A stretch of 64,000 nucleotides of DNA, taken from NCBI GenBank assembly GCA_020796225.1, contig CM036771.1, forward strand, positions 31,812,703 to 31,876,702, read 5' to 3'. How positions within the stretch are numbered: position 1 is the stretch's first letter; each line of letters starts with the position of its first letter. Under the pieces are notes generated by a model. The model saw nothing but the letters and a program-made list of their open reading frames with translations. It did no database searches and had not been told where the DNA came from. Below, piece after piece: positions 1-64,000 of the stretch. Origin of the DNA: Arion vulgaris (lineage: Eukaryota > Mollusca > Gastropoda > Stylommatophora > Arionidae). The position numbers were made by a program, and so were the translations under genes.

Positions 1-102
1 AAAGTCAGCAGAATTTATGCCACATAATGTGGTGGAGAAAGGTTGACAGACAGATGCAAGGATGCCATATAATTGAACATTTTGAGGAGGGGGAGGTAGC
101 AA

Positions 103-477
103 GATTGACTATCATTCATTGCACTTCAATGAGTAAACCATGTGTGCTTCTATCTCTTTCTTACACAGGAAGATCTCATCGGCAGTGCACGAACTCCGCA
201 GCACCGGCGAGGGTTCCCGATGTAATTTTGAAGATGGTGAAAATATGTTGCTGGAATTTTACTGTTTAATCTTTCTAATGAATTTTGTTCGGGCAGCGAC
301 TTTCCAGCCTGTTCTTCTTGATTTTGAACTGTCACGGGTTCTTTTACATGATCAAATTGAACGTGGGACCTACGTTTTATCGTCCGTCTCCGATAGGAAT
401 TAGAACTCGATCTCACCTACACTGAGATTAGGAATCTCTGGAAAAATATCCCGATAGTTTCACGAGGGAGCGAACTG
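103..477 (-). repeat. SINE-A copy (tRNA-headed SINE)
   Basis: This copy reads on the minus strand. It shares its body with eight other copies here: an 'agcaggctggaaagccac' block, a 'gatctcagtgtaggtgag' block, and a 3' end rich in CAATCAAT. Better copies show a tRNA-like head with an A-box-like 'gcgtagaggttaggtgctc' and a B-box-like 'ggttcgctccctc'. In this copy the head is badly eroded beyond about position 477. The short open frames inside it are not genes. Confidence 0.75.
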
Positions 478-765
478 AGTAAAACGGGTTCATTATGTTT
501 GCTCTACGCCCTCTGTGTTGGTACAGATATTCTTTCTTGGAGAAGAACAAGTTTTATCACAAAAAGAAAATAATGAGTATTTCTAAGAACAGCAGGGAAA
601 CCCTGAGTTAATCAATATGATCGATCAATAAATAGACAGTGTACAATTATTAGGGCTTCCGTAAAAAAAAAAGGGTGCCCGCGGAGCAATTTTGAGGAAA
701 TAGCCGAAGTTCATATTTTTGTTTTCATACTATTTTAACGCAGTAATTGACTTTTTAACCCTTTC
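478..765. other. unassigned sequence
   Basis: AT-rich sequence between a SINE and a minisatellite. I see no gene or recognisable repeat in it, only a poly-A run near 665. Confidence 0.4.
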
Positions 766-1085
766 TACTGCTAAATTCGTGTTTAGTTGTTCTTCTGGTC
801 ACCACTGCTAAATTCGTATTTAGTTGTTCTTCTGGTCACTGCTATCTTCGTGTTTAGTTGTTCTTCTGGTCACTGTTAAATTCGTTTTTAGTTGTTCTTC
901 CGGTCACTGTTAAATTCGTTTTTAGTTGTTCTTCTGGTCACTGCTAAATTTGTGTTTAGTTGTTCTTCTGGTCACTGCTATCTTCGTGTTTAGTTGTTCT
1001 TCTGGTCACTGCTAAATTCGTGTTTAGTTGTTCTTCTGGTCACTGCTAAATTCGTGTTTAGTTGTTCTTCTGGTCACTGCTAAAG
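766..1085. repeat. 34-bp minisatellite, about 9 copies
   Basis: The unit contains 'ttgttcttctggtcactg' followed by 'ctaaattcgtgtttag'. The period is 34 bp, for example GTCACT at 971 and 1005. Units differ by point changes (ctaaattcg, ctatcttcg, gttaaattcg), so the array is moderately old. Confidence 0.9.
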
Positions 1086-1254
1086 ACGCGTTTAATTGTC
1101 TATTAGTATCTCTCCTCTTTGGGCTAAAGACGTGCTAACACGTTATACCCAAGCTTCTCATAGGCAGAAATTAAATGATGAATAAAGGTACGTAGCATTT
1201 TCCTATTATTTCTGTATTCCTCTGCTTTTTGCATCTTATTTATTCAGGTTTTTT

Positions 1255-1425
1255 TTGTTATCAGTTATATGAGAACTATCATCATAGCACTCCGGACACG
1301 TCCATACGTGCTCCGATCTTCGTCTCAACAAATCCAGCAGCGTCCAGCGGCCCAACACACCAGTTCGATGTGGATTAATCAATCTCTTTGCATATATGGT
1401 ATGTCGTTCTTTTCGGGCTACACCC
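1255..1425 (-). pseudogene. LINE-3 (RNase H LINE) C-terminal fragment
   Basis: The minus-strand translation contains 'HRTGVLGRWTLLDLLRRR' followed by a WTCPECYDD-type ending. The same ending occurs at 20.28-20.40 kb and, degraded, at 24.3-24.4 kb. It is the extreme C terminus of an RNase-H-bearing non-LTR retrotransposon ORF. No other domain remains, so it is a 5'-truncated dead copy. Confidence 0.7.
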
Positions 1426-1870
1426 ATATTGAAAGTGTGTCTGTATAGTGAGTGTCTACGATTGTTGGTAGGACTTTAAGTGTGCCACGACCACGAACAA
1501 GTTTGAGAACCCCTGGTCTAACAGGACGTTCTAGTACGGTTGATGAGTTAAATAGGCATCCTAGTATCTCCTCTTTGCTCTACCTAGATACGTGCACATA
1601 ATTAGACAGATAAATCAATGATATTTCAATTCATACAAATTATCAACGTTGAGGCTCACTGGTAAGTCTCTTAATTTTCTCTACAACAGAATCGATGTCT
1701 ATCCAATCAGTCTCTGACATGTGCTCAGTACCTATACAATAATCGATAGTGCCAGCTTCCAAGTTCTTACGCAACAGCCCCGAAGATGTTTTCGCTGAAA
1801 TCAGCTGTACATGTACTGGGAAAAGAAACGTGTTTCTTGGTACGGTAAACCAGTTCACTGTCACTGAGAT

Positions 1871-2120
1871 ATGTCAACTAGTAAGGTATTAAACACATCA
1901 AATACTTATGCAATCTTCATACCAACGCTGTGCTATCAGTGCCAAACATGGACACTGACTAAACAACAAGAAAGGAAAATTACCATCTGTGAAATGAGAT
2001 GCTTGAAAGCGGTAAATAAAATAAGAAGAGACCATATAAGAAATGAGGAAATTAGAAGAACAGTCGGAACAACCACCTGCTATTAGATTCATTGAAAAAC
2101 AGAGACTCAAATGGTTTGGC
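1871..2120 (+). pseudogene. LINE-4 reverse transcriptase C-terminal fragment
   Basis: The translation reads 'CQTWTLTKQQERKI', then 'RCLKAVNKIRRDHIRNEEI' and, after a frameshift, KWFGH. This is the usual post-catalytic tail of LINE 'endonuclease-reverse transcriptase' ORFs (xxWTLT, then an xRRxLxxxxxDxxRNEEIR-type stretch). A SINE-B scrap (about 2125-2175) follows at once. Confidence 0.75.
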
Positions 2121-2124
2121 CACT

Positions 2125-2175
2125 ATGATGTATGTGCTGGCCTACTTGTAGGCGCATAACGGGCACAATGTGTAC
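2125..2175 (+). repeat. SINE-B fragment
   Basis: It contains 'gtgctggcctacttgtagg' and 'cgcataac', the middle of SINE-B. Both ends are missing. Confidence 0.55.
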
Positions 2176-2194
2176 AATCACCCATAGGATCACA

Positions 2195-2715
2195 TTGGTT
2201 ATTGGTTATTGGTTACTAAACTGACGTCATTGCACTCCGGGCAGACCCATAGGTGCTCAGTCTCCCCAACAGATATCGAAGAGTATGCATACTGATGGTT
2301 CCTGTGGCTCGCTGATTAAACACACCTCTCACTCTGCCTCTCAAACATCCAGTTCGACTTGAACAACGGGTAACTCCAAACTGCTTAAATCGCTTGATCT
2401 ATTCAACATCGATTTTAGTGTCCTCATCCAATAGAGAGTCGCGAAGAGACCGAAGAATATCCCCTTATCCATCTTCAACTCCCAACAATCGATGCTGTTG
2501 ATGCAAGCCTGTCCGCTCTCTCATTACCGTAAACACCCGCATGCCCAGGACAGTATATCCACATAAGCCGCTGGAGGTTAGAAACTTCTATAGACGACAT
2601 CCACTCATACCGAAACCTGCCCTTCTGGATCTTGTGAAGCATCGACTGAGAGTCAGAGACAACAACTGCCCCAGTAAATGAAGTCCCAGAAATCCAATGG
2701 AGGGTAGCAGTAACC
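2195..2715 (-). pseudogene. LINE-3 fragment: RNase H domain and C terminus
   Basis: On the minus strand at 2480-2715 the translation shows 'VVVSDSQSMLHKIQKGRFRY' and 'YCPGHAGVYGNERADRL', the third and fourth catalytic blocks of a retrotransposon RNase H. Here the final Asp of ERAD is kept, unlike the 17.2-18.1 kb copy. A degraded C-terminal tail runs to about 2215 and ends in TTGGTTA repeats (ACCAATA on the sense strand), which look like the element's 3' terminal repeat. It is 5' truncated next to a SINE-B scrap. Confidence 0.8.
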
Positions 2716-2775
2716 AAAGAGTGGTTAACAAGTGGTCGATATGGATAGTTGAAAGAAAAAGAAGAAGAAAGAGAG
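2716..2775 (+). repeat. SINE-B 3' end fragment
   Basis: It reads 'aagagtggttaacaagtgg' followed by 'tcgatatgg' and an (AAG)n-like tail, the 3' end of SINE-B. It abuts the truncated RNase H LINE. Confidence 0.6.
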
Positions 2776-2825
2776 ATGTAGGAAGCATACCTACACGCCA
2801 CAAAGATCCTTTAAGGGGATAAAGA

Positions 2826-3055
2826 TTAACTTCATTGCACCGAATTTTACCTCATATAGATCGGTGCCTTTTCGCAGAAATGACACACTGCCTCCTGAGA
2901 GTATTGCAGTAAGCACAAACACCGGCTACAATCCTAGGGTCTCTGGAAAAATTAACTCATGAACAGAACAACGAGGTCTGGATTCAAACCTAAGACTTTC
3001 AGAAAGCAAGGAAAAAGCTTAACCACTTCGTCACAAAGACCCCTTAGATCCTTTA
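2826..3055 (-). repeat. SINE-D copy (tRNA-derived)
   Basis: On the minus strand there is a tRNA-like head (aagtggttaagc-type A box, B box near ggtttgaatcc), then a body with 'cctaggattgt' and 'gggtaaaacccggtgcaat'-type blocks. It matches nine other SINE-D copies here and is fairly diverged. Confidence 0.75.
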
Positions 3056-3510
3056 AGTGTTGCTGCCATATGAAAACTTCTATCCCAAGCACTGGTCGCA
3101 AATTTAATTCCCTCCAATATTTCGTTTTCTCAGTCTCCAGGGACAGAAGATCAATCTTGGCTCGCTCACTCAAAGTCAGCAGATACGATCTAAGCTAATC
3201 ACTTTCAGTACCATTTGCTACCCACACGCTTTAAGTTTCATCAAATCGTGCCGGCCCACAGACATATCTCGGCAACTCATTAACTTTCTATGCCGACTCA
3301 CGAGGCTCATTCTCCGGGCTTATCCTGTCTCCCGTGCCAAATACAAATTAGAGACGGGATCAGGAAAAGAAACAGGAACAAGTTATTTCAATATAGCAGT
3401 CAAGATGAGCGTGATAATGACCTTTTGATCAAAACGTCGGATTTTGTTGGTTTTGGGCCCTTTATAAATCCATTTTCTTTTGGGAATGGGGGCAGGGGGG
3501 GGGAAGAGGG
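3056..3510. other. unassigned sequence
   Basis: No recognisable coding or repeat match. It ends in a G-rich run near 3490-3510 just before SINE-A. Confidence 0.4.
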
Positions 3511-3941
3511 GTCCTCTGTACGTAGAGGCTAGGTGCTCGCCTCTCGTGCCAACTGGTCGCTCCTCGTGAAGCCATCTGGATAATTTTCCAGAGATCCATG
3601 ATCTCAGTGTAGTTGAGATCGAGTTCCTAGTCCTATCAGAAACGGACGATAAAACGTAGGTACCCGTGTTCAATTAGAGCACGTAAAAGAACCACCATAA
3701 GTTCAAAATCGAGAAGAGCAGGCTGGAAAACCTCTTCCCGCGCAAAATTCATTAGAAAAATATTTTCAATAAATATTCTTACAAAATATCTTCACCATCT
3801 TCAAAATTACATCGGGGACCCTCGCCGATGCTACGGTATTCGTGCACTGCAGTTGAGATCTTCATGTATAAGAAAGAGATCGGATCATACATGGTTACTC
3901 ACCGAAGTACAATGATGATTGTCCTATCAATCAATCAATCC
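3511..3941 (+). repeat. SINE-A, near full length
   Basis: One of the most complete copies. The tRNA-like head is 'cgtagaggctaggtgctcg' with an eroded B-box region, followed by the full body and 'tcaatcaatcaatc' at the end. It abuts a minus-strand LINE-4 tail at 3942. Confidence 0.8.
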
Positions 3942-4345
3942 ATCTTATATCTAATCATGTTTGCCTCACAGCGTCAGGATAAGAAAAGATTTCTAGAACG
4001 AGCTTTTGTGTGCGCTTCATAAACAGTGTTTTTCGTCACCTCTGTAATCTCTGATGTCCACCTTTTGCGTCGACAGCCTTTTGCTTTGTATCAACTGTAT
4101 CGGAGCAACATTGTTCTTTTAGAGGATCTGCGTATGTGGTCGAACCATTTAATTTGTTGTTTCTTGATGAAATTCAATACTGATGTTATACCCATTTAAT
4201 TTCTGATGTCTTCATTTCTAAACAGGGATTTTCTTGATACGCCTAGCATTCTGAGTAGACACTTCATCTCTGTAGTGACTAGTTTTCTTCTTGATACGCC
4301 CAGCATTCTGCGTAGACACTTCATCTCTGTAGTGACTATAAAAGC
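3942..4345 (-). pseudogene. LINE-4 tail fragment
   Basis: The minus strand matches copies at 6.7-7.2 and 24 kb. It encodes a degraded tail of the type FLRRMLG...RDRLxNED...G. An internal duplication of about 60 bp lies at 4230-4340, with 'cattctg.gtagacacttc' present twice. The coding frame is broken many times. Confidence 0.65.
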
Positions 4346-4447
4346 ATATTGTTTGTAACTGTTGCAACAGATGTTCCACAGTCACTTTGTCTGTCACTCA
4401 TTAAAAGTGGTTCATCTTATGTGGTTTAAAGGTTTTAAAAAGTTTAA

Positions 4448-4690
4448 AAGCCGAAAGCTTGACTTCCTTGCACCGGATTTTACCCCACATTGGTCGGTCC
4501 CTCTCTGTAGAAATGGCACGCCACCTGCCGAGAGCATTGCACAAAGCATGAACTCCGTAGCTCCGGCAACAATCTTAGGGTCTCTGGGGAAAAATGCACT
4601 CGTGAACAGAACGGCGCGGTCCGGATTCGAACAAACGACCTTCGACTCGCAAGGCAAGGACTTAACCAATTAGTCACAGAGACCACACCT
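4448..4690 (-). repeat. SINE-D, full length
   Basis: On the minus strand the head holds 'ctaattggttaagtccttg' (A-box region) and 'gttcgaatccggaccg' (B box). The body carries 'gtggggtaaaatccggtgc' near its 3' end. This is one of the cleanest tRNA-derived SINE copies in the window. Confidence 0.85.
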
Positions 4691-4899
4691 TCTGTGGTAC
4701 TATGATAGTGAGGTACAGTGATAACCTTACCATTCAACACTATTTAGTTCTCATCCAATATATATATATATATCTTCACTAAAGTACGACATAAGAAAAC
4801 TAAATAAAACATGTACAACATTATATCAGAAAACGCACCAAACACCCGCACATTCTAGAAGTGTGGTTGAACACTTTATTGTTACACATAACTATTCCT

Positions 4900-5175
4900 T
4901 CTTCTTCTTCTTCTTCGAACGCTCCACATCGACCGCTTGTTAACCAATCGTTGTGATGTGTATGTGATCTGAGCCTAAGAGCGATTGTACGTTGTGCCAG
5001 TTATGCGCCTACAAGTAGGCCAGCACATCCGATTTCTGCGACGCGTTTTTTTTTATTAAGGTAGCTTCCCTAGGCCCTTACCTCTGTCGCCTCTTACAAC
5101 ATGCCGTGTAGGTCGCAGTGTTACTATTCTTTGCTCCCCTTGAGGTCCCCAGCAACCTACGGGCGGAACTATTCC
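4900..5175 (-). repeat. SINE-B, near full length
   Basis: SINE-B consensus on its sense strand: a head close to 'cgcccgtgtggttgccggg', then 'gcaaagaatagtaacactg', 'gcatgtcgtaagaggcgac', 'gcgtcgcagaaatcggatg', 'gcctacttgtaggcgcata', 'gtggtcgatatggagcgtt', and a tail of (GAA)n. About 12 copies lie in this window. This one is reversed and keeps its (TTC)n tail at the left. No clear tRNA B box is visible. Confidence 0.85.
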
Positions 5176-5179
5176 AAGA

Positions 5180-5500
5180 TGGGGTATTAATTAACACATT
5201 CACAACAAAATTGAATAACACGATGTGTCCGATTTAAAAAAACTTATACGTTTCAGCTTAAAAATATATTCATTTCATCAAATTAACAAATTTAACGAAA
5301 CTCTTGATCAGGACAGCGTTGTAAAAATAAATAGCTTTGCTGCAGATAAAAAAGGAAAATTAGATCAGCATGCGCTGATGTAAATTTAGCACTAATGTTA
5401 CACGAAACAATGCTTTGCGCAGCGTGCGACAGTTTGGTTACTTTAATAGACAATCCTGGCGCACACTGCGGCAGCGAGCACATAATGAGTTGAGGCACTA
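5180..5500. other. unassigned sequence
   Basis: AT-rich stretch. I see no gene or repeat family in it. Confidence 0.4.
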
Positions 5501-5503
5501 GGA

Positions 5504-5700
5504 TAGTGGTTCTCAAACTTATTCAGCTAGCGCATCCCTTGAAGATGAGCCAAGACTCATACGGCGCAACCCTCCCCTAATTTCTTTCCCAAATTCCCGA
5601 ACATAATTAACTGTAACTTTCAAAGCGCAAGCGAAAAAGAAATGATTCACACTCTGAGCTTTACAGCAACGCTGTCCCCTAACAGCAACATTTACAGGCA
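5504..5700. mobile_element. possible hAT-like MITE left end
   Basis: It begins with 'agtggttctcaaact', a form typical of hAT inverted termini (CAGNGGTTCTCAAAC), followed by 'agcgcatcccttgaagatg'. I could not find the matching right terminus or an 8-bp duplication, so this is a weak call. Sequence at 6130-6260 has a similar flavour and may be its other half. Confidence 0.35.
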
Positions 5701-5867
5701 AAATGTAAACATTTTGAAAAGATTAGTATAAGAAACTTCAGACACATGTCAAAGTCAGTCACAATCAATGATGTCTTGGTTATTTTAGAAAGAAATGTTA
5801 AACTTACAGTTTAAATGAGGAAAAAACATATTTTAGGCAGAACAACAAGTTGGTATAAAAACTTAAT

Positions 5868-6075
5868 TCATTCATTTTTAACCGTTGTAATGTCAAAGTC
5901 TATATGTAGTGTTCTGTGACATTCGTCACTTTTGTTGTATCGTTTGCTTGATAAAGGCCTTTTTAGTCGAAACGTTGCTGTGTATTGTCATTGTGTGTGT
6001 ATTTTGTAAAACTACAGTACTTTGTTATTACGTGTTTCGCCATTCTACATAGTTTTACTGCAGTCTCCATTTATA
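5868..6075 (+). repeat. Penelope-like element 3' tail with hammerhead-like core
   Basis: It matches the 3' end of the Penelope-like element at 41.0-41.3 kb. Shared blocks are 'cttgataaaggcct', 'gtcgaaacgttgctgt', 'gtaaaactacagtactttg' and 'tacgtgtttcgcc'. It lacks coding sequence. The TTGATAA...GAAAC pair at 5948-5973 resembles a hammerhead ribozyme core (see findings). Confidence 0.75.
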
Positions 6076-6289
6076 TAAAAACTTAGGGAAGCGAAAAGTT
6101 AATTAAATGTTCATATTTATATATATGAAACATTCCCTGATACCGCCTCACGACTACCTGAGTTGCACGTCTCCCTAGACTGCACTTATCCTGGGTTGCG
6201 CGCGTCCCAGGTTGCAAAACCCATTCTCTAACATCACCGGAGATATGGTGGCGTTGTGAAACGAAAAAAATCATTAACAATTCAATTTT

Positions 6290-6720
6290 AAAGATACATT
6301 TTCCAAATTTGCAAAGTTTGTTTATAAATCATAAACTAACAAGGATAGTCAATGTTTACAGAGTTCACTGTGCATTTCAATTAGACTTCTCAATAGAAAC
6401 CAAAATTGTGATAATAAACACACAGAAAATATGAATGATTGTGTGAATAGTATTGTGAATAAATGTCAAATTAATTCAAAACTAATAAGCACAAGCAAAA
6501 GAATATGCCAATTTGAGAAATATTATATATTGCATATAATAATGTTATATCTATTATTATCTTTGCAGATAATTTGAAAGTTGAACTTTTTTGGAATTGA
6601 AAAATGTTGAAGTTGAAATAATATGAGAATTATCAAATTAAATGAATTTCTTTAGAACGTGCGATACTGGTCTATTGTACAAAGAGAATTAAACATTGCT
6701 TGGTGTTTTGTTTTTTTTTT
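6290..6720. other. AT-rich unassigned sequence
   Basis: Very AT-rich, with no open frame or repeat family recognised. Confidence 0.4.
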
Positions 6721-6721
6721 T

Positions 6722-7195
6722 CTCTAATCATGTTTTGTCTCTCAGCGTCAGGATAAGAAAAAATTTCTGGAACAGGGACTTGTGTGCACTTCATAAATAG
6801 TGTTTTTCATTGCCTCTGTTATTTTTTGGGTCCAATTTTTGCGTGGACAGACTTTTGCTTTGTATTCATTGTATCGGAGTAGCATTGTCTTTAAGACGCC
6901 ATGCACTGTCTGTTGGTAATCTGATTATGTGATCGAACTATTTAATTTCTTGTTTATTGATGAAGTTCAGTACTGATGTTGTACCCACTTTTTCCTGATG
7001 TCTTCATTTCTAACCGGTCTCTTCTGATACTCCCAGCATTCTGGTAGAACTTCATCTCTGTCGTGACTAGTTTTTTTCTATCATTTGATGTCAGCGTCCA
7101 GGTTTAGCACTGATAGCATAATGTGGAGAGAAAGATTGTGTTGAACAATGCTTTTTAGTGTTCGTGGTGAAAGTTTGCGTTTCACGACATATTGA
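6722..7195 (-). pseudogene. LINE-4 tail fragment, longest copy
   Basis: It is homologous to 3942-4345 and to 23977-24790. On the minus strand, conceptual pieces include a rearranged FLRRMLG-like stretch, a TELHQ/FIKK-type stretch and a KRWT-like element. All are broken by frameshifts. It has no catalytic RT block. Confidence 0.65.
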
Positions 7196-7440
7196 TTTGC
7201 TTTATTGCATCTATTTTGGATTCCGTTAGTTAATCATTACATGATAATTAGACAATATTCAACAAATTTCTGACGGAAAGATGATCGTCAGATATCATTT
7301 TGGCATAATATGAAACACTATTTTGTTCAACTTTGAAAAAAAAATGCACATTGATAGAAGTTAATTGAATTCCTTTAGTGTGTTGTATACTTCCTTTAGT
7401 ACATTTAGAATGAAAAAATACCAGACAGCCACATGTGGCA
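7196..7440. other. unassigned sequence
   Basis: AT-rich; nothing recognised. Confidence 0.35.
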
Positions 7441-7625
7441 TTGAAATAGAATCTGGAAGGCAAGAGATGTAGGAGACGACCTAGAGAGACTTGGAGACGA
7501 ACTGTAGACAGAGAAAGAGAAGAGGCGGGAAAGATCTGGAATAAACTAAGCTGGTTTACTAATCTCGTTGGAAGAAAATTGTTGATGCATTATGTTCAAG
7601 GGAAGTTGAGAGAAAAAGAAGTATG
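7441..7625 (+). pseudogene. LINE-7 ORF C-terminal fragment
   Basis: The forward translation reads 'CRRRPRETWRRTVDREREEA' followed by GKIWNKL. The pattern RxRPxxTWRR...E....G..W..L is the usual last segment of LINE reverse transcriptase ORFs. There is no upstream RT domain. Confidence 0.6.
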
Positions 7626-7751
7626 TGGTATAGACTTATATTACACACCCAGAAAATCATGTCATTTCATTTTTTTTTAAATATGTCATTTTTCTCTTCT
7701 TTGTCAACCATATCTCTTCAGTTTGAAGCTTTCGCAAAGTAGACGTATTTG

Positions 7752-7985
7752 TAGGGAGTCTCTGTGGCTAAGCCTAATCGACTTGCATTCCGAAGTTCGT
7801 GGGTTCGAATACAAACAGCGCCGTTCTGTTCACGGGTGCATTTTTCGCCAGAGATCCTAGCATTGTTGAAGAAGCTACGGAGTTCGTGCTTTGTGCAAGT
7901 CTCTGAAGGTGACGTGCTATTTCTGCGGAGAGGTACCGAGCCATGTGGGGTAAAACCCGGCGCAATGGAGTACATCCTTCGGTTT
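7752..7985 (+). repeat. SINE-D, near full length
   Basis: The head 'gtctctgtggctaagcct' gives the A-box region and 'gtgggttcgaatac' the B box. The body follows to 'aaaacccggcgcaatg'. It is the plus-strand equivalent of the 4448-4690 copy. Confidence 0.85.
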
Positions 7986-8142
7986 GATACCCCTTTTAGA
8001 CGTATTTGTTATTTTTTCTGTCCATGGTATTCTGAGTACTCTTCTGCAGCACTTGCATTCCAAGGAATTAATCTAATTGACAAATGTTTCATCAATATCA
8101 ATGATTTACACCAAACCATGTAATGGAAAACATCTATCTATT

Positions 8143-8215
8143 CTCTAATCATGTTTGCCTTTCAGCGTCAGGTTGAAAAAGTAGACACCTGGAGCGAGTC
8201 TCTCTGTGCACATTG
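8143..8215 (-). repeat. LINE-4 fragment
   Basis: 'ctaatcatgtttgcctttc' followed by 'agcgtcaggtt' is the same word found at the ends of the 3942 and 6722 copies. It is a short remnant. Confidence 0.5.
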
Positions 8216-8955
8216 TCTTTCTCTTCTGATAGAAACAAACACTGCTCTTTTTTTACTGATTCCGTACCGTGGAACACTCAAGTGTAACTATTTCTTATCT
8301 GCCTGGACCACGCGTCGCTCAAAAGACGATTACTATTTTGTTGAGTTTTTATTATTTTTTGTTCCGATTGAAGATTTATATTAACCGGAAACTACTTAGA
8401 AGTGAAGGGTAAACGATAACGAATACATAGCAGCATGACTTGTGTTAGAAATTGAATTGAAACGGAGTTTATCATTCATTTTAGGATACCCTGTGACCGT
8501 TAAAAACTAGCGATTTTTATGAATGTTCATGATGCTACTTTGTGAACATTTAATAAACCATACATTCCTTCACTATTTTCTTAATGTTTGTGTATTCATA
8601 AATGTATTACATATATAAAGAGAGCAGTTAGACTGATTTATTCCACATAATGTTCATCAAGGCCCTTGGCAAGTTGGATTTTCGTTCTCACAATTTCAGT
8701 TAGTTTTTTAATACATGCTAATATTTTTCAAGCATAGTCAACACAACATTATATTTTCGGATACAATAAATATTTTATGAAAGTACATTCATTTATCTTT
8801 AATTTGATATATAATAAGTTCAACTTTAAATAATATTTAGAAACAATATTTTAGTTTAACTAAAGTATGTGTGCAATATTTTGGAAACTAAAAAAATAAT
8901 TCCGTACAGAGGCGAAAAAAACCTGGTAGTGAATCAGTTAAATATCTATGTAACG
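8216..8955. other. AT-rich unassigned sequence
   Basis: No gene or repeat recognised. The open frame around 8151-8384 has no protein-like composition. Confidence 0.4.
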
Positions 8956-9130
8956 CAGTGGTTCTCAATCTTTCTAATGCCGTGACCCTTTAATACAGTT
9001 CCTCATGTTGTGGTGCCTCCCAGCCATAAAATTATGTAACAATATTTATTTCTAATTATGATAAATATGTGTTATCCGATGGTCGTTCGACCCCCCAAAG
9101 GGATCGCGACCTACAGTTTTAGAACCACTG
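8956..9130 (+). mobile_element. SPIN/URR1-like hAT MITE (about 175 bp)
   Basis: It starts 'cagtggttctcaatc' and ends 'ttttagaaccactg', forming terminal inverted repeats of at least 12 bp. Inside are 'cctttaatacagttcctc', 'atgttgtggtgcc', 'ccataaaatta', 'ccgatggtcgttcg', 'accccccaaaggg' and 'atcgcgacc', in that order. These words and their order agree with my memory of the non-autonomous hAT elements called SPIN and rodent URR1. The internal part is shortened. No clean 8-bp target duplication is visible (flanks atgtaacg and atgcatga). It has no coding capacity. Confidence 0.75.
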
Positions 9131-9138
9131 ATGCATGA

Positions 9139-9312
9139 GAAGACTACAGTAAAACTACGTAGCAAAATACCGAAACTCGGAAAAACATAGTACTGAAATT
9201 TTACACAGTACACAAACAATATATAGTGACATTTCGACACAAAGGACTTTATCAAGTAACATTTACAACCGAAGCGATGAAATTCTTGGACGGCAGACAT
9301 AACATATACAGT
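9139..9312 (-). repeat. Penelope-like element tail fragment
   Basis: The minus strand carries 'acttgataaagtcctttgtg' then 'tcgaaatgtc', and 'gtagttttactgtagtctt' near its end. It is a more diverged version of the 5868 and 41.2 kb tails and abuts the SPIN-like MITE. Confidence 0.65.
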
Positions 9313-9314
9313 CA

Positions 9315-9560
9315 CACAATCTTCTTCTTCGAACGGTCCACATCGACTACTTATTGACCACTCTTGGCGATTTGTATGTGATCTGAGCCTAAGACTGATT
9401 GTACGCTGTACCAGTTATGCGCCTGCAAGTAGGCCAGCACATCCCATTTCTGCGATGCTTTATTATTTACTAGAGTAGCTTCCCTAGGACCCTACCTAGG
9501 TCGCTTCTTATGACATGCTTTGTACGTCACAGTGTTACTATTCTTTGCTCCCCTTGCAAC
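9315..9560 (-). repeat. SINE-B copy
   Basis: Reverse-oriented SINE-B running from the (TTC) tail through 'gcctgcaagtaggccagca' to 'ctattctttgctccccttg'. The 5' head is cut off at about 9560. Confidence 0.8.
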
Positions 9561-10330
9561 ATCTTTTTTTCCAGACGCTGTGTTGCAAAACAGAATTAGA
9601 GGAAGAAGACGAAGAAGACAATGCGTGTCTTCTGTCATTGAACGATAATGACTAAGAACATAGGCGTCTACATAGTTTTTTTTCCAGGAGAGTGCAAAAC
9701 GAATTTGTTAAATTTTACTTGATAGTTTACTATGTGGAAATGGAGAAGACCAGATTCGCATAAAACTACGTTATCAAAAAGCCATTTTTCCAGGGGTTAG
9801 TACTTGCCCCCCTTCTTTCATTAAACATATGGGCGCCCACGGCTAAGAATCTACCAAATTTCTAAAAAAAAAAAAATTTAAACATAAATCTGCAGAACAT
9901 TGAATTACCTTTAATTTGAAACAAATTTTTCATGAAATTTCAAAAATATATATATATAAAAACATTTTTTTAAAAAATCTCTGGTGTCAGTGAGGTCTTA
10001 ACAATCCATCCAACATAAAGAATCCTTAAACGTGTAGTTTATACATATTTGATAACAGATTAAACACTTGAATTGTAAAGAGAATCACTCAAAGATGTTG
10101 TGTTTGTAAGCATTCCTTCAATAACGAATCAGACAATGATGTATTGTATCTATAGTGAACAACGATGATATACAAATGTATCCCCAGTTAATATCAAGAA
10201 CAATAGAAGGAAATATATTTCCTAGTACACACAGACATGGCAAATCTGTACCGCGGTGCCAGCAACTTCGGTTCGTGCGATTGTGGCTTGCACTGACAAG
10301 ACGTGCATGCAGAGAGTCGCAGAGGTAGAC
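9561..10330. other. unassigned sequence
   Basis: AT-rich with short A runs. No gene or known repeat recognised. Confidence 0.4.
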
Positions 10331-10458
10331 AGATAGAAGATATATGATGACAGTACATTTGTCATAACACTAATTCATATTTGTAATGGTTGAATTCAAG
10401 ACAGAGACAGTTTCATTATTCGTGTCGGTTGTAAGGAACATCAAAGAGAAGATATTTG
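10331..10458 (+). repeat. direct repeat flanking SINE-A, left copy
   Basis: About 128 bp, repeated at 10819-10947 with a few changes. Shared words include 'gaattcaagacagagacag' and 'tcgtgtcggttgta'. It is too long to be an ordinary SINE target duplication. Confidence 0.8.
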
Positions 10459-10462
10459 GTTC

Positions 10463-10815
10463 GATCGATTGATTGATTGATTGACTAATCATTATCATTG
10501 CACTTCGGTTAGTAACTATAAGTGCTCCGCTTTCTTTCTTACACAGGAAGATCTCAGCCGCAGAGCACGAACTCCGTAGCATCGGCGAGGATCTCCTGTG
10601 TTATTTAGAAGACGGTGAAACTAGTTTGTAGGTATTTAATTTTTCTAATGAATTTTGTTCGTGCTGCGGCTTTTCAGCCTGCTATTATCCGTTTTTGAAC
10701 TGCCAATGGTTCTTTTACGTGCCCAATTTGAACATGGGACCTACGTTTTATAGTCCGTCTCCGGTAGGACAAGGAGTTCGATGTCACATACACTGAGATC
10801 AGGGTTTTCTGGAAA
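10463..10815 (-). repeat. SINE-A copy
   Basis: Minus-strand SINE-A with a 'gattgattgattga' 3' end at the left. The body runs to 'tgagatcagggttttctgg', and the tRNA-like head is missing. It lies between the two 128-bp direct repeats. Confidence 0.8.
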
Positions 10816-10818
10816 AAA

Positions 10819-10947
10819 GATAGATAGATATATGATGACAGTAAATCTGTCATAACACTAAATCATATTCGTAATGGCTGAATTCAAGACAGAGACAGTT
10901 TCATCATTCGTGTCGGTTGTAAAGGACACCAAAGAGTAGATATTTAG
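10819..10947 (+). repeat. direct repeat flanking SINE-A, right copy
   Basis: Second copy of the 10331-10458 sequence in the same orientation. Confidence 0.8.
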
Positions 10948-10966
10948 ATAATTGAATGATATATAT

Positions 10967-11324
10967 CAGCGTTTTCCAAACTGGGCTCGGCGAGGTTCTC
11001 ACATGGGGGTCCTCAAGTTCTTGAAGAAATATTATCAGCTTGATATTTCAAACAGAAAAATATGTTTCAGAAACATGGGAAAACAGGGGTAAACTAGCTC
11101 AGAGGCGAAATCAAAGGACCCAGACCAGACCGGAGTCTAAATGTCTGACAGGACAAAATCAAAGAGCATTTGAAGTTTCCCGCAGTCTGAAAACATTGTT
11201 TACGATTGTAACACAAAGATAATTACTTACTGTCTCTTTTCATGTATATAAATAAACTTTGGGGTTTGCGGTAGCAAAATGTATTTAAAAGGAGTCTGCG
11301 GTAATGACAGTTTGGGAACTGCTG
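10967..11324 (+). mobile_element. hAT-like MITE family 2, copy 1
   Basis: It starts 'cagcgttttccaaactggg' and ends 'cagtttgggaactgctg', inverted termini of hAT type. The 8-bp flanks are atatatat and atatataa. It is homologous, in inverse orientation, to 56845-57210. It has no transposase, and the 60-codon open frame inside it is chance. Confidence 0.75.
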
Positions 11325-11339
11325 ATATATAAAGGGGAT

Positions 11340-11582
11340 TCATAGCCGAAGGATTGACTTAACTGCACCAGGTTTTACCCCATAAGGCTTGGTCCCTCTC
11401 CGCAGAAATAGCTAGCCACCTGCCGAGAGTACTGTAAAAGAATGAACTCCGTAACTTCGACAACAATCCTAGGATTCTCTGGAATAAAAACAAAGGCACT
11501 CGTGAACAGAACGGAGCGGTCCGAATTCGAACCCACGACTTCGGATCGCAAGGCAAGGGGTTAACCACTTAGTCTCAGATAC
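11340..11582 (-). repeat. SINE-D copy
   Basis: Minus-strand copy with an intact B box ('gtgggttcgaattcgg') and A-box region ('aagtggttaacccc'). A short insertion sits near 11485. Confidence 0.8.
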
Positions 11583-11635
11583 AATTAAAGTTCGGCAATC
11601 TCTGTTGTCGTTATTTCTTCGTCTCTAGACTCTTT

Positions 11636-11860
11636 TAGTTTCTCTAGTTGTACTTCTTTGCTAGACGATGTGTACAATCACAATCTAGTGAGAACACAGA
11701 AGAAGAAGAAAAGACTATTAGTTTCTCTAGTTGCACTTCTTTTCTAGACGACGTGTACAATCACAATCTAGTGAGAACACAGAAGAAGAAGAAGAGACTC
11801 TATTAGTTTCTCTAGTTGCACTCTTTGCTAGACGTGTACAATCACAATTAGTGTTCACAA
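11636..11860. repeat. tandem repeat of about 84 bp, nearly 3 copies
   Basis: 'tagtttctctagttg' starts at 11636, 11719 and 11804. Each unit also holds 'gtgtacaatcacaat' and an (AGA)n run. The third unit is shortened. Confidence 0.85.
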
Positions 11861-12200
11861 TACACCAGATGGAACGTCAAAAGGAGAGTTTGTCAGAAGC
11901 TTCTCTGTACATTGGACTGGATCAATTTTAACGTTGTTTCAATCAAATTTCACCCTATCCATCGCCATTTAGAACCGGAAAAGTATTCAATGGAAAGACT
12001 CTATTATAACAGAATCATTACCAGTTTAATAAATCATGTTCATCATCATCATCATCTAGAGATTGTCGCTGTCGGAACTTTGTCCGCATGATAGCAGTCA
12101 TAGATACAATGTCCTAGAGATGTTCGTCGCGTGCAGTCATAGATACAGACTGTCTGATGAGATGTTCGTCGCCTGCTGCAGTCATACTCAACGTGTCTAT
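11861..12200. other. unassigned sequence with a small degenerate duplication
   Basis: Around 12085-12190 'cagtcatagataca' and 'gagatgttcgtcgc' each recur in an imperfect duplication of about 50-60 bp. Nothing else was recognised. Confidence 0.45.
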
Positions 12201-12637
12201 GATTGATTGATAGGACCATCATCATTGCGCTTCGGTGAGTAACCATGTGTGATCCGATCTATTTCTTACACAGAGAGATAGAGATCTCAGCTGCAGTGCA
12301 CGAACTCCATAGCACCGGCAAGGGTCCCCGGTGTAATTTTGAAGATGGTGAATATATGTTGTAAGAATTCTATTTTTAATCTTTGCTAATGAATTTTGCC
12401 TGGGCAGTGGCTTTCCAGCCTGCTCTTCTCGATTTTGAACTGCCAAGGGTTCTTTTACGTGCTCAAATTTAACATAGGATCTACGTTTTATCGCCCGTCT
12501 CCGACAGGACTAGGAACTCGATCTCACCTACACTGAGATAGAGATCTCTGGAAAAATATCCCGATGGCTTCACGAGGGAGCGAACCTAATATCTTTGGCA
12601 CGAGAGACCAGCACTTAACCTCTACGCTACAGAGTCC
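12201..12637 (-). repeat. SINE-A, full length
   Basis: Minus-strand copy keeping the tRNA-like head at its right end: 'gtagcgtagaggttaagtgc' on the sense strand, then 'gaacctaatatctttggcac' on the given strand. It is the best copy for defining both ends. Confidence 0.85.
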
Positions 12638-12867
12638 CCAGTCAACTTGTCTAGGACATCCTGCAACTAACTTGACCTTGGTATTTCTCTCTTCTTCTGC
12701 ACAGAATCATACCCTCCAGAAAGTTGAATAAATAAGATGGTGTTCATACCTCCAGAAAGTTGAATAATAGATGGTCTCATACTATACAATGCTCTATTGT
12801 TTCCAGGTGTTTATATCACGGAATGCTCTAACAATGATAGTAGTCTTCTTACTGTGAACTAAACACT

Positions 12868-13325
12868 GTCATCTCTTCTTCTTCTTCAGACGCTCTATAT
12901 CGACTGAACCACTTGGTGATTTTTACGTATCTGAGCCTAAGAGCGATTGTATTGTCTTGCCAATAAGTAGGCTAGCACATCCGATTTCTGCGATACACTT
13001 TCGAAAATCGGAGGGAATATAACAAGAAGGGTCCTTTTCTGAAACCCGCAGGGACAATGAAAGAAAGGAGGCTGAGAATACATAGAGACGGGATTTGGAG
13101 GTAGAGATCAACAATATAAAGAAAATCTGGAGGGAGCTGCAGGAGATAGCTAGAGATAGGAAGATTGGCATGAGTTGGATGAGAGCTATGCCCCAATCCG
13201 GGTTTAAAAGGCAGAGAGAGAGAGGTGACTTCCTTAGGTCCCTACCTCAGTCACCTCTTACGACATGCCTGTAGGTGCAGTGGTACTATTCTTTGCTTCC
13301 CTTGTGGGCCCCAGCACTACACGGG
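12868..13325 (-). repeat. SINE-B interrupted by a LINE-5 fragment
   Basis: The reverse-oriented SINE-B halves are at 12868-13000 and 13226-13325. The middle block around the 'gcgtcgc' motif is replaced by a plus-strand LINE-5 tail. About 20 bp of SINE are missing at the junction, so this is not a clean insertion with a target duplication. Confidence 0.75.
13003..13225 (+). pseudogene. LINE-5 ORF C-terminal fragment
   Basis: The forward translation includes 'NIKKIWRELQEIARDRK', similar to the 18.3-18.5 kb copy ('WRELHEIPRDRKTWHELG'). The W..L.....DR..W pattern is the usual LINE ORF tail. It ends in a short (AG)n run, as does the 18.3 kb copy. Confidence 0.65.
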
Positions 13326-13790
13326 CGTAAACACATTTAAAACCAGCGACTAATGTGAAACAGTTCATTTTGTTAGCATCAAGAAAGCAGTTCCTGGTTA
13401 CTGCTATTGTTCAACCAAAAGAATCCCATAATTTTCCTTAGACAAACAGTGAGAAATAATGACCTCTTTGATATTGATTTTTCTGTTCATCTCCGGCATT
13501 TCGCTCCAGCATTACATGAGCACATACATTACATCAAACTTGTACAATTTAAATGGCACTTTACTGAATACAACCGATAGAGACAGGCAATTTGGAACAC
13601 AGAGAAAATATATCATAATTAAGTAAATATATAAGTGAAAATATATCTGTCGTTCTAGCCGTTTGTTGCGGTAATGTATGTGTGTTGATGTTTCACTTGC
13701 TTAGAGGTAGCTCTACATAATTTGAAATATCTTACGTAGAAAGCTTATGTTGGCAGTGCGAATATGGTGACAGAAATAGGAAGGCTATAA
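13326..13790. other. unassigned sequence
   Basis: AT-rich; no gene or repeat recognised. Confidence 0.4.
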
Positions 13791-13794
13791 TGAC

Positions 13795-13940
13795 AGAGAA
13801 AGACAGAGAGAGAAAATGTTGGATATCCTGACATCATGGCACGGAAGAGCGTCAACATCTGAGATGATAGCAAACATCTGAGATTTGTGGAGAACCATGA
13901 TCGCCTACGCCAGCCGGCACCTGGTGATGATTATGATGAT
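13795..13940 (+). pseudogene. LINE-2 (RTE-like) 3' end
   Basis: The translation fits an 'ILTSWHGRASTSEMIAN' tail followed by R.LWRTMIAYASRH. It then ends in 'ggtgatgattatgatgat', the (TGA)n 3' terminus shared by all LINE-2 copies here. A minus-strand LINE-1 begins directly after it. Confidence 0.75.
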
Positions 13941-14762
13941 ATTAATTCCTCTCATACTGTTACACGTCACATAGAGCCTGCAAGCAATTTCTCCATATCG
14001 CTCCATCCTGGGCAACTCGCTCAATCTCCTCCATGGAATTTAGACCGATATTTCTTGCCTCTCTCAGCAAAATTCGTTTCAGGTCGTCCTCTCTTTCCTG
14101 GACTCTTCGCATCCCACTTCAGTACGTGCCTGTTTTGATATTCTTTGATCATTTCTCCCCAAGGTGTGTCCAACATATTTCCATCTTCTCTTTATTATAA
14201 CAGTTGGTGTCACTAGTGGTTGAACCGACATGTCTCTGATTTCATCACTTCTCCTGAATTCGTCCCATTTTATGTTTATTATTTTTGGCAGACATCTATT
14301 TTCAAATACATTCAACTTGCTTTCTATATCTTTAGTCATTTTCCATCTCTCGCTAGCATATGTTTTCTTCTTCCAACGCTTCATATCGACCACTTGTTAA
14401 CCACATTGTGTTATTTGTATGTGATCTGAGCCCAAGAGCAATTGTACGTTGTGCCAGTTATGTGCCTACAAGTAGGCCAGCATATCCGATTTCTACGATG
14501 CTTTTATTTACTAGGGTAGCTTCCCTCGGTTCTACATCAGTCGCCTCTTACGATATGCCTTGAAGGTTGCAGTGGTACTATTCTTTGCTTCCTTGCGGGC
14601 CCGGCCCCAAACGGGAGATCGCTGGCATATGTTAGGATTGATACAATATTTGAATTGAAAATCTGTAATTTAGTCGTAATACTATATAACTTGCAGTTCC
14701 ATATTTTATTTATACTTTGAAAAGCTGATGATGCTTTGACAATTCGTAGCATCATTTCGTGT
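13941..14762 (-). pseudogene. LINE-1 reverse transcriptase C-terminal region, split by SINE-B
   Basis: The minus-strand translation gives 'KLQIFNSNIVSILTYAS' at 14630-14700. After the SINE-B at 14363-14619 it continues with 'RWKMTKDIESKLNVFENRC', 'RRSDEIRDMSVQPLV', 'KRRWKYVGHTLGRNDQRI' and finally the GRE...-type tail. This is the thumb and tail region after the RT catalytic blocks. Several frameshifts are present. The insertion of SINE-B is marked by a 14-bp target duplication. Confidence 0.8.
14363..14619 (-). repeat. SINE-B inserted in LINE-1
   Basis: Full-length SINE-B. It is flanked by cgctagcatatgtt (14351-14364) and cgctggcatatgtt (14620-14633), a 14-bp duplication with one mismatch. 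This defines the SINE-B length as about 255 bp. Confidence 0.85.
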
Positions 14763-15294
14763 GACAGAAATAGGAAGGTTATAAAATGTAAGAGATTGTG
14801 TGATAACGGAATACGGAATGATATATAAAGTCATAATCGATCTTAAAGCAGGCGGTAATTGGGAGCAAGCTGTACGCGTTGGGTTCTACATTAGATTCTT
14901 AACGTCTGAGAGGATAGACGGTCGTTCGTCACTCGACACCACAAATAGAAGGTTCATTACTGGGGGCGCTTTCCTTATTGAAGTCACATTTCCAGACAGG
15001 GGGCCATCGCGAGGGGTTTCCGAGCTTCATAATGCTGTAGGCTGAAAGTAGGATGATTGTTGTTGATTGTGAACGGTCGGTACAAATACGTTATACTATG
15101 CGGGTCTAAGAATAGATATAACATTAAAGTGCGGAGACACAAGACGGCAATCAATTAAACAAACACGAAAGAAGATTAAAATTAAATGCCAGACTTTTTG
15201 GGGGAATTACAAATAACCAGCAATATTGCAATGACTATATATCACTTAAGTCGTTATATAGCAATAAACATATATACATACATACAATGAAAAT
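14763..15294. other. unassigned sequence
   Basis: No gene or repeat recognised. The 81-codon open frame at 14800-15045 has no recognisable motif. Confidence 0.35.
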
Positions 15295-15535
15295 GAAAAA
15301 TCGTGGCCTATCCTTTACAGGACGTAGCCATCAACCACAGTAAACGAGTCGTTGATTTTCTAGGCACCACTTATACGTTCAGTAGTTTGTCATTGCTTTC
15401 TGAATGGTGGGGTCTATTATTACCATTCGTAAAAATTCACGGACATGAATTTTCTCCAAACTGCCTGTCGCGGTGTTTGAACCAGGTACGCTTGGGTTGT
15501 GATCGAACTTACTACCGCTTAAGCTACAGACGCCC
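15295..15535 (-). repeat. SINE-F (tRNA-derived)
   Basis: On the minus strand, 'tgtagcttaagcggtagta' is A-box-like and 'cctggttcaaacac' is B-box-like. The body contains 'acgttcagtagtttgtcatt' on the given strand and ends with 'tcctttacaggacgtagcc'. Three further copies are in the window. Confidence 0.75.
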
Positions 15536-15654
15536 ACTTCAGTTATACAGTTTTAATACACGGTAATCGTGCGGTAGATAGTTTTAATACAGTCTTCGCC
15601 ATTATCAATAATATTCATATAATATATAAAATAGTATTACATGTATCAATATAA

Positions 15655-15960
15655 GGGAAGACAGCAGTAAAACTATGTAGCAATGTCGATATAAGGGAAG
15701 ACTGTAGTAAAACTATGTAGCAATGTCGATATAAGGAAGACTGCAGTAAAACTATGTAGCAATGTCGATATAAGGAAGACTGCAGTAAAACTATGTAGCA
15801 ATGTCGATATAAGGAAGACTGCAGTAAAACTTTGTAGCAATGCCAATATAAGGGAAGACTGCAGTAAAACTATGTAGCAATGCCAATATAAGGGAAGACT
15901 GCAGTAAAACTTTGTAGCAATATCAATATAAGGGAAGACTGCAGTAAAACTTTGTAGCAA
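15655..15960 (-). repeat. 39-bp tandem repeat at a Penelope tail, 8 copies
   Basis: The unit holds 'gactgcagtaaaactatg' and 'tagcaatgtcgatataagg'. It joins directly to the Penelope tail at 15961. A five-unit version of the same repeat occurs at 53960-54160, also beside a Penelope tail. The open frame reading FTAVF...STLLHS is a by-product of the repeat. Confidence 0.85.
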
Positions 15961-16130
15961 TGGCGAAACAAGAAAAAACAAAGTACCGTAGTAAGTACAT
16001 AAACAATATCAATATACAGCGACGTTTCGACCAAAAGGCCTTTATCAAGCAAAGGATACAACAGAAGTGAAGATAGACTTCTTAAACGGCAGACATAACA
16101 TATACAATCTGACAATCATAAATATAAAAT
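15961..16130 (-). repeat. Penelope-like element tail with hammerhead-like core
   Basis: The minus strand contains 'cttgataaaggccttttgg' then 'tcgaaacgtcgctgtat'. It is the best match to a hammerhead layout of the four tails here: GGCC/GGTC can pair as stem II and ACGTC follows GAA. Confidence 0.75.
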
Positions 16131-16139
16131 ACATCGAGT

Positions 16140-16406
16140 CACCCGTGTGGTGCCGGGGTCCGCAAGGGAGCAAAGAATAGTACCACTGCCACCTACAAGG
16201 CATGTCGTAAGAGGCGACTGGTGTAGGATCTAGGAAGTTACCCTAGTAAATAAAAAGCATCGCAGAAATCGGATGTGCATATACTTGTAGGCGCATAACT
16301 GGCACACCGTACAATCGTTCTTAGGCTCATATCACATACAAATCGCACAGAATTGTTGAACAATTGGTCGATATGAAGCGTAAGAAGAAGAAGAAGAAGA
16401 AGAAAA
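16140..16406 (+). repeat. SINE-B, full length
   Basis: Plus-strand copy from 'acccgtgtggtgccggggt' to an (AAG)n tail. The flanks acatcgagt and acatcaagt could be a 9-bp target duplication with one mismatch. It sits at the end of the Penelope tail. Confidence 0.85.
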
Positions 16407-16415
16407 ACATCAAGT

Positions 16416-16852
16416 AGTGCTCTTAAAAAGCCGTTATTCGACATCATGTGTCAGTAGAGGAAGACCTGACAGTAGGGAAGCACAGCTGACAGGAAATGAG
16501 GAAATATAGACACAAAGAACTAGCCTAATAGGAACGGGCATGATTTCCTGAAGCAGATGAATGCATCCGAGAAGAGAAATGTTAGAAAGAGAAATGTTAT
16601 ATAGAAAAACGTTGTGAACGAGATGTAATCGGTTGTTTTTTTTAACATGTTAATTTCAGGTTTTTTTTAAACACATGGTAATGACAAAACAAGAGGGTAG
16701 CAGAGTTATCTGATCGAATATTGGCAGAAAGAAAAGTTGTTGGGAATTAACGTTGAGGAAGTGAAGAGCTGCATGTTTTTTTACAACCACCTTGTATCAG
16801 CTATTATGTCTATAGATGATCTACGAGGTGAGGGATTGAAAGAGGGGAGATA
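16416..16852. other. unassigned sequence
   Basis: Nothing recognised. Confidence 0.35.
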
Positions 16853-17025
16853 GGCGTCTCTGTGACGTAGAGGTTAGGAGCTCGTCTCTCGTATTAAAGG
16901 TACCAAGTTCGCTCCCTCGTAGAGCCATCTGGATATTTTTCCAGAGATTCCTGATCTCAGTGTAGGTGAGATCGAAGACGGACGAAAAACGTAGGTCCTG
17001 TGTTCAGCTTGAGCACAGTCCCGTT
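16853..17025 (+). repeat. SINE-A 5' part
   Basis: A well-kept tRNA-like head ('gacgtagaggttaggagctc', 'aagttcgctccctcg') and half of the body. It is truncated at about 17025 before a CA-rich stretch (17040-17225). Confidence 0.8.
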
Positions 17026-17229
17026 GCTGTCAAGCTGGAACCGTAACTACGACTACACTTACACTGCGCACACAGATATATATACACACACACTGAATTC
17101 ATACATATCATGCGCCAGCGCACACACACCTCCAAGTTAGATAATACACACACACACTATATATACTTCCCACGAACCCCCTCCCAAAAAAACACACACA
17201 TACACTGATATACACAAACACATACACTA

Positions 17230-18085
17230 AGAGGATAATTGACCAGGTGACCACGGTTGCGACCCTACAAAAAGGGCAAGAATGGATCCCAACAGATGGT
17301 AGCATGACCAACTATCTCAACGTTATCATTGCTCTTGGAAGAGAATGTAGAGATTGGGGAAACGTGAAGGCGGATCTTATAGTTAAGCAGCTGATAGAAG
17401 ATAATGCAAGGGATGCTGATGTTGTTGTATATACCGATGTGTCGGTTCATCGTGATGAGAGGTCGGGCTGGGGTTTCTTGGCTAATGCGCATGGTAGGGT
17501 TGTTGCAAAGTGGAGCGTACAGGACAACTACTTCTAGTATGAGGATGGAGGTTGAGGCCGTTACTGCTGCCCTCCATTGGCTTTCTGAGACTCCATTTAC
17601 TAGGACCGTTGTTGTATCTGATTCTCAGTTAATGCTTCACAAGATCCAGAAGGGCAGGTTTCGGTATGTGTGGATGTCATCTACATACTTTTCTAACCTC
17701 CAGAGGCTTAAGTGGATATACTGTCCTGGGCATGCGGGTGTTTGCAGGAATGAGAGAGAGGGCAGGCTTATATCAACAGCATGGATTGTTGGGGAGTGGA
17801 AGATGGATAAGGAGGATGTTCTTCGGTCTCTTTACGACTGCCTGTTGGATGAAGACACTAAAATAGATATTGAATCGAACCAGCGATTTAAGCAGTTTGG
17901 AGTTACCTGTTGTACAAGTAGAACTGGATGTCTGAAGGGCAGAATGAGGAGTGTGTTTAATCAGCGAGCCACGGGAACCATTAGTATGCATACTCTTCGA
18001 TATCTGTTGGGGAGACTGAGCCCCTATTGGTTTGCACGAAGTGCAAATGACGGCAGTTTAGTAACCAATAACCACTACACTTACA
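17230..18085 (+). pseudogene. LINE-3 ORF fragment with RNase H domain
   Basis: The forward frames join into one RNase H domain. 'VVVYTDVSVHRDERSGWGF' holds the first Asp, 'MRMEVEAVTAALHW' the Glu, 'VVVSDSQLMLHKIQKGRF' the second Asp, and 'WIYCPGHAGVCRNEREGR' the last block. In that last block the usual ERAD is EREG, so the final catalytic Asp is lost. A frameshift near 17515 separates the first Asp from the rest. The C-terminal tail reads 'TLRYLLGRLSPYWFARSAND' and ends with 'agtaaccaataaccac'. The domain belongs to I- or Nimbus-like LINEs with RNase H. It is dead as it stands, and its reverse transcriptase is absent. Confidence 0.85.
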
Positions 18086-18323
18086 CACACACACACACAC
18101 TACACATAGATGGGGAGGAGTCCTTTCCTTTTTGGAAACCAAATAGATATTGAACAACACGAGCAGTTTAGTTACACCAATAAACGACTAGCAATGATAT
18201 TTAATCACACCACGAACACATAGAAGAAGAATCTTTCGGAACCGACAGGGAAGGCAATGACGGCAGTTTAGTAACCAATAACCACTACACTTACACACAC
18301 ACACACACACACACTACACATAG
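18047..18323 (+). repeat. tandem duplication of the LINE-3 3' end with CA runs
   Basis: 'aatgacggcagtttagtaac' followed by a (CA)n run occurs at 18047 and again at 18258, a spacing of 211 bp. Related scraps 'ggaaccgacaggga' at about 18239 and 18340 suggest the duplication reaches into the neighbouring LINE-5. Confidence 0.75.
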
Positions 18324-18545
18324 CAAGAAGAGTCCTTTCCTGGAACCGACAGGGACAACGAAAGAAAGAGAAGCCTAGAAATACATGGAGACAAGATTTG
18401 GAGGCAGAAATCTAACAATATAAAGAAGAGCTGGAGGGAGCTGCATGAGATACCTAGAGATAGGAAGACTTGGCATGAGTTGGGTGAGGGCCTATGCCCC
18501 AATCCTGGTCAAAAAGACAGAGAGGGAGAGAGAGAGATAAAACAC

Positions 18546-18589
<44 letters not shown>

Positions 18590-18590
18590 C
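18312..18590 (+). pseudogene. LINE-5 C-terminal fragment plus (GA)n tail
   Basis: The translation includes 'KSWRELHEIPRDRKTWHELG' and then a CPNPG-like end. It is followed by a run of about 50 bases of (GA)n at 18530-18590. It is the closest relative of 13003-13225. Confidence 0.7.
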
Positions 18591-19110
18591 TAGTAGACCT
18601 TTAATATTTCATGTAAACAACTTGGATGTGGTCGGAAGGCGTAACCAATTGTGCGTCGTACTTATTTCCCTTGACGCCTAGACGAAATCCCGTCGCTACA
18701 GATGTGTTATTGATGTGTGCAAACGCTTATCCATTAATTTGCAACACATTCATCTTGGACAACACATCCATTAGTGGCGAGCGAATAGCATCTATCATTA
18801 TATTATTATTGCCTCGATTCGAGAGTACCGAATAGCATCTACAGTTCGTTCCAACATTCGCGAACACACTAAGGTTTAATTTGAACACAATCTACAGGAT
18901 GAATAACAGTAAATTTTTGCAGGCAGTCTTATATGCCTCACGAACTTACGAATTTATGTTTAACTAATTGGTAGATAGCAGTGTTGATGCGTAGAACGGT
19001 TCTTTTTTTAATATAATTTTGCATAAGCACAACAAAATGATAATCAAAGTTTACAATTTACAGTTTACAGTATTACAATGGGGGCGAATAATTGCAAATG
19101 AGTATTATAC

Positions 19111-19150
<40 letters not shown>

Positions 19151-19785
19151 TATTACATATTATAACAAGCAATGTGACATAGTGAACAAATGATACCTTT
19201 CACTTCTATCAATGAAAATAAATGATGCGTGCGTACGCCAATGAGAATCGCTCAGATACGGTATGAAATTATTAATTTCGCGGGATTACAGATTTTCACG
19301 GTTACTGAATTGCATGTTTAGCACGCAAATGCGTAATTATAGGAATATTTGACTAACGAACTGTTAAACTTCTACATGCATATCAAATAAACATCGCTGT
19401 TGTTTTACTAATAACAAATAAATAAATTCTTACAGCACTAAAGGTTTGTGTGAGCAAGAAATACTATACGAAAGTCGCCACTGTTATCTATAGAAAATAT
19501 GTAAAAAAATAAATAATTTTTAAAAAATGTATGGCAAAGTGGCTGATTTTGTATCGATCGGTACAGATGTTCACGAATTTTGAAACGAACTGTAGTAAAA
19601 AAAAAAAGTAATCGTTACTTAATCACTGACATGTTGTCCAGCTTGTGTTGTCCTAATATGGTAGGTTGACTGCAATAAATTTCCAACACATTTGTCTCCT
19701 AGCACTGATGGTACGTTTGGTGTTCAATACTCAATTTTATCAAGTTAAATGATTAATGTTCTAAGGAATGACATACTCTTCCCGT
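18591..19785. other. AT-rich unassigned sequence with an (AT)n run
   Basis: It contains a dinucleotide run (AT)n at 19111-19150 and otherwise AT-rich sequence. No gene or repeat family was recognised. Confidence 0.4.
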
Positions 19786-19789
19786 TCAG

Positions 19790-20400
19790 CACGCTCAAGA
19801 GGAAAAATAATAAGAGAGGCCAGTGGGACCTACGCGACAACCACAAGTAGTTTGATAATGGAGGTACGGGTGGTAACAAAGGAGGTGAAATGGTTGGCAT
19901 CTCATGGCTACTCTCGTGTTTTCATACTCAGTGACTACATGAGCATGGCTCGTAAAGTCGAATCAGGAATGGTGAAACGAAACTAAGTGGAGGTACTGGT
20001 ACAGACAATGATCAGAGAAATCACCTTCATTTTTTTTCCCTGAGCACGCAGGAGTTAGTGGTATTGAACGAACTGATAAATTGGCTGACATGGCTGCAAT
20101 ATCAAAGGAGCTGCAATGGACCGAAATGACATTCTTAACGCACTGAGATAGTCGTTCCGAACAGAGGAGTTTCAGGGCTGTGAATTCCCCTCACTGACCA
20201 GATTGAGAGAGATGTGTGTCGATAATTGTGCAGCTAGAAAATAACGACATACTAAATATGTTAAAAGATTGATTAATCAACATCGAACTGGCGTTTTGGG
20301 TCGCTGGACGCTGTTGGATGTGTTGAGGAGGAGATCGGAGCACATATGGACATACCCGGAGTGCTATGATGATAGTCCTCATATAAACGACAACTGATAC
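19790..20400 (+). pseudogene. LINE-3 relative: RNase H and C terminus, degraded
   Basis: 'TYATTTSSLIMEVRVVTKEV' matches the Glu block and 'SRVFILSDYMSMARKVESGM' the second Asp block. After stops and shifts the tail reads 'QHRTGVLGRWTLLDVLRRRS'. The internal sequence is distinct from the 17.2 kb copy, so it is a second subfamily. Confidence 0.75.
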
Positions 20401-20707
20401 TTTTCCCGACCCAATCATGACTTTCCCCGTTAAAGACTGTCGTGATTTGTTTTGTTTTTTTGGGCTCCTTATTCTCCTACCGTATATGCTGGTTGTCAGT
20501 ATTGATATGGAGGCAGGAACGTGATCGGCATATCTGTGTTCTAACCTCAATAGTTGGGATAGACATGTAGTAATCTCATGTCCCTTACTTTCTTATCTCT
20601 TGTGCATCCGAGAATGATGTGTACAGCTGAACTTTAGATCTTCTATAATCTTTTAGACTTCGTCTGACTGGGCGTAAGAATTGCTATAGAATTCTTAATT
20701 GATATTA

Positions 20708-20775
20708 GGGGTCTCTTTGGCGAAGTGGTTAAGACGTTCGCGTGTCGTTCTGAAAGTTGTTGGTTCGAATTAGGA
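20708..20775 (+). repeat. tRNA-like SINE-D head
   Basis: 'tttggcgaagtggttaagac' (A-box region) and 'gttggttcgaatta' (B-box region) lie 30 bp apart. The SINE-D body does not follow. It looks like an isolated tRNA-derived promoter head rather than a tRNA gene, because no acceptor stem closes it. Confidence 0.6.
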
Positions 20776-21330
20776 CTTTGTTAAGCAGAACGGACAAGGT
20801 CAATATATTGCGCACACGTACCGGACACTGCAGACTTAACAAACACTTACATAGACTAGGAATAAGTCAAACAGCTGTCTGTCAGTGTCAACAGGTGGAA
20901 AAGACACCGGAGCATGTCCTGCAAGACTGGTATCTCCTGTGTGAGCTGAGAAGCAACATGTGGCCACACCCAGTCGACCTGAAAACTAAGCTTTGAGAAA
21001 ACCTGACAGACCTGAAGCTCGCCCGAGTGGTTACCGGGGCTCAAATTTGGGGTGTAAAGAATAGAACCACTGTTACCTGCCACGCATGTCGTAAGAGGCG
21101 ACTAAGGAGGTTTGGATGCATAAACGTGTAGAAGTCTATGCATTTAGGGGCTTACCAAAACAATGTGCAACGCATACACGTTCTTGGCAAAGATCAAACA
21201 TATCACAAAGAGTGATTAAAATTGGTGGTAAAGAACGAACGCAAAGAAGAAGACCTGAAGCTTACTGCCCAGTTTGAGGTCCACCGTAAACTAATCGCAT
21301 GACCAGAGATCGCTGAAGAAGAAGAATTAG
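20776..21330 (+). pseudogene. LINE ORF tail with Cys/His knuckle, split by SINE-C
   Basis: The translation gives 'RTRTGHCRLNKHLHRLGIS', then 'CQCQQVEKTPEHVLQDWYLL', then a W-rich end. The TGHC..LN..L...G.....C.C...E...H.L pattern is the terminal knuckle of RNase-H LINE ORFs. It is interrupted at 21020-21250 by SINE-C and resumes at 21251. Confidence 0.75.
21020..21250 (+). repeat. SINE-C with perfect 12-bp target duplication
   Basis: The head 'cgcccgagtggttaccgggg' resembles the A-box end of class II (Leu/Ser) tRNAs. Then come 'gtaaagaatagaaccactg' and 'gcatgtcgtaagaggcgac', which are shared with SINE-B. It ends in AAG-rich sequence. The flanks agacctgaagct at 21008-21019 and 21251-21262 are identical. 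Confidence 0.85.
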
Positions 21331-21523
21331 AAGAAGAATTAGGACTGACTCACAAGCGCTACTTACTCAAGAGATTTTTCAGATTACTATAGGAGATACG
21401 TAACAATAACTGGGTAATCATGTTTACAATAATGTTGAAATACAAGTTCTTAGAGTGTGTTCTAAATACTTGCAGCATAACAACCTCTTCTGCTTGCATA
21501 AAGTGATCGTTTTGTACCTGGCT

Positions 21524-21930
21524 TTGATTGATCGATTGATTAACTAATAATACCATTATCATTTCACTTCGGTAATTAACTATGTGTGCTCCGGTCTCTT
21601 TCTTACACAGTAAGATCACAACGACAGTGGACACACTCTGTAGCACTGGCGAGATGTCCTAATGTAATTTTAATTTTTGTAAAACTGTGCATTTTAATGA
21701 ATTTTGCTTGGCCAGCGTCTTTACAGCCTATTATTGATTTTCAACTGTCAAGTGTTTATTTTATGCTCAACTTGAACAAGAAACCGACGTCTACGATAGG
21801 GCTAGAACTCGATCTCACCTACACTGAAATCAGAGATCTCTGGAAAATATCTCGAGGGCTCCACGAGGGCGACCAGAACATTTGTAAGAAAGATGAAGCA
21901 CCTTTCCTGCACGCCACACAGTCCTGTCTG
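21524..21930 (-). repeat. SINE-A copy, diverged
   Basis: Minus-strand SINE-A with a CAATCAATC-type end at the left. The body is recognisable to 'ctggaaaatatctcgagg'. The head is mostly lost, and short internal deletions lie at 21680-21780. Confidence 0.75.
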
Positions 21931-22284
21931 TATGTAACAAGCAGTCATGCTAACATACTTAACATGCTAAATAACGTTGTGGTGTATGGTAGCAAAAAGT
22001 ACAATAAATAATAGATGTGTTTTCGACTGAGATCCATTGACAGTGATAGGGACAGTCGGATTAGCTGGACGGTGTAAGGGACATAACTGAATTAACTAAT
22101 TTGGAAATTTGACGGATTTTAATGTGTTGCTTCCCTTCATATTAGGAATGCTTGACAGTGCTAGGGAATTCGAGCACAAACGTTGAAATTGTCCCGTGTA
22201 AGAAAGAGATAAAGAGTATACTACAAGGTTATTGTATCAAGTGTAGCAATGATGGCGCTATTAATTAATCTTATAACTAAGCAA

Positions 22285-22535
22285 TGAAAATCGAAAATCG
22301 TGGCATATCCTTTTACAGGACGTAGCCATCAACAACAGCAAATGAATCGTCCATTTTCTAGGCACCACTTATACGTTCTGTAGTCTGTCATTGCTTTCTG
22401 AACAGAGAAGTCTACTTTTACCGTTTGTAAAAATCCAAGGGAACTAATTTGCTTCCAAACTTGCCCGCCGCGTAATTTGAACCAGGTACGTCTGGGTGGT
22501 AATCAAGCTCACTATCACTTAAACTACAGACGCTC
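22285..22535 (-). repeat. SINE-F copy
   Basis: Minus-strand copy with all blocks, including the tRNA-like head at its right end ('gtagtttaagtgatagtgag' on the sense strand). Confidence 0.75.
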
Positions 22536-22659
22536 GATCACTAGCTAAACAATACAAAAATTAATACAACCAAAGTAACCACCGAAAATCGCTCGCTAAA
22601 GTAGAAGACGTCAAAGTGAATAATGACAGTTGATAATAAATATTTTTTAAAACTGTTGT

Positions 22660-22862
22660 TACTTTTTATGCGGTGTAGGACAGGAGGGTGTGCATGTGCA
22701 ATTTAATGGCCGCGATGCAAGTGCATCGCCACGAAACTGTTCAGTTTATGGTTTTCTTAATGCCCCTGACAGCAAAAAACTTGACCGTACCAGATATTGA
22801 ACCCAGAGTCTTCCGCACGATAGCCCGCCAGTAATCAATTCGACCAGACTCTCCGCTAATAA
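22660..22862 (-). repeat. SINE-I copy (tRNA-headed)
   Basis: It shares 'ggtgtaggacaggag' and a body with 32312-32500. On the minus strand the head has an A-box-like stretch near the right end and 'gggttcaatatctgg' as B box. Confidence 0.6.
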
Positions 22863-23129
22863 CAGCTATTGACCAGCATTGACAGTTTAATGAAATGTTG
22901 CAAATTTCTGCAGCTTTTGTCAAGGGTGCTACCATTCCCGACAAAGCTTGTGAATCAATCTGTTACCAATCTTATTGATGTACACCACAAAAGAAACTGG
23001 ACTGTCAATGTGAATTATTGTTTGGCCGATCACCTTGACACTAAGAGCTTTCTGGTCATTGTCATTGAATAGTATATTGTAGGGATACTCCAAACAATCC
23101 TCAGACGAATATTGAGAATTTCATAAACA

Positions 23130-23440
23130 GTTAAAAGGGAAATGACGAAAGAAGTTTTAAAAGGTGAAACTTGACCAGACGAAGATAACTAGATAATTGA
23201 TGTTCTTCGGACACTTATTGTTAAGAAAACGGGGTTTGGAACATTGTGTGTCAACGGATAAACTGCAAAGAGAGGAGGAGAGATTGATGAAGAAGACATG
23301 AGAGAGAGAAGATGTCGGGTAGTTTCACTTAGTGGTTCCACAAGAGATTGGTGTCAGAACTGATAAGTTGCACCAAAGAGAGATAAGAGAGGGTTGGGGA
23401 GAGACATGATCGCCTACGTCGGCGTGCAGTAAAATTGATG
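23130..23440 (+). pseudogene. LINE-2 (RTE-like) ORF tail
   Basis: The pattern of FFGH, then GLEHCVSTDKLQRE-like, a broken RGRRR, and 'MIAYVGVQ' matches the tails at 31.5 and 35.9 kb. Its terminal (TGA)n has expanded into the microsatellite that follows. Confidence 0.65.
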
Positions 23441-23580
23441 ATGATAATAAATATGATAATGATGATAATGGTGATGATGGTGGTGATGATGATGATAATG
23501 ATGATGATGATAGTAATAATGATGATGCTGATAGTAATGATGATAATAATGATGACGATAATAGTAATAATGATTCTCTT
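23441..23580. repeat. (GAT/AAT)n microsatellite grown from a LINE-2 tail
   Basis: Roughly 140 bp of GATGATGAT with interruptions follow directly on the LINE-2 3' end. The Ser- and Tyr/His-rich open frames on the other strand are artefacts of this run. Confidence 0.85.
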
Positions 23581-23584
23581 TGTC

Positions 23585-23830
23585 CAAGATATACAGAGGA
23601 CTCTTCTCTAACACTTATATTCGAAAGCACATTTATGTTTTTCCACTGCTTTATTAAATGTCCATGCTTCACACCCATACGTTGCCACTGGGAATATGCA
23701 TGCTCTTAGTATTCTGATCTTTGTTTTCTTATCAGTTCCGTTCCATACTGTTTTTAATTGTTTAATTTTTGGTAAAGCCATGTTTGTTCTTCTTTTAATT
23801 TGATATCAGTTAACCCCCCAACATTCATAT
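23585..23830 (-). pseudogene. LINE RT thumb-region fragment
   Basis: The minus-strand translation contains 'KTKIRILRACIFPVATYGCE' followed by AWTF and 'KCAFEYKC'. This is the K.K..L.......YG.E.W stretch just after the RT palm. It is unrelated in detail to LINE-1 and LINE-2. Confidence 0.65.
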
Positions 23831-23889
23831 CTAATGTGACAACTATAGTTGATAACAAAGCAAGCATATCAGTTGTATCATTACTGCCA

Positions 23890-23960
23890 AAGATAGTAGA
23901 TGCTTGAGAGACGCGATAGTGTAGATGTTAGTGCACTTGTTTCGTATACGAGTGGTTCTA
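23890..23960 (+). repeat. tRNA-like SINE head
   Basis: 'gcgatagtgtagatgttagt' could be an A box and 'cgagtggttctatgattc' a degraded B box. No body follows. Weak. Confidence 0.35.
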
Positions 23961-24241
23961 TGATTCTTTTTTTTTAATTCTTTTCTCTAATCTTGTTTTG
24001 CCTCACGGTGTCATAATAAGAAGAGGTTTATAGAACGGGCTTTTGTGTGCGCTTCACAAACACTGCTTTTTTTCGCCGCCTCCGTTACCTCTGAGGTAAA
24101 CATTTTGCATGGACGGTACTTTTGATTTGTATTCACTGTATCGGAGTAACAGTACTCTTTGAGATGCACTATCTGTTGGTAATCTGCTTATGTGGTCGAA
24201 CTAATTAATTTGTTGTTTCTTGATGAAGTTCAGTACTGATG

Positions 24242-24439
24242 TCAACTACTAGATTGCAGGGGCTGGGATTAATGATTGGAGTAGCATGAAAAGAACAGCA
24301 CAACAGGTTAATGAGTATGCTCATCAATCAAAATTGAACTGGTACGATCAGTCCATGGGCGCTGTTGGAGATATTGCGAAGGAGACCAGATTACCTATGG
24401 ACATGTCCGGAATGCAATGAAGATATATCAAACTGAAAC
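24242..24439 (+). pseudogene. LINE-3 C-terminal fragment nested in LINE-4
   Basis: The translation, with one stop, reads 'SPWALLEILRRRPDYLWTCP' followed by ECNEDISN. This is the same terminus as at 1255-1425 and 20.3 kb. Confidence 0.7.
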
Positions 24440-24491
24440 TGAAGTTGTACCCACTTTTTTTTCCTTGATGTCTTCATTTACAATCCGTTCT

Positions 24492-24738
24492 CTTCGTGTA
24501 TGGCGTATGTGGCTTAGGTGATAGTGACTCGGTCTATTAACCCCTACGTTCTGAGCTCGAATCACGCTGCGAACAGTTTGGTTGCAAATTGTATCGCGTA
24601 GATTTTTACAAAAGGACGATGGCACCACCCGTTCAGAAAGCAACGGCAAACTACTGAACGTAATAATGCCTAGAAAATCACAAACAGCGTTAAAAAAGCT
24701 GGGGTTGATTCGCAAAGTCCTGTAAAGGATATGCAATT
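24492..24738 (+). repeat. SINE-F nested in LINE-4
   Basis: The only plus-strand copy. The head is 'tgtggcttaggtgatagtg' with 'gagctcgaatcacg' as B box, and the 3' end is 'cgcaaagtcctgtaaagg'. Confidence 0.75.
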
Positions 24739-24790
24739 AACTTTCTTCTTGTTAACTCCAACATTTTGCGTAGAAACTTCATCTTTACTT

Positions 24791-25390
24791 GCAGTAGTTA
24801 CACGTAAGACCAGTCGATGCAATAATACAAGAAACAAACACACACACAAAGAAAGAGACACAGAGAGAGAGACTCAAGAAAAGACGAGCTACAGATATAC
24901 TTACACAGTTGTCCGATGCGGTGTCAGAATAAAACTGTACTGTTGATAAAAATCAGGTTCATCATAATCGTACTGTCCGCTGAGAAATGCCATTGTGTTC
25001 AACAACTCCATTAGCATCAATCAACTGATGATACTCCAGCAGGCAGCTTGCTCTATAACATCAAACACTACATCCGTCTTACCAGACCACTGACCGATTC
25101 ATCCCTAGAGCGTTGAAGACGAGCTGAAATGTGTCTCAGATTAAATTATCCACACACTTGACCGTTATTTTGAATCCATTTAGTGAAAATAATGATCCTC
25201 TTCTAAGTGCATGCTTAAAAACCATTGTGGTGTTCCTTTTTGAACCGAACAAATCCATTTAACTTAAAAGCATCCATTAATTTCATCAGTTCTCCGTGTT
25301 CCATTACTGTACAGAACTAACTACAAGTTTTCTATCAACAGCTGATACATTACCAACACCATATATCAAGATATTGTTGTTAGTTTTTGG
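24791..25390. other. unassigned sequence
   Basis: A CA/GA-rich stretch at 24835-24890, then unrecognised sequence. Confidence 0.35.
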
Positions 25391-25391
25391 T

Positions 25392-25735
25392 TATGTAGTG
25401 GATTCAAGTCCCTTTAAGTTTGGGGTACTCTCCCTTTCATTTCAACTTAAGGACAATACTTTTTTTGTAGGTTATAACAAAGCTTGTTGGCCAACAAACA
25501 TGACAAAATAAACATTAACACTTTGGAGAATACAGGATTTTCAAATATGTAAATCTTTGTTATTATTTTCTTATGTATGGAATTAAAGTCCCTTTAAACC
25601 GGGAACGCCCTTTCATTTCAAGGACGAGACCTTTGGGGATTGGGGGTATAATAAAGCATGTACAAACATGACAAAATAAGTAGTAACACTTTGCGAAGAA
25701 TCCAGGATTTTATAATATGTAAACTGTTGTTGCTT
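25392..25735 (+). repeat. tandem duplication, period about 179 bp, two copies
   Basis: 'aagtccctttaa', 'ccctttcatttcaa', 'caaacatgacaaaataa' and 'caggatttt' appear in the same order in 25392-25569 and 25571-25735. The copies differ by several indels. Confidence 0.8.
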
Positions 25736-26072
25736 CTTCTTCTTCACTCTTCGCCCCTAGGGAGGCATAGATCCGCAATCAAGGCCTTCCAAGCCTGCCT
25801 ATCCAAGGCCATCTTTTCCAGATCTCGCCACTCTCTCCCCATTTTCTTGTACTCCATCTCCCTTCCTTGTGGGATCCGTCTTCTTCCTCGGTGGGGGAGC
25901 TATGAATTTCCCTGGTTGTGGTTTCTCTAGCCATCTATCTAGTGTTTTTTACGGAGTAGGGTAGCTAGCCCCACGCCTAACCTCCTTAGACGCCTTTTAC
26001 GACATGCGTGGCAGGTAACAGTGGTTCTATTCTTTACATCCCGATTTCGGCCCTGGTAACCACTCGGGCAAT
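25735..26072 (-). repeat. SINE-C with LINE-5-like tail
   Basis: The minus strand starts with the SINE-C head at about 26072 and shares the block around 'ggctagctaccctactccg'. It continues into a tail whose translation holds 'GREWRDLEKMALDRQAWKAL'. The same head plus tail occurs at 36268-36600, so the chimera is a family, not an accident. Confidence 0.8.
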
Positions 26073-26124
26073 GTTGCTTTCTGCTTTCTATATATATATG
26101 TTGACAAATATTGTTCTTATTTAT

Positions 26125-26436
26125 TTGTTGAATGACAAGAGAACCAAACTTGAGACGTCTTGTTTACGTTATATGATTAACATTTCTAGGTTATGTCCCT
26201 TTGGATGTACTAGCCAACTCTTGAAATCTCTTCCTGTTTGTATTAACATAAATACTAATTAAATTCAAACATTGTCTGTCGGATTGCTAAACATGTCCGT
26301 GTGTCTTCAGAATAGCCTAGATGGGTGGTCAAAGGCTATACTAGACTATCATATTTAGGCTAGAATAGCAGAAATTTCTGAAAAGGAAAACGTGCACACA
26401 ATTGCCTATTCTAGAAACTTCTTGATATACTGACGC
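26125..26436 (+). repeat. dispersed duplicate unit, copy 1
   Basis: 'gacaagagaaccaaact', 'tatgattaacatt', 'gtccctttgga' and 'gcctagatggg...tcaaagg' recur in 26824-27345. It is interrupted at its right end by SINE-C (26436-26800). Confidence 0.7.
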
Positions 26437-26800
26437 AGCCCGAGTGGTTACCGGTGCCCAAATTGGAGTGTAAAGAATAGAACCACTGTTACCTGCCACG
26501 CATGTCGTAAGAGGCGGCTAAGGAGGTTGAGGGTGGGGCTAGCTACCCTCACTGTAAAAACACTAGATGGCAACAGAACGGGGAGCGAACCGAGTACACG
26601 CTGCCTGAAACCGGACACATCGCCGAAGGATAAGCACCAGAGCTCCACATGGTGCTGAAGATGTGACGTAAAACACACCAATGCTAAGGCTGCATGAATC
26701 GGATCTCCACATTAATAGAATTTATGGGAAATCTGGTACATCGGTCTGGGCGGTGATCGCGAGATAGAGATATCCTAACGCTGTGAGGCAAAACAGGATT
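26436..26800 (+). repeat. SINE-C copy, long form
   Basis: The head 'agcccgagtggttaccggtg' and shared core are followed by a different 3' part, including 'ctgaaaccggacacatcgcc', not seen in the other SINE-C copies. It ends in an (AAG)n-like tail. Possible diverged target duplication: gatatactgacgc / gatatcctaacgct. Confidence 0.75.
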
Positions 26801-26823
26801 CAAGAACATGAAGAAAAAGAAAG

Positions 26824-27345
26824 AATGACAAGAGAACCAAACTTAGAACTTCTTATTTACGTCACATGATTAACAACAATTCAAGGTAGTGTCCCTTTGG
26901 ACGTGCTAGCCAATTTCGGAAATCTCTTCCTGTTTCTATAAACATTTTTTTTTAAATTTCTCGTAGCTTTTTCAAACCGCAGGGTATGAAGTCACTTCAC
27001 AGTTCTATGCTCTAGTGTGGAAGAGGTAGGAGGATCAATTCCTTTCCTCGCGTGTGGAACATCGAGTGTGTGATTGAACCCACAACCTTCTTGTGATCAA
27101 GTCGACAAGTGAACGCTTATACATTACGCTCTAGACCTGTCATAGTGTCTTCACAATAAAACTAGATGGGTCAAAAGGTGTACTAGTCTATCACATTCAG
27201 GCTAGAAGAACACAAATTCCATCCAAGGAAAACGTGTGCCCCCATGTACGAAGCAAACACAAGACCCTGTTCTCGTAGAAATCTCTTCTTATACTGGACG
27301 CCGTGAGGTAAAACGGGATTAGAGAAGAAGAAGAAGAAGAAGATA
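26824..27345 (+). repeat. dispersed duplicate unit, copy 2
   Basis: Second copy of the 26125 unit, interrupted at 26955-27128 by SINE-E. It ends in 'gaggtaaaacgggatt' and (GAA)n. Confidence 0.7.
26955..27128 (-). repeat. SINE-E (tRNA-derived)
   Basis: On the minus strand the head reads 'tagagcgtaatgtataagcg' (A box) with 'gttgtgggttcaatcacac' (B box). It matches 43408-43585 throughout. Confidence 0.75.
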
Positions 27346-27368
27346 AACATTTGAATATACAATAGCAG

Positions 27369-27944
27369 TCAGCAATCAGTGAAGTCTCAGCAATCAGTGA
27401 AGTCTCAGCAATCAGTGAAGTTTCAGCAATCAGTGAAGTCTCAGCAATCAGTGAAGTCTCAGCAATCAGTGAAGTCTAAGCAATCAGTGAAGTCTCAGCA
27501 ATCAGTGAAGTCTCAGCAATCAGTGAAGTCTAAGTAATCAGTGAAGTCTCAGCAATCAGTGAAGTCTAAGCAATCAGTGAAGTCTTAGCAATCAGTGAAG
27601 TCTCAGCAATCAGTGAAGTCTAAGTAATCAGTGAAGTCTCAGCAATCAGTGAAGTCTAAGCAATCAGTGAAGTCTAAGCAATCCGTGAAGTCTAAGCAAT
27701 CAGTGAAGTCTAAGTAATCAGTGAAGTCTCAGCAATCAGTGAAGTCTCAGCAATCAGTGAAGTCTAAGCAATCCGTGAAGTCTAAGCAATCAGTGAAGTC
27801 TAAGTAATCAGTGAAGTCTCAGCAATCAGTGAAGTCTAAGCAATCAGTGAAGTCTCAGCAATCAGTGAAGTCTCAGCAATCAGTGAAGTCTAAGCAATCA
27901 GTGAAGTCTTAGCAATCAGTGAAGTCTCAGCAATCAGTGAAGTA
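27369..27944. repeat. 18-bp minisatellite, 32 copies
   Basis: The unit is cagcaatcagtgaagtct, with C/A variants at the first base and occasional 'taatca' forms. Total length is 576 bp, exactly 32 units with no indels. It is a multiple of 3, but TAA variants break every long frame, so I do not call it coding. Confidence 0.95.
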
Positions 27945-27949
27945 TAAAG

Positions 27950-28096
27950 GAGTAGAATTCATTTCCCTGCACCGGGTTTTCTTATGTCCCTCTTTGTAGA
28001 AATGGCAAGACACAAGCGTGAAGTGTTGCACAAATCACAGAGTTCAGCAACAATCCTAGGGATCTCCGGGATAAAATACACATGTGAACCTCACCG
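27950..28096 (-). repeat. SINE-D 3' part
   Basis: 'cattgcaccgggtttt'-type end and 'caacaatcctagggatctc'. The tRNA-like head is missing. Confidence 0.7.
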
Positions 28097-28099
28097 CCT

Positions 28100-28365
28100 C
28101 CTATAGCGCCCGTGTGTTGCCGGGGTCTCAAAGAGGAGCAAAGAATAGTAACACTGCGACCTACAAGGCATATGTCGTAAGAGGTGATTGAGGTAGGGGT
28201 CTAGGAAGCTACCTAGTAAATAAAAAGCGTCGCAAAAATCGGATGTGCTGGCCTACTTGTTGGTGCATAACTGGCACAACGTACAATCACTCTTAGGATC
28301 AGATCACATAGAAATCGCAAAGAGTGGTTAACAAGTGGTCGATATGGAGCGTTCGGAGAAGCAAA
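28100..28365 (+). repeat. SINE-B, full length
   Basis: Runs from 'gcgcccgtgtgttgccgggg' to 'gtggtcgatatggagcgttc', with a short tail 'ggagaag'. Confidence 0.85.
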
Positions 28366-29640
28366 GGCCCCCCTCCCCTATAATATTTAGAGTAGGTCGT
28401 GATATGAATTGAATGACGCAATCCGTATTCTGTTTTCTTGTCAATTATTTATATTCCTAAAGAGTCTTATACACACACACAATGTGTAGTATTAGTTAGT
28501 TTGTTGTTACTATTTAGCTGCATTAGAGAACTGCAAACAATACAGCGAGAGTGAGACCACGAAAAGATGAATAGATGTGCATAGCAGAATTCTGTCAAAA
28601 AGCAAAAATAACTATCACCCAAGCCACTAGAGCCGAGCAAGACAAAAAAAAAACACAGAAAACCACGACTGGGCAACATCCCGCTAACATTGTGACGACA
28701 AAAGAAGAAGAAGCATTACAGACTGAGATCTACTCATTTTACAATGCTCTCACACACACACACAAAATGTGATATGTTTAGCTTTAAAGCATATTTACAT
28801 AGAATATGGGGGAATGATAAAGAACATTTATCACCTAGAGCAGCGGTTTTCAAAATACTGTCTGATGGCTCACAGTATGCAGTCCGTACTGACAATGGCA
28901 AAAGCGACTGGTTTATGGTTAAAACGGGAGTACAACAAGGTTGCATTCTATCCTCTCTCTTGTTTGGAGTGGATACTGACTGGGTGATGAGAAAATGTTG
29001 TAAGGGCGAAACTAACATCGATTGGATAGAAAATAGACAACTGGAAGATTTGAATTTTGCAGATGATATTGCATTGTTAAGTAAAAATAGTAAAGAAATG
29101 CAAAGAAAAAGTCATTTATATCATCAAAAGTTGAACTGCACATAGGCTATAAAAAGACAAATATAGTGATGAGCCTTCTGATCGACAAGGCATGCAGATA
29201 TTACGCAGGAATCCAAAACGATTAAAATAACAGAGCAGTTCACCTATTTAGGTAGCAATTTTGAATGCACGAGAGATACCAAAAAAAGAAATAATGCTAC
29301 GAATTGGCAAAGCAACATCAGCTTTTAAAAGTTTAAATAAAATATGGAACTGCAAGTTATATAGTTTTAAAACTAAATTACGAATTTTCAATTCAAATGT
29401 TGTATCAATCCTAACATATGCTAGCGAGAATTGGAAAATGACTAAAGATATAGAAAGCAAGTTGAATACATTTGAAAATAGATGTCTGCGAAAAATATTG
29501 AACACAAAATGGAACGAATTCAGGAGAAGTGAAGAAATCAGAGAAATATCTGATCAACCACCAGTAACAACTGTTGTAAGAAAGAGAAGATGACGCTACT
29601 GTGAACATACTCTGAGAAGAAATAATCAAATAATCACAAA

Positions 29641-29902
29641 GCAATAATCATAAGTGGAAGGCAATAATCATAAGTGGAAGACAATAATCATAAGTGGAAG
29701 ACAATAATCATAAGTGGAAGACAATAATCATAAGTGGAAAGCAATAATCATAAGTGGAAGACAATAATCATAAGTGGAAGACAATAATCATAAGTGGAAG
29801 ACAATAATCATAAGTGGAAGACAATAATCATAAGTGGAAGACAATAATCATAAGTGGAAGACAATAATCATAAGTGGAAGGCAATAATCATAAGTGGAAG
29901 GC
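29641..29902. repeat. 20-bp minisatellite inside LINE-1, 13 copies
   Basis: The unit is caataatcataagtggaag plus A or G. It lies in the LINE-1 tail where other copies read ..NDQRISKQALKW.., so it probably arose by duplicating that coding sequence. Confidence 0.9.
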
Positions 29903-29929
29903 AAAAGCTCAAGAAAAAAGGCGTCCTAT

Positions 29930-30165
29930 TTAAAATCGTGGAATACCTTATACAGGACGTAGCCGTCAACAACAGCAAACGAGACGTCGATTTTATAGGC
30001 ACCACTTATACGTTCAGTAGATTGTCATTGCTTTCTGGACGGTGAGGTCTATTTTTACAGTTCGTAAAAATCCAAGGGAACTTATTTGCTTCCAAACTTG
30101 CCCGTCGTGGAGTTTGAACCAGGTATGCTTGGGTTGTGATCGAGCTCACTACTATTGTTTAATGT
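29930..30165 (-). repeat. SINE-F nested in LINE-1
   Basis: Reversed copy with 'ccttatacaggacgtagcc' at the left and 'gagtttgaaccaggtatgc' (B-box region) at the right. The LINE reading resumes immediately after it. Confidence 0.75.
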
Positions 30166-30424
30166 TTAGGGTTGCTATGGAAACTCTAAAACGAACTTCA
30201 ATGAGAGTGGCGAGAAATATCGGACTCAATTCAATAGAAGAGATTGAACAAGTTGCCCAGGATAGAGAGGTACGGAGAAATTGCTTACAGGCCCTAAGTA
30301 ATGTGTAATGGTAATAGAGGGATATAATAAATAATGTCTAACTCACAACACTGGGCTACAATTCGGTATCAGTGTGACGACAGAAGAAGAAAGTGTCTAG
30401 AAGAAGTGCTCTATGTAACACGCA

Positions 30425-30640
30425 GGCTCTACAAATAAAGAATTCAACGCACTCCATTTCTATGCTTCTTAGTAATTTCTCTTCTCATGATCCATATTCT
30501 ATATGTGTATATGTTCAATGTATATAACTTTATATATGATTGAAATATATATTTGATTTTTATTGTTTCTCTTCTTTTTTCCACTTCTAGTTTTTTGCAT
30601 TTATTTGGTTATTCGTTTTTAGTCACAGATTACGTGTTTC
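30425..30640 (+). repeat. Penelope-like element 3' tail, internally deleted
   Basis: 'tctatgcttcttagtaattt', 'atatgtgtatatgtt' and 'ggttattcgtttttagtc' match 40960-41130, and 'acgtgtttcgcc' matches the terminus. The hammerhead-like segment between them is missing. Confidence 0.7.
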
Positions 30641-30644
30641 GCCA

Positions 30645-30905
30645 AATAACAAAAGAAGAATTGAAGTATTTTGGAAATATAAAGAGACACGAATAGTTGG
30701 AGAAGACCTTTATGGAAGGAGGCATCCCGGCAATGAAGAGAAGAGGAAGACCACGGAGAAGATGGATTCAGGAAGTAGTTGATGATTTGAGCAGAAGTGG
30801 GACATCTGGTCTATGAGAGAGAGAAATTCCGAAGGACTGTTAGAGTGGCAAGGAGTTCTGCTCAGAACAAGCTATTTAATGATGATGATGATGAACACAT
30901 ATAGT
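30645..30905 (+). pseudogene. LINE-6 ORF C-terminal fragment
   Basis: In shifting frames it reads 'ELKYFGNIKRHE', then 'GGIPAMKRRGRPRRRWIQEV' and VDDL. It ends in TGATGATGATGA, as LINE-2 copies do. Confidence 0.7.
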
Positions 30906-31184
30906 ATAACTCGCGTACTTGTTGCCAATGGCGAGATATATTTACTGTAGTTGCCGTTTGATTTATGTGCTTTTGTCCTTAATCTACTCTTTTCCTTATG
31001 ATTTGATATTCATCTGTTATTAATATGCTTTTGTGACTTGTTTTATATAACTTTTAGTTTACAAAACTCTGAGAGATGGCTAGTTTTTTTCTTTCTATTT
31101 GCTATTTGTACATTTTAATAGCAATTTCAATAGCACGGAGTCCTGGTAACATAGGATGGCAGATGTCGATCGGATATACAGAAC

Positions 31185-31705
31185 AGAATAGGGCAGGCGA
31201 AAACATCGTTTCCGATAGTGAGAAGCATATATGCAACAAGTCATTGTCAATTGAGATCATAATGAGAGTTATGCAGTGTTACATAGAACAATACTGACAT
31301 ACGGGTGCGAGTCATGGACAACGAACACACAGATCGAATAATCTCTGAGGACCACAGAAATGTCGTTTTATAGAAGAATGATGAGAATCCCATAGATTGC
31401 TAAAATGACTAATGTTGAGATGTTGAATAAAGTACAGAGAGTAATAAAGAGACAGAGAAAGCTTATCATCAATATAAAAAAGGGGCTGCCATCATTATTC
31501 GGGCATGTGATGAGGAGGGGAGGGTTAGAACACATCGTGACAACCGGTAAAATCGAGAGTAGGCGAGACAGAGGAAAACAATTTTGGATAGCCTAACTTC
31601 ATGGCACGGACGAGTGTCAACATCTGAGATGATAGCAAACACCAAAAACAGAGATTTGTGGAGATCCATTATCAACTACGCCAGCCGGCACGGCACCTAA
31701 TGATG
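31185..31705 (+). pseudogene. LINE-2 (RTE-like) ORF tail
   Basis: 'LTYGCESWTT' and 'RRMMRIP' are followed by 'SLFGHVMRRGGLEHIVTTGK' and IESRRDRGKQ. The tail then reads 'LTSWHGRVSTSEMIANTKNR' and ends in (TGA)n. These are the post-palm segments of an endonuclease/RT ORF. The frame is shifted at least three times. Confidence 0.8.
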
Positions 31706-31799
31706 ATGATTTTACACAACTCTGTCGTTGAGAGATAATTAGTTTTTTTTCTATTTGCTACTTAGACACAGTCACTCTTTCCTTAAACTGTCGTTAATA

Positions 31800-32290
31800 T
31801 AATAATAATTCCTCTCGTACCGTTATGTTACATAGGGCCTGCAAGTAACTTCTCCATACCACTTTATCCTGGGCAACTCGCTCAATCTCATCCATGGAAC
31901 TGAGACCGATACCTCTTGCAGCAAATTACGTTTCAGGGTCTCCTTAGGTCGACCTCTCTTTCTTGAACCCTTTGCATCCCACTTCAATGCCTGTTTTGAT
32001 ATTCGTTGATCATTTCTCCTCAAGGTGTGTCCAACATATCTCCATCTTCTCGCTCTTACAACAGTTGTTACTAGTGGTTGACCAGACATTTCTCCTCAAG
32101 GTGTGTCCAACATATCTCCATCTTCTCTTCTTACAACAGTCGTTACTAGTTGTTGACCAGACATTTCTCCTCAAGGTGTGTCCAACATATCTCCATCTTC
32201 TTTCTTATAACAGTTGTTACTAGTGGTTGACAGACATTTCTCTAAGGTTGCCCAACATATCTCCATCTTCTCTCTCTTACAACAGTCGTT
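31800..32290 (-). pseudogene. LINE-1 C terminus with 76-bp internal tandem repeats
   Basis: The minus strand reads 'RRWRYVGHTLRRNDQRISKQ', 'ALKWDAKGSRKRGRPKETLK' and a SSMDEIE-like end. Upstream of that, a unit of 74-76 bp is repeated about 3.5 times (32003-32290), beginning at 'catttctcctcaaggtgtg'. See findings. Confidence 0.85.
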
Positions 32291-32311
32291 ACTGCCTTTA
32301 ATACCGCTTTT

Positions 32312-32500
32312 GTAGGAGGTGTAGGACAGGAGAGACATGAGCCTGTGGAATTTAATGGCTGTATGGCTAGTGCAGTCGCCGCGATACTGTTGATTTTTTC
32401 TTCATGTCCTCGACAGAAGAAAACAAACTCGTTTACCTTACCGTGGATTGATCCTGGATCTCCCGTATGGGAGCCACGCTCTAATAAATTCGGGTAGTTG
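32312..32500 (-). repeat. SINE-I copy
   Basis: It matches 22660-22862. The minus-strand head holds 'tagagcgtggctcccatac' and 'ccaggatcaatccacgg'. Confidence 0.6.
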
Positions 32501-32504
32501 CTCC

Positions 32505-32705
32505 TTTCTAATTTTTATAAAATATAATTTTTGTATTTTTTAAATTGATATAAATTCTCACCATCCTTACAATTACAACAGGCACTCTCGTTCGTGTGAC
32601 GGTGTCTGTGCACTGCCGCTGAGATCTTCATGTGTAAGAAATAGAAGGAAGCACGCTGATTATTCACAGAAGCGCAGTAATTATGGCCCTAATAATCAAT
32701 CAATT
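32505..32705 (+). repeat. SINE-A 3' half
   Basis: 'cactgccgctgagatcttc' and 'atgtgtaagaaatag' match the end of SINE-A, finishing with 'aatcaatcaatt'. The 5' half is missing. Confidence 0.65.
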
Positions 32706-32706
32706 A

Positions 32707-32940
32707 AGACATGCGGCGGGTGTTTGCAGTAGTGAATATCCAGACAAGATTGCATCACAACAGCACAGTTAGCCTGGGCAGTTCATGTATTATGGTCTGG
32801 GGGCGTTCTTCCGTTGCTCAGCAACAGCCTGTTGAATGAGGACACAGCAATTGATGTTAAATCTATACAATGTTTTCATAAATTTAGATTGACATGTTGT
32901 ATGAGATCATTAATGCATTTGAATGCACATGCTACAGAAG
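32707..32940 (+). pseudogene. LINE-3 fragment (post-RNase H linker)
   Basis: 'SNSLLNEDTAIDVKSIQCFH' then KFRLTCC aligns with the segment after RNase H in the 17.2 kb copy (LYDCLLDEDTKIDIESNQRF, KQFGVTCC). A decayed 'GVCSSEYPDKIAS' before it is the last RNase H block. Confidence 0.7.
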
Positions 32941-33280
32941 AGTACTTAGAATATCATGGACATAGAAAAGAACAAATGCTTCTGTTCTGCAACAGCTTGA
33001 TATTAGTGAGAGATGGCTATTAAAAAAACATAACATCAAGGAAAATGTAATATTTCCGGCACATCAAACGACATGAGTGCCTAGTGAAGATAATTTTGGA
33101 GGGAATGATGCCTGGAAGAAGTATGAGCGGAAGACATTGAAGATGATGGGTGCAAGATGTCATTGACGATCTGAGAATGAACTGCTGCTGACGCCGGTCA
33201 ACTTGCACAGAACAGAGTTTTTCAGGACTGCTGTCATAGGAGCCAAGTTCCGGAATGGACAGGCTACTTGATGATGATTA
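32941..33280 (+). pseudogene. LINE-6 ORF C-terminal fragment
   Basis: 'RHIKRHECLVKIILEGMMPG' followed by W.QDVIDDL matches 30645-30905. It ends 'acttgatgatgatt', again a (TGA)n terminus. Confidence 0.7.
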
Positions 33281-33714
33281 ACAATTAGCTTTCCTTTACT
33301 TAAATGGGAAAGAAAATGAACCCTTTTGATGATACATCGAGGTATATTAGGTAATAGGGTGTTGGGCCTGTACTTTTCATTGACACGACACGATTGTCAT
33401 GCACACAATGTGTGATATGGTCAACATCACACCGGCCACCTTTACTTCACATTGCTTTGCCTGGTATCCAATTGAGACTGGGTCGACCTGAAAGCCGTTA
33501 CGGTCCGCAAAATATTCCCCGCCCACTGTGGAATGGAACCCGGACCAACTTTACTTGGGGATTTAAAATTACAAATATCTCTGATGTCAGAGTAGGGTTA
33601 GCCTAAATGTTGAGGATCACTAGTAATAAGGAAAGCATGCTTAAACGCAAAAATCTGCCGGATGAGCCATATTAGACGCCATGAATACGCCTAAATTCAT
33701 AGCTGGCGTATTCC
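33281..33714. other. unassigned sequence
   Basis: No gene or repeat recognised. Confidence 0.35.
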
Positions 33715-33980
33715 TGTGTGAAACCACTCGTCTGTTGCCGGGGCTCGCAAGGGGAGGAAAGAATAGTAATACACACTGCGACCTACAAGTCGCGGCGACT
33801 GAGGTAGTGACCTAGGAAGCTACACTAGTAAATAAAAAGCGTCGCATGAAATCGGATGTGATGGCCTACTTGAGATGCGCATAACTTGACTACATACAAT
33901 CGCTCTTAGGCTTTGATCACAAACAAATCACAAAGAGTGGTTTAACAAGTGGTCGATATGGAGAGTTTGAAGAAGTAGAA
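33715..33980 (+). repeat. SINE-B copy
   Basis: Full length with small deletions, such as a shortened 'aagtcgcggcgactg' block. The tail is a weak GAAGAAG. Confidence 0.8.
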
Positions 33981-34050
33981 TAGCAGGCGAACGTAAAAAA
34001 TCAATAGAACAACTAGATTAAAACAGATACACATTGAAAGAATGAACATT

Positions 34051-35685
34051 TATACAGTGACAATGAAATCAAAATACCACAGTAACTACCGATACTTTAT
34101 ACAGTGACAATGAAATCAAAATACCACAGTAACTACCGATACTTTATACAGTGACAATGAAATCAAAATACCACAGTAACTACCGATACTTTATACAGTG
34201 ACAATGAAATCAAAATACCACAGTAACTACCGATACTTTATACAGTGACAATGAAATCAAAATACCACAGTAACTACCGATACTTTATACAGTGACAATG
34301 AAATCAAAATACCACAGTAACTACCGATACTTTATACAGTGACAATGAAATCAAAATACCACAGTAACTACCGATACGTTATACAGTGACAATGAAATCA
34401 AAATACCACAGTAACTACCGATACTTTATACAGGACAATGAAATCAAAATCACAGTAACACGATACTTTATACAGTGACAAGAATCAAAATACCACAGTA
34501 ACTACCGATACTTTATACAGTGACAATGAAATCAAAATACCACAGTAACTACCGATACTTTATACAGTGACAATGAAATCAAAATACCACAGTAACTACC
34601 GATACTTTATACAGTGACAATGAAATCAAAATACCACAGTAACTACCGATACTTTATACAGTGACAATGAAATCAAAATACCACAGTAACTACCGATACT
34701 TTATACAGTGACAATGAAATCAAAATACCACAGTAACTACCGATACTTTATACAGTGACAATGAAATCAAAATACCACAGTAACTACCGATACTTTATAC
34801 AGTGACAATGAAATCAAAATACCACAGTAACTACCGATACTTTATACAGTGACAATGAAATCACAATACCACAGTAACTACCGATACGTTATACAGTGAC
34901 AATGAAATCAAAATACCACAGTAACTACCGATACTTTATACAGTGACAATGAAATCAAAATACCACAGTAACTACCGATACTTTATACAGTGACAATGAA
35001 ATCAAAATACCACAGTAACTACCGATACTTTATACAGTGACAATGAAATCAAAATACCACAGTAACTACCGATACTTTATACAGTGACAATGAAATCAAA
35101 ATACCACAGTAACTACCGATACTTTATACAGTGACAATGAAATCAAAATACCACAGTAACTACCGATACTTTATACAGTGACAATGAAATCAAAATACCA
35201 CAGTAACTACCGATACTTTATACAGTGACAATGAAATCAAAATACCACAGTAACTACCGATACTTTATACAATACAATGAAATCACTAAACCACAGAACT
35301 ACCGATACATCTTATACTGTACAATGAAATCAAAATATCACAGTAACTACCGATACTTTATACAGTGACAATGAAATCAAAATACCACAGTAACTACCGA
35401 TACTTTATACAGTGACAATGAAATCAAAATACCACAGTAACTACCGATACTTTATACAGTGACAATGAAATCAAAATACCACAGTAACTACCGATACTTT
35501 ATACAGTGACAATGAAATCAAAATACCACAGTAACTACCGATACTTTATACAGTGACAATGAAATCAAAATACCACAGTAACTACCGATACTTTATACAG
35601 TGACAATGAAATCAAAATACCACAGTAACTACCGATACTTTATACAGTGACAATGAAATCAAAATACCACAGTAACTACCGATAC
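34051..35685. repeat. 47-bp minisatellite, about 35 copies
   Basis: The unit contains 'ttatacagtgacaatgaaat', 'caaaataccacagtaac' and 'taccgatac'. Copies are almost identical, apart from two patches full of single-base deletions (34430-34495 and 35270-35335) that look like consensus errors. Confidence 0.95.
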
Positions 35686-35734
35686 GCGTATTATAATAAT
35701 ATCAATAAATTCTACTTAGAAAAAAATTCTCTGA

Positions 35735-36092
35735 GGGCAACAAGAGATGTGATTTTACAGAAGAATGATGAGAATCTTATGGACTGCTAAAATGACTAAT
35801 GTGCAGGTGTTGAATGAGGTCAAGACACAGAGAAAATGTATCATCAATATAAGAAAGAGGCAGTCATCATTTTTCGGGCATGTGATGAGGAGGGAGGTTT
35901 AGAACATATTGTAACAATTGGTAAAATCGAGGGGAAACGAGGCAGGGGAAGACAGAGAGAAGAAATTGTGGATAGTCTGACTTCATGACATGGAAGAGCG
36001 TCAACATCTGAGATGATAGCAAACACCAGAGACAGAGGTATGTGGAGATGCATGATCGCTAACGCCAGCCGGAGCGGCACCCGATGATGATG
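35735..36092 (+). pseudogene. LINE-2 (RTE-like) ORF tail
   Basis: 'KRQSSFFGHVMRRE' and KIEGKRGRGRQRE-like stretches, then 'STSEMIANTRDRGMWRCMIA' and NASRSGTR before (TGA)n. It is the best-preserved LINE-2 tail here. Confidence 0.8.
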
Positions 36093-36265
36093 ACCCAATG
36101 GACGAGTTAAATATATAGTGCAAAGAAGGCAACTTGTAGATGGTATAATTGTTTGAATAGCAACAAAATATTTGGTAGCGTCGGGAACATGTGTAGTTCA
36201 CATGCAAGTTTTCAAGTTATTTCATCAAAGGGTTACAAAGATACACATTTTTATCTGTGGGCATG
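36093..36265. other. unassigned sequence
   Basis: Nothing recognised. Confidence 0.3.
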
Positions 36266-36267
36266 AC

Positions 36268-36600
36268 AAGTTGAACGTCCGAGTGGTTACCGGGGGCTAA
36301 ATTAGGGGTGTAAAGAATATAACCACTGTTACCTGTCACGCATGTCATAAGAGGCGACTAAGGAGGTTGGGGCTAGCTACCCCTCCCCGTAAAAATCACT
36401 AGATAGCTACAGAAAACACAACCAGGAAAATTCATAGCTTGCCAACTGAGGAAGGAGGACCCCCACAAGGAGGGACACATGGCAAGAAAATGGGGAGATA
36501 GTGGAGAGATCTGGAAAAGATGGCCTTGGATAGGCAGACTTGGAAGGCCTTGATTGTGGACTTATGCCTCCCTAAGGGCGAAGAGTGAAGACGATGACAT
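36268..36600 (+). repeat. SINE-C with LINE-5-like tail
   Basis: Plus-strand twin of 25735-26072. The head is 'cgtccgagtggttaccgggg', the core 'ggttggggctagctacccct', and the tail encodes 'LDRQTWKALIVDLCLPKGEE' before a stop. Confidence 0.8.
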
Positions 36601-36779
36601 GTTGAACGGACTATAATATTCATAACACCACAAGCACTGACCATCACTTGCAACAATAAATATCACATTTTCAAATCACATTATCAACATAGAGTTATGT
36701 CATGAAAATAATACTGAAAGAATAAGGAGTGTGAGAGAACCACAGAGGAAGTACCGGGGCCAATGAACATGACCCAAAA

Positions 36780-36985
36780 CTAGACAATTCTTTCTCTATA
36801 TCGCTGGATTTTTCATCGCAGAGATGGCACATCATCTGCCGAGAGTATTGTATAAATCACGGACTCATCGATGCAGAAACAATCTTAGGGATCTCCAGGG
36901 GGAAAATTCATTCAATTGAACGAAGACGTTCGGATTCGAACCCGCAACCTTGAGAACATAAGGTAAACGGGTATACAAGCATTAT
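36780..36985 (-). repeat. SINE-D, diverged
   Basis: B box kept on the minus strand ('gttgcgggttcgaatccgaa'). The body is degraded. Confidence 0.65.
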
Positions 36986-37151
36986 CAATAGAAAATAGTA
37001 CTGGGAAAAACTGCAACACATCAAAAGATACCGCGTAAACAAATAGCTTCTTTTTTCCGATCCAGAAGCACTTGAGCTTTTCAGCTGTTCGACTCGGTGC
37101 CATGGACATCGTAACCCTTCGGTTCGGTGCCACGAACACCGTAAATCTGGG

Positions 37152-37240
37152 AATCTGTGGCTTTTTCTGTCATCCCGCGGAATTGAACCCGCACACAGAG
37201 GGATAGTCACCCGTAGTCCAACGCGCTACGAACACGCTGG
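37152..37240 (-). repeat. tRNA-like sequence
   Basis: On the minus strand 'gtagcgcgttggactacggg' is A-box-like and 'gcgggttcaattccgc' forms a closed T arm (GCGG/CCGC). I could not close an acceptor stem, so a SINE head or tRNA pseudogene is more likely than an active gene. Confidence 0.5.
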
Positions 37241-37394
37241 GCAGACGGACAAATAGCTTATTTACACGCAATAACTCCCACACACTAGCTCCCACACACT
37301 AGCTCCCACACACTAGGATCAATCGGTAATAAGGGCTCTTCTTCACCACACTCCCGTCATTTTTGAAGGATACAAACCACGCTTTGTCTGTCTT

Positions 37395-37688
37395 TTCTAC
37401 CATTGAGTTGCTACCGAGAGAACCTACCGTCTCTTCCTCCTTGATGTGTGCTCATTGTACACTTCTATACCTCATCCTGACGGCCTTATAACTCTCCAGT
37501 TCTTTCTCAATAGCAGAACTAATCCACTTGTGTCAACTTCTGCTCTCCTTCGTCTTGCGGAACTAGTTCTCACTCTTAACTCCTTTCAGTTTAATGACCA
37601 ATTCTTTGAGCAGATCAGTGGGGTTGCCATGGGTACTAAAATGGGACCTAGTTATGCTTGTCTTTTCATGGGTTATCTTGAACACCTA
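37395..37688 (+). pseudogene. Penelope-like RT, N-terminal fragment (blocks A and B)
   Basis: Frame: DVCSLYTSIP (catalytic Asp of block A), then a DGL helix, 'LAELVLTLNSFQFNDQFFEQ', and AMGTKMGPSYA (block B). It ends at EHL, where the transposon begins. A frameshift lies just upstream of 37440. Reverse transcription for retrotransposition is the family role. This piece alone cannot act. Confidence 0.85.
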
Positions 37689-39857
37689 TAGTCTGTCCAT
37701 TAATTTGTGAGCACGTTTGAAATTGATTTTCTCGAAAACTACCTGTTGGATCTCAGTGATTTTTGCAAGCAGCCTTAGAATATCCATGACGCTAGAGAAA
37801 TATTTTTTCCAAGAAAATTTGATGTAGTTTGAAATATTTCTTCTTCAGGTTATATTAAAATCAACCTCACCGGATTGTACACAATAGTAACAGATTTACG
37901 GTACACAGACGCGTTGTTCTAAAAATACATTATGGTAACATTGAAATATCGTGAGTTTCACGAATTCCCGTGCACATAACCCAGTCGACTTTGAAAGCGG
38001 AAAGCATATGACGTTATAATTGGGATACCGTTGTATAGTTATAGGCGTATCTCGCTATTTGTATGAAGCTATTGTATCATATTTGTTGGCTTATCAAAAC
38101 TGACATTGATATCACATTCATAATGAGTCTGAAGTGCACATTTATAACAATGCAGAAGGTTACAGTTTTACTATACCAACACTTCCGTAGGGAATCTAAG
38201 AGGTCATCTATATTGCGATATTCATAACCCTGAGAAACGAACGCAACTGGCGCTTGGTCTGAATAGAGAATCCTTTTCCCGATGGATTAAACAGGACACA
38301 AAGTGCACTAATGTCAAGCAAGGAAGGAAAAGAACAATTGACGACTTTGACATAGATGTCATAAGACGGAGCTCTTGAAAATGTTTGCGACAAATCAACT
38401 TGTTACTCTCAGGAAACTGAAATTAAAACTGCAATCATAATGCAGCATAGACATTTCTAAAAGTACTCTATGAAAAATTGTAAGAGCCGCCGGCTTCACC
38501 TTCAGAAAAACTATAGGCGGCAGGAATATTATTTGTGAAAAGCCACATTTAATTGCTGCCCGAAGTAAATACCTGAGGCAGATCCGTGAGCGGCGGACGC
38601 AAGGCTATGATATTGTATATTTAGATGAATCCTGGGTCAATGCTCACCACACCAATGCTAAAGAATGGCAATCAGTAGACGGTGAACAGAAAAGAAAAAT
38701 ACCAAGCAGCAAAGGCCAGCGTATTATACTAACACATGCAGGAAGTAGTGAAGAAGGTCTTGTCCATGACGCTGGACTTATTTTCCAATCAAAAGTACCG
38801 ACGGTAGGGACTACCACACAGAAATGAATGGACATATTTTCAGGCACTGGATGGAGAAAGATCTACTTCCAATTCTAAACTGACCATCATGCTTGGTAAT
38901 GGATAATGCATCCTATCACAACGCAGTATCAGCGGAAGACAAAGTACCAACTGCATCAAATACAAAAGATCAAATTAGGACTTGGCTTGCTAAGGAAAAT
39001 GTCAGCTTCGATGATACATATTTGAAACCCGAGTTGTTGCACCTGGTGAGGATGACAAATAAGACAAAGGTGTTTCATATTGGCAAAATCATTGCGGAAT
39101 ACGGCCACGCGTCTTTGCGACTACCTCCATATCATGCTCAATCCGATAGAGCTTGTCTGGGCTAAAGTAAAGGGCAAGTTGCCGAACAGAACAGGACGTT
39201 TAAAATGTGTGATGTTGAAGTTCTGACACGTGAGTCCTTCTCAATGATAGACATGCAGTTCTGGAAGAAGTGTGTTGAACATGTGCTCCGAGAGGAAGAC
39301 GAGTACTGGCACCGAGATGGATTACAATTTGTCCAGCCAGTAACAATTATCAACCTCATGGAATCGTCAGATTCGGGATGATACAAATCATATTTTGATT
39401 ACAGACTGAGAAATAGCAACGTATACATTTCCATATCCAAATGCGTCTACCATCATACAATTTGTGGTGAAGTTAAGACACCCTGGGGTCTAATGGTGAC
39501 CGAAGGGGAGGACTAACTGTTGCATATTGTATCCAAGTTCACGATTGCACATAAAGGGCAACACACTTAATTACTTGACCTATCAAGTTAATATGGAGAT
39601 ACACCTATGAATAGAATTGACATGGACAAATTCTAGGGATACTGTAAAATCTAAAATTTGAGCCCCGTATTTGCAATTGTCATAAAAGATCAAAGGAATT
39701 CGCCGATGTGCAAAATCCGTAGCATCTATGGACTACTGGTTAGCTTTATTTTAGCGTCATCGATATTCTAAGGCTGCATGCAAAAATCACTGAGATCCAA
39801 CAGGTAGTTTTCGAGAAAATCAATTTCAAACGTGCTCACGAATTAATGGACAGACTA
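37689..39857 (+). mobile_element. DDE transposon (DD82E-like IS630/Tc1/mariner relative), copy 1
   Basis: The element begins 'tagtctgtccattaatt' and ends 'aattaatggacagacta'. The inverted repeat continues inward for about 100 bp through 'ttgattttctcgaaaactac' and 'ctcagtgat' to the 'agcgtcat' region. TA flanks both ends (37687-37688 and 39858-39859). The transposase is broken by indels. A near-identical second copy is at 59977-61952. Removing this element leaves the Penelope RT in frame. Confidence 0.9.
38122..39383 (+). pseudogene. DDE transposase, copy 1 (frameshifted)
   Basis: N-terminal helix-turn-helix-like region: 'LGLNRESFSRWIKQDTKCTN'. Catalytic blocks: 'YDIVYLDESWVNAH' (first Asp, about 38620), 'VMDNASYHNAV' (second Asp, codon 38902) and PYHA...IELVW (Glu, near 39149). 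Between the second Asp and the Glu I count about 83 residues, once a 5-base deletion at 39139 is allowed for. That is far longer than the 34-41 residues of ordinary Tc1/mariner enzymes. Frameshifts include a lost A in 'ccaatcaaaagtacc' (about 38790) and indels near 38195 and 38475. About 400 codons if undamaged. Its role would be cut-and-paste transposition at TA. Confidence 0.8.
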
Positions 39858-40150
39858 TAGTATGGACTACATATGATTGCCCCCTTCCGTCTGTCTATCA
39901 CAGATACATTGATGACTGTATTGGCATCACTGATATGCCTGAAGCCGATTTGTCACGCTTCATTAATTTCATTAATGTTTTCAACCCTTCTATTCGTTTT
40001 ACTTCTCACATCTCCACTACTTGTGTCAACTTTCTTGACATTACTATCACCTTACGCCTATCCGCTATCACTACATCAGTATATTACAAGCCTACTGATG
40101 CACATAGTTTCTCCTCTATACTTCTTCCCATCCCCGGGCTTGTCGTGACT
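39858..40150 (+). pseudogene. Penelope-like RT, C-terminal fragment (block C)
   Basis: Frame from the junction: VYHRYIDDCIGITD (RYIDD, the two catalytic Asp residues), 'RFTSHISTTCVNFLDITITL', then 'SVYYKPTDAHSF'. A frameshift at about 40090-40150 moves reading into the next frame. FLDI and YYKPTD are standard Penelope landmarks. Confidence 0.85.
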
Positions 40151-40152
40151 CT

Positions 40153-40971
40153 TTGCCATTCTCGCAGCTCTTACGCCTTCGTGGCCTTTGTAGTGAGGAC
40201 GATGATTTTCTTGAGAGAGCTCGCGAGATGCTTGATTTCTTTCGTAGGCGCCTATACCCGGAGAGGGTGCTTGTCTCGGCTATGCATCGAGTTCAGAAAA
40301 TCACTCGCCAGCAGGCCCTTACCAGTCAGCATAGGACTACTAACTCTGACAGAGTAAAACTTATCTTAACTTACCACCCCCATAGTTCCCTGGTGAAAAA
40401 TGTTTTATTCCGTCATCTGTCTCTCCTTAGATCAGATCCTGAGACCCGTTCTGTCTTCCTCAACTATCCTTTGGTGTCTTACAGACGGGACAGAAGTCTT
40501 AAGGATATGTTGGTACACAGTCGCCTTAAGTCCAATATCCAGACTCATTTTGGCACTGTCCAGTGTGGCCGTCGGCGTTGCAACACGTGTGCTTATGTGA
40601 TACAGACGCGTACTGTATCTTTTCCTTTAGGCACGTTTCTTATTGACGATGGGTTCACATGCGAGTCCCGTAATCTTATCTATGCCATCATCTGTAAGCG
40701 GTGTAACAAGGCTTATATCGGCGAGACAGGCAAGAGGCTCAGTGACCGATTCGCCCAACACTTACGCGACATACGCCAATGCTCTGTGACCCCTGTAGCC
40801 ACCCATTTCAATGATACTGGCCATTTAGGTGCTCACGATGTCCAGGTCACAGCCATCCGATCATGTTCCTCGGATGATCGCAGTCGATTTGCTCTGGAGA
40901 ATCGGTTGATTTCTTTGTATGGTACCTTGCGACCACGCGGGCTCAACGTATTACATTCTTATGCTTCTTAG
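40153..40971 (+). pseudogene. Penelope-like element connector and GIY-YIG endonuclease domain
   Basis: A 272-codon open frame, the longest in the window. Residues about 1-100 are the RT-EN connector (LRLRGLCSEDDDFLERA, then RRLYPERVL). A Cys cluster 'CGRRRCNTCAYV' sits at about 136-147. The GIY-YIG-type core 'LIYAIICKRCNKAYIGETGK' is at about 175-194, then 'RLSDRFAQHLRDI' with the catalytic Arg and His region, and 'ENRLISLYGTLRPRGLN' with the Glu. This single-strand-nicking nuclease primes insertion in the family. The domain looks undamaged, although the upstream RT frame is broken. Confidence 0.9.
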
Positions 40972-41330
40972 TACTTTCTCTTCCCATGCTTTGTAATCTA
41001 TATGGGTATATGTTGCATGTATTCAAGTTATATATTTACTAGATGTTTCATTGTTTCTTTTCCTTTCTATTTCTAGTTTTTATGTGTTTTTGTGTTACAT
41101 TTATTTCGTTATTCGTTTTTATTCCAGATTTTCCTTAGATACGTTTGTATTTGGTCGTCCATTTGTGTTTCATTTTAATTTGTCACTCCTGTTTGTTCGT
41201 TTGTTTGATAAAGGCCTTGTTGGTCGAAACGTTGCTGTATTTTGTCATTGTTTTTGTAATTTGTAAAACTACAGTACTTTGTAATTACGTGTTTTGCCAA
41301 TCAAATAGTGTTACTGCAGTTCCATATATA
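40972..41330 (+). repeat. Penelope 3' tail with hammerhead-like core
   Basis: The 3' untranslated end. The candidate core is TTGATAA (41205-41211), a GGCC...GGTC stem, and GAAAC (41226-41230), followed by 'gtaaaactacagtactttg' and 'acgtgttttgcc'. It ends in (AT)n. Confidence 0.7.
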
Positions 41331-41337
41331 TATACTG

Positions 41338-41585
41338 ACTCTTCTTCTTTGAACGCTCCATACCGAAACTTGTTAACCGCTCTTTATGATTTGTATATGA
41401 TCTGAGACTAAGAGCGATTGAACGCTGTGCAAGTTATGCCCCTACAAGTAGGCTGCACGTCCGATTTCTGCGACGCTTTTTATTTACTACGGTAGCTTCT
41501 TTAGACCGCTACATCAGTCGCCTCTTACAACGTGCCTTGTAGGTTTCAACGTTACTATTCTTGGCTCCCCTTGAGAGCCCAGGCA
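41338..41585 (-). repeat. SINE-B copy
   Basis: Reverse-oriented, tail to head, directly after the Penelope tail. Confidence 0.8.
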
Positions 41586-42340
41586 ACAGAAAACAGTACT
41601 AAAAACTGAACACACATAAAAAGATACCGGTAAACAACTGCTTATTTACACGCACTAACTTCTAGGCACTAACACACACGCACTAACACACGCGAACTAA
41701 CTCCCACGCACTAACACACGTGCACTAGCTCACACGCACTAACTCCCACGCTCTAACACACACTAGGATCAATCGCTTTAAATAAAACTTCAAATGGGGA
41801 AACCATTTGACGAGATTACTTACATTTGTTGCCGAACAAAAAATCTCATTTAGAAAACATCGGGAATGAATGAGTTAATAATCATAAATGCAGAATGTTG
41901 TGTGTAAGACCGTATAACGAACTAGCTAATCAGATTTAACATATGTGAATCACATCCATCAACAGAACGTAAAATAGAATTACTGGTAACAATATCAGAA
42001 TCGTTAAAGAAGAAATAGTTTTACAAATGTATGGGTATGTATGTATGTTCGTATATTTAAACACAGACATAAAAAGAAGAAAAAAGACAGATGACCGGTT
42101 TGGTATTGATCGATAAATGTGCGCGTGCGACGGTCACGTGCGTAAATATGTGTGTATATTGCCTCTTATTCTGACTAACAGATAGCGGATGTTGGCAGAT
42201 AAAGGTTGCTCAGAGAATGGTGAAAATCTTGTTAAGAAAAGCACTAGTAGCTAGCCAGATAGAAGGCAGACGTGCAGCTCAGGGAGTGGGAAATGTCAGA
42301 GATGATAAGATGCAGACAGAGAGAGAGAAAAGGAGAGAAA
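41586..42340. other. unassigned sequence with CACGCACTAACT repeats
   Basis: A short degenerate 11-12-bp tandem repeat ('cacgcactaac') lies at 41650-41765. A related 'ctcccacacactag' triplet is at 37275-37315. Both precede 'gatcaatcg'. The rest is unrecognised. Confidence 0.5.
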
Positions 42341-42545
42341 GGCGAAGGATTGACTTCATTGCACCGGGTTCCCAATATATGGCACCGTCCCTGTCGGCAG
42401 AAATGCCGAGCGTTGCACAAAGTAAGAAATCCATAGCTCCTGCAACAATTCTATGTGTCTCAGGAAAAAATTGCAAATGTGATTCGGTCCGGATTCGAAC
42501 CCCCAACCTTCAGAACGACAAGCATAACCACTTGGTCATACAGAC
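42340..42545 (-). repeat. SINE-D copy
   Basis: The minus-strand B box is 'ggttgggggttcgaatccgg'. The body is intact to 'accgggttccc' with point changes. Confidence 0.75.
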
Positions 42546-42654
42546 GAGAATACTAACATTCCAACACAGGGTATGTGTCTCTATATGTCCTACCCTATGC
42601 CACGTCTGCTGGTGTAGATGACCACGAACCTTCGCGGCTACCAAACCTTAGAGT

Positions 42655-43372
42655 TATAATAATTCCTCTCGTACCATTATACGTTGCATAGGGCCTGCAA
42701 GTAATTTCTCTATACCGCTCTATCCTGGGCAACTCGCTCAATCTCATCCATGGAACTGAGACCGATATTTCTTGCCTCTCTAGGCAAAGTTCGTTTCAGG
42801 GTCTCCTTAGGTCGACCTCTCTATCTTGAACCCTTTGCATCCCACTTCAATGCCTGCTTTGATATTCGTTGATCATTTCTCCTCAAGGTGTGCCCAACAT
42901 ATCTCCATCTTCTCTCTCTTATAACAGTTGTTACTAGTGGTTGACCAGACATTTCTCCTCAAGGTGTGCCCAACATATCTCCATCTTCTCTTTCTTATAA
43001 CAGTTGTTACTAGTGGTTGACCAGTCATTTCTCCTCAAGGTGTGTCCAACATATCTCCATCTTCTCTTTCTTATAACAGTTGTCACTAGTGGTTGACCAG
43101 ACATTTCTCCTCAAAGTGTGTCCAACATATCTCCATCTTCTCTTTCTTATAACAGTTGTTACTAGTGGTTGACCAGACATTTCTCCTCAAGGTGTGTCCA
43201 ACATATCTCCATCTTCTCTCTCTTATAACAGTTGTTACTAGTGGTTGACCAGACATTTCTCCTCAAGGTGTGTCCAACATATCTCCATCTTCTCTTTCTT
43301 ATAACAGTTGTCACTAGTGGTTGACCAGACATTTCTCTGATTTCATCACTTCTAAGCTGAGAGTTATTGACC
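42655..43372 (-). pseudogene. LINE-1 C terminus with six 76-bp tandem repeats
   Basis: The 3' end of the LINE-1 ORF (42655-42864) is ordinary. Then a 76-bp unit is repeated, with 'ttgaccag' starting at 42941, 43017, 43093, 43169, 43245 and 43321. On the coding strand the unit is 'MSGQPLVTTVIRKRRWRYVG' then HTLRRN. As 76 is not a multiple of 3, each repeat shifts the frame and kills the ORF. Confidence 0.9.
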
Positions 43373-43407
43373 AATTATTGTTGACCAGTATATTTAGTAT
43401 CTGGTAC

Positions 43408-43585
43408 AGATGGGACGGATTAGCGTAATGCATAAGCGTTTGCCTATCGACTCGGACACAAGAGAGGTGTGGGTTCAGTCCCACACTCGACGTCACACGC
43501 ATGAGGACAGGAATTGGTCCTCCTACCTCCTGCACACCAGGGTCTAGAAATGTGAAGTGTAGTGACTTCAAATCCTTAGGTCTGA
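43408..43585 (+). repeat. SINE-E (tRNA-derived)
   Basis: The head 'attagcgtaatgcataagcg' and B box 'gtgtgggttcagtcccac' match 26955-27128. Its end runs straight into the SINE-D fragment. Confidence 0.75.
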
Positions 43586-43750
43586 AAAAGCTACAGGAAA
43601 CACATAGGATTGTTGCCGGAGCTAAGGAGTTTGTGCAATACTCTCGACAAGTGGCATGTCATTTCTGCGGAGATGGGACCTAGCAATATGGGGTAAAACC
43701 CGGTGCAATGAAGTCAATTTAGACCCTTTGAACCACAGAGACCTCCATAG
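43586..43750 (+). repeat. SINE-D 3' part
   Basis: From 'aggattgttgccggagctaa' to 'aaaacccggtgcaatgaag'. The head is replaced by SINE-E. Confidence 0.75.
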
Positions 43751-43784
43751 GAATAAGAAACATACAATGATTCTTCAGCGCTTC

Positions 43785-43923
43785 ATACACGATAAGGCGA
43801 TGTACGGACATCTACAAGTCTGAGGTGGTCAGACCAGATCTGGAGACAACCGTGGGTAGGCTGTGGTAATACTAAGTAAAGTGGCGTTTAAGGACAAAGA
43901 CACGTGTGTATAGTATCACATAA
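43785..43923 (+). pseudogene. element X (LINE tail), copy 1, left half
   Basis: 'gatgtacggacatctacaag', 'agatctggagacaacc', 'gtgggtaggctg' and 'gacacgtgtgta' match 59755-59890 in inverse orientation. It continues at 45323 after the LINE insertion. Confidence 0.75.
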
Positions 43924-45322
43924 TCATCATCATCAGGTGCCGTCTCCACATCGAAGGTTCCTCCAGCAATGAATCTCCAGCATCCTCTGTCTTTCGCCAT
44001 GGTGTTGCACACTGCCAGCCTGTAACCTGTCCATTTCTTAAAGTTTCCTCCCACTTATCTCTCGGTCTTCCTCTTGCTCTTCCCCTTCAACTTTCCCCTC
44101 TAGTAAATGTTTCATCATGGTGTCATGTCTTTTTATGTGCCCAAAATACTTTACTTGTCTGAATTTTATTTCTCTTAATAATTGTTTCTTCATGCCTAGT
44201 TTTCCTAAAACTTGTTTATTTGTCTGTTTTTCTGTTCATGAAACTCTGCCTATTCTTCTATATATCCACATCTCAAATGCATCAATTCTGTCTTCTAACT
44301 GCTTGTTCATTGTCCATGTTTCCGAACCATACATTAATATAGGATATATATACCATTTGATCATTCTCATTTTTAGCCTGTTTGTGATTTTTTGGATGTC
44401 AGTAACTTTCTCATACTATTGAAATTATCCGTGGCCATTCCTATTCTCTTTTTAATTTCTGTTATACATCTGCCATCATCTGACCGAGATATAAGAAGCT
44501 TTTTACTTGATGTAGTAATTCTCCATGTATTTTTATATTCATTTTAGGTTTTCCATTTCCTTGTTGATCACCACAGTTTTTGTTTTCTGTATGTTAATGT
44601 CTAATCCATATTCCTTGCTAGTTCTTGTAGATCTTGTTCATTTTCTGCTACCAATACTGTGTCATCTGCATATCTTAAGTTGTTTATTATTTTTCCATTG
44701 ATCTTGAGTCCTGGCATTCCCTCTAGTTGTTTGAAGATTTTCTCTGTGTAGATGTTAAATAGGCTTGATGACAGAATGCATCCTTGTCTCACTCCTCTCT
44801 TTATGTCTATGTATGGAGAGTAGCTATTTTCATATTTTATTACTGCTTTCTGTTCCCAGTATATGTTACTTATTAGTCTGATATCATCCCCATCTAGGCC
44901 TATTTCTTGTAGACATATGATTAGCTTTTCATGTTGAACTCTGTCAAAAGCTTTGCTATAATCAAGGAAACACAAGTAGATACTTTTTGCACTTCTATAT
45001 ACTTGTCAGCGAGTAGTCTTATACAAAGTATTGCCTCTCTTTTTCCTCTGTTCTTTCTAAAGCCAACCTGTTCTTCTCCTACTTCTATGTCTATCTTGTT
45101 TTTAATTCTTTCATGTATGATCTTGAGTAGTATTTTTGTTATGTGGCTCATCAGGCTAATTGTCCTATAGTCTGTGCACTCCTGTGCTTTGGGCTGTTTG
45201 GGTAGTGGTATGAATACTGATGTCTTCAAGTCTCTTGGTATATATCTTGTGTTATATATATCATTGCACAAATCTGTAATGGTTGAAATACCAAAATCCT
45301 CTAAGGAGGTTAACATTTCCAC
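43924..45322 (-). pseudogene. RTE-like LINE: RT domain and tail, flanked by a 12-bp target duplication
   Basis: On the minus strand, from 45322 inward, the RT fingers read 'VFIPLPKQPKAQECTDYRTI' and 'IDIEVGEEQVGFRKNRG'. The palm is CFLDYSKAFDRV (first Asp), 'DIKRGVRQGCILSSSLFNIY', and 'NNLRYADDTVLVAENEQDLQ' (YADD). A degraded thumb and tail follow, with 'KWTGYRLAVCNTMAKDRGCW', ending in (TGA)n at 43924-43935. The flanks agtatcacataa (43912-43923 and 45323-45334) are identical. It is 5' truncated (no endonuclease), with one frameshift near 44950 between two open frames. Confidence 0.9.
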
Positions 45323-45334
45323 AGTATCACATAA

Positions 45335-45500
45335 GTATGCAAAAATTTTATTAAATATAAAACTAACGACAATCCCACGTTTCGATCATGGATCTTTATC
45401 ACGGAGACACGTAGATAGAATAAACACTAAATAAACTAGAACATAGATCTTTATCAAGGAGACACATAGATAGAATAAGCACTAAATAAACTAGAACATA
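45335..45500 (+). repeat. element X 3' end, copy 1, right half
   Basis: 'aaaactaacgacaatccc', 'acgtttcgatcatggatc' and 'tttatcacggagacac', then a 55-bp partial duplication. It matches 59690-59740 (inverse). Confidence 0.75.
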
Positions 45501-45535
45501 GATCTAAATAAGAAAGATGACTGGAGATGCATACA

Positions 45536-46070
45536 CGATACCAGTTCTGAGATATGGAAGTGAGTAATGAGTATAAACAAACAAAATATCTGAAGACTGC
45601 AGTGATTTTACAGTGGAATGTTGACAGCACCCTTAACTGCTTAAAGACTTGATGTTATTAAATACGACATTGCGAAGAGAAAGCCTATTACCAGAATCAG
45701 AAGAAGACAAACTTTATTGCTGGGTTTGTCGTGGAAAGTGGAATTCTAAGACACATTGTGACAACCGGGAAAATATAATTGGTAGTGGACGACAAGAACA
45801 ACCTTAACTTCGTGACAGAAAGTAATGTGGACATCGGATTCTTCTTCTTGAGTTTGCCCGCTATGAATTCAAGCGTAGTCAGGACGCCTTGTATGGCGCT
45901 TCTGACTAATTTGTGTGTGAATGATTGCTTTCCTTCTTATGACTGTCCCCGCTATACAGACCATACATATCCCGACTTCAGAGATATATAGTTGGTACTA
46001 AAGACAGATGTTTGTTGAGATCCATGATCGCCTACGCCAGTCTGCAGTGTATATGATGATGATGAAGAAA
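45536..46070 (+). pseudogene. LINE-2 (RTE-like) tail, interrupted
   Basis: 'TPVLRYGSE'-like start, 'agacacattgtgacaaccgg' and a CTTCGTGAC stretch match the LINE-2 tail. After a foreign stretch at about 45842-46010 the end 'catgatcgcctacgccagtc' and TGATGATGATG follows. The inserted part has no recognised identity. Confidence 0.65.
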
Positions 46071-46091
46071 TGATAAAGAATACTAATAAAG

Positions 46092-47195
46092 GAACATGAC
46101 AGTGACAAACATCAGCCACACGAGTTGATATCATACATGAAAACTCAGGGAACATGATAGTGACAAACATCAGACACACGAGTTGATATCATACATGAAA
46201 ACTCAGGGAACATGACAGTGACAAACATCAGCCACACGAGTTGACATCATACATGAAAACTCAGGGGAAAATGACAGTGACAAACATCAGACACACGAGT
46301 TGATATCATACATGAAAACTCAGGGAACATGACAGTGACAAACATCAGACACACGAGTTGATATCATACATGAAAACTCAGGGAACATGACAGTGACAAA
46401 CATCAGACACACGAGTTGATATCATACATGAAAACTCAGGGAACATGACAGTGACAAACATCAGACACACGAGTTGATATCATACATGAAAACTCAGGGA
46501 ACATGACAGTGACAAACATCAGCCACACGAGTTGATATCATACATGAAAACTCAGGGAACATGACAGTGACAAATATCAGCCACACGAGTTGACATCATA
46601 CATGAAAACTCAGGGAACATGACAGTGACAAATATCAGCCACACGAGTTGACATCATACATGAAAACTCAGGGAACATGACAGTGACAAACATCAGCCAC
46701 ACGAGTTGACATCATACATGAAAACTCAGGGAACATGACAGTGACAAACATCAGCCACACGAGTTGATATCATACATGAAAACTCAGGGAACATGACAGT
46801 GACAAACATCAGACACACGAGTTGACATCATACATGAAAACTCAGGGAACATGACAGTGACAAACATCAGCCACACGAGTTGATATCATACATGAAAACT
46901 CAGGGAACATGACAGTGACAAACATCAGCCACACGAGTTGACATCATACATGAAAACTCAGGGAACATGACAGTGACAAACATCAGACACACGAGTTGAT
47001 ATCATACATGAAAACTCAGGGAACATGACAGTGACAAACATCAGCACACGAGTTGAATCATACATGAAAACTCAGGGAACATGACAGTGATAAACATCAG
47101 CCACACGAGTTGATATCATACATGAAAACTCAGGGAACATGACAGTGACAAACATCAGCCACACGAGTTGATATCATACATGAAAACTCAGGGAA
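46092..47195. repeat. 58-bp minisatellite, 19 copies
   Basis: The unit contains 'gacagtgacaaacatcag', 'acacgagttgatatcatac' and 'atgaaaactcagggaacat'. Variants alternate between cagcc/cagac and gatatc/gacatc. It starts right after a LINE-2 tail. Confidence 0.95.
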
Positions 47196-47449
47196 ACTTG
47201 CAATACTATCTTGATTGATTGGTTGCTTAAGTTTGATGTCATTCTTCCCATCGAATGATGTCGGCTGCAGTAGATCTTGTTCCTTGTCATACTGTTTCAC
47301 TGCCTCTATTGTTTTCTTGTCCATGTCTTAGTGTTTTACTGTCAATTATATCCCTCTTAGAAGGGGGCAAAAATTAAAAATGAGCTCTCTGACTGTCCGC
47401 TTAGTGAAGTGTGTGTGCGGTGCGGGGTGGGAGTGGGTGTCTCTGTCTG

Positions 47450-47690
47450 CCTAACTTTTCCGTGCGTTCCGAAAATCGTGGGTTTGAATCCAGACCGCGC
47501 CGTTTTCTTCACGGTGGCATTTTTTACACAGACCCATAGAATTGTTGCCGCAGTTACGGTGTTCGTGTTTTGCTGCAGTATTCTCGGCAAGTATTACGCT
47601 ACTTCTGTGAAGAGGGACCGAGTTATATGCGGTAAAACCCAGTGCAATGAAGTCAAACATTCGGCTTTAAACCATTGAGGTTTGGGTTTT
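47450..47690 (+). repeat. SINE-D copy
   Basis: B box 'atcgtgggtttgaatcc'; body to 'aaaacccagtgcaatgaag'. The A-box region is poor. Confidence 0.75.
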
Positions 47691-47969
47691 TACCTGGTGA
47701 ACACACAAGCCAACCCTACATCCCAGTAATATAGACCCAAAATTTGGCCGCGTGGTCAAAAGCTAGTGGAGGAACTGGCACGACTGGGAGGATGAACAAC
47801 CAATATGTCAGGGGGTTTTTTTCTGTCCAAAACCGGCGACTGGCCTAACAAACTGATGGAAGAACTCAAATGAACTATAAATATCACAGACAAAGTTACA
47901 GTACAAAGCCACCCCCTCAGTCATGACCACTATCAGCGACAACTCACAACCTAGAACCGCACACACGCA
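47691..47969. other. unassigned sequence
   Basis: Nothing recognised. Confidence 0.3.
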
Positions 47970-48995
47970 CCAGATTAGCACAAAGTCCTTCTCATGACTA
48001 AAACCAGATTAGCACAAAGTCTTTCTCATGACTAAAACCAGATTAGCACAAAGTCCTTCTCATGACTAAAACCAGATTAGCACAAAGTCTTTCTCATGAC
48101 TAAAACCAGATTAGCACAAAGTCCTTCTCATGACTAAAACCAGATTGCACAAAGTCCCTCATGAAAAACCAGATTGCACAAGTCCTTCTCATGACTAAAA
48201 CCAGATTAGCACAAAGTCTTTATCATGACTAAAACCAGATTAGCACAAAGTCCTTCTGATGACTAAAACCAGATTAGCAAAAGTCTTCTGATGACTAAAA
48301 CCAGATTAGCAACAAAATCCTTCTCATGACTAAAACCAGATTAGCACAAGTCTTCTCATGACTAAAACCAGTTGCACAAAGTCCTTCTGATGACTAAAAC
48401 CAGATTAGCACAAAGTCCTTCTGATGACTAAAACCAGATTAGCACAAAGTCCTTCTGATGACTAAAACCAGATTAGCACAAAGTCCTTCTCATGACTAAA
48501 ACCAGATTAGCACAAAGTCCTTCTCATGACTAAAACCAGATTAGCACAAAGTCCTTGCTGAATGACTAAAACCAGATTAGCACAAAGTCCTTCTGATGAC
48601 TAAAACCAGATTAGCACAAAGTCTTTCTGATGACTAAAACCAGATTAGCACAAAGTCCTTCTGATGACTAAAACCAGATTAGCACAAAGTCCTTCTCATG
48701 ACTAAAACCAGATTAGCACAAAGTCCTTCTCATGACTAAAACCAGATTAGCACAAAGTCCTTCGTGCTAAACCAGATTAGCACAAAGTCTTTCTGATGAC
48801 TAAAACCAGATTAGCACAAAGTCCTTCTGATGACTAAACAGTCAATCTTCTGATGACTAAAACCAGATTAGCACAAGTCCTTCTCATGACTAAAACCAGA
48901 TTAGACAAAGCTCTATGACTAAAACCAGATTAGCACAAAGTCTTTCTCATGACTAAAACCAGATCAACACAAAAGCCCTTCTCAGTACTAAATCA
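47970..48995. repeat. 34-bp minisatellite, about 30 copies
   Basis: The unit contains 'ccagattagcacaaagtcct' and 'tctcatgactaaaa', with C/G alternation in CATGACT/GATGACT. Deletion-rich patches lie at 48130-48390 and 48755-48920. Confidence 0.95.
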
Positions 48996-50438
48996 AAGAT
49001 CAGAAAGCAAAATAAGCGCAATACACAACAGTCATTGTTAGAACTAGTCACAGGTCACATAAAGAATGAAGGCCAATACGCTATGGTATAACCAAGAAAA
49101 GACGCCTGTCTTAGGTTGAAAGGGCTTGCCTCTGCCTAGTAGAGGCTTAATCCACCGCTTATCAAACAAACAACACAAAGTAAACGGGCAAAGGAGGACC
49201 ATGCAAACGATGTACTGAAGGAATAGCAGAGCCCTGAACACCTCTCTACACGAAGCGCATAACAAGGCCATCTCCCTACGTTAATCCTCAACACCACAAA
49301 GATACAAGAAGAACAAGATGAAATGATGTTTAATTATCTAGAAACCATTATAAATATCTTGAAACCAGAAGAAATGACACACGTAGATATAGAAAATATT
49401 GCGCAACGTCGTCCTGGTGTCTGTTAATTCCATTGCTGGTCAATGTGTCCACTTTCTCCTTCTCCGGGGAAAACACAAATCTTCATTAATTTTATTCCAT
49501 GATAATGTCTATGAAACAAAACACATTTCTTAAACTCCCCCATACAAGAACAACACGTCTCTAGTGTCTCATCTTAGTGTGTTTCTTTTATTATATTTCC
49601 AAGTCAGCCTGCTATTTTGTGTTTCTAATCAGTCTGATCAGTTTGTTGCCAGCTAAAAATCGATCAAGCTTCGTGCAGGATAATTCGTGTTCTAGAAGAA
49701 TCAAAACACGACGGGATAAGTCTGTACTTGTTAATCTCATGTCTACAAGTCTTGCATCTACAGATAGAAACATATTATATGTATGTGTATATGCGATGTT
49801 ATGATCAAATATTTTCATCTGTAACCGTATTACAGTAGACGGTACCATCTGCAACTGTTAAACCAGAGCCAGTTATAAACTTATTTCTGATCTAGGTCAG
49901 GAACACCCACCCAGTTGTCTGGCCTAGTTATCTAGAGTTGGCTGTGGTTAAACCCCCCTTGTGGAAGAGGGGGGTCGGAAGCTAAAGACTAGGGAGTAAA
50001 CCGTAATAGAATATCCCAACTTTCATGTGGGTCAGCACGGTTATGCAGAGAGCTAGAGGAGTAAACCCTGACCACAAATCCGGAGGGAGGGACACTAAGG
50101 CAGTTGATGGTCATGTATGTATTCCATTTCATCTTCTGACATTCCCTGCTTCATTTCAAACGTATGGACTTTGTTTTTCCTGTGGATGAAACAGTAGGGT
50201 AGAGAGGTGGTATGTGCACAATGGGTAAGGCACATTCCATATATCAGCTGCCTAAGCTAGGCATAAATGAAGAGGACACATTACCAAATGATCGTCTGTA
50301 AAGACGAAAAATACCATATAATATATGAGAACACAATGTCAAACATCATCATTTGTTGAAATTAAACTATTTGTTAAGCTTATATAAGAGTTGTTAGTCG
50401 GGACTGTTCTCATGCCTCAATAAGACTACAATAGTCAA
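48996..50438. other. unassigned, mostly single-copy-looking sequence
   Basis: No repeat family, motif or protein recognised. It has a small perfect hairpin, GCCTCT...AGAGGC, at about 49126-49146 and a CCCCC/GGGGG hairpin near 49950-49975. Together with 18.6-19.8 kb it is the longest stretch without an identifiable repeat. Confidence 0.4.
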
Positions 50439-50439
50439 C

Positions 50440-50690
50440 TTCTTCATTATCTTTGAATGCTCCATATCGACCACTTGTTAAACCACTGTGTGATTTGTAT
50501 GTATATGAGCCTAAGGCGATTGTACGTTGTGCTAGTTATGCGCCTACAAGTAGGCCAGCACATCCGATTTCTGCGACGTTTTTATTACTATGGTAGCTTC
50601 CTTATGCTCAGTCGCCTCTTACAACATGCCGGGTAGATCACCGAGTTATTATTTTGCTCCTTGTAGCCCCAGTAAACACACGAGCGAAAA
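50440..50690 (-). repeat. SINE-B copy
   Basis: Reversed copy, with several deletions near its 5' head (50600-50690). It ends where the 40-bp array starts. Confidence 0.75.
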
Positions 50691-50700
50691 TAGCCAAACT

Positions 50701-52797
50701 AGTATAGATGTTCTCAAGCCTCACTGTGGCAATATAGATAACTATAGATGTTCTCAAGCCTCACTGTGGCAATATAGATAACTATAGATGTTCTCAAGCC
50801 TCACTGTGGCAATATAGATAACTATAGATGTTCTCAAGCCTCACTGTGGCAATATAGATAACTATAGATGTTCTCAAGCCTCACTGTGACAATATAGATA
50901 ACTATAGATGTTCTCAAGCCTCACTGTGGCAATATAGATAACTATAGATGTTCTCAAGCCTCACTGTGACAATATAGATAACTATAGATGTTCTCAAGCC
51001 TCACTGAGACAATATAGATAACTATAGATGTTCTCAAGCCTCACTGAGATAATATAGATAACTATAGATGTTCTCAAGCCTCACTGAGATAATATAGATA
51101 ACTATAGATGTTCTCAAGCCTCACTGAGATAATATAGATAACTATAGATGTTCTCAAGTCTCACTGAGACAATATAGATAACTATAGATGTTCTCAAGCC
51201 TCACTGAGATAATATAGATAACTATAGATGTTCTCAAGCCTCACTGAGATAATATAGATAACTATAGATGTTCTCAAGCCTCACTGAGATAATATAGATA
51301 ACTATAGATGTTCCAGCCTCACTAGACATATAGATTATAGATGTTCTCAAGTCTCACTGAGATAATATAGATAACTATAGATGTTCTCAAGTCTCACTGA
51401 GACAATATAGATAACTATAGATGTTCTCAAGCCTCACTGAGACAATATAGATAACTATAGATGTTCTCAAGCCTCACTGTGACAATATAGATAACTATAG
51501 ATGTTCTCAAGCCTCACTGAGATAATATAGATAACTATAGATGTTCTCAAGCCTCACTGAGATAATATAGATAACTATAGATGTTCTCAAGCCTCACTGA
51601 GATAATATAGATAACTATAGATGTTCTCAAGCCTCACTGAGACAATATAGATAACTATAGATGTTCTCAAGTCTCACTGAGACAATATAGATAACTATAG
51701 ATGTTCTCAAGCCTCACTGAGATAATATAGATAACTATAGATGTTCTCAAGCCTCACTGTGACAATATAGATAACTATAGATGTTCTCAAGTCTCACTGA
51801 GACAATATAGATAACTATAGATGTTCTCAAGCCTCACTGAGACAATATAGATAACTATAGATGTTCTCAAGCCTCACTGTGACAATATAGATAACTATAG
51901 ATGTTCTCAAGTCTCACTGAGATAATATAGATAACTATAGATGTTCTCAAGCCTCACTGTGACAATATAGATAACTATAGATGTTCTCAAGCCTCACTGT
52001 GACAATATAGATAACTATAGATGTTCTCAAGCCTTACTAAGATAATATAGATAACTATAGATGTTCTCAAGCCTCACTGTGACAATATAGATAACTATAG
52101 ATGTTCTCAAGCCTCACTGAGATAATATAGATAACTATAGATGTTCTCAAGCCTCACTGTGACAATATAGATAACTATAGATGTTCTCAAGCCTCACTGT
52201 GACAATATAGATAACTATAGATGTCCTCAAGCATCACTGAGATAATATAGATAACTATAGATGTTCTCAAGCCTCACTGTGACAATATAGATAACTATAG
52301 ATGTTTTCAAGCCTCACTGAGATAATATAGATAACTATAGATGTTCTCAAGCCTCACTGTGACAATATAGATAACTATAGATGTTCTCAAGCCTCACTGA
52401 GATAATATAGATAACTATAGATGTTCTCAAGCCTCACTGTGACAATATAGATAACTATAGATGTTCTCAAGCCTCACTGAGATAATATAGATAACTATAG
52501 CTGTTCTCAAGCCTCACTGTGACAATATAGATAACTATAGATGTTCTCAAGCCTCACTGAGACAATATAGATAACTATAGATGTTCTCAAGCCTCACTGA
52601 GATAATATAGATAACTATAGATGTTCTCAAGCCTCACTGAGATAATATAGATAACTATAGATGTTCTCAAGCCTCACTGAGATAATATAGATAACTATAG
52701 ATGTTCTCAAGCCTCACTGAGATAATATAGATAACTATAGATGTTCTCAAGCCTCACTGTGACAATATAGATAACTAGATGTTCTCAAGCCTCACTG
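50701..52797. repeat. 40-bp minisatellite, about 52 copies
   Basis: The unit is 'tagatgttctcaagcctcac' plus 'tgNgNNaatatagataacta'. Three subtypes are seen (tgtggc, tgtgac, tgagat/tgagac). The left end is almost all tgtggc. Much of 52040-52540 alternates tgagat and tgtgac, giving an 80-bp higher-order unit. One collapsed unit is near 51310-51345. Confidence 0.95.
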
Positions 52798-53575
52798 AGA
52801 ATGTTACCGTAACTAACTCACACAATACCTTACCTATCACACACTCACAATATCATATAACACACACAATGCCTTACCTAACACACACTCACAATGCCTT
52901 ATCTAACACACACTGACAATACCCTAACACACATACAATGCCTTACCTAACACACACTGACAATACCCTAACACACACACAATGCCTTACCCTAACACAC
53001 ACTACAATACCTAACACACATCAATGCCTTACCTAACACACACTGACAATACCTAACACACATACAATGCCTTACCTAACACACATGACAATCCTAACAC
53101 ACACACAATGCCTTCTAATACACACTGACAATACCTAACACACATACAATGCCTTACCCTAACACACACTGACAATACCCTAACAAACATACACACACAA
53201 TGCCTTGCCTAACACACACTGACAATACCTAACACAACAATGCCTTACTAATACACACTGACAATACCCTAACACACACACAATGCCTTACCTAACACAC
53301 ACTGACAATACCCTAACACACATACAATGCCTTACCTAACACACACTGACAATACCTAACACACACAATGCCTACCTAACACACATGACAATACCTAACA
53401 CACATACAATGCCTTACCCTAACACACACTGACAATACCTAACACACACACAATGCCTTACCCTAACACACACTGACAATACCTAACACACACACAATGC
53501 CTTACCTAACACACACAATGCCTTACCTACACACTGATAATACCCTAACACATATACAATGCCTTACCCTAACAC
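52798..53575. repeat. degenerate CA-rich minisatellite, about 46-bp period
   Basis: 'acacaatgccttacctaac' alternates with 'acacactgacaataccctaa'. Many single-base deletions make the period irregular. Confidence 0.85.
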
Positions 53576-53849
53576 AATATCTTCTATGTAAACAAATCTG
53601 AACGCTAGTGTTATGAGTCACCAAATTCTCATCACAAACTGGCCCCCGTGCTAGCATGACCGAATTAACATTACCCTACACGACACTAACGTGTTCATGT
53701 GTAAGGCAGTCAGAATAGGAACCTGGAGAGGGTCTCTAGCCTAAAAGTGAAAGCAGGAAAATTGCATTAGGACTGAAGTGAAGAAGTGCCAGTGTCCATT
53801 GCCCTCGAGAACGTACAGACAGGCACATGCAGGAACCATAAATCTTTCT
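53576..53849. other. unassigned sequence
   Basis: Nothing recognised. Confidence 0.3.
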
Positions 53850-54415
53850 TTATCTTCTTCGAACGCTCCATATCGACCACGTGTTAAACCACTCTTTGTG
53901 ATTTGTATGTGATCTGAGCCTAAGAGTGATTGTACGTTGTGCCAGTTATGCGTCTAATATTATCGATATAAGAGAGACTGCAGTAAAACTATGTAGCAAT
54001 GTCGATATTAGAGAAGACTGCAGTAAAACTATGTAGCAATGTCGATATGAAGAAGACTGTAAGGTAAAACTATGTAGCAATGTCGATATAAGAGAAGACT
54101 GTAGTAAAACTATGTAGCAATGTCGATATAAGGAAGACTGCAGTAAAACTATGTAGCAATGGGGGAAACACCTAAAAACAAAGTACTGTAGTTTTACAAA
54201 ATAAAAAAACAATTTTTGTAAAACTACAGTGTTTGATTTTTACGTGTTTCGCCAGTTATGCGCCTACAAGTAGGCCAGTACATTCGATTTATGCGGCACT
54301 TTTTATTGACTAGGGTAGCTTCCTTAAGCCCCTATCTCAGTCGCATCTTACGACATGCCTTGTAGATCGCAGTGTTACTATTCTTTGCTCCTCTGCGAGT
54401 CCCGACAAGAAACGT
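53850..54415 (-). repeat. SINE-B split by a Penelope tail
   Basis: SINE-B halves at 53850-53952 and 54251-54415 are continuous once the insert is removed. gccagttatgcg is present on both sides (53941-53952 and 54251-54262). Confidence 0.85.
53953..54250 (-). repeat. Penelope tail insert with terminal hairpin
   Basis: About five units of the 39-bp repeat ('gactgcagtaaaactatg'...) are followed by an inverted repeat. 'acaaagtactgtagttttac' faces 'tgtaaaactacagtgtttg', and the arms extend to 'gggaaacacc' and 'acgtgtttcgcc'. Confidence 0.8.
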
Positions 54416-54744
54416 GCGAAGTTTCTTCTATATCACGGTAATCCTATGCTACTGCATGACGTTAGATACAACACGATAAAATAGTTCTATGTAAGTAGGA
54501 ACAAGTCATGAAAACAATACTGGCGTGTGAGAGAACCAGATGACGGAATATAAATCAGAAATTATCTCCACACAGATGCGTAGCCATTGGTTTTTTTTTT
54601 CTATGCATCGTCTTCAGCAAGCGCCGTCTCCACATAAAAGGTCTGCAATATATTGTTTTTATATTGCGATATATCCCTGAACATATATTCATTCATAGAG
54701 ATATGCAAAAAGGTTTATTTATTTAATGAATACATAAGAATACG
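54416..54744. other. unassigned sequence
   Basis: No recognised element. Parts of this stretch reappear, blurred, inside the 25-bp array at 55830-56000. Confidence 0.35.
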
Positions 54745-54982
54745 AATAATTCCTATCGTACCGTTATACGTTACATAGAGCCTGCAAGTAATTTCTCCAT
54801 ACCGCTCTATCTCCTCCATGGAACTGAGACCGATATTTCTTGCCTCTCTCATCAACGTTCGTTTCAGGGTCTCCTTAGCTCGTCCTCTCTTTCTTGAACC
54901 CTTTGCGTGCCACTTCAATGCATGTTTTGGTATTCTTTGATCATTTCTTCTCAAGATGTGTCCACCATATCTCATAATGAAT
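54745..54982 (-). pseudogene. LINE-1 C terminus
   Basis: The minus-strand translation gives 'RYGGHILRRNDQRIPKHALK' and 'GRAKETLKRTLMREARNIGL', then SSMEEIE. It is truncated at the position where other copies carry the 76-bp expansion. Here the 25-bp array begins instead. Confidence 0.85.
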
Positions 54983-54984
54983 AC

Positions 54985-56658
54985 ATGCAGAGTTGTTTAA
55001 TTATAAATATAGTCCTAGTTTGTTAATTATAAATATAGATAGAGTTGACTAGTATAAATATAGACAGAGTTGACTAGTATAAATATACACAGAGTTGACT
55101 AGTATAAATATAGACAGAGTTGACTAGTATAAATATAGACAGAGTTGACTAGTATAAATATAGACAGTTGACTAGTATAAATATAGACAGAGTTGACTAG
55201 TATAAATATAGACAGTTGACTAGTATAAATATAGACAGAGTTGACTAGTATAAATAACACAGAGTTGACTAGTATAAATATAGACAGAGTTGACTAGTAT
55301 AAATATAGACAGAGTTGACTAGTATAAATATGACAGAGTTGACTAGTATAAATATAAAGGTTGACTAATATAAATATAGAAGAGTTGTCTAGTATAAATA
55401 TGACAGAGTTGACTAATAAAATATAGCAGAGTTGACTAATATAAATATAGACAGAGTGACTAGTATAAATATGAAGAGTTGACTAATATAAATATAGACA
55501 GAGACTGAGTAAATATATGAATGTGATAGAAGACTTATAGACAGGTTGATAGTATAAGAAAGACGCAGTAAACTAGTATGAAATATAGACAGAGTGACTA
55601 GTTTAAATAAAACAATTTTGTAAAACTATAGACAGGTTGCAGTATTAAATAGAGACAGATTTGACTATTATGACTAGTAGCCAGAGTTGATCTAGTATAA
55701 ATATAGACAGGTTACTATGTTTGAGACAAGAAGTGAGCTTCATATACGAATATGCACGCAGAGTTGACTAATAAATATAAAAGTTCTAGTATAAATATAG
55801 ATAGACATGACTGGGTTAAATAGACAGATGACTGATATAATCAAATTATCTCACACAGATGCTGCTAGTTAATTATGACCCTTCAGAAGCTTACTAAGTT
55901 AATATAGATAGAGCGACTATATCACTGAACAAGTATTCATTATAAATATGACAAGGCTTTATTATTTAATGAATATAGATCAATAATCTACGTACTAGTT
56001 ATAGAATATAGACATAGCTTATCTCATATGGAATAACCGATAGTTGACTCTCATCAACATTCGATCAGGTTTGACTGTTTAAATAGTAGACAAGAGTTGA
56101 CTTGATATAAGATGTGACAATTATCTATATGAATATAGCAGAGTTGTAATTATAAATATAGTCTGAGTTGTCTAGTATAAATATAGACAGAGTTGACTAA
56201 TATAAATATAGACAGAGTTGACTAATATAAATATAGACAGAGTTGACTAGTATAAACATAGACAGAGTTGACTATATAAATATAGACAGAGTGACTAGAT
56301 AAATATAGATCAGAGTTGACTAAATAAATATAGACAGAGTTGACTAGAATAAATATAGACAGAGTTGACTAGTATAAATATACACAGAGTTGACTAGTAT
56401 AAATATAGACAGAGTTGACTAGAATAAATATAGACAGAGTTGTCTGGAATAAATATACACAGAGTTGACTAGAATAAATATAGACAGAGTTGACTAGAAT
56501 AAATATAGACAGAGTTGACTAGTATAAATATAGACAGAGTTGACTAGTATAAATATAGACAGAGTTGACTAGAATAAATATAGACAGAGTTGACTAGTAT
56601 AAATATAGACAGAGTTGACTAATATAAATATAGACAGAGTTGTCTATTATAAATATTC
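54985..56658. repeat. 25-bp minisatellite with a corrupted middle
   Basis: The unit is 'agagttgactagtataaata' plus 'tagac'. Units are clear at 55020-55480 and 56150-56650. Between about 55500 and 56150 the sequence is a blend of repeat units and the flanking sequence from 53.95-54.9 kb (see findings). Confidence 0.9.
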
Positions 56659-56844
56659 TTGGTTAGTGAACCGACGTCATAGCACTCCGGGTAGACCCAT
56701 AGGCGCTCAGTTTTCTCCAACAGATACCTAAAAGTACACACTTGCAGAGGGTTCGTGTGGCTCACTGGTTTAATACACTCTTCTCTTTGCCTTTCAGGCA
56801 TCCAGTAATACTTACACAACGTGTAATTCCAAAACTCCTTAAGC
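56659..56844 (-). pseudogene. LINE-3 C-terminal fragment
   Basis: The minus-strand tail 'TNPLQVCTFRYLLEKTERLW' then V.PECYDV is homologous to the C terminus of the 17.2 kb and 2.2 kb copies. A hAT MITE cuts it at 56845. Confidence 0.7.
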
Positions 56845-57210
56845 CAGCGGTTCCCAAACGTTGCATAACCGCGGACATCCTTTTCAATGAATTTTGCTGC
56901 AGCGGATCCCCTAAATGTTTCTACATATTCAAATCTTCTAGCGATGGAGTTATTATTACACCACAGTCAAGTTGGCTCCAATTTCTCAGACTGCAGGAAA
57001 CATCAAATGATCTTTCATTTTGTCCTGTCAGACATTTAGACTCCGGTTTTGTCCGGTTCCTTTGATTTCGCAAGGGAACTAGTTTACCATTGTTTTATAC
57101 ATGTTTTTGAAATTAATTTTTGTTTGAAATGTCAAAGATCATAATATTTCTCTTCGAGCGCCTGAGGACACCCTGTGAGTACCTTGAGGACCCTAGTTTC
57201 GGAAACGATG
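56845..57210 (-). mobile_element. hAT-like MITE family 2, copy 2
   Basis: Termini 'cagcggttcccaaacg' and 'gtttcggaaacgatg'. Target duplication ccttaagc / ccttaaac (56837-56844 and 57211-57218, 7 of 8). It is homologous to 10967-11324 on the opposite strand. Confidence 0.8.
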
Positions 57211-57218
57211 CCTTAAAC

Positions 57219-57546
57219 CATGATCAGCCTTAAATAAGGATTAACCCCCCAAGTAACAAATAAATAAACAAGCTATCTCTTGCTCTCTTTCTCTTTCTGT
57301 TTGATTGATGTTGTCTTTGTTCGTCAGTCTGGACATTATTAGACCAGGTTCCTAATCTTCTGTCAAATTTAGAACGCAGCTGCCCTCTTAGTTCCGGACA
57401 CACAGACATGGGCGGTATCAAAGAGTTCATATATGTCAAGTGATTAACGAAAGGCGTGGCATGATTTTGACAATATCTTTTTCTTTCCCTGTAATTATCG
57501 TTATATTTAGACTGGGAATCTGGACTATCTGATATAGTCTGCTATC
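57219..57546. other. unassigned sequence
   Basis: Nothing recognised. Confidence 0.3.
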
Positions 57547-57547
57547 T

Positions 57548-57840
57548 GGGAGTCTATCTGGCGTAGAGGTTAGGTCACCGACTCTCGTTCCAAAGAAGGT
57601 ACTCGGTTCGATCCCTCGTCAAGCCATCTGGATATTATTCAAGAGAAGTGTGATCTTAGTGTAGGTGAGATCGAGTTCCTTGTCATATCAGATACGGACG
57701 ATAAAGCGTAGGTCCCATGTTCAATTTTAGCACGTAAAAGAACCATTGGCAGTTCAAAATCAAGAAGGGCAGGCTGGAAAGCCACTGCCCAGGCAAATTT
57801 CATTAGAAAATATTTAAAATAAAATTCCTACAAAATATTT
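57548..57840 (+). repeat. SINE-A copy
   Basis: The head 'ctggcgtagaggttaggtc' and B box 'ctcggttcgatccctcg' are well kept. The body ends at 'ttcctacaaaatattttttt' and passes directly into repeat H. Confidence 0.8.
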
Positions 57841-58110
57841 TTTTGATAGAACACTGTAAGCTTTTTTTTGTAATTTTACTCAGTTATATGAATCCATGGT
57901 TATTTATTGATGAAAAATATTAATAATACTGATATTTCTTATTGTTAAACTTAACTTGTTACATAATACAACCTTGATTTAGCATTGTGTGTTGATTCTT
58001 AAATTAATTCGACTTTATACAAACAGTACTGGAATTTGACGTCACGCGACGGTTGTGGTCTTATTTCCTAGAATTTTTACCCGAGTCGGCCGGTCGTTTG
58101 TTATCGGAGG
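57841..58110 (+). repeat. repeat H, copy 1
   Basis: 'ttgttaaacttaac', 'tgttacataata', 'cttgatttagcat' and 'ttatttcctagaa' recur in the same order at 63375-63640. The nature of the repeat is unknown. Confidence 0.65.
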
Positions 58111-58329
58111 TCACGAGCGAAGTTAGCCACTCTTTATGATCTGTGTGGTTTGTGGTGACAGATTCTTTTACAAGGAGCTCTGCATGCAGGCACGTTTTAC
58201 CTGGTTTACATATGTTATGCAGGGAGGACTGTATGCAGGCAGATTTTACTTTGTTGACAGAATATATACAAGGAGCACTACATGTAGGCACATGTGACTC
58301 CATTCACAGATATTATGTATTCATGCTAT

Positions 58330-58530
58330 CTCCTGTGTGGTGTCGGGGCCCCTCAAGGAAGCAAAGAATAGTACCACTGCGACCTACAAGGCATGTCGTA
58401 AGAGGCGACTGATGTAGGACCTAGGGAAGCTACCCTAGCATAGAAAGCATAGTAGAATTCGGATGTGCTGGCCTACTTGTAGGCGCATAACTGGCACATC
58501 GCACACTCGCTCTTAGGCTCAGATCACACA
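58330..58530 (+). repeat. SINE-B copy, 3' truncated
   Basis: From 'tgtgtggtgtcggggccc' to 'cttaggctcagatcacac'. It lacks the 'gtggtcgatatgg' end. Confidence 0.8.
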
Positions 58531-58617
58531 CATGTATTCATGCAGGAGTTTTCTTGCAACTAGGAAGGACAAGACTTTTCAATGTTTACTCATCAAAGAG
58601 AATCCGTACGTGTGTAG

Positions 58618-58830
58618 ACGGTCCCTGAAAAATGAGCAAAGAATTGTAACAATGCGACCTACGAAGCAAGGACCTAAGGAAGCTATCCTAGTAAACAAAA
58701 AGCGTCGCAGAAATCGGATGTTCTGCCCTTACTTGTAGGCGCATAAATGGCACAATGCACAATCGCTCTTATGCTCAGATCACATATAAATCACAAAGAG
58801 TGCTTGAACAAGTTGTCGATATAGAGCAAG
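58618..58830 (+). repeat. SINE-B copy, diverged
   Basis: A second SINE-B in the same orientation 90 bp later, with a worn head and a kept 3' end ('gttgtcgatatagagc'). Confidence 0.75.
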
Positions 58831-59108
58831 AAATTAGAATCGATTAGTAACACGAGCATGTAACAGCCAAAAGGATACCGAAAATGAGACACACTAGAGT
58901 TTGCAGATCAATAAGATAAGAGACATCTTACATATGTACAGTTCCAGGCGTAGGGCACAAGAGAGAACAAATACACACGAGGGCCATGTGGCAGCAGACA
59001 TGATTTCTTATTAATCTATCATCAACAAGTGCCATGCAGACACGCGTAGATTATCATGTTCTTCAACAACTCTCAGTCAACCATTCCCGTATCAAATCCC
59101 CAGTCATC
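58831..59108. other. unassigned sequence
   Basis: Nothing recognised. Confidence 0.3.
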
Positions 59109-59109
59109 T

Positions 59110-59700
59110 TTCTTTTTAGATGTATGTCTCCTTGAGAAAGATATATGTCTCTTTGAGAAAGATCTATGTCTTCTTGAGAAAGATCTATGTCTCAAAGAAA
59201 GATCTATGTCTCCAAGAGAAAGATCTATGTCTCCTTGAGAAAGATCTATGTCTCTTTGAGAAAAATCTGTCTCCTTGAGAAAGATATATGTCTCCTTGAG
59301 AAAGATCTATGTCTCCTTGAGAAAGATCTGTCTCCTTGGGAAAGATATATGTCTCCTTGAGAAAGATCTATGTCTCCTTGAGAAAGATCTATGTCTCCAA
59401 GAGAAAGATCTATGTCTCCAAGAGAAAGATCTATGTTTCCTTGAGAAAGATCTATGTCTCTTTGAGAAAAATCTGTCTCTTTGAGAAAGATCTATGTCTC
59501 CTTGAGAAAGATCTGTCTCCTTGAGAAAGATCTATGTCTCCTTGAGAAAGATCTATTTCTCCTTGAGAAAGATCTGTCTCCTTGAGAAAGATCTATGTCT
59601 CCTTGAGAAAGATATATTTCTCCTTGAGAAAGATCTGTCTCCTTGAGAAAGATCTATGTCTCCTTGAGAAAAATCTATTTCTCCTTGAGAAAGATCCATG
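59110..59700. repeat. 21-bp minisatellite, about 28 copies, next to element X
   Basis: The unit is 'gtctccttgagaaagatctat', with some 18-bp units lacking 'atc' or 'tat'. The last unit runs into 'gatccatgatcgaaacgtg' of element X. The repeated unit is therefore the outermost part of that element's end. The Leu/Glu/Lys-repeat open frames are by-products. Confidence 0.9.
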
Positions 59701-59973
59701 ATCGAAACGTGGGATTGTCGTTAGTTTGATATGTAATGCTATACACACGTGTCTTTGCCCTTAAACGACAATTTACTTAGTATGACCGCAGCCTACCCAC
59801 GTGGGTTGTCTCCAGATCTGGTCTGTTCTGACTACCTCAGATTTGTAGATGTCCGTACATCGTCTGTCTACTGTTCCAGCTATGAGTTCTGTTACTGCTT
59901 GCGCGTTGTGCCATGTTGTTAAACTGTGCAGAATATTGCCCCTCTGTCGATCGTAATCTCTCTTCCCCTGCAT
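59690..59973 (-). pseudogene. element X (LINE tail), copy 2
   Basis: The minus-strand open frame reads 'QGKRDYDRQRGNILHSLTTW', then 'VTELIAGTVDRRCTDIYKSE' and 'IWRQPTWVGCGHTK' stop. This is the GKRxxxRQR..IL.SLT.WH tail of an RTE-like ORF. The 3' UTR ends in 'acgtttcgatcatggatc' and the minisatellite. It is uninterrupted, unlike the 43.8/45.3 kb copy. The DDE transposon starts 4 bases beyond it. Confidence 0.8.
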
Positions 59974-59976
59974 CTA

Positions 59977-61952
59977 TAGTCTGTCCATTAATTCGTGAGC
60001 ACGTTTGAAATTGATTTTCTCGAAAACTACCTGTTGGATCTCAGTGATTTTTGCAAGCAGCCTTAGAATATCCATGACGCTAGAAATATTTTTTTTCCAA
60101 GAAAATTTGATGTAGTTGAAATATTTCTTCTTCAGGTTATATTAAAATCAACCTCACCGGATTGTACACAATAGTAACAGATTTACGGTACACAGACGCG
60201 TTGTTCTAAAAATACATTATGGTAACATTGAAATATCGTGAGTTTCACGAATTCCCGTGTATTGTATCCAAGTTCACCTAACCCAGTCGACTTTGAAAGC
60301 GGAAAGCATATGACGTTATAATTGGGATACCGTTTTATAGTTATAGGCGTATCTCGCTATTTGTATGAAGCTATTGTATCATATTTGTTGGCTTATAAAA
60401 ACTGACATTGATATCACATTCATAATGAGTCTGAAGTGCACATTTATAACAATGCAGAAGGTTACAGTTTTACTATACCAACACTTCCGTAGGGAATCTA
60501 AGAGAGGTCATCTATATTGCGATATTCATAACCCTGAGAAACGAACGCAACTGGCGCTTTGTCTGAATAGAGAATCCTTTTCCCGATGGATTAAACAGGA
60601 CACAAAGTGCACTAATGTCAAGCAAGGAAGGAAAGAACAATTGACGACTTTGACATAGATGTCATAAGACGGAGCTCTTGAAAATGTTTGCGACAAATCA
60701 ACTTGTTACTCTCAGGAAACTGAAATTAAAACTGCAATCAGATTGCAGCATAGACATTTCTAAAAGTACTCTATGGAAAATTGTAGAGCCGCCGGCTTCA
60801 CCTTCAGAAAAACTATAGGCGGTAGGAATATTATTTGTGAAAAGCCACATTTAATTGCTGCCCGAAGTAAATACCTGAGGCAGATCCGTGAGCGGCGGAC
60901 GCAAGGCTATGATATTGTATATTTAGATGAATCCTGGGTCAATGCTCACCACACCAATGCTAAAGAATGGCAATCAGTAGACGGTGAACAGAAAAGAAAA
61001 TACCAAGCAGCAAAGGCCAGCGTATTATACTAACACATGCAGGAAGTAGTGAAGAAGGTCTTGTCCATGACGCTGGACTTATTTTCCAATCAAAAAGTAC
61101 CGACGGTAGGGACTACCACACAGTTGTTGCACCTGGTGAGGATGACAAATAAGACAAAGGTGTTTCATATTGACAAAATCATTGCGGAATACGGCCACAA
61201 GTCTTTGCGACTACCTCCATATCATGCTCACCTCAATCCGATAGAGCTTGTCTGGGCTAAAGTAAAGGGCAAGTTGCCGAACAGAACAGGACGTTTAAAA
61301 TGTGTGATGTTGAAGTTCTGACACGTGAGTCCTTCTCAATGATAGACATGCAGTTCTGGAAGAAGTGTGTTGAACATGTGCTCCGAGAGGAAGACGAGTA
61401 CTGGCACCGAGATGGATTACAATTTGTCAGCCAGTAACAATTATCAACCTCATGGAATCGTCAGATTCGGGATGATACAAATCATATTTTTATTACAGAC
61501 TGAGAAATAGCACGTATACATTTCCATATCCAAATGCGTCTACCATCATACAATTTGTGGTGAAGTTAAGACACCCTGGGGTATAATGGTGACCGAAGGG
61601 GAAGACCAACTGTTGCATATTGTATCCAAGTTCACGATTGCACATAAAGGCAACACACTTAATTACTTGACCTATCAAGTTAATATGGAGATACACCTAT
61701 GAATAGAATTGACATGGACAAATTCTAGGGATACTGTAAAATCTAAAATTTGAGCCCCGTATTTGCAATTGTCATAAAAGATCAAAGGAATTCGCCGATA
61801 TGCAAAATCCGTAGCATCTATGGACTACTGGTTAGCTTTATTTTAGCGTCATGGATATTCTAAGGCTGCATGCAAAAAATCACTGAGATCCAACAGGTAG
61901 TTTTCGAGAAAATCAATTTCAAACGTGCTCACGAATTAATGGACAGACTTAT
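59977..61952 (+). mobile_element. DDE transposon (DD82E-like), copy 2
   Basis: Same termini as copy 1 ('tagtctgtccattaattcg' ... 'aattaatggacagact'), with TATA-type flanks. An extra T lies near the right end. It lacks about 212 bp that copy 1 has at 38821-39032, including the second catalytic Asp. Outside that, the two copies are nearly identical. Confidence 0.9.
60424..61437 (+). pseudogene. DDE transposase, copy 2 (deleted and frameshifted)
   Basis: The N-terminal open frame at 60365-60658 holds 'LALCLNRESFSRWIKQDTKC'. It shifts frame where one A is missing in 'ggaaggaaagaac'. The next frame carries 'IVYLDESWVNAHHTNAKEWQ' (first Asp). The last has 'SLRLPPYHAHLNPIELVWAK' (Glu). The second Asp block (MDNASYHN in copy 1) is deleted with a 2-bp AG microhomology. 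It cannot be active. Confidence 0.85.
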
Positions 61953-62029
61953 AGCCTGTTGTCCTAATGTATTCAAGCTTCGCTCTTCTCATAGCATGTC
62001 CATAGAATGTTAAATATTTATGATCTAAC

Positions 62030-62215
62030 CAGAAATGATCTATACATGTATGACCCAGAAAGAAATGATCTATAAATGTATGACCCAGACAGAAATGATC
62101 TATAAATGTATGACCCAGAAAGAAATGATCTATACGTGTATGACCCAGACATAAATGATCTATAAATGTATGACCCAGACATAAATGATCTATAAATGTA
62201 TGACTCAGAAAAAAT
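62030..62215. repeat. 30-bp minisatellite, about 6 copies
   Basis: The unit is 'aaatgatctataaatgtatg' plus 'acccagaaag'. Confidence 0.9.
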
Positions 62216-62310
62216 AATCACGAACAAAAATTGATCAGAAAGAAATGATCTTGAAAGAAATGATCTTGAAAGAAATGATCTCGGAAAAAATGATCTTGAA
62301 AGAAATGATC
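62216..62310. repeat. 15-bp repeat derived from the 30-bp unit
   Basis: 'gaaatgatcttgaaa' repeats about five times. It reuses the GAAATGATCT half of the preceding unit. Confidence 0.8.
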
Positions 62311-62549
62311 AGACGTCAGCGAAATATAATTGAATTAATAACAAGTCAGCGACAACGACATCAAATTAGCATTGAATGTCACCATGATCATAACTAAGTC
62401 ACACAGGAACACGGCGATTATCAAGTACAATTATGTGTTATGTTTGTTCTGTACTAAACATATTTACTCACGTTATTATGTTGGACGAAAGCTGGTCTGT
62501 TCTTTGTTCGTTCTGTAACTGATAGTCAAGGCTTGTGTCACCAACATCT

Positions 62550-62727
62550 GATGTTTTTTTCTTCTTTCTTCCACCATTTACTTCTTTATAGAAGTTTTGG
62601 GGGAATTAGTAATCTTGCCCTAATGCACTTTGTAGGCATTCATTTTCTTAAGGCTGTTCTTGGTGCCGTCGCTCCATCTGTTTGGTGGTCTTCCTCTTGC
62701 TCTGTACTTGTTATACTTTTTGAGTGT
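62550..62727 (-). pseudogene. LINE-8 ORF tail fragment
   Basis: The minus-strand translation reads 'KYNKYRARGRPPNRWSDGTK'. RGRPP.RW.D is the classic LINE tail motif. Nothing else remains. Confidence 0.65.
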
Positions 62728-63012
62728 AGCTATCTGTAGCGTAGAGGTTTGGTGCTTGCCTCTCATGCCAAATGTAACCGGTTCGCTACCTCGTGGAGTC
62801 ATCGGGATATTTTCCAGAGATCCTGATCTCAGTGTAGGTGAGATCGAGTTCCTAGTCCTATAGTGACGGACGATAAAACGTAGGTTCCGTGTTCAATATG
62901 AGCACGTAAAAGAACCCGTGGCAGTTTTAAAATCGAGAAGAGCAGGCTGGAACGCCACTGCCCAGGCAAAATTCATTACAAAACAGATTAAAAATAAAAT
63001 TCCTACAAAATA
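62728..63012 (+). repeat. SINE-A copy
   Basis: The head 'ctgtagcgtagaggtttgg' and B-box region 'accggttcgctacctcg' are kept. The body ends at 'attcctacaaaatat'. Confidence 0.85.
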
Positions 63013-63025
63013 TCTACGTAATGCT

Positions 63026-63216
63026 CAGTAACAGACAAATAACAAGACAACATATGAATAAGCTTAATCTGCAGACTGGACGACATAAATGTGCGGAGAG
63101 AGAAAGGAAGAGATTCGATTCAGTAACAGACAAATAACAAGACAACATATGAATAAGCTTAATCTGCAGACTGGACGACATAAATGTGCGGAGAGGGAAA
63201 GGATGAGGTTCGATTT
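63026..63216. repeat. 95-bp tandem duplication
   Basis: 'cagtaacagacaaataacaa' starts at 63026 and 63121, and each unit ends 'gagattcgatt' or 'gaggttcgatt'. The copies are nearly identical, so the event is recent. Confidence 0.9.
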
Positions 63217-63374
63217 GACTAAAAATCGACAAGACTTCATTCAAAACAAAATCTATGAATACTAACCACTTTTCGCAGGTTTGTTTTGGCCGTGGCCCCC
63301 GGTAACATAAGCCGACTAGCTCAGACGGGAAATAGAAATTTCCTGTTTAGTGGGGGCTGGTTTTTGTATATGTT

Positions 63375-63645
63375 TGATAGAATACTGTACACGTTTTGCA
63401 ATTTTACTCAATTCTATGCGTTTTTTTAAAAGTGTTAATAATGATAAAGTGATAGTCCTTAGTGTTAAACTTAACGTGTTACATAATATAATCTTGATTT
63501 AGCATATTGTGTCGATTTTCAAATGAATTCGTCTTTATACAACAATACTGGCATGCGAGGTCACGTCACGGTTTGGGCGGGGGTGTTTTATTTCCTAGAA
63601 TGTTTACCTGAGCCCGCCAGCCTATGTTATCGGAGACAACTTTTG
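63375..63645 (+). repeat. repeat H, copy 2
   Basis: It matches 57841-58110 ('gatagaatactgta', 'cttgatttagcat', 'ttatttcctagaa'). Here it is separated from SINE-A by about 360 bp that include the 95-bp duplication. Confidence 0.65.
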
Positions 63646-64000
63646 AATTAGGGAATTCTTCTTTCTTAAAGAAGAAGAAGAATTAGGGAATTACCAGGAA
63701 ACCTGAGGTTACGTCAATGATATGATATTCTGGTGGGCTACAATCGCTGGTGCATTCTTCAAATGGGATTAACTGGTAGACAGGGAGAGATGAAGCTTAA
63801 AAGGAATGACATTTGCGCACTTGATGTGGAAGACAGTAAGAAACAAGACAGGATTAATGCTGACAGCAAGCAGAATTTAAAAAAAACTGACAACAGACAT
63901 TTGAATAAAATTACACAAATCAATACACAATGCTAAGTTTATTTACATATGGATTATTCAGGAAGAGGAAAGTGTGTGGCTCCAGCTTATTCTTTCATAT
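63646..64000. other. unassigned sequence
   Basis: A small GAAGAAGAAG run near 63670, then nothing recognised to the window end. Confidence 0.3.

What the first reader, a model, noticed from the sequence alone, without database searches (positions are those of the whole stretch)
8956..9130. SPIN/URR1-like hAT element: candidate horizontally transferred transposon
Seen: hAT-type inverted ends and an internal word order (cctttaatacagttcctc, atgttgtggtgcc, ccataaaatta, ccgatggtcgttcg, accccccaaaggg) inside 175 bp. Known, from memory: these words match SPIN/URR1, non-autonomous hAT elements of tetrapods. SPIN is famous for horizontal transfer and has been reported from a triatomine bug and a pond snail. 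Inference: this genome belongs to the set of hosts that acquired SPIN.
Basis: partly seen in the sequence, partly recalled or inferred. Interest (0 to 1): 0.78.

Follow-up and report, generated by a model that had tools for sequence, protein, structure and literature searches.

The report
Old SPIN-type jumping gene in slug
This is one worn copy of a short jumping-gene family whose ends closely match DNA printed from mice, in what is probably a land slug genome; it likely adds a host to a transposon known for crossing between very different animals.

Summary
Window 8956-9130 is a 175-bp non-autonomous hAT element with 16-nt inverted ends; a profile built without it finds it at E 2e-54. A genome search with the 198-bp family consensus gave 1,876 first-look candidates in 1.52 Gb, 40 scored. 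Target duplications are 8 bp and follow nnnTAnnn, the TcBuster rule; SPIN is placed in the same Buster group (PMC3499496). Assembly figures point to the slug Arion vulgaris; no gene confirmed this.

I found no SPIN or URR1 reference in the collections searched. Mouse DNA printed in papers does match: an Adh5 stretch agrees at 65/78 bases from the terminus inwards, and two Ate1 primers at 18/19 and 18/20. Against SPIN as I recall it, the ends agree at 76/78 and 80/83, a lead only.

Horizontal transfer is the best explanation but was not tested with a transposase. I found no autonomous partner in the 60 loci examined. The best scored copy is 97% like the consensus, so the family looks long silent. 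A SPIN-like element is already published from a freshwater snail (PMC5440852): this is a new member of a known kind.

The parts
8956..9130 (+). Non-autonomous SPIN/URR1-type hAT element (MITE), 175 bp, one copy of a family with a 198-bp consensus
   Evidence: leave-one-out profile E 2e-54; 40 scored copies and 40; consensus
8956..8971 (+). Left terminal inverted repeat
   Evidence: 16 nt, 88% complementary to the right end
9115..9130 (-). Right terminal inverted repeat
8956..9033 (+). 5' region shared with a mouse Adh5 (FDH) gene stretch
   Evidence: consensus 1-78: 65/78, E 3e-18; window copy local score 89
9076..9089 (+). Junction of a 24-bp deletion relative to the family consensus, between two ATGGTC words
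   Evidence: profile alignment; sequences; word position
8948..8955 (+). Left flank ATGTAACG, candidate target duplication
   Evidence: 4 of 8 match the right flank; fits nnnTAnnn on this side only
9131..9138 (+). Right flank ATGCATGA, candidate target duplication, degraded

Best explanation
A fossil copy of a SPIN/URR1-type MITE. Shown: inverted ends, 175 bp with no room for a transposase, many genomic copies, 8-bp duplications of nnnTAnnn sites, ends shared with mouse DNA. Inferred from known hAT biology: a Buster-group (SPIN-type) transposase made elsewhere in the genome bound the ends, cut the element out and pasted it into TA-centred sites; the transposase source was then lost and copies decayed. 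Inferred: the SPIN lineage entered the ancestors of this probable slug by horizontal transfer, long after land and freshwater pulmonates parted.
For: Target rule nnnTAnnn: 23 of 33 two-ended copies agree at 6 or more of 8 flank bases, mean 6.03 against 3.60 between different copies; T at position 4 in 30/33, A at 5 in 28/33. Mouse matches: 65/78 with score 101 against a shuffle maximum of 35; primers 18/19 and 18/20, 20/21. SPIN is placed in the Buster group and TcBuster target is nnnTAnnn (PMC3499496). Copies 94-97% like the consensus among the 40 scored; simulation fits a mean divergence near 9-10%, about 55-61 My at the rate assumed in PMC9392753, against a land/freshwater pulmonate split near 199 Mya.
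Against: No SPIN or URR1 reference was found in the collections searched, so the SPIN name rests on recall plus mouse DNA whose papers do not name the repeat. No transposase of this family was found in 60 loci. The interior differs from SPIN as recalled. The window copy's own target duplication is 4 of 8, and the unseeded mouse primer falls on a segment deleted in the window copy. Terminal sequences can be held by transposase binding, which weakens identity as proof of transfer.
Confidence: 0.75

Rival explanations
1. Vertical inheritance: a SPIN-type element has lived in molluscs since before the land/freshwater pulmonate split (or far longer) and stayed active through a resident transposase until tens of millions of years ago; likeness to mouse is kept by binding-site constraint.
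For: A SPIN-like hAT is also reported in Biomphalaria (PMC5440852). The shared parts are the ends, where transposase would bind, and the interior differs from SPIN as recalled. Many Buster-like sequences live in this genome: 71 matches to TcBuster.
Against: 76/78 and 80/83 agreement with recalled SPIN over a mollusc-mammal split is hard to keep by constraint; other Buster-like ends in this genome are clearly different.
Confidence: 0.14
2. A separate Buster-group family that merely shares terminal sequence with SPIN/URR1, not a member of it.
For: No SPIN reference or transposase could be compared; Buster elements are reported to share about 106 bp of terminal likeness (PMC4298943, passage).
Against: Buster1 has the TIR CAGGGCTTCTTAAAC and resident Buster-like loci here have CAGTGTTTCYCAA, while this family matches mouse DNA at 65/78.
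Confidence: 0.1
3. Mammalian contamination of the assembly.
For: Likeness to mouse DNA.
Against: Copies are spread over many chromosome-scale contigs, have an interior not found in the mouse stretch, and the window copy sits beside repeats of this genome.
Confidence: 0.01

Closest known systems
SPIN (SPACE INVADERS) non-autonomous elements and rodent URR1 (hAT, Buster group)
   Same: Ends agree at 76/78 and 80/83 with SPIN as recalled; printed mouse DNA matches at 65/78, 18/19, 18/20 and 20/21; nnnTAnnn target sites.
   Different: The AT-rich interior (about consensus 79-115) does not align well with SPIN as recalled, and the element is shorter.
SPIN-like hAT of Biomphalaria glabrata (PMC5440852, passage)
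   Same: Pulmonate host, about 1,000 copies reported there, DNA transposons reported as not recent and without intact transposases.
   Different: Sequence not available for comparison; freshwater, not land, pulmonate.
Buster1 (PMC4298943, passages)
   Same: Buster group, MITE derivatives, horizontal transfer reported, TGGGTCGCG-type subterminal words (the consensus here holds GGGGTCGCGACCC).
   Different: TIR CAGGGCTTCTTAAAC against CAGTGGTTCTCAA here.

Membership tests
hAT superfamily MITE | Short inverted ends beginning CAG | tested here: met
   16-nt arms in the window copy; the first 13 bases pair perfectly in the consensus
hAT superfamily MITE | 8-bp target site duplication | tested here: met
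   23 of 33 two-ended family copies at 6/8 or better, 8 of 33 perfect; the window copy itself only 4/8
Buster group of hAT | Target site nnnTAnnn | tested here: met
   T at 4 in 30/33, A at 5 in 28/33; rule from PMC3499496
SPIN/URR1 | Terminal sequence of the curated consensus | tested here: inconclusive
   Reference not found; 76/78 and 80/83 against a recalled sequence; mouse DNA 65/78, 18/19, 18/20
SPIN/URR1 | Transposase of the SPIN clade in trans | tested here: inconclusive
   No family ends within about 1.5 kb of 30 of 150 hATC matches and 30 of 71 TcBuster matches; the rest were not fetched
Horizontally transferred SPIN | Divergence between hosts far below that of host genes; patchy distribution | not testable with these tools
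   No related animal genomes are held and no transposase was found

The most novel reading that the evidence does not exclude
Pulmonate molluscs have been long-term carriers of SPIN: the slug family is as old as, or older than, the vertebrate invasions, and slugs, which are intermediate hosts of mammalian lungworms, were a land-side source or stepping stone for SPIN in tetrapods rather than only recipients.
Probability: 0.12. Interest if true: 0.65.

Novelty: new member of a known kind. Interest (0 to 1): 0.38.

Why it matters
SPIN is a classic case of DNA crossing between distant animals. A large, old family in a probable land slug would extend its molluscan hosts from freshwater to land pulmonates and give a roughly dated point for testing whether parasite-sharing hosts exchanged the element, and in which direction.

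Tried and rejected
Reference search: patterns in viral contigs and genome contigs and blastn in phages and plasmids gave no match. Rfam on the window gave none at gathering scores. Long family words were in no paper; shorter words were in 10 papers (9 listed, 3 opened) and in 3 papers (1 opened). The original SPIN papers PMC2579371 and PMC3004126 are not held. Paper search listed nothing of use (20 of 2,876 listed).

Autonomous partner: of the loci from PF05699 (30 of 150 matches) and recalled TcBuster (30 of 71 matches) none shows the family ends; the weak hits were L111 at E 0.5 and a 13-base match in L073 at E 0.52. L115, L123, L125 and L128 carry different Buster-like ends. Recalled TcBuster found no PDB chain.

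Unbiased dating by an exact-word sample, and host identification by COX1, could not be done: the pattern request did not complete in 12 tries and the PF00115 request in 8 (13, 21, 75, 83, 88, 91, 106, 108). Contamination was considered and rejected on the spread of copies.

Full report
OBSERVATION. Window 8956-9130 begins CAGTGGTTCTCAA and ends in its inverted counterpart; the arms are 16 nt and 88% complementary. All five quoted words occur once each in the window, inside the element. A profile from 28 other copies, without the window copy, finds the element end to end at 179 bits, E 2e-54; the next window hit scores 3.2 bits and the best of 20 shuffled windows 7.9 bits. It is not chance.

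FAMILY. The window lies in a genome of 1.52 Gb and 3,227 contigs. A search with the window copy gave 1,609 first-look candidates, 40 scored; a search with the consensus gave 1,876, 40 scored, at 94-97% identity. Candidates are not confirmed copies. I fetched the 40 copies (one is the window copy). Of these, 29 passed a full-length filter, window copy included, and gave a 198-bp majority consensus; 11 did not pass. The window copy lacks 24 bp between two ATGGTC words. L010 and L012 show a like loss and L034 an expansion of the segment.

MECHANISM. Both ends could be placed in 33 of the 40 copies. In 23 of 33 the 8-bp flanks agree at 6 or more places (8 perfectly); the mean is 6.03 against 3.60 between different copies, where 9.6% of pairs reach 6. 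The left flank has T at position 4 in 30/33 and A at position 5 in 28/33. Three copies agree at 3 or fewer, and the window copy at 4 of 8. The pattern is the nnnTAnnn rule reported for TcBuster, and SPIN is placed in the same Buster group (PMC3499496, passages). Cut-and-paste by a transposase made elsewhere is inferred from hAT biology. No partner was found: 30 of 150 hATC matches and 30 of 71 TcBuster matches were fetched with about 1.5 kb on each side, and none shows the family ends; the weak hits were L111 at E 0.5 and 13 bases in L073 at E 0.52. The other matches were not examined.

IDENTITY. No SPIN or URR1 sequence was found in the collections searched. I therefore searched paper texts for family words. 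In one search, 10 papers held one, 9 were listed and I opened 3, 3 papers, 1 opened. A mouse FDH (Adh5) gene stretch printed in PMC8376875 (passage) matches the consensus at 65/78, beginning exactly at the terminus, with E 3e-18 and local score 101 against a maximum of 35 in 1000 shuffles; the window copy scores 89. Thirteen of the 78 bases were the search word. Only the 5' end was found in that stretch. Two mouse Ate1 genotyping primers (PMC2767504 and PMC2837401, same primers, passages) match consensus 180-198 at 18/19, 13 of them the search word, and 124-143 at 18/20, not a search word. The second segment is deleted in the window copy. A mouse KvDMR1 primer (PMC6334472, passages) matches consensus 50-70 at 20/21, 13 of them the search word, and the window copy at 17/21. 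I saw no naming of the repeat in these passages; that mouse carries URR1/SPIN is recalled. Against SPIN as I recall it the ends agree at 76/78 and 80/83, and the interiors do not align well. That is a lead, not a test.

HOST. The 26 largest contigs sum to 1,447.1 Mb, and the next is 1.7 Mb. The Arion vulgaris assembly is described as 1.54 Gb with 93.8% on 26 scaffolds (PMC9392753, passages); 1,447.1 Mb is 94.0% of 1.54 Gb. Against this, the paper gives a scaffold N50 of 63.3 Mb and the genome as held gives 64.3 Mb. Arion vulgaris is likely but no gene confirmed it.

AGE. The 29 copies average K 0.059 from the consensus, but they were picked for likeness to the window copy. In a simulation with all copies of one age, a best copy at 3% and a 40th at 6% of 1,876 fit a mean near 9-10%; with 5,000 copies about 10-11%. 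At the mollusc rate assumed in PMC9392753, 1.645e-9 per site per year (passage), K 0.059 is about 36 My and 0.09-0.10 about 55-61 My. The paper puts the land/freshwater pulmonate split near 199 Mya (159-228). The rate is an assumption, so the dates are rough. With no scored copy above 97%, the family looks silent.

INTERPRETATION. Ends this close between a probable slug and mouse are hard to explain by descent from their common ancestor, so horizontal transfer of the SPIN lineage is the best explanation. It is inferred: binding constraint can slow change in the ends, and no transposase or host-gene comparison was possible. A SPIN-like hAT of about 1,000 copies is published from Biomphalaria glabrata (PMC5440852, passage) and SPIN from Rhodnius (PMC11614815, passages); Lymnaea is recalled. 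I saw no report of SPIN in a land slug in the listings (20 of 24 papers listed; 3 of 3; 20 of 148; 20 of 34; 15 of 949); the Arion genome paper shows zero occurrences of 'spin'. These capped listings do not prove absence from print.

Noticed in passing
window 9320-9528: Right flank holds an interspersed repeat with 9 other stretches of 150 bp or more at 78-84% identity in the window.
   Followed up: partly
window 9139-9165: Just right of the element, 27 bp resemble the 40-bp tandem unit of 15649-15966 and 53963-54161 at about 89-93%; the element seems to lie beside a stray unit of that repeat.
   Followed up: partly
window 27369-27943, 34049-35685, 46091-47195, 50703-52800, 55028-56656: The window is rich in minisatellite arrays, with units of 18 to 58 bp and lengths of about 0.6 to 2.1 kb in these five.
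   Followed up: no
window 40108-40971, 44601-45385, 28696-29145, 17398-18153, 2475-2810: Retroelement pieces: a GIY-YIG domain ORF (Penelope-like by my reading), reverse transcriptase pieces and RNase H pieces.
   Followed up: no
L115:185, L123:391, L125:504, L128:645: Loci with Buster-like transposase matches carry ends CAGTGTTTCYCAA, most with TA in the middle of the 8-bp left flank: other Buster-like families in this genome.
   Followed up: partly
window 1500-1515 and 5505-5520: Two lone sites resembling the element's ends (93.75% over 16 bases), not significant by profile search.
   Followed up: no
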